In this document: piece after piece, positions 1 to 20,155 of the stretch
Position numbering within the stretch: the stretch's first letter is position 1
How the letters are laid out: each line of letters opens with the position of its first letter
The notes under the pieces: model-generated
Databases searched by the model: none
What the model saw: only the letters and a program-made list of their open reading frames with translations
Told to the model about the DNA's origin: nothing
Made by a program: the position numbers and the translations under genes
Origin: a virus
DNA: 20,155 nucleotides
Strand: one strand, 5' to 3'
Virus record (IMG/VR): IMGVR_UViG_3300033992_000650
Span: 1-20,155 of that record

Positions 1-173
1 CAGGACTTGTTGCTGCTTCGTTCCTGCTTGCATCAATTCATCGTTAAATTTTTTGGGCGGTGGGCGGACGGCTCCGCAGATCCGCTTATATCGGATTCAA
101 TCAGGATCGACACCTGAACCGCCTATTTTACTACTTCACCTCCGTCTGATTGCCTACTCACCTTGGACACGCT
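1..173. other. Left-edge stretch without a called gene
   Basis: I see no convincing gene here. A minus-strand frame is open from about position 94 to the left edge and has an internal ATG near 38. It lacks a clear ribosome binding site and is cut by the edge, so I do not call it. A small inverted repeat (ATCCG at 80-84, CGGAT at 92-96) lies between this edge and the first plus-strand gene. No good sigma70 or late promoter is visible for the operon that starts at 174. Confidence 0.4.
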
Positions 174-452
174 ATGAACGAAAACGAATTCTTAAATTAC
201 GAGTCTGATACCGAAACCGATCAAATTGCTTTTATTGACTACGAAGGAATGGGATTGTGGATTTTTGGAATTCATCACGGCGCAAGTGTAAAGCCTGAAT
301 TTGAAACTTCCGAGATCGTGGATCGGGATTCCGATCTAAATAAGTTGGTGGGACGAGCAGTTCGTGATTGGGGTGTTGATCCCCGTGAATTGTGGGTTTC
401 ACCGTGTGCGCGAGAAATTGCTGTTCTCGCCTTGACAGGAATGAAAATCTAA
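174..452 (+). CDS. Small acidic protein of unknown function
   Basis: A 92-residue soluble acidic protein that I do not recognise. The frame is open back to a TTG at 150, but the ATG at 174 is preferred because the upstream residues look non-coding. The Shine-Dalgarno is weak (TTGGA about 9 nt upstream). The middle has an aromatic patch (MGLWIFGIHHG), and the C-terminal half looks like an alpha/beta fold (RAVRDWGVDPRELWVSP). There is no signal peptide or membrane segment. It is the first gene of a tightly packed run of small plus-strand genes reaching 1681. Such genes near phage tRNAs are usually early, host-directed proteins; that role is inference only. Confidence 0.65.
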   Translation: MNENEFLNYESDTETDQIAFIDYEGMGLWIFGIHHGASVKPEFETSEIVDRDSDLNKLVGRAVRDWGVDPRELWVSPCAREIAVLALTGMKI

Positions 453-466
453 CGGAGCACTACATT

Positions 467-673
467 ATGAGTACACCCAAGAAGCCCATGCAGATCACCC
501 TTACGCTGAATATTAGCGACACGGTGTTTCTAAAGATTGCAAAGTTGGCGCACGACACCAACACCACATTCAATCAACAGATTAATCGTATTGTGCAGGA
601 AGGTATTTCTCGCGTTGGCGAGACTGCTACTGCACCCACTGTGCCTACTACCGTTTCTACTCATACTTTTTGA
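467..673 (+). CDS. Putative small ribbon-helix-helix protein
   Basis: A 68-residue protein. ATG 467 is chosen because GGAG lies about 9 nt upstream and the gene follows the previous stop by 14 nt. An upstream ATG in the same frame (392) lies inside the preceding gene. The sequence runs: short basic N-terminus, an alternating hydrophobic strand (MQITLTLNI), then two predicted helices (around residues 20-31 and 35-46, with the stretch TFNQQINRIVQEGI). That strand-helix-helix order is typical of Arc/MetJ-type ribbon-helix-helix DNA-binding proteins, which would dimerise through the strand. The tail is Thr/Pro/Val-rich and probably disordered. The fold assignment is by eye and the DNA target is unknown. 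Confidence 0.6.
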   Translation: MSTPKKPMQITLTLNISDTVFLKIAKLAHDTNTTFNQQINRIVQEGISRVGETATAPTVPTTVSTHTF

Positions 674-675
674 AC

Positions 676-744
676 GGTACGCCATGCACGGAATCATTTA
701 TGGATTTGGAGACGACTACTCACATGGGGGTACGCCATGCACGG
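676..744 (+). repeat. 16-bp direct repeat spanning two start codons
   Basis: GGTACGCCATGCACGG occurs at 676-691 and again at 729-744, 53 bp apart. Each copy contains an ATG (684 and 737), and these open different reading frames. A short duplication of a gene-start region would explain it. Confidence 0.8.
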
Positions 745-940
745 GAAAGACGAAGCCGAATTGGAAGCCCTTCGGGACTTGGCGAAAGCCGTTGCTGAAT
801 TACGCGGAGGGTTGCCGCCACTTGAACGGTTCAGGCGTGATCGCGGAGGGGCATTGGAATACTCCCCTCACACCCTCTCTCTATTCCGATCCGCTTGGAG
901 AAAATTAAATGTCTGCAAAAAATTTCATACAAGCGAGTAA
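737..940 (+). CDS. Small charged helical protein, unknown
   Basis: A 67-residue protein, unrecognised. The N-terminal half is strongly helical and charged (KDEAELEALRDLAKAVAELR), and the C-terminal half is basic. ATG 737 follows a G-rich run (GGGGG at 726-730) that can act as the ribosome binding site. The stop (938-940) lies 3 nt before the next start (944), which suggests translational coupling. A competing frame, 684-908, covers the same DNA from the first copy of the duplicated start motif. I prefer this frame because its composition looks more protein-like and it joins the next gene so closely. The choice is not certain. Confidence 0.5.
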   Translation: MHGKDEAELEALRDLAKAVAELRGGLPPLERFRRDRGGALEYSPHTLSLFRSAWRKLNVCKKFHTSE

Positions 941-943
941 TGA

Positions 944-1126
944 ATGTCTAGAAAACACGCAGCAGGAAAAGGCGACTCCTATCGCAAGGTTGATCGCGTG
1001 GCTTGGGAGAGTGGGTGGGAAGCCGCCTTTGGCTCCAAAGGATCTGCCCCCAAGCGGAACCGTAATAAACGGAAGAATGGGGGGACGAGAAATCCACCGA
1101 AAGATTCTTCTGCGGGTAATGCATAA
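944..1126 (+). CDS. Small basic phage protein, unknown
   Basis: A 60-residue, Lys/Arg/Gly-rich protein. The N-terminal pattern (MSRKHAAGKGDSYRKVD followed by aromatic/acidic W-x3-W-x-AFG) resembles small basic proteins seen in many environmental myoviruses, whose function is not established. The C-terminal third is low complexity and basic, consistent with nucleic-acid binding. It starts 3 nt after the preceding stop and its last codons overlap the next start (ATG 1119), so translation is probably coupled. A longer overlapping frame from ATG 909 is treated as a read-through of the following gene's frame. Confidence 0.6.
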   Translation: MSRKHAAGKGDSYRKVDRVAWESGWEAAFGSKGSAPKRNRNKRKNGGTRNPPKDSSAGNA

Positions 1127-1352
1127 TTTAAGTGAAGAGTACTACGGAGCAGGATGGATTGTAGGACTAGAACACTACCTGTGGCACATGGCTCTGCGGC
1201 AGAGTACCGAAGAAGGACAAATTCTTCTGTACTGCGCGGAAACAAGTGGCGGGTGGTGGATGTGGGATGACTCTCAAGGAGGACCGCTGTTTGTTCCTCT
1301 TGCTGTGTGGCGCACCGCTTACAATGAAAACGAAATGGCTTTACCAATATGA
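1119..1352 (+). CDS. Small Trp-rich protein, unknown
   Basis: A 77-residue protein rich in Trp, Tyr and Gly (AGWIVGLEHYLWHMAL; GGWWMWDDSQGGPLFVP). It is not recognised. The frame is open upstream to ATG 909, which has a good GGAG, so a 147-residue form is possible. I choose ATG 1119 because the upstream part overlaps the 944-1126 gene in another frame and looks less protein-like, whereas sequence after residue 71 of the long form is compact and convincing. The start overlaps the previous stop by 8 nt, and its own stop overlaps the next start as ATGA. It is part of the coupled small-gene operon. Confidence 0.55.
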   Translation: MHNLSEEYYGAGWIVGLEHYLWHMALRQSTEEGQILLYCAETSGGWWMWDDSQGGPLFVPLAVWRTAYNENEMALPI

Positions 1353-1681
1353 CCGCAGAAAATTCAAAAACTCAGTGGTCGTGGCGCAACCGATACGGTC
1401 AAGAGCGCATCACCACAAAAACAGGTGAGAACACTTTTACTGTTGAAGGCGCAAGTGCGTTTATTCGTTCTGCGTGGATGGAAAACGAACCTGGTGTGAT
1501 TGACTTTGTAGACTTTGAAGGTGGACCGTTTATTTGTGTGCGGTCTTCCATGTGGGAATACGGTGTTACAGGGGAAGACCGTGAGCGGGTTGTAAAGAGT
1601 GTGGCTATGTCGGCACTCAATGTAGAACTCGGCGAATTGCGGACAAGTGATTGGACTCGCGTTGAACTCACTGTTGCATAA
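1349..1681 (+). CDS. Small protein of unknown function
   Basis: A 110-residue protein, not recognised, starting in an ATGA overlap with the preceding stop. The sequence is mixed alpha/beta: a Trp/Arg-rich start (QWSWRNRYGQERI), a central hydrophobic and acidic segment (PGVIDFVDFEGGPFICVRSS) and a C-terminal strand. No membrane segment. It is the last gene of the coupled run. Its TAA stop (1679-1681) lies inside a late-promoter-like CATAAATA box that faces the tmRNA. Confidence 0.65.
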   Translation: MTAENSKTQWSWRNRYGQERITTKTGENTFTVEGASAFIRSAWMENEPGVIDFVDFEGGPFICVRSSMWEYGVTGEDRERVVKSVAMSALNVELGELRTSDWTRVELTVA

Positions 1682-1684
1682 ATA
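1677..1684 (+). promoter_or_regulatory. T4-late-type promoter box before the tmRNA
   Basis: CATAAATA is one base from the T4 late consensus TATAAATA. Late transcripts in T4 begin a few bases downstream of this box, which would place the start at about 1690, exactly where the putative tmRNA acceptor half begins. The box overlaps the stop codon of the previous gene. AT-rich octamers of this kind also arise by chance. Confidence 0.4.
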
Positions 1685-1690
1685 ACTTTT

Positions 1691-1942
1691 GGTATTGTTG
1701 ATCTCGGAATGAAATCCGTACAAGACGGGGGTTCGAATCCCCCCGACTCCATTAGCCTAATCTAGAGCACCTGTAAAACTACGGGGTCGAAAGGAATAGA
1801 TTGGCGAAGAGTAAGGATGAAGGAGATACCCGACACGGGTAACAAGTGTCGTAAATAAACCGTTGCAAACCATGATTGCTAACCAATTAGCAATGGCGGC
1901 TTAAAGCCGTGGGGACTAGCCCTCCCGCATCTGAAAGGGCTG
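1691..1942 (+). ncRNA. ssrA: Putative circularly permuted tmRNA
   Basis: tmRNA rescues stalled ribosomes by acting as tRNA and then mRNA. The acceptor half comes first: T-arm with 5-bp stem at 1727-1731/1739-1743 and loop TTCGAAT, then acceptor strand CGACTCC (1744-1750) and discriminator A. No 5' strand for a normal tRNA lies upstream. About 31 nt further on, GGGGTCG (1783-1789) pairs with that acceptor strand over all 7 positions (one G-U) and is followed by GAAAGG, as in tmRNA 5' ends. GGAGATACC (1822-1830) complements GGTAT (1691-1695) and ATCTC (1701-1705), a plausible P2. A pseudoknot follows: TACCC/GGGTA interleaved with GACAC/GTGTC (1827-1850). Next come GCA-AAC (1865) and a degron-like tag end, L-A-M-A-A-stop (1887-1904). 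Permuted tmRNAs are known in alphaproteobacteria, some cyanobacteria and phages. The D-loop region is divergent. Confidence 0.68.
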
Positions 1943-1970
1943 AAAGGGGAGTCGCAAGGCTCCCTTTTCC
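1943..1970 (+). terminator. Intrinsic terminator after the tmRNA
   Basis: A 9-bp stem, AAAGGGGAG (1943-1951) with CTCCCTTTT (1960-1968), loop TCGCAAGG. The T-rich 3' strand doubles as the U-tract. It sits directly behind the tmRNA body. Confidence 0.6.
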
Positions 1971-2000
1971 ATTTATACATACAATACAAGGAGATCGCGC

Positions 2001-2249
2001 ATGAGTTACCTATTCAACGAAGCAATACCATTTGGTGGCACAGGTGGGCAATTTGGCGGCAAGAACAAAGGCGTTCTGCTCACCAATACTACGAGTAGTG
2101 GAAATACTGTAGACATTTACACCTACAAGGCTAACGGCACAACACTTTCAAATCGTGTTAGCCTGATGGGCAATGAGTCTAAGATTTTTCAGATTCGTGC
2201 ATGGGGTATTTCCTGTGGTGCTGGCATCACGGGTGCGCTGCTCTCGTAA
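2001..2249 (+). CDS. Small beta-rich protein, unknown
   Basis: An 82-residue protein, not recognised. AAGGAG lies about 8 nt before ATG 2001. The N-terminus is Gly/Phe-rich (IPFGGTGGQFGGKNKG). The rest alternates hydrophobic and polar residues like a beta sandwich (VLLTNTTSSGNTVDIYTYKA; IFQIRAWGISCGAG). Small all-beta proteins of this look are often minor virion or decoration proteins, but nothing here proves it. It stands alone between the tmRNA terminator and the promoter at 2277. Confidence 0.65.
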   Translation: MSYLFNEAIPFGGTGGQFGGKNKGVLLTNTTSSGNTVDIYTYKANGTTLSNRVSLMGNESKIFQIRAWGISCGAGITGALLS

Positions 2250-2276
2250 TTAAATAATTGAGATGGGGTTGCTCCC

Positions 2277-2304
2277 TTGACACTCTCGCCACACACGCTA
2301 TACT
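2277..2304 (+). promoter_or_regulatory. Sigma70-type promoter for tRNA genes
   Basis: TTGACA (2277-2282), 16 bp, TATACT (2299-2304). This is a near-consensus host-type promoter that would start transcription around 2311, about 43 nt before tRNA-Gly. Confidence 0.75.
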
Positions 2305-2353
2305 GTGTGCATGGCAAAGAGAATTCTGTATCACATTAAAGTAGATGCAATAC

Positions 2354-2425
2354 GCGGGTGTCGTATAGCGGCTATTACGCGGGTTTTCCAAACCCGTCAC
2401 GAGAGTTCGATTCTCTCCTCCCGCA
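2354..2425 (+). tRNA. tRNA-Gly (anticodon TCC)
   Basis: Acceptor strands GCGGGTG (2354-2360) and CTCCCGC (2418-2424) pair except for one T-T mismatch. The anticodon arm CGGGT-TTTCCAA-ACCCG gives anticodon TCC, reading GGA/GGG glycine codons. T-arm GAGAG-TTCGATT-CTCTC, discriminator A, no encoded CCA. The D-arm is weak but present. Confidence 0.85.
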
Positions 2426-2427
2426 TT

Positions 2428-2493
2428 GTAGGTATGATGTAAATGGAAACATTCCACTTCGTGGATATGCAAGTTCGAATCCTGCTACCTACA
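2428..2493 (+). pseudogene. Shortened tRNA-like element with collapsed anticodon arm
   Basis: The acceptor stem is perfect (GTAGGTA 2428-2434, TACCTAC 2486-2492). A good D-arm (ATGT/ACAT with GG in the loop) and a TTCGAAT T-loop follow in order, but the whole molecule is only 66 nt. The anticodon arm is reduced to TCCAC-TTC-GTGGA with a 3-nt loop, and the T-stem has one A-C mismatch. It lies 2 nt after tRNA-Gly and would be co-transcribed. Either a decaying tRNA gene or a tRNA-like RNA with another role. Confidence 0.55.
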
Positions 2494-2535
2494 CCTAATT
2501 AAACCGAGTTATATTAGCACTACAGGAAACCGTAT

Positions 2536-2766
2536 ATGAGCAAGCGAGAACTAAAGCAAAACATGGATTTGTTTATTACAATTAATCCACACCACCCTGA
2601 TGAGCCAGCACTCCACATCAGGGGAGTGGACACTCACGAACAGGCAGATACATATAATGTTGATGAGGTGGAAGACCTTATTGACCGACTTCATGTAGTG
2701 CTTGGTGAAATGCTTCACAAGCAGAAAATCATGGAGTTAAATAAAACTCCATCGCTTTGGGATTAA
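2536..2766 (+). CDS. Small acidic protein, unknown
   Basis: A 76-residue acidic protein, not recognised. AGGA lies about 8 nt before ATG 2536. The N-terminal half looks like a strand-loop-strand (NMDLFITINPHHPDEPALHI) and the C-terminal half like one amphipathic helix (VEDLIDRLHVVLGEMLHKQ). No membrane segment. It sits between tRNA-like 2428-2493 and tRNA-Lys, probably on the same transcript from the promoter at 2277. Confidence 0.65.
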   Translation: MSKRELKQNMDLFITINPHHPDEPALHIRGVDTHEQADTYNVDEVEDLIDRLHVVLGEMLHKQKIMELNKTPSLWD

Positions 2767-2781
2767 ATATATTCGCCCATC

Positions 2782-2854
2782 GCCTTGGTAATTCAGTTGG
2801 CAGAATAACGAACTTTTAATTCGTAAGCCGTGGGTTCGAGTCCCACCCAAGGCA
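2782..2854 (+). tRNA. tRNA-Lys (anticodon TTT)
   Basis: Acceptor GCCTTGG (2782-2788) pairs fully with CCAAGGC (2847-2853). The anticodon loop CTTTTAA gives TTT. The T-arm is GTGGG-TTCGAGT-CCCAC and the discriminator is A. The cloverleaf is complete and there is no encoded CCA. Confidence 0.92.
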
Positions 2855-2873
2855 CAATACACAGGAACCGCAC

Positions 2874-3323
2874 ATGGCAAAGAAGACAAAGAAACTCGTC
2901 AGTAAACGAATCAAACCAGTGGTTGCCCCCAAGGCTCCCAAGGCTCCCAAGGCTACCCGCAAGCCCTACACGAAGGCTGTGAAGCCCGTAGAAGCCCCTG
3001 TAGAAGCCCCTGTGGTTGTGGTTACCACCGAACCCGCTGTACAGACGCTGTTACAGGTAGAGCCAACGGACAAGCCTTTAAATATTACATGGAATTATCC
3101 TGTTGAATATACCAAAGTCAGCAAAGACGAACCGCTGGTGGACGAGGTATTGAATTACAGTACTTCAGTAATTTCCAAGGTGAAATCATTCTTTAATAAG
3201 TCTGATTATATTACTGATATTCGTGATGCTGCGTTTGCACATCCTCTGATCTTTGGTGTACTGTTTGCTGTTGCACTATTTGCATTCTCTGCACTTGTGT
3301 ACGCAGTCATTGGTCTGTATTGA
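2874..3323 (+). CDS. Basic Pro/Lys-rich protein with C-terminal membrane anchor
   Basis: A 149-residue protein, not recognised. CAGGA stands about 8 nt before ATG 2874. Residues 1-65 are a disordered Lys/Pro/Ala tract made of short repeats (APKAPKAPKA; PVEAPVEAPV). The middle is a mixed domain, and residues about 122-149 form one strong transmembrane helix (PLIFGVLFAVALFAFSALVY) ending at the C-terminus. This is the layout of a tail-anchored protein whose basic domain stays in the cytoplasm. The DNA repeats AAGGCTCCC and GTAGAAGCCCCT underlie the protein repeats, so copy number may vary between relatives. An inner-membrane role during infection is inferred. Confidence 0.65.
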   Translation: MAKKTKKLVSKRIKPVVAPKAPKAPKATRKPYTKAVKPVEAPVEAPVVVVTTEPAVQTLLQVEPTDKPLNITWNYPVEYTKVSKDEPLVDEVLNYSTSVISKVKSFFNKSDYITDIRDAAFAHPLIFGVLFAVALFAFSALVYAVIGLY

Positions 3324-3365
3324 AATATTGAGTCAAATCAAATATAGAAATATCAGCACTACCCA

Positions 3366-3394
3366 TTGACAGTACATACTAAGCGTGTTACAAT
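3366..3394 (+). promoter_or_regulatory. Sigma70-type promoter
   Basis: TTGACA (3366-3371), 17 bp, TACAAT (3389-3394). A near-consensus host-type promoter placed so that transcription would start about 70 nt before ATG 3474. Confidence 0.78.
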
Positions 3395-3473
3395 TAGGAC
3401 ATCGAAACGCAGAATGATGTTGGGCTGACATCCGATGCGTAAACTTTCTAAAGCCCACTATTGGAGATTTGCA

Positions 3474-3749
3474 ATGGCTACTAAGACTCTCAGCAATCGT
3501 CGTCGTGTTCTCAACTTCCTCGCCGCTGGCAACAGCCTGACTTCCGCTCAGGCTGCTACGAAGTTCGGTGTGAAGAACTTCCGCGCCATGATCAGCGACA
3601 TTCGTTCGCAGGTCGAAGCGTTTGGTAATTGGGAAGTCGTTAGCACCGTTAAGAACGGCAAGACGATTTACAGCATGGAAGACACCCACGAGGGTGATCG
3701 TACCTATGCTTTCAAGCAGGACGGTACGCGCTACATGGTCAATGCCTAA
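3474..3749 (+). CDS. Small helix-turn-helix DNA-binding protein
   Basis: A 91-residue basic protein. ATG 3474 has GGAG 7 nt upstream; an earlier in-frame ATG (3435) has none. Residues about 7-45 form a helix-turn-helix or winged-helix unit: RRRVLNFLAAG, then LTSAQAATKFGV (helix, turn) and NFRAMISDIRSQV (recognition helix). A strand pair follows (WEVVSTVKNGKTIYSM), like a wing. Similar short HTH proteins are common in T4-like cyanophages and are usually unassigned transcription regulators. It has its own sigma70 promoter and a strong terminator, so it is an independent early unit. Codon use is unusually C-ending (CGT, AAC, TTC), which hints at high expression. Confidence 0.72.
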   Translation: MATKTLSNRRRVLNFLAAGNSLTSAQAATKFGVKNFRAMISDIRSQVEAFGNWEVVSTVKNGKTIYSMEDTHEGDRTYAFKQDGTRYMVNA

Positions 3750-3774
3750 TCATTGACTAATTACTTGCCCTTGG

Positions 3775-3809
3775 GGGTGGCTGCGACCGATTGGCGTAGC
3801 CACCCTTTT
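3775..3809 (+). terminator. Strong intrinsic terminator
   Basis: An 11-bp stem, GGGTGGCTGCG (3775-3785) with CGTAGCCACCC (3795-3805) and one G-T pair, 9-nt loop, followed by TTTT. Confidence 0.85.
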
Positions 3810-3840
3810 GGGTTTATATACTCTTTATGAAAGGTTTAGC

Positions 3841-4242
3841 ATGAATAAGTCATCTGTTTTTGTTGCGTATGCGGCTTTGTGCGTTGCAGGTTTTGCAGGT
3901 ATTGCTTTGCTTGGAGTAACAGGCAAGAGTGATGATGTTCACGCAATCACTGCATTCTTTGCGTTCTATGGATTTCTGTGCACCACTGGTCTTTTCTATG
4001 TGACGGCAAAGCAGAAGGCAACCATTGATGCCATGACTGCACGAACCGACTCTATGCACGACACAATGTTCACCTTGAGTGAACAAAATAATGAGGACGC
4101 GGTTCGATGTGTTGATGAACTTCGTTCGGATATTGAACGCCGAATTGACGGTTTAGAAAATTTTGAACTGTCTAATATTTGGCGCAGCATTGAGGATTTG
4201 CAGAACGCAGATGCTGATGCAAAGTGCGGCTCTAAGAAGTAA
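3841..4242 (+). CDS. Two-span membrane protein with coiled-coil tail
   Basis: A 133-residue protein. ATG 3841 is preferred over the in-frame TTG at 3808, because that TTG lies in the terminator T-run and GAAAGG precedes 3841. Residues about 5-28 (VAYAALCVAGFAGIALLGV) and 35-56 (ITAFFAFYGFLCTTGLFYV) are transmembrane helices. The remaining 75 residues are a polar, acidic, probably coiled-coil tail with regular Leu/Ile spacing. This holin-like hairpin with a cytoplasmic tail also fits superinfection-exclusion or membrane-modifying proteins. The coil is long for a holin and no endolysin is adjacent, so I do not assign a role. No strong promoter is visible between the terminator and this start. 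Confidence 0.62.
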   Translation: MNKSSVFVAYAALCVAGFAGIALLGVTGKSDDVHAITAFFAFYGFLCTTGLFYVTAKQKATIDAMTARTDSMHDTMFTLSEQNNEDAVRCVDELRSDIERRIDGLENFELSNIWRSIEDLQNADADAKCGSKK

Positions 4243-4254
4243 ATTTTAATATTG

Positions 4255-4300
4255 CGGTGCAGCGTCAGGGCTGTTGGGGGGTTCGATTCCCCTTCCACCG
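4255..4300 (+). pseudogene. 46-nt tRNA remnant
   Basis: The 3' quarter of a tRNA is clear: GGGGG-TTCGATT-CCCCT T-arm followed by acceptor strand TCCACCG (4294-4300). A 5' partner CGGTGCA (4255-4261, one mismatch) lies only 46 nt away, so the D and anticodon arms are missing. Most likely a tRNA gene with an internal deletion. A tRNA-derived integration or recombination site is another possibility. Confidence 0.5.
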
Positions 4301-4343
4301 TTTTTGGTATGGATTGCGGCTTGCCTTACAGGGTGAAACTACG

Positions 4344-4350
4344 CTAAATA
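4344..4350 (+). promoter_or_regulatory. Possible late promoter box
   Basis: CTAAATA lies 31 nt before the start codon of the 4382 gene and resembles the T4 late box. The spacing fits a short leader containing GGAG. Weak evidence, because CTAAATA occurs elsewhere in the window. Confidence 0.3.
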
Positions 4351-4381
4351 GTGGTTAGACACCCAAAGGAGATCTAGTTAC

Positions 4382-5218
4382 ATGAAAAAGTTTACACAAT
4401 ATCTTGATGCCACGGCACTAAATGAATCGCTAAACAACAAAGAGATTACGGAAACTCCACTTGTTGAATCAAAACTGTCTCGTGTTTTCCAATATGTGGA
4501 AGACGATAAGCGTGACTTTGGAATTGTGAGCGCATCGCGTGGTGCTAATTCCGCAGAACAAAACAAAGCCAAACACGAAGAACTCAAGAAGGCGATTCGC
4601 GCTATGGGTTACGGCTACATTGAACTGCGTGGTGGCTACAAGGGTGACGAAGGTGTTGTTGAAGAACTCAGCATACTTGTTCCCAACATCAAGAAAAATC
4701 AAATCCTTTCGCTTGGACGCACATTTGGACAGCACTCTGTGATGTACAAGAACGATCAGGACTTTTACTATATTGGCACAAACGAAGAAGCAGGTATTGG
4801 CAAGGTTCTTATGAGGTTTAAGAAGGGTGAAGGACAAGAGAATCTTGAACTTGCAAAGCACAAGGTTGTAGACTTCTTCTCTCAATTAAAGAAGGGCGCA
4901 CACTCAGACAAGAAGTTTGTTTTCAAGGCGAAAGACGAAACTCCCGCTGAAGGAGGAGAATCTTCTGCTGATCAACACGCTGCATCCACTCACAAAGCAG
5001 GTGATGTGTGGAAAACTTCTAGTGGGTTGTGGGGCGGCAAGAATTCACAGGGCGAATACGAATACTTTGATGATCAGCCAGCGGCAAAGAAGTACGCGAA
5101 AAACACTAAAAAGGGCTTAAAGATTCAAGAACGCGAAGAGTGGAGTTTTTCAAAGGCTGCATATTTGAGAAGAGGCGAAGACCCCAAGTGGATAACAATT
5201 TATGAGGACTTGTCGTAA
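4382..5218 (+). CDS. Probable internal head protein with DUF3293-like domain
   Basis: A 278-residue protein with AAAGGAG about 10 nt before the ATG. The N-terminus MKKFTQYLDATALNE resembles the capsid-targeting leader of T4 internal proteins (MKxxxxxxxEA type). L-N-E at residues 13-15 fits the L-x-E cleavage rule of the T4 prohead protease gp21. Residues about 35-165 look like a DUF3293-type domain: FGIVSASRG, an N-x-K-helix, GYGYIELRGGYKG, then EELSILVPN and YYIGTNEEAG. The tail (about 210-260: DVWKTSSGLWGGKNSQGEYEYF, then AAKKYAK) is a second small repeat-like domain. If packaged, the mature protein would be ejected with the DNA and act at once in the new host. Domain and leader calls are by eye. 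Confidence 0.6.
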   Translation: MKKFTQYLDATALNESLNNKEITETPLVESKLSRVFQYVEDDKRDFGIVSASRGANSAEQNKAKHEELKKAIRAMGYGYIELRGGYKGDEGVVEELSILVPNIKKNQILSLGRTFGQHSVMYKNDQDFYYIGTNEEAGIGKVLMRFKKGEGQENLELAKHKVVDFFSQLKKGAHSDKKFVFKAKDETPAEGGESSADQHAASTHKAGDVWKTSSGLWGGKNSQGEYEYFDDQPAAKKYAKNTKKGLKIQEREEWSFSKAAYLRRGEDPKWITIYEDLS

Positions 5219-5248
5219 ATCAATTACTAAATAAGTGTGGAGGGCTAT

Positions 5249-5377
5249 ATGCCTAAAAACACAAATAATAAAAAAGCATTGAGTAAATCATTGCTAAAGA
5301 ACGCAATAGAAAAATTGCGTACTGATGCTGTTGATAAGACACGCAGTTCGGTCAAATCAAATAAACAATCATCGTGA
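5249..5377 (+). CDS. 42-residue basic peptide
   Basis: Starts at an ATG with an excellent GGAGGG (5239-5244) 4 nt upstream and ends at TGA 5375-5377. The peptide is Lys/Ser/Asn-rich with one amphipathic helix (LSKSLLKNAIEKLRTDAVDK) and no cysteine. The strong ribosome binding site and position, just after the 4382 gene, argue that it is translated. A small nucleic-acid-binding or host-modifying peptide is possible but unproved. Confidence 0.55.
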   Translation: MPKNTNNKKALSKSLLKNAIEKLRTDAVDKTRSSVKSNKQSS

Positions 5378-5384
5378 TTGTGTG

Positions 5385-5412
5385 TTGACTCCTCCCGTGG
5401 TTTTGCTACAAT
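5385..5412 (+). promoter_or_regulatory. Sigma70-type promoter for the secreted protein
   Basis: TTGACT (5385-5390), 16 bp, TACAAT (5407-5412). Transcription would start near 5419, leaving a very short leader that contains AAAGGAG ahead of ATG 5435. Confidence 0.75.
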
Positions 5413-5434
5413 AAGGTCTTGAAAGGAGTTCGTA

Positions 5435-5917
5435 ATGAACTTTAACACTCTGGTTGCTTCGGCGGTTGTCACCCTCTCGCTCACTTCTATTGCTTCGGCT
5501 CAGTGGTCTAACAGCGGTGGTGGACTCAATATTGGAATTGGCGGCTCATACGGTAAGTTCAAGGACAAGATTAGTGAGACAGGCGCAAACGGACAAACCG
5601 TTAGCCGCACTCGCACCGTTACGAACAACGACTTTCGTTGGGGCGTTGGCATGGGTGGGTACTCCAACACCAACAACTACGGCGGTGGCGGCTATGGCTA
5701 CGGCGGGGGTGGCTTCTACGGCGGTGGTGGCTACGGTGCACAAGTAATGCCGTACTACGGTGGTGGTTACGGCGCACAAGTAATGCCGTACTACGGTGGT
5801 GGCTGTTATCCTGTCGTGGTTCCGTACTCCCCGTTCACTGGCACCTTCGGCAATCCGTGCTATGCTCCACAGGTGTTTGCTCCTGCGGCAGTCTGCCCTC
5901 AGTTTATTGTTCGCTAA
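5435..5917 (+). CDS. Secreted Gly/Tyr-rich low-complexity protein
   Basis: A 160-residue protein with AAGGAG about 7 nt upstream. Residues 1-22 form a typical Sec signal peptide: short polar start, hydrophobic core (LVASAVVTLSLTSIA), A-S-A cleavage before Gln. The mature part begins with a beta-like region (LNIGIGGSYGKFKD), then a Gly/Tyr tract of about 45 residues, two copies of a 12-residue unit (GGGYGAQVMPYY) and a Pro/Val-rich end with three cysteines (GGC, NPC, AVC), which could form disulfides after export. There is no second membrane segment and no lipobox. The protein should reach the periplasm or cell surface. Gly/Tyr proteins of this type form coats or adhesive layers. Signal peptides are rare in T4-like phages, so host origin by transfer is plausible. 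Confidence 0.72.
   Translation: MNFNTLVASAVVTLSLTSIASAQWSNSGGGLNIGIGGSYGKFKDKISETGANGQTVSRTRTVTNNDFRWGVGMGGYSNTNNYGGGGYGYGGGGFYGGGGYGAQVMPYYGGGYGAQVMPYYGGGCYPVVVPYSPFTGTFGNPCYAPQVFAPAAVCPQFIVR
5723..5794 (+). repeat. Tandem 36-bp repeat, two copies
   Basis: Copies at 5723-5758 and 5759-5794 differ at 2 of 36 positions and encode the repeated 12-residue unit of the secreted protein. Both differences are synonymous pyrimidine changes. Confidence 0.85.
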
Positions 5918-6161
5918 CTAGTTTGGATATTCTAATAATGCCTATCCCGTTTCGCTACCAAAGATCATGGTTGGGTTGACAACCTATTAAAACGCGAGAC
6001 AAAGCCAAGAAATACTCCGTTAAGTCCAGAAGCACATACGCATACACCCATACGACACTAGTTGGGTTGGCAGGAGAGGAATGCTTGGAGTTTGAAGACT
6101 GTTGGGGTTCTTCATGCGGTGTTCAGAGTACCGTGGCACAGCACACTCACTGAAATGGTTT
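5918..6161 (+). other. Gap of about 240 bases without a clear gene
   Basis: No ATG-started frame of useful length with a ribosome binding site is present; the best is 13 codons from 5938. One frame is open for roughly 60 codons from about 5980 to 6155, but it has no ATG and no ribosome binding site. TTGACA at 5976-5981 lacks a matching -10. Because the stretch ends in a strong terminator, it is either the 3' untranslated part of the secreted-protein mRNA or a small RNA. Confidence 0.4.
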
Positions 6162-6194
6162 GACGGCTCCATTCAAAAGCCGTCGTTTTTTTTT
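6162..6194 (+). terminator. Intrinsic terminator abutting tRNA-Glu
   Basis: Stem GACGGCT (6162-6168) with AGCCGTC (6178-6184), loop of 9 nt, then a run of nine T (6186-6194). The run ends exactly where tRNA-Glu begins. Confidence 0.85.
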
Positions 6195-6269
6195 GGTTCT
6201 GTCGTCTAGTCTGGTCTAGGACACCTCCTTTTCACGGAGGCGACACGGGTTCGAATCCCGTCAGAATCA
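6195..6269 (+). tRNA. tRNA-Glu (anticodon TTC)
   Basis: Acceptor GGTTCTG (6195-6201) pairs with CAGAATC (6262-6268, one G-T). The anticodon arm CCTCC-TTTTCAC-GGAGG gives TTC. The T-arm is ACGGG-TTCGAAT-CCCGT and the discriminator is A. First of three adjacent tRNAs; no promoter is visible between it and the terminator. Confidence 0.92.
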
Positions 6270-6273
6270 TTTT

Positions 6274-6355
6274 GGGAGAATACTCAAGTGGACAACGAGG
6301 CTTGACTGTAAATCAAGCGGCATAGCCTTCGGGGGTTCGAATCCCTCTTCTCCCA
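6274..6355 (+). tRNA. tRNA-Tyr (anticodon GTA)
   Basis: Acceptor GGGAGAA (6274-6280) pairs with TTCTCCC (6348-6354). Anticodon arm CTTGA-CTGTAAA-TCAAG. It has the long variable arm expected of bacterial tRNA-Tyr, a TTCGAAT T-loop and discriminator A. Confidence 0.92.
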
Positions 6356-6358
6356 TTC

Positions 6359-6430
6359 GCCGCCTTAGCACAGTGGTAGTGCAGTTGATTTGTAATCAAC
6401 AGGTCATCGGTTCGAATCCGATAGGCGGCT
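6359..6430 (+). tRNA. tRNA-Thr (anticodon TGT)
   Basis: Acceptor GCCGCCT (6359-6365) pairs with AGGCGGC (6423-6429). Anticodon arm GTTGA-TTTGTAA-TCAAC gives TGT, reading ACA. T-arm ATCGG-TTCGAAT-CCGAT, discriminator T. Four nt after tRNA-Tyr, so one precursor is likely. Confidence 0.92.
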
Positions 6431-6473
6431 TTGTTAAGACACGGTTCAACTACTCTACAAATGAACATAGGAT

Positions 6474-6677
6474 ATGGAAACACTGGCATTTACTCTTTAT
6501 GGAATCGGAGCAATAGCCTTCACATCAGCGGCTACGCTAAAATTGTACGCACACGCATACGCTCGTGGTTATGAAAACGGCAAGCACTATGGATTTTCTG
6601 ATGGGTTGAATCACGCTAGGCTGAAAACTGTAAAGCCGCATAATTCATCTCGCAAGCAGATGGTTGCTGCTGTCTGA
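6474..6677 (+). CDS. Small single-span membrane protein
   Basis: A 67-residue protein with TAGGA shortly before ATG 6474. Residues about 3-24 are a hydrophobic helix (LAFTLYGIGAIAFTSAATLK). The rest is a Tyr/Gly/His and basic cytoplasmic tail (ARGYENGKHYGFSDGLNHAR), a Y-x-x-G-x-x-x-G-x-x-D-G pattern seen in small phage membrane proteins. Function unknown. It lies downstream of the tRNA cluster and ends head-on with the next gene with no gap. Confidence 0.6.
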   Translation: METLAFTLYGIGAIAFTSAATLKLYAHAYARGYENGKHYGFSDGLNHARLKTVKPHNSSRKQMVAAV

Positions 6678-8042
6678 TTAAACCAATAGCAAATCAGCAG
6701 TCAAGATTGGTCTGTTCATCACCGATAGAATGTCGGTGTTCAGACCAATTCTATTTTCCGAAACAGTTGTTTCGTTAAGATATACACGAACCCTATTCTG
6801 CTTCAGAGTTTCATCGGAAGTAAATTTCACGGTGAATGAGTGGGCGTTAGACGCAGCAGTTCCTGCTCGGTAATTAATTAGTAGAGTTTCACCCGCAAAC
6901 AGTGCTGCAACAGCAGTCTTTGTTTGCGTGTTTGGTGATGTGATCTCTAGAATATTTGTTCCTGTAGGAATAATTGAAGTGCTGCTGAATTCTGCTGTAG
7001 TGTAGTATTCGGTAATTGCACCAAGAGAAATACCTGTAACTACAAGTGGAGATCCTGTGTCTGTACTAGTACGACCAGTTAGTGTGCAGGTTACTGTTCC
7101 TAATACAACTCCCTGTTCGGTATCAGGAGAGAAGAACGAGAAGGTTGCGCCTACGCTTGTGGCAGCACCAAAGGAATTCCATTGCTGTACAGCAGCCGCA
7201 CTATCGTCTGCAAGAGAAATTGTGGTTGAAGCACCAACAGAAACCAATACACGAATGCCTTCAGTCTGTATTGAGTTTGTGTCTCCACCAGCAAGAAACT
7301 TACAGTTCTGTAGAGTGCCACCACCAATGGGTGTGTTCTCGCTTTCCCATGAATAAAATTCAGTAATACTTGAGGAGTTTTGTTCTCCTCTAATCAGCAC
7401 TGCGAGCAGTGAAGATCCTCTAGAATCCCATATATTTAAGAACGGGGTGAGATCAAATTTCACGATTGATCCACTCCACGAACCGATTGGTATTATTTCA
7501 GATGCCGCTGGTTCTGCGTCACCGCCTTCAATAGTCCATCCTGTTGCAGCGGCTTCGGATGGCTTGTACCAAGACACAGACGAGTCTATAGTGGTGTCTA
7601 GAGGCAGCAGGACGGCTTCTAGAAGCCCTCCTGAAGTTCCTGTGGATCGTGTCAGCGTGAGAGTAGCATTCCCGATTGTATATGGACTACCTGCGGTATA
7701 GCCTTCTATAGTACTCACAGCAGCAGAAAAATATTGGCGTGGATTCAGCAGTAGCACTGTTCTAAATTCTTGTGTTTTCGTTCCACCAACCTTCAACATA
7801 TTTCTAGAACGATACAGTAAGTTGCCGCTGTCCCCACCCGTGTAGTATCCAGAAATTATTTTTGTTGGTTGCTGCACATCACTCAGTTCAATAAACTTGG
7901 AACTGAACGAATCAAATGCTTTTATCTTTACTTCTGCTGAAAGATTCGTAATATAGGTATCGCTGTTTCCGTCTGATCCATATACCGTTGCTCTCACGGT
8001 CTGTGAATTAGAGTAATTATTGCGATAACTAGAGTTAAGCAT
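6678..8042 (-). CDS. Virion fibre-type protein with DNRLRE/CBM96-like domain
   Basis: A 454-residue protein. The start is the ATG at 8042, with AGGAG about 6 nt upstream; the frame is open further back but that part overlaps the previous gene. It is Ser/Thr/Gly-rich with beta-strand periodicity throughout. Residues about 120-250 resemble a DNRLRE/CBM96-type module: LTLTRSTGTSGG, then the paired SVSWYKPSE...GWTIEGG, a KFDLTPFLNIWDSRGS segment (the usual V-T-x-x-V-x-x-W motif) and EFYSWESENTP (F-x-S-R-E type). Such modules bind polysaccharide and occur in surface enzymes and phage receptor-binding proteins. It starts 10 nt after the larger gene upstream, so the two are co-transcribed. Probably a fibre or adhesin; no catalytic motif seen. 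Confidence 0.6.
   Translation of the reverse strand: MLNSSYRNNYSNSQTVRATVYGSDGNSDTYITNLSAEVKIKAFDSFSSKFIELSDVQQPTKIISGYYTGGDSGNLLYRSRNMLKVGGTKTQEFRTVLLLNPRQYFSAAVSTIEGYTAGSPYTIGNATLTLTRSTGTSGGLLEAVLLPLDTTIDSSVSWYKPSEAAATGWTIEGGDAEPAASEIIPIGSWSGSIVKFDLTPFLNIWDSRGSSLLAVLIRGEQNSSSITEFYSWESENTPIGGGTLQNCKFLAGGDTNSIQTEGIRVLVSVGASTTISLADDSAAAVQQWNSFGAATSVGATFSFFSPDTEQGVVLGTVTCTLTGRTSTDTGSPLVVTGISLGAITEYYTTAEFSSTSIIPTGTNILEITSPNTQTKTAVAALFAGETLLINYRAGTAASNAHSFTVKFTSDETLKQNRVRVYLNETTVSENRIGLNTDILSVMNRPILTADLLLV
6706..6749. other. Nested inverted repeat at a convergent gene junction
   Basis: Outer arms ATTGGTCTG (6706-6714) and CAGACCAAT (6741-6749) enclose inner arms CACCGA (6720-6725) and TCGGTG (6733-6738), giving 15 potential base pairs in 44 nt. 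It lies in the last codons of the minus-strand fibre gene and just beyond the plus-strand gene's end. There is no long T-run on either side. Confidence 0.7.
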
Positions 8043-8052
8043 AGTGCTCCTA

Positions 8053-10506
8053 TTACGAAGCGTAGAACGAGAAGGTGATTCCTGTTCCCGTGTTGTGCGG
8101 TGCAAATCCAACCGAATACGGTGGATAAAATACATTGATCATGTCAATGTTGTCTACTTCAAGGAATAGTTCATCTCCGTGATACATTACATACGAATAT
8201 ACTCCAGCAGTAAATCCGTATGTTGATGCGTCTGTTACAGAACCAACACACATAAATTCATTTTGTGATGAGTTGGCTCCTGTGGCAATACGCGAAACCT
8301 TGATACGAACACCCGTTGCACAGGTAAATCCTGCGTTAGAGTTGTATTCGGTTAGGTTCTTTGCCACATATCCTGCAACATTTGTACGAGCCATGAACAA
8401 CGGCTGTGTTGCGTTAGAATCAATTGCCACACTAACTGAACCACTTGATACAGTATTTGCAAGAGTCTGCAACTGTGTGTTTACAGCATTCTTGACCAGT
8501 GAATAAATTGAAAGTGAATCAGTAAAGTCAAAAGCACCAACACTAACTGTTGGATCGTAAAGAGCCTTCTTTGCAGCAATCAAAAAGTCTGTATTAGTCT
8601 TGACTTGGGAAATGGTGGCATTCACTGTGGATGTTGGAGTATCAAGATTTGCCAATTCGATTGGCATAAATCCACCCGAATATCCCTTGACGATTACTGG
8701 TCCGTTGGCAGTGTCTCCTGCAACCCACAATCCGTATTCTGCACTCGTGGTTCCCGTGACAGGAATGGGAGCATACGATGGAGCAGTAATACCAATCTGT
8801 GCGCTGAATGTGGCGTAGGCGTTAAAAGAGAACCCTGAGTTAACAAGGTACATATTAACTGCGGCACCACACCAACCTGCACCCGTAGTACCACTAACTT
8901 GTGTTAGTGTTCCCGTTGAACTCACTGCTGCATTCATGTATGTTGGAACAGTAGAGAAAGACAGGCTGTCTGCTGCTCCCTGACCAACAATAGTAACGGT
9001 GTCTGTGGTGTAGTTTAGATCACGAATATCAAGATCCGTAGCAGATACAGTTACACCCGTTATGGTGGACACATTCACATTCAGTGCATTGTTGGTGGAA
9101 TAGACTGCTTCAATAGCAGCCGTTGAACCAGCAAAAGCGTACAAGGATGTTGGTACAGTGCTTTCGACTCCTGTGCCGTATACAGTAATATTATCTGTGG
9201 CTGCGGTAATACCGCGAATACTAAAGTCGGAAGCCTGAACATAAACAGCCGTTGCACCAGTTACTCCAAATATTCCAAGATTGGAGAAGGACGATACTGT
9301 TACGGGAAGAGGGGCACTTACAGTGATACCAACAGGGTATCCACTTGCGATGCCTTGAATTCCCACATAATCTATTCCAGCGGTACTGCCAAGAGTAGTT
9401 CCACCGTACAGGTTTCGAATATCTAAATCGGTTGCAGATACGGTCAGAGTTCCAACTGTAATTCCTACAGCCACTCCTCCTGATACACCCACAACGGTTA
9501 GAGATGTTCCTGTTGTACCCACAATGGTTGTGGCAAGACTATAAATTGCAGATGGAGCAAGGAATTCATATCTTCCCCATGAACCGCAAAGACCCACTGG
9601 AAGGGGCGCGGAAGCCTGAACATAAACAGCCGTTGCGCCTGTTACTCCGAATATTCCAAGATTGGATAAGGATAGATTAGCGAAAGACGATACGGTTACA
9701 GGAATAGGAGAACTTACGGTGATACCAACAGGGTATCCGCTTTCAATTCCTTGAATACCAACATAGTCTATTCCAACAGTGCTTCCACTAGAGGTTCCAC
9801 CGTATAGATTTCGAATACTGAAACTGCTACCCACAACATTCAGCGTTCCAACTGTAATACCAACAGGGTATCCACTTTCGATTCCTTGAATACCAACATA
9901 ATCTATTCCAACAGTACTTCCACTAGAGGTTCCACCGTATAGGTTTCGAATACTGAAACTGCTACCCGCAACATTCAGCGTTCCAACTGTGATGCCTACA
10001 GCAACTCCTCCTGATACACCAGCAACATTCAGCGTTCCAACCGTGATGCCTACAGCAACTCCTCCTGATACACCAGTAACGGTGAGAGATGTTCCTGTTG
10101 TGCCCACAATGGTTGTGGCAAGACTATAAAATCCAGATGTAGGCAGAAATTCATATCTTCCCCATGAGCCAGTAAGACCCACTGGAGCAACATTCAGCGT
10201 TCCAACTGTAATACCTATAGGAACTCCTCCTCCCGATACACCCATAACGGTAAGAGATGTTCCTGTGGTGCCTACAATGGTTGTGGCAAGACTGTAAATT
10301 CCAGATGAAGCAAGAAAATCATAGTTTGCCCATGAGCCAGAAAGACCCACTGGAAGGGGCGCGGAGCCACTTGCATATATTACTGTGTCGTCTGCACCGT
10401 AGGCAATCTTGACAATTTGATGATGTGCGGTATTGACATAATCGCTGGCTATGGTATAACTAATACCATCAGTAACAATGTTGTAGTTGTCGCTAGTCGC
10501 TGCCAT
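8053..10506 (-). CDS. Large repeat-rich virion structural protein
   Basis: An 817-residue protein starting at ATG 10506 with GCGGAG about 7 nt upstream. It is very rich in Gly, Val, Thr, Ser and Ile and poor in charge, as in fibrous beta-structured phage proteins. Repeats include VGITVGTLNV (many copies), an 18-residue tandem unit (GVSGGVAVGITVGTLNVA), a 45-residue tandem unit (begins GSSFSIRNLYGGTSSGSTVG) and a 3-copy block ending in SLATTIVGTTGTSLTV. The last 150 residues are non-repetitive (TCATGVRIKVSRIATGANSS onwards) and look like a folded beta-sandwich cap. Together with the next gene it forms a two-gene fibre or appendage operon, divergent from the gp33-like gene. Exact virion location unknown. 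Confidence 0.62.
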   Translation of the reverse strand: MAATSDNYNIVTDGISYTIASDYVNTAHHQIVKIAYGADDTVIYASGSAPLPVGLSGSWANYDFLASSGIYSLATTIVGTTGTSLTVMGVSGGGVPIGITVGTLNVAPVGLTGSWGRYEFLPTSGFYSLATTIVGTTGTSLTVTGVSGGVAVGITVGTLNVAGVSGGVAVGITVGTLNVAGSSFSIRNLYGGTSSGSTVGIDYVGIQGIESGYPVGITVGTLNVVGSSFSIRNLYGGTSSGSTVGIDYVGIQGIESGYPVGITVSSPIPVTVSSFANLSLSNLGIFGVTGATAVYVQASAPLPVGLCGSWGRYEFLAPSAIYSLATTIVGTTGTSLTVVGVSGGVAVGITVGTLTVSATDLDIRNLYGGTTLGSTAGIDYVGIQGIASGYPVGITVSAPLPVTVSSFSNLGIFGVTGATAVYVQASDFSIRGITAATDNITVYGTGVESTVPTSLYAFAGSTAAIEAVYSTNNALNVNVSTITGVTVSATDLDIRDLNYTTDTVTIVGQGAADSLSFSTVPTYMNAAVSSTGTLTQVSGTTGAGWCGAAVNMYLVNSGFSFNAYATFSAQIGITAPSYAPIPVTGTTSAEYGLWVAGDTANGPVIVKGYSGGFMPIELANLDTPTSTVNATISQVKTNTDFLIAAKKALYDPTVSVGAFDFTDSLSIYSLVKNAVNTQLQTLANTVSSGSVSVAIDSNATQPLFMARTNVAGYVAKNLTEYNSNAGFTCATGVRIKVSRIATGANSSQNEFMCVGSVTDASTYGFTAGVYSYVMYHGDELFLEVDNIDMINVFYPPYSVGFAPHNTGTGITFSFYAS
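9722..9991 (-). repeat. Tandem 135-bp repeat, two copies
   Basis: Copies of 135 bp at 9722-9856 and 9857-9991 differ at only a few positions and encode the 45-residue unit of the structural protein. A third, diverged version lies at about 9321-9460. Confidence 0.82.
9968..10075 (-). repeat. Tandem 54-bp repeat, two copies
   Basis: Copies at 9968-10021 and 10022-10075 are nearly identical and encode the 18-residue unit. The first overlaps the end of the 135-bp repeat pair, so the arrays arose by nested duplication. Confidence 0.82.
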
Positions 10507-10566
10507 TTGCTTCTCCGCTTTTTCAGTGTCGTGATCAATTCAAGGACTAAATAAGAGTACCCCCCT

Positions 10567-10809
10567 ATGTATATTTCCGAAAGTAAACCCGTCATGGACA
10601 TCAACAATATCCGTTTTCCCCGTGAAGTAGAAAATCATGTCAAAAACTATGAAGTTTCATATATTGACGCAGTGATCGCGGTATGTGAACGGTACGGCAT
10701 TGAGCCACAGGTGGGAGCCAAGTTCTTGAGCAAGCCAATTATTGAAAAAATAAAGGCTGAAGGACAGGAACTAAATCTGCTTCCTAAAAAATCAAAACTA
10801 CCTGTTTAA
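10567..10809 (+). CDS. 33: gp33-like late transcription coactivator
   Basis: An 80-residue protein (T4 gp33 is 112). In T4, gp33 bridges RNA polymerase and the sliding clamp and, with gp55, activates late promoters. Sequence seen: FPREVENHVKNYEVSYIDAV, CERYGIEPQVGAKFLSKP, then a helix and the ending NLLPKKSKLPV, the arrangement of the short gp33 proteins of cyanophage T4 relatives. Context supports it: in T4 the order is 33-dsbA-32, and gp32 follows here directly. Start: ATG 10567 has only a weak AAGAG. ATG 10594 (MDINN) is an alternative with no better site. Confidence 0.7.
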   Translation: MYISESKPVMDINNIRFPREVENHVKNYEVSYIDAVIAVCERYGIEPQVGAKFLSKPIIEKIKAEGQELNLLPKKSKLPV

Positions 10810-10811
10810 CC

Positions 10812-10839
10812 TTGACTCGGTACGATTATGTGGTACTAT
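10812..10839 (+). promoter_or_regulatory. Sigma70-type promoter for gene 32
   Basis: TTGACT (10812-10817), 16 bp, TACTAT (10834-10839). The transcript would begin around 10846, just before the leader hairpin at 10852. Confidence 0.72.
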
Positions 10840-10851
10840 TGGCTACATAGT

Positions 10852-10872
10852 TGTGGTGAATTGTTCACCACA
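10852..10872 (+). promoter_or_regulatory. Hairpin in gene 32 leader
   Basis: A perfect 9-bp inverted repeat, TGTGGTGAA / TTCACCACA, with a TTG loop, 38-58 nt before the gene 32 start. T4 gene 32 mRNA carries a folded leader (a pseudoknot) where gp32 nucleates to repress its own translation. This hairpin holds the same relative position. It could also just protect the 5' end. Confidence 0.55.
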
Positions 10873-10910
10873 CATTAAATACATCGTACAAATCGCACAA
10901 GGAGTTTACT

Positions 10911-11834
10911 ATGGGATTCAAGGATATGAAGTCGGCATCGGGTTCAAACTACCAGTCACTTGCCTCTGAAATGGACAAGATGGCAAAGAAGTCGGAGTCC
11001 TACAAGGATGACCGTATGTGGAAGGCTGACACCGATAAGACAGGAAACGGCTATGCAGAGATTAGATTTCTTCCTGCACCTGATGGCGAAGACTTGCCGT
11101 GGGCGCGTATTTGGAATCACGGGTTTCGTGGACCAGGTGGTTGGTACATTGAAAACTCCCTTACAACCATTGGGCTGAAGGATCCTGTGTCTGAGATGAA
11201 CTCTCAGTTGTGGGCAAGTGGTTCCGATGATGACAAGAAGATTGCGCGTGATCGCAAGCGCAAGTTGTCGTACATCAGCAACATTCTTGTGGTCAGCGAC
11301 CCAAAGAACCCTCAGAATGAGGGCAAGGTGTTCTTGTTCCGTTACGGCAAGAAGATTTTTGAGAAGATTCAGGAAGCAATGAATCCACAGTTCCAAGACG
11401 AGAAGCCCACCAATCCCTTTGACTTTTGGAATGGTGCAACCTTTAAGTTGAAGATTCGTCAGGTTGAAGGCTACACCAACTACGACCGCAGCGAGTTTTC
11501 TGCTCCGTCTGCCGTGCTTGGTGGAGACGATGCTGCTCTAGAGAAGTTGTGGAAGAAGCAGTATTCCCTCAAGGAGTTTACGGATCCAAAGTCATTCAAG
11601 ACATACGAAGAACTAAAGACTCGTCTTCGTGATGTGTTGGGTGACAATATTCGTGCCTCCACCTCTGAGAATGCGTACAAGGGTGGAGCAGAGAAGGCTT
11701 CATTTGATGATGAGGATGCGGCTCCTGTTGTAAAGAAGGCTGCACCACAATCAAAGAAGCCTGTGAAGGAAAGCACTGACGACGATACCGAAGACGCACT
11801 TTCTTACTTCGAGAAGTTGGCAAGCGAAGACTAA
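10911..11834 (+). CDS. 32: Single-stranded DNA-binding protein gp32
   Basis: A 307-residue protein (T4 gp32 is 301) that coats ssDNA during replication, recombination and repair. CAAGGAG lies about 7 nt before the ATG. The basic N-terminal cooperativity segment is followed by the OB-fold core from about residue 35: GYAEIRFLPAPDGEDLPWARIW, GPGGWYIENSLTTIG, DPVSEMNSQLW, RKRKLSYISNILVVSDP, GKVFLFRYGKKIFEKI and NPFDFWNGATFKLKI. The C-terminal 30 residues are acidic (DDDTEDALSYFEKLASED), the tail that recruits partner proteins. Unlike T4 gp32 there is no cysteine at all, so the H-C-C-C zinc site is missing; N-S-L-T-T-I-G replaces a C-L-T-T-type segment. It has its own promoter, leader hairpin and terminator. 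Confidence 0.95.
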   Translation: MGFKDMKSASGSNYQSLASEMDKMAKKSESYKDDRMWKADTDKTGNGYAEIRFLPAPDGEDLPWARIWNHGFRGPGGWYIENSLTTIGLKDPVSEMNSQLWASGSDDDKKIARDRKRKLSYISNILVVSDPKNPQNEGKVFLFRYGKKIFEKIQEAMNPQFQDEKPTNPFDFWNGATFKLKIRQVEGYTNYDRSEFSAPSAVLGGDDAALEKLWKKQYSLKEFTDPKSFKTYEELKTRLRDVLGDNIRASTSENAYKGGAEKASFDDEDAAPVVKKAAPQSKKPVKESTDDDTEDALSYFEKLASED

Positions 11835-11860
11835 ATACTTACGACCTTCGGTTTCGCAAT

Positions 11861-11891
11861 AAAGGGGCGCACTTCGGTGCGCCTCTTTGTT
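11861..11891. terminator. Bidirectional terminator between gp32 and tape measure
   Basis: A 12-bp stem AAAGGGGCGCAC (11861-11872) / GTGCGCCTCTTT (11877-11888) closed by a TTCG tetraloop, one G-T pair. The A- and T-rich ends serve both strands of this convergent pair. Confidence 0.88.
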
Positions 11892-14690
11892 TTATGGCAT
11901 AATAGAGTATGCTTGCATCTGCTTGATGGTTGGTTCGTTGTTACGAATTCGAATATCATCATTGAAATTGTTTGTGGTGTTGCTAATCTTGTTCTGCACA
12001 TTTGCAGTGTTGTTTGTGTTACCACCTGTAGCCGTGGGCATATTACGAGCCTCGTTCAATCCGTTCTGTTCTGCTGTGGCTTGAGCAACCATTCTACCCA
12101 CAGTTGTGTTTGCGGTAGCAGGATTCGTAACCTTCCCTTCCACTGTAGTACTGCTTGATGCACCACCTTCTGCCGCTGTCCCCGTTGCACTTGTAGCAGC
12201 AGCAGTAATTGCGTTTTCTGCTTCTTTCCCTGTTTTCTGATCTTCGGTTCCGCCTACTTCAATCAGAGAACCAACACCAGGAATGGAAGCCACCATGTCG
12301 TAGATACCCTTGCCGCCAATTTGGTCTGCAAGCATTTCTGCTAATTTTCCACCAACCCATCCTCCACCAAGAGTTCCTACTAAGGTTCCAATTCCTGGAA
12401 CGGGTATGAGTGTTCCTAGTGCACCACCACCAATAGTTCCGAGTGCTTGACCAAGAGTTCCAACAATAGATCGACCTATTTTTTCTTTCTTTTCATCTAC
12501 TGATAGTTCAGGATCACTTTTAATAGATGCAATATCTACAGCCCCCATTACTGTTGATATAACGGCACCAAGACCAGGAAAACTAACAATGCTCTTCGCA
12601 ACCTTTCCTGCATTTTTTCCAATAAAGGAACTTAATCCTTTCACTGGATTCATGCTGCTTAGTGCTGATCCTGCTTTTGCTGCAAGGTTGCTAAAGAATC
12701 CACCACCAGTACTAGCAACACCTGATGCTGCTTGACCTGCTCCACCAAGAGCACTTTTTCCTAGATTCATTGCTCCACCAACAGCACTCTTTCCTAGATT
12801 CATTGCTCCACCAACAGCACTCTTTCCTAGATTCATTGCTCCCTTAGCAACACCTGATGCTGCTTGACCTACTTTACCGATAGTACTCTTTCCTAGATTC
12901 ATTGCTCCCTTGGCAACATCAGTATTTGCAATACTACTGATAGCACTCTTGCTTAGATTTGCTACTCTACCAACAGCACTCTTGCCTAGATTCAGTGCTC
13001 CCTTGGCAACACCTGATGCCGCTTGACCTGCTCCACCAAGAACACTCTTACCTAAATTCATTGCTCCGCCGAGAACACTCTTACCTAAATTCATTGCTCC
13101 CTTAGCAACACCTGATGCTGCTTGACCTACTTTACCGATAGCACTCTTACCTAAATTCATTGCTCCCTTAGCAACACCTGATGCTGCTTCACTTACTCCA
13201 CTAACAGCACTCTTGCCTAGATTCAGTGCTCCCTTGGTAACACCTGATGCTGCTTCACTTACTCCACTAACAGCACTCTTGCCTAGATTCAGTGCTCCCT
13301 TGGTAACACCTGATACCGATTTTCCTATTGAGGCAGTATCTTTATACAATGATGTTGTTTTAAATAACTCTAGGGATTTGGCTCCTCCAAATTTAGAAAT
13401 CAATCCGCCAGCACCACGCAGTCCCTTCACTGCCAATCCGCCAGCACCACGAAGTCCCTTCACTGCCAATCCACCAGCACCACGAAGTCCCTTCATTGCT
13501 AGACTTGGAGCACCCAATAGTGCACTACCAATGGATTCTGCACCGCTTGCAATACTAGACATGATGCCTCCACCACCACCCATTCCTCTTAATTTCTCAA
13601 GAAGAGAGGACAACATTCCTCCACCTTTTTTTGCTTCTCCCTTGATAGGCTTTTCTGCACCAAGTCCTTCTAGTTCAGATTCTCTTTTTTGGAGTTCGTC
13701 TGTATCGCTTGTATCGCTTTCTGATGCAAATTTGTTTTGCAGTAGTTTTCGTATTTGAGAAACTTCTTTGAGTAGTTCGCCAAGAGTGGACGAAGTTCCT
13801 GTTTGTGGAGATGCGGTTGAAGATTGTGTTGATGCCGTTCCTGCCAACATACCAGGAATATCGGCAGCAGATGTTCCTCCTATTTCGGCAAAACCTCTTT
13901 TTCCACTAACATTAAGACTTTCTCCACTGCGACCCTTACGGGCAATTTGCTTCTGTAGAGATCCTGTATAGCGTTCGATATCTTCGCGATCTTCTCTTTT
14001 CTTCTTTAAGAATTCGCCAAGCAATCCGCCAACAACAGGAATTTTTGATGCAATTTTTTCGGGAATTGTTTTTCTGAAGTCAGAAGCCTTCTCAGCGAGA
14101 AATGCTTTGAATGATGACTTCTTCTTTAATTGCTTTTCAATAGGAGAAATAATTTCTTCTAATTTTGTAGCAATATCTCCTTGATCACCCTGTGTATTTG
14201 CAGCAAGTTCTCTTATGAATTTAACTTGGGCATAGATGCGTTTGGCTTGATCGTGAGAAGCAGTTAACGCTGATTCTGATATAGTAACTGCTTCTTCCAT
14301 CAATTGATATGCTGCTGCACCAGCAGGATCTTCTTGATTGAATTTATCTCGGTTTGATCTGATGTAATCTTCTACAACAGAACGAACACCCTTCTGTCCT
14401 TTCATTCCCACTACATAATTTTCTAATTCACTACTTTCAAATCCCATCTCGTTTCGTTGTTTTATTAACGATTCAAGTAATCCAATTTGGTTGGCTATTT
14501 CTTTTTCTGATTGGACATCAGTAACAGCAGGGGTACTAGCAACAGCACTAGACGCTTTTGCGCGTGAGGCTCGAACATTACCTACTTTTTGTTCTGGCGG
14601 CAGTGATGCGAATCTGCCATTTTGGCGTGGCTGTCGTGCAGCCAACCCACGGCGAATTTCTGATTCGGTCATTTCTGTTTTTTTAGCCAT
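11892..14690 (-). CDS. Probable tail tape-measure protein
   Basis: A 932-residue protein with AGGGAG 5 nt before its ATG at 14690. The tape measure sets tail length and is ejected ahead of the DNA (T4 gp29, 590 residues). Residues 1-330 are charged and helical. About 360-400 is Gly-rich and hydrophobic. From about 396 come three 11-residue units (GLRGAGGLAVK), then a long array of 11- and 22-residue units (GVAKGAMNLGKSA plus VGQAAS-like linkers) to about residue 660. Next are Gly/Ile-rich hydrophobic segments (GTLGQALGTIGGGALGTLIP) that could insert in membrane, and a Thr/Asn-rich tail. Size, Ala/Gly repeats, hydrophobic segments and the place right after the chaperone-like frameshift locus all fit. 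Similarity to gp29 is not visible by eye. Confidence 0.65.
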   Translation of the reverse strand: MAKKTEMTESEIRRGLAARQPRQNGRFASLPPEQKVGNVRASRAKASSAVASTPAVTDVQSEKEIANQIGLLESLIKQRNEMGFESSELENYVVGMKGQKGVRSVVEDYIRSNRDKFNQEDPAGAAAYQLMEEAVTISESALTASHDQAKRIYAQVKFIRELAANTQGDQGDIATKLEEIISPIEKQLKKKSSFKAFLAEKASDFRKTIPEKIASKIPVVGGLLGEFLKKKREDREDIERYTGSLQKQIARKGRSGESLNVSGKRGFAEIGGTSAADIPGMLAGTASTQSSTASPQTGTSSTLGELLKEVSQIRKLLQNKFASESDTSDTDELQKRESELEGLGAEKPIKGEAKKGGGMLSSLLEKLRGMGGGGGIMSSIASGAESIGSALLGAPSLAMKGLRGAGGLAVKGLRGAGGLAVKGLRGAGGLISKFGGAKSLELFKTTSLYKDTASIGKSVSGVTKGALNLGKSAVSGVSEAASGVTKGALNLGKSAVSGVSEAASGVAKGAMNLGKSAIGKVGQAASGVAKGAMNLGKSVLGGAMNLGKSVLGGAGQAASGVAKGALNLGKSAVGRVANLSKSAISSIANTDVAKGAMNLGKSTIGKVGQAASGVAKGAMNLGKSAVGGAMNLGKSAVGGAMNLGKSALGGAGQAASGVASTGGGFFSNLAAKAGSALSSMNPVKGLSSFIGKNAGKVAKSIVSFPGLGAVISTVMGAVDIASIKSDPELSVDEKKEKIGRSIVGTLGQALGTIGGGALGTLIPVPGIGTLVGTLGGGWVGGKLAEMLADQIGGKGIYDMVASIPGVGSLIEVGGTEDQKTGKEAENAITAAATSATGTAAEGGASSSTTVEGKVTNPATANTTVGRMVAQATAEQNGLNEARNMPTATGGNTNNTANVQNKISNTTNNFNDDIRIRNNEPTIKQMQAYSIMP
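12733..13315 (-). repeat. 33/66-bp repeat array in the tape-measure gene
   Basis: Degenerate tandem units encoding the 11-residue segment GAMNLGKSAVG or the 22-residue pair GVAKGAMNLGKSAIGKVGQAAS. Exact 33-bp neighbours occur around 12775-12840, and near-identical 66-bp units at about 13160-13310. One irregular stretch (12910-12980) breaks the pattern. Confidence 0.82.
13405..13503 (-). repeat. Three tandem 33-bp repeats
   Basis: Units at 13405-13437, 13438-13470 and 13471-13503 are near-identical and encode G-A-G-G-L-A-V-K-G-L-R. They have the same 11-residue length as the main array but a different sequence. Confidence 0.85.
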
Positions 14691-14719
14691 AGGACTCCCT
14701 CTACATCATTATAAATGGG

Positions 14720-15612
14720 TCACAATGGTTTTCTGCCGCTTGCCTGTTCCTTCTCTTTTTTCAAATGAGAAAGTAGCATTTGTATGTATACCTCTCGTTC
14801 CCAAGGTATCATGTCCTCAATTTCTGCCAATGAGTACTTGTGGTTCTGCATCAGCATGAAATTGAGTTGAAAATACGCCCCCAAATCGTTATGACAGAGG
14901 GCTATTGAAAAAAATCAGATACGCTTTTCAACTCCACCAATACTGTTTCCTGACAGGTGGGACAGGTATATTTGAAAGAGTAGTACAGTTCGGGAATGCT
15001 CTGCATGAATTCCATGATTTGAGCAAACTGATCTGGCAGCATATTGTCAACGAAATCGGACAACTCTTGTGGATCAATGTCGCTGTGCTGATACACCTGA
15101 TCACCCATGATGATTCCGTCCACGCATCGCTTGGCTAGTTCGAATGCAATCTCTACTTCGTCTTTGTTGTAGTCAATATCGTGGATGGACGGATATCGTA
15201 GAATAATAGTTACATCATCTGTAATCTTGATGTTTGGATCCACCGTGGGCTTGGGTGTTTGCTTTACGGTTACTTCATCTAGTTTAATTTTTATATTGAT
15301 TGACTTGGAGCACTTGGTGCAGGTCACTTGTGGCTTGACTTCTTCTCCCACACTCTTCCCACGAATCTGTAGGAATGCGTATTCGGAATCTGCTGCACAA
15401 ATACGGCGAGTATCTAACTGGCTATTGGTGCACGCCAATATGACATTTCGCATTGCCTCGTTAATCTGATTCAGATTCTTGGACTGCAATGCTATAAGAA
15501 GGATCTTTTCCTCCTTTACAACAAAAGGTCTAAACTTTGTGGTTATTCCAGAGACTGGCAAAGTCATGGAATACTGCGGCAGGGTAGAGTTCACTAGATT
15601 CAATCGGGTCAT
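14720..15612 (-). CDS. gp26-like protein extended by -1 frameshift (putative tail assembly chaperone)
   Basis: A predicted 297-residue product: 235 residues in the gp26-like frame to 14908, then 62 residues in the -1 frame ending at TGA 14722-14720. The -1 frame has no start codon with a ribosome binding site. Its sequence is clearly protein-like: a hydrophobic stretch (AYFQLNFMLM), then KYSLAEIEDMIPWEREVYIQ, and a Lys/Glu-rich end. The D-M-I-P-W-E-R-E-V-Y segment resembles the short second domains of phage tail assembly chaperones (and short T4-like frames annotated as gp51). Lambda G/GT and P2 E/E' make the long form by -1 slippage directly before the tape-measure gene, the arrangement here. 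Alternative: a separate ORF from the internal ATG 14857, which lacks a ribosome binding site. Confidence 0.68.
14877..14914 (-). promoter_or_regulatory. Programmed -1 frameshift signal
   Basis: Slippery heptamer T TTT TTT (14914-14908) is in the correct phase (GAT TTT TTT CAA TAG in frame 0). Five nt later a hairpin can form: GCCCTC (14902-14897) with GGGGGC (14882-14877), 6 bp with one G-T and a 14-nt loop. The zero-frame stop is the second codon after the slip. Confidence 0.7.
14902..15612 (-). CDS. 26: gp26-like baseplate hub / tail assembly protein
   Basis: A 236-residue protein of the T4 gp26 family (T4_baseplate type; T4 gp26 is 208). The ATG at 15612 is preceded by AAAGGA. The N-terminal region (LPVSGITTKFRPFVVKEEKILL) and the helix SKNLNQINEAMRNVILACT match the family pattern. 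Two C-x2-C pairs, in QVTCTKCSKSI and KYTCPTCQETV, can form a zinc ribbon that brackets the C-terminal helical domain (DIDYNKDEVEIAFELAKRCV). T4 gp26 is classed as a baseplate hub component. Its position before the tape measure, and the frameshift signal at its end, suggest a tail-assembly-chaperone role instead or in addition. A late-type box lies 27 nt before the start. Confidence 0.8.
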   Translation of the reverse strand: MTRLNLVNSTLPQYSMTLPVSGITTKFRPFVVKEEKILLIALQSKNLNQINEAMRNVILACTNSQLDTRRICAADSEYAFLQIRGKSVGEEVKPQVTCTKCSKSINIKIKLDEVTVKQTPKPTVDPNIKITDDVTIILRYPSIHDIDYNKDEVEIAFELAKRCVDGIIMGDQVYQHSDIDPQELSDFVDNMLPDQFAQIMEFMQSIPELYYSFKYTCPTCQETVLVELKSVSDFFQ

Positions 15613-15638
15613 GGTAATCCTTTAATATAGAGTCATTG

Positions 15639-15646
15639 TATTTATC
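15639..15646 (-). promoter_or_regulatory. T4-late-type promoter box for gp26-like/tape measure
   Basis: GATAAATA on the minus strand, 26 nt before the gp26-like start codon. It overlaps the stop codon of the preceding gene. Confidence 0.45.
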
Positions 15647-16388
15647 ACCGAACTATGCTGTTTGTCTGTAACGCATTTGCTAAATCTGGATCATATATTC
15701 CATTCACGGTTCCGTCAGATCCCACTCTGTAAAATTGTCCAGGAGCGGGTGAGTATATTGCAAATGATTTTTCGGGTGATGGTGGTCCATTTAGAGCAAC
15801 ATCAGCGGGTGAATTTGGTCTGGGTAGTGGTGATGTGTTTGGTTGAACTGTGACAGGAGAGTACTTTCGATAGGCTATAGTGATATCTTGTCGTACAAAT
15901 TCATCGTTCTTGTCGTAGGCTAATTGTATATCTCCAATTGCTTTGGGATAGGCTTCTTCCACCAATACTTGATACTTAACCGCACTTGACCTGTCTAATA
16001 CACTAATGATTAGTGGTGCAGTATATTGATCGTAGTAGTTGAACTTGTAGTTATTCTGACTGCACACCGCGTCCATCCATGCTTCAAAGAATGCTCGTTC
16101 ACGGAGATCGTCCGAAACAATGACAGACATTGTTAGTTCCCCGCTGTACAGTGGTTCATACGGCATATTTCTTGCTGGTCCATAGAATCTGTATGGCGTA
16201 GTAGAAAATCCGCGACCTGGAACGGTTATTGCATCACATCGAACAGCCAACTGTCGTGCGGAGTCGTTGCTTATAGATGTAAATGCAGGTGGATAGTTAA
16301 TCAGTACTTCAAATCTGTTGCTGTACGCAAGACCTGTGGCAAATACACTGCTGAATATCTCATTAATATTTGATGGGACTTGTGACAT
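15645..16388 (-). CDS. 54: Tail-tube-fold protein, gp54-like (tube initiator)
   Basis: A 247-residue protein with GAGG 7 nt before ATG 16388, abutting the previous stop. It belongs to the gp19/gp54 tube fold: YSNRFEVLINYPPAF at the start, AITVPGRGF and YGPARNMPYEPLYSGELTMS in the middle, FFEAWMDAVCS helix, FNYYDQYTAPLIISVL, and AIGDIQLAYDKNDEFVRQDITIAY near residue 190. That last segment aligns by eye with the VGELQLDWDSNNEI end of T4 gp19. T4 gp54 (320 residues) starts tube polymerisation on the gp48 platform; gp19 (163) is the tube itself. Being next to the baseplate genes favours gp54, but a tube subunit cannot be excluded. The last 50 residues are a Pro/Ser-rich extension. Confidence 0.62.
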   Translation of the reverse strand: MSQVPSNINEIFSSVFATGLAYSNRFEVLINYPPAFTSISNDSARQLAVRCDAITVPGRGFSTTPYRFYGPARNMPYEPLYSGELTMSVIVSDDLRERAFFEAWMDAVCSQNNYKFNYYDQYTAPLIISVLDRSSAVKYQVLVEEAYPKAIGDIQLAYDKNDEFVRQDITIAYRKYSPVTVQPNTSPLPRPNSPADVALNGPPSPEKSFAIYSPAPGQFYRVGSDGTVNGIYDPDLANALQTNSIVR

Positions 16389-16976
16389 TTATTTTCCTCG
16401 TATTGCCTTTAGATTTGACTGTCTGTGTATTGTTGGCGCACGGGCTTTAACAAACCGATGCAGTTCTGCGGATACCATGTCTTCCCACATCTCAAACGGA
16501 ACCACAGTTGGTCGTTTCTTCATGCCCTTCCACAAGTACCGCCTATAGCAAGGTTTGAAATACTTGTAGCGTTTGCTGCTATTCAATCGGTCGTAGTCAA
16601 CACGCAATCGGGTTCGCCATTCTTCTTGACTTTTAATGACTGGCAGGTTCCTCATTATGATGTCGAATAGGAATTTACGATTATCCAAATCCAAAAAGTG
16701 TAAATTGACCCCCTCGAATCCTCCCTGATACTGTTCGGTGACCAGCACTAAAGGATACTTATCATAATATTTATTGCTTGCAATGAAAGATTCGCTTATG
16801 GGTTGGTATTTAAAAAATAATAGTTGCCCCTGCATTACTCGGTTGGGAACCGATAGTTTGCCTTCAGTCTGTAGAAGTTTCAAGAAACGGATGTAGGTTT
16901 GATCCGTGGCTCCAAGCGCAGAGGTAGTTTCCTCTATCAGAGTTTGTAGTTCTTCTTGTGCGCTTAGTCTGATCAT
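16389..16976 (-). CDS. Conserved T4-type virion-associated protein, unknown
   Basis: A 195-residue protein. ATG 16976 overlaps the gp4 stop (ATGA); the frame extends further back inside gp4. Order of features: helical N-terminus (LSAQEELQTLIEETTSALG), a beta core containing QGQLLFFKYQPIS, KYYDKYPLVLVTEQY and GGFEGVNLHFLDLDNRKFLF, then a basic helical C-terminus ending KAIRGK. The motif Y-D-x-x-P-L-V-L-V...G-G-F-x-G-x-N-L-H-x-L recurs in T4-like genomes in proteins that I cannot name safely. A DNA-end-protector (gp2) or tail-completion (gp3) role is possible from the gp4 context, since genes 3-2-4 are neighbours in T4. Co-transcribed with gp4 and the tube protein. Confidence 0.55.
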   Translation of the reverse strand: MIRLSAQEELQTLIEETTSALGATDQTYIRFLKLLQTEGKLSVPNRVMQGQLLFFKYQPISESFIASNKYYDKYPLVLVTEQYQGGFEGVNLHFLDLDNRKFLFDIIMRNLPVIKSQEEWRTRLRVDYDRLNSSKRYKYFKPCYRRYLWKGMKKRPTVVPFEMWEDMVSAELHRFVKARAPTIHRQSNLKAIRGK

Positions 16977-17413
16977 GGTTTTTTCTTGAAGAGATCGTCT
17001 TCCGTTAATATTTTGAATTCCCATCCCTTGGCATCAGATACTCGTTTTGCTGCTTCCCACTTGGCTTTATTCACCACCCATGTCTTTACTTCTGTGATAT
17101 ATCCTCTAGTGACTTTGGTTTTCTTCTTGGGTTCGATGCACTGTTTCTTGGGTTTAATCTCTACTAGCCAAGTTTTTATTCCTTCGGGAGTCTTTATCTC
17201 CACCAAAAAGTCTACAAAATAACGGTGTGGTTTGTTGTCTAGCGGACTCATATACGGTATCACAACCTCTTCTGATGACCACCGAAGCACATTTGAACTG
17301 CTGTCGCAGTACTTCATGAACTTTCGTTCCCACATACTACGATAAGTAATCTTTGTGGGATCACCAATGTATTTGGTGCAGTTATCGGGTTTAAAAATAC
17401 CTTTGTATGCCAT
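16973..17413 (-). CDS. 4: Head completion protein gp4 (nuclease-like)
   Basis: A 146-residue protein of the T4 gp4 (gp50/4) family, needed to finish DNA-filled heads before tails join. ATG 17413 is chosen because MAYKGIFKP is the usual family N-terminus; six extra codons to a TTG at 17431 are unlikely. No good ribosome binding site is seen. The family core is clear: ITYRSMWERKFMKYCD, WSSEEVVIPYMSPLD, HRYFVDFLVEI and KTWLVEIKPKKQ. The D (in YFVDF) and E-x-K (in VEIKPKK) match a PD-(D/E)xK-type nuclease site, related to TnsA N-terminal domains. Overlaps the next gene by ATGA and is divergent from gp48. Confidence 0.9.
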   Translation of the reverse strand: MAYKGIFKPDNCTKYIGDPTKITYRSMWERKFMKYCDSSSNVLRWSSEEVVIPYMSPLDNKPHRYFVDFLVEIKTPEGIKTWLVEIKPKKQCIEPKKKTKVTRGYITEVKTWVVNKAKWEAAKRVSDAKGWEFKILTEDDLFKKKP

Positions 17414-17414
17414 A

Positions 17415-17422
17415 CATAAATA
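17415..17422 (+). promoter_or_regulatory. T4-late-type promoter box for gp48-gp53
   Basis: CATAAATA, 31 nt before the gp48 ATG and immediately upstream of the divergent gp4 start codon. The spacing leaves a short leader with AGAGGAA at 17439-17445. Confidence 0.5.
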
Positions 17423-17453
17423 TGTAGCCAACCGCCCAAGAGGAATACTTCAG

Positions 17454-18962
17454 ATGTTAGTACCCAACAAATTTGCCAAAAGTCCCGATGTTGCACTGAC
17501 AAGCACAGGAAAGCCGTTTGTTGCCAGCAATCGCACAGGGCGAATCTCTGATGAATTACGGTCAGAGCAGATTCAGGACGAGATTTCCAAAAGTCTAGAA
17601 GGGTTTACTCCCCTTAAACGCGGTTCACGAACCCGCCCGTCTATTTTAAAATATCCAGTAGAGATTGGATCAGGACAGGTTCCCCATGTCATGCAGTTCA
17701 AGGTGTTTTGGCGGTGGGAGAATAAAGACCTGACGGAAGGACTCAAGGCTGCTCAGGTAGAAACCGAGAAGAAAATAGGAAATCTCAAGACACTTGCTAG
17801 TCTGATTGAAAACGGTCAATGGAACGAAGCGGATGTAATGCGTAGTCCCCTATCAGATGAGGGCATTGCGGCACTACAAGAAGTAATGAACAGCGATAAA
17901 ACGCTTAAAGTTGTTGATCCAAGCATGAACGACAGTATGGCAACCATGCTAAACAACAATCCACAGAGAGCCAAGCAGATTTTGGAAGAGACTATAACTT
18001 CTTATCAAACTCGCCTCACTGATATAAGTTCTGAAATATCCAATGGATCGGGTAAAATTGGTACTGACGAACAAGAACGATTGCAGTTGCAGGGCAGATT
18101 TGGCGAACAAATTGCAGATTCTACTGCGGGTGGTTCTGCTGTTAGTGGTTCTATATTTGGTGCTGCTGTTGGTGGAGTTTTAGGATTTCTTGCTGGTGGA
18201 TTCAAGGGATTGGCAGTGGGAGCAGTTGGAGGAGGTGCAGCAGGTGCTGTAGCAGCAGTAGCGGTTCAGCAAAGCGCAAAGGCATTTGCTAATCAGGCTG
18301 TATACGATCAGATGGTGTCCATCTATCTGCCGTTCTGCACAAAGATAAACAACGAAGACACCTTTCAGTATGAAGATCCTAGCATGGGTATGGCGGGTGG
18401 TCTTTTTGATGCATTGGGAAATCCACTTGCAACCACCGAACAAGCCGCTCAGTTGGCACTAAACAAAGGCGTAGAACTTGTTGGCGGTGGTCAGGCTGGT
18501 GCTGTTGGAACAGGACGAGTGGTTAATCCTCGTCTTGAAAAACTGTTTAAGCAGAAAGACTTTAGAAACTTTAACTTTAGTTGGGAGTTCTATCCCAAGA
18601 CAAAGGATGAAGTAGAGCAAGTACGAAACATCATCGAGACTTTCCGTTATCATGCTCACCCTAGTCGAGAGAATGAACCAGGATCGGATGATTCATCCAA
18701 GGTTCAGGTTATTCTTCGTGTTCCTGGTGAGTTTGAAATTCGTTTCTTGTCTAGTAATCCTAGTCCAAACGCGGCAGGATTTGTTGAGAATGAGTATTTG
18801 CCGTCTATTGGTCGATGCTCGCTGACGGCTATATCGGTTGACTACACACCAAACTCCATATACAGTTCGTTTCAAGACAATTCTCCAACGGCAATTGTAT
18901 TCTCACTTCAGTTCACTGAAATGGGACTTCTTACCCGCGAAGCCATAGATAAGGGTTACTGA
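17454..18962 (+). CDS. 48: Baseplate tail-tube cap gp48 with glycine-zipper insertion
   Basis: A 502-residue protein (T4 gp48 is 364). GAGGAA lies about 8 nt before ATG 17454; the frame runs back into gp4 on the opposite strand. gp48 caps the central hub and starts the tail tube with gp54. Family landmarks: SILKYPVEIGSGQVPHVMQF and KVFWRWEN near residues 60-90; RNFNFSWEFYPKTKDEVEQV, FRYHAHP and the end FTEMGLLTREAIDKGY in the last 140. Residues about 90-220 are helical. Residues about 225-270 are an extremely Gly/Ala-rich hydrophobic block (GAAVGGVLGFLAGGF and AVGAVGGGAAGAVAAVAV) that looks like a membrane-active glycine zipper and is not a feature I know from T4 gp48. Ends in TGATG with gp53. 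Confidence 0.83.
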   Translation: MLVPNKFAKSPDVALTSTGKPFVASNRTGRISDELRSEQIQDEISKSLEGFTPLKRGSRTRPSILKYPVEIGSGQVPHVMQFKVFWRWENKDLTEGLKAAQVETEKKIGNLKTLASLIENGQWNEADVMRSPLSDEGIAALQEVMNSDKTLKVVDPSMNDSMATMLNNNPQRAKQILEETITSYQTRLTDISSEISNGSGKIGTDEQERLQLQGRFGEQIADSTAGGSAVSGSIFGAAVGGVLGFLAGGFKGLAVGAVGGGAAGAVAAVAVQQSAKAFANQAVYDQMVSIYLPFCTKINNEDTFQYEDPSMGMAGGLFDALGNPLATTEQAAQLALNKGVELVGGGQAGAVGTGRVVNPRLEKLFKQKDFRNFNFSWEFYPKTKDEVEQVRNIIETFRYHAHPSRENEPGSDDSSKVQVILRVPGEFEIRFLSSNPSPNAAGFVENEYLPSIGRCSLTAISVDYTPNSIYSSFQDNSPTAIVFSLQFTEMGLLTREAIDKGY

Positions 18963-19867
18963 TGTATTTTGAGAAATTTCCACTACTACAGTATCCTGTT
19001 AAAGACGGAAACAATTTCCGCTATGTGTTTGTGCGGAATCTGTTGCGGCGAGTTGCTCTAAGCGAAGACCTGATGACCTCAGAAGCGGTTTTCATGGAGT
19101 ACAGCATCAAGGACGGAGAACGCCCTGAACACATCGCAGAACGAGTCTACGGCGATCCTGGGTACCATTGGCTGATTCTCCTGACAAACAATATTATTGA
19201 TCCGTATCACGGATGGTATATGTCGGGATCCGCATTGGAAGAGTATATACAGAAAAAATATGGTGGCTATTCTGTTTATATTTCTACCACAAGTAATGCC
19301 TTCTTCTACAATTCTTCAGTTGATAGTGGGGCAACACTTACTCAGGGTGGGAATAGTATGACTATTTTGGAATACTTTCCTGAACTATGCAAACTCACTG
19401 TGAACGGTACATCACCGTCCACTGGTTCTGCCACGATTGGTGTTTCGGGTGGAACCCAATACCCTGTGAAAATTCAGCGAGTTGATCCGTCTTACACAGC
19501 AGTGCATCACTTTGAGATTCCTTATGTTGGTGGTCTGTGTGGCGCAAGCACCGAGTTTACTGTGGATCCACTTAGTCAACAGACTGGAAGTTACTCTGTT
19601 GTGGGTGGAGTGATTGGTCATGTAGATGATGAATATCCGCGTCTAGCGGCAGATGGAAAGGGCTATAGTGCATCAGGAAATGTTGATTTTTACGAAACCT
19701 ACATTGGTAAATATTTGGGTGTTTCTGGTGCGGCTGTGAACACTTATGCGGTATCCAACTACATATACGAAAATACAAAGAACGACGCTCGCCGCACCAT
19801 CAAGGTGCTGCATCCTCGTTTCAAGAAGACTGCCTTGACCGAACTTGAATCTCTCTTGAGGATTTAA
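18962..19867 (+). CDS. 53: Baseplate wedge protein gp53
   Basis: A 301-residue protein (T4 gp53 is 196). Its ATG shares a base with the gp48 stop (TGATG), so translation is coupled. The first 100 residues are the family signature: FEKFPLLQYPV, RNLLRRVALSEDL, EYSIKDGERPEHIAERVYGD and WLILLTNNIIDPYHGW, a LysM-like domain that clamps wedges together in T4. After VYISTTSN comes an inserted beta-rich region of roughly 120 residues (about 105-225). The C-terminus (YENTKNDARRTIKVLHPRF) returns to the family pattern. The inserted domain accounts for the extra length. Confidence 0.88.
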   Translation: MYFEKFPLLQYPVKDGNNFRYVFVRNLLRRVALSEDLMTSEAVFMEYSIKDGERPEHIAERVYGDPGYHWLILLTNNIIDPYHGWYMSGSALEEYIQKKYGGYSVYISTTSNAFFYNSSVDSGATLTQGGNSMTILEYFPELCKLTVNGTSPSTGSATIGVSGGTQYPVKIQRVDPSYTAVHHFEIPYVGGLCGASTEFTVDPLSQQTGSYSVVGGVIGHVDDEYPRLAADGKGYSASGNVDFYETYIGKYLGVSGAAVNTYAVSNYIYENTKNDARRTIKVLHPRFKKTALTELESLLRI

Positions 19868-19869
19868 TC

Positions 19870-20155
19870 ATGGCAGACGAATCAGGATACGGAAATAACA
19901 ACATGAAGGCGGGTGACTACAAACTAGAAAAGTTTGTTATGCACTCGTTGATTAACGGAAGTAGTGTGGATTTGTCTAGTCTGTTTCGTTACATTGAAAT
20001 CTACGAGGACATCTTCTCTCCGTATATTACTGCAAAACTACACATTGAAGACGCATTTAACTTTCCAGAACGCTTTCCTATTAGCGGACAAGAGAAAGTA
20101 GAAATAACCTTTAAGTCAGATATTAATGCGCTGAAGCCTGTTGAGTTGGTGTTTC
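19870..20155 (+). CDS. Baseplate protein, hub (gp27-like) candidate, partial
   Basis: The first 95 residues are visible; the gene runs off the right edge. GAGG lies about 7 nt before ATG 19870, 2 nt after the gp53 stop. A polar start (MADESGYGNNN) leads into YKLEKFVMHSLINGSSVDLS, YIEIYEDIFSPYITAKLHIED and FPISGQEKVEITFKSD. This strand pattern, with x-I-x-I-x-E-D and G-Q-E-x-V-x-I-x-F, is typical of hub-type tail proteins (T4 gp27 and its relatives). The gp48-gp53 context supports a baseplate role. The exact identity needs the rest of the gene. Confidence 0.55.
   Translation, partial: MADESGYGNNNMKAGDYKLEKFVMHSLINGSSVDLSSLFRYIEIYEDIFSPYITAKLHIEDAFNFPERFPISGQEKVEITFKSDINALKPVELVF

Follow-up and report, generated by a model that had tools for sequence, protein, structure and literature searches.

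A candidate programmed −1 frameshift joins gene 26- and gene 51-type domains in the tail gene cluster of a T4-like myovirus

Are the gp26-type protein of a T4-like myovirus and the short gp51-type frame that follows its gene two separate hub proteins, or do they represent two products of a single frameshifted gene? We analyzed this question in an entire IMG/VR virus record of 20,155 bases (here called the window). An earlier note on this DNA had proposed that the gp26-type protein and the "51" frame are the two halves of a frameshifting tail assembly chaperone, and the phase of the slip site, the selection acting on the second frame and the gene order support this proposal. We put the probability at roughly 0.93 that the window encodes the tail assembly chaperone of a T4-like (Kyanoviridae-type) myovirus, at a locus where a programmed −1 frameshift makes TAC-N (236 aa) and TAC-NC (297 aa).

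The gene 26/51 locus of the window

The gene order in the window is tail tube (phrog_45), gene 26, gene 51 frame and a 932-aa open reading frame (ORF) (Table 1). The ATG of gene 26 is preceded by the Shine-Dalgarno sequence AAAGGA. Its product matched PF12322 over the full length, with residues 12-235 (190 bits with a cut-off of 24.5; E 5e-56; Pfam), and it also matched the baseplate hub family phrog_150 (E 1e-56; PHROGs). The AlphaFold model of the short form had a mean pLDDT of 93. The 932-aa ORF has a good Shine-Dalgarno sequence (AGAGGGAG). It yielded zero profile matches in Pfam, PHROGs and NCBIfam; its candidacy as tape-measure protein, put forward in the earlier note, thus follows from position and length. 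This ORF contains many near-identical internal repeats of the KGAMNLGKSAVGG / GKVGQAASGVA type.

Table 1. Coordinates of the tail gene cluster and of the elements at its candidate frameshift site
Feature	Position in window	Strand	Basis
Tail tube protein, directly upstream of gene 26	15645..16388	−	phrog_45, E 8e-38
TAC-N, gene 26-like ORF, 711 nt, 236 aa, T4_baseplate family; predicted short chaperone form	15612-14902	−	PF12322, phrog_150
−1-frame TGA abutting the heptamer on its upstream side	14917-14915	−	sequence
Slippery heptamer T_TTT_TTT in X_XXY_YYZ phase with gene 26, suited to −1 tandem slip	14914-14908	−	sequence and phase
Spacer CAATA, 5 nt, from heptamer to hairpin	14907-14903	−	sequence
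0-frame stop TAG ending the short form, one codon past the slip	14904-14902	−	sequence
Candidate stimulatory hairpin, 5 nt past the heptamer, GCCCTC (14902-14897) / GGGGGC (14882-14877), with a small inner stem	14902-14877	−	folding
TAC-C, gp51 family, 62 codons plus stop (TGA 14722-14720); predicted to be slip-fused to TAC-N as the 297-aa TAC-NC	14720..14908	−	phrog_634
Tape-measure protein candidate, 932 aa, next gene, presumed chaperone client	11892..14690	−	position and length

On the minus strand, the 3' end of gene 26 reads AGC GTA TCT GAT TTT TTT CAA TAG CCC. All elements that had been described for this site, namely an in-phase T TTT TTT, a 5-nt spacer, a 6-bp hairpin and a 0-frame stop one codon on, are present in the sequence, and the joined frames give 235 + 62 = 297 aa, exactly the predicted length of the fusion. 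The stem closes at 14877, which coincides with the limit of the coordinates in the earlier note. The window holds 42 ORFs with 80 or more codons, and in none but gene 26 do the last 8 codons include an in-phase heptamer. Since a TGA in the −1 frame lies directly 5' of the heptamer, no start upstream of it is possible for this frame. The fold of the hairpin had an energy of −12.4 kcal/mol, which was reached by 6 of 200 shuffled sequences (z −2.3); when the 161-nt context was folded, only 1 of 200 shuffles was as good (z −3.1).

The −1 frame encodes a conserved gp51-type domain: it matched phrog_634 with 86 bits (E 5e-24; PHROGs), and the match begins at the second residue. Furthermore, phrog_150 extends beyond the length of gp26, and the −1 frame of the window aligns with positions 241-280 of this family, because T4 gp51 belongs to phrog_150 too. 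Possible internal starts in the frame are TTG 14884, ATG 14857 and ATG 14851. None of them lies earlier than codon 10 and none has a good Shine-Dalgarno sequence, whereas the conserved part begins at codon 2. The claim that the frame lacks a start of its own is therefore correct for the region before the conserved part and too broad for the frame as a whole.

From the sequence, the phase and the gene order seen at this locus, together with the family assignments, conservation and selection on the −1 frame, we infer slippage, its rate and a chaperone role as follows. Most ribosomes translating gene 26 would stop at the TAG and produce TAC-N (236 aa). A minority would slip back by one base on T_TTT_TTT, with the P- and A-site Phe tRNAs re-pairing on TTT TTT, and in the lineage of the window the hairpin located 5 nt downstream would aid this slip. 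The slipped ribosomes would read 62 more codons, giving TAC-NC (297 aa). By analogy to lambda gpG/gpGT, many TAC-N and few TAC-NC molecules may then coat the tape-measure protein until tail-tube subunits polymerise around it.

Outside the cluster, the window contains six tRNA genes on the plus strand between 54 and 6430 (Ile, Gly, Lys, Glu, Tyr, Thr). Several minus-strand ORFs that overlap tRNA genes (e.g., 2227-2472 and 6313-6489) look like tRNA translation artefacts. An 817-aa protein (8053-10506, minus strand) with long repeats (GITVGTLNV, SGSTVGIDYVGIQGIESGYPV) was without a family match in Pfam and PHROGs; this protein and its 485-aa neighbour (6678-8135, minus strand) are possibly fibre or adhesin proteins. 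A 160-aa ORF on the plus strand (5435-5917) has an apparent signal peptide and Gly/Tyr-rich repeats (YGGGGYG, AQVMPYYGGG), which is unusual for a phage.

Conservation of the slip site and selection on the −1 frame

By tblastn, 683 phage records were found to encode a relative of gp26 and 510 a relative of the −1 half, with cyanophages in the majority. The conservation analysis was based on 219 distinct loci (IMG/VR and annotated phages) that include the stop of gene 26 as well as sequence downstream of it. The phase of the T run, for which the earlier note had asked whether it is conserved, was kept almost throughout: T_TTT_TTN lies in phase at 217 of the 219 loci, and a −1 frame of 40 or more codons comes after it. 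The heptamer was TTTTTTC in 126 cases, TTTTTTT in 62, TTTTTTA in 27 and TTTTTTG in 2, and the exceptions were T4 and Vibrio phage D510. At nearly all loci the distance between heptamer and 0-frame stop was either 3 nt (190 loci) or 0 nt (22 loci), and the median length of the −1 frame in related loci was 65 codons. Outside this count, Synechococcus phage S-SCSM1 (L257, NC_070962, 1987-2010) keeps the heptamer and carries an 11-nt insertion after it, so that the second half no longer continues in the −1 frame and the junction is broken. This insertion reflects an error in the sequence or else a genuine change to separate initiation.

For the next comparisons we used 94 divergent representatives, which share less than 70% gp26 identity. 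A long ORF on the same strand follows in 79 of them. The first slip codon was TTT in all 94, although TTC makes up 26% of the Phe codons elsewhere in these genes, and the codon preceding it (AGT, GAT, AAT, TCT and others) likewise had a final T in all 94. If the sequences are treated as independent, which they are not fully, the chance of such fixation is about 1e-18 for TTT and about 1e-20 for the final T. The slip codons are fixed beyond what the protein requires.

We then compared synonymous and non-synonymous codon differences in the part of the −1 frame that lies before any possible start, using 55 non-overlapping pairs. In the −1 frame, 124 synonymous and 85 non-synonymous differences were counted. 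In contrast, the other two frames of the same segment gave 19/173 and 20/171 synonymous/non-synonymous differences. We conclude that the −1 frame is under purifying, protein-level selection ahead of any possible start codon, in agreement with the earlier description of a protein-like frame without its own start. Protein-level selection on a segment that no start codon can reach argues that slippage is used, and we consider this the strongest single argument for it.

These data also bear on the possibility that gp51 is a separate short protein, made from an internal ATG or TTG in the −1 frame, and that the T run is an accident of codon usage. In line with this possibility, the majority of GenBank annotations treat gp51 in this way; it is given as its own coding sequence (CDS) in P-HM2, S-RSM4, Mosig, S-ShM2 and Sf-CH8, and in the window an internal ATG is available at 14857. 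However, other records leave gp51 without annotation, the conserved and selected −1 sequence starts immediately behind the slip, ahead of all possible start codons, and the slip codons are fixed more strictly than the protein demands. Moreover, a Shine-Dalgarno-like motif precedes the first internal ATG in only 6 of 93 representatives, compared to 71 of 94 for gene 26, and a start upstream of the heptamer within the open −1 stretch was found in 1 of 94 and was absent in the other 93. A separately made gp51 is therefore very improbable. The earlier note had named, as evidence against frameshifting, relatives in which the −1 frame is a gene with a start and a ribosome binding site of its own. 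Most relatives have no such gene; a minority of lineages has an ATG overlapping the 0-frame stop, and in these the slip site is kept.

A fusion mRNA could alternatively be made by transcriptional rather than ribosomal slippage on the T run, which comprises seven T in the window and up to nine in a few relatives. Typical polymerase slippage needs runs longer than six T, however, and in 67 of the 94 representatives the run has only six, which favours ribosomal slippage. Further, it is the heptamer phase and not the run length that is conserved. A GC-rich stem located 4 to 6 nt past the heptamer, the spacing expected for an effect on the ribosome, was found in 25 of 94 representatives, but only in 8, 7, 0, 2 and 1 at the control offsets. 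Taken with these observations, transcriptional slippage is exceedingly unlikely.

The enrichment of stems at ribosomal spacing, seen group by group, suggests a stimulator that is common, lineage specific and not obligatory for ribosomal slippage. The hairpin of the window, whose conservation had been put up for checking, was retained in relatives with at least about 67% gp26 identity and was degraded in more distant ones (L035, L040, L094, L095), so that the expectation held for the near relatives only. With the same distance from the heptamer, P-HM2-like phages and other groups of cyanophages have perfect stems that are particular to them. We also considered a universally conserved hairpin and rejected it, as the mean z was only −1.2 for the 94 representatives and a stem is absent in many of them.

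T4 and lineages with an overlapping ATG

In T4, gene 26 lies on the opposite strand from gene 51 and ends with GAG TTC TTT GAG TTA CTA TAA; no slip heptamer was found at this end. T4 gp51 aligns with phrog_150 along residues 3-248 and with phrog_634 along residues 147-246 (E 1e-23 for phrog_634), which indicates a gp26-like domain and the same C-terminal domain in one frame, i.e., an N+C protein. T4's own group has two separate genes, for gp26 (TAC-N) and for gp51 (in-frame TAC-NC), as cited in PMC10885494 and as these sequences show, whereas in the window the pair takes the frameshift form, with a hairpin. Judged by these sequences, T4 is a natural control, in which the slip site is missing where the fusion is in frame. 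In the course of these comparisons we observed that gp26 of MG010123.1, named Staphylococcus phage SAJK-IND, is 98.6% identical to that of T4; the record is thus likely to be a coliphage sequence that was mislabelled or contaminated.

Slip site and an ATG overlapping the 0-frame stop occur together in KVP40-type Vibrio phages, in Menderavirus and in some Rhizobium phages, including Y68. The overlap reads GAT TTT TTC GTA TAATG in Vibrio R10Z, GGC TGATG in Moby and CAC TGATG in Rhizobium Y68. The slip site is present without an overlapping ATG in Aeromonas phages Ahp1 and phiAS5, Cronobacter phage LPCS28 and Agrobacterium phage OLIVR5. In Vibrio D510 and K452, the TAATG is present and the canonical heptamer is absent.

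The overlaps raise the possibility that both modes are used, with slippage giving TAC-NC and stop-start coupling at TAATG or TGATG giving free TAC-C, for example in KVP40-type Vibrio phages. The ATGs of R10Z, Moby and Y68 are compatible with this, as is the TAATG that D510 and K452 keep without a canonical heptamer. However, the overlap was found in 9 of the 94 representatives, corresponding to 9 of 41 A-ending stops, which cluster in a few lineages, so that relatedness or base bias may account for it; we do not claim it as a general second mode. By eye, no Shine-Dalgarno sequence precedes the KVP40-type ATG, and the window, where the stop context is TAG CCC, does not offer such an overlap at all. 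As an explanation of the locus studied here, dual use is extremely improbable.

Slippage alone thus remains our reading for the window. For T4-like phages in general, a tentative and rather doubtful extension is that an adjacent gene pair delivers the C-domain by three routes, besides the separate duplicated gene of T4: slip only (the window, cyanophages, pelagiphages), slip plus ATG (KVP40-type Vibrio phages, Menderavirus, some Rhizobium phages) and ATG only (Vibrio D510 and K452), with lineage-specific hairpins tuning the slip rate. If this were true, the fused form would not be strictly needed in every lineage.

Relation to known chaperone genes and consequences for annotation

Like lambda G/GT, the locus of the window lies between tail tube and tape measure and combines a −1 slip near the end of the first ORF with a short second domain that lacks a start. 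Its order corresponds to lambda V-G-T-H and is also that of P2, FII-E-E'-T. The lambda slip site, G_GGA_AAG, is unlike the T_TTT_TTT of the window. P2 is a contractile-tail phage in which the T-rich slip site of E/E', T_TTT_TTG, is again located before the tape measure. Sequence homology was not detectable, however. The search for kinship of either half with the G/GT or E/E' families was negative, since no homology to the chaperones of lambda, P2 or HK97 was found by Pfam, NCBIfam, PHROGs or PDB sequence search. A PDB fold search with the AlphaFold model of TAC-N gave no significant match; the HK97 chaperone 2ob9 appeared only at rank 31, with a non-significant E of 3.6 and 3.2 A over 50 columns. 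A viral fold search with the same model returned other gp26-like proteins and uncharacterised phage proteins. The locus of the window probably works like G/GT, and we regard this link as functional analogy rather than demonstrated common descent.

The abstract of the work by Vladimirov and coworkers reportedly names T4 genes 26 and 51 and describes frameshifting as conserved in several T4-like groups. Gene order, together with the published assignment, suggests a chaperone role for the gp26/gp51 pair. According to PMC12846349, T4-like phages carry poly-T −1 frameshift signals in their TAC-N genes (Vladimirov, Gautam & Davidson, Virology 2022, 566:9-15), and as cited in PMC10885494, some T4-like phages instead carry one short and one fused long gene (Vladimirov et al. 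2022). As far as these citing articles relate it, the genes, the domains and the poly-T −1 signal are the same as in the window. Hence, the idea of a frameshifted 26/51 chaperone is right but already published, and the locus of the window is an additional member. Pseudomonas phage Adele (Vandenendeviridae/Andersonviridae) is similar according to the part of PMC12846349 that treats it, in that the 3' end of TAC-N carries a T-rich motif for a −1 frameshift and the second ORF is mis-annotated, but there the motif is GTTTTT and the phage families are different.

What our analysis adds is this further member and the finding that "gp51" is systematically mis-annotated in the genomes of cyanophages and their relatives. 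The joined product was annotated in 0 of the 20 non-T4 record regions that we examined. In these regions the second half either appeared as a gene in its own right, in many cases with an internal start, or was omitted, and one record was wholly without annotation. Under the frameshift reading, the "baseplate hub subunit gp26" and the "hub assembly catalyst gp51" of T4-like cyanophages and their relatives would be two products of one frameshifted chaperone gene. Because gp51 is never annotated there as the joined product, profiles and core-gene lists based on "gp51" are misleading. In cyanophages, gp51 was described as only about 20% as long as gp51 of other T4-like phages (Sullivan et al. 2010), a remark that a frameshifted C-domain would explain.
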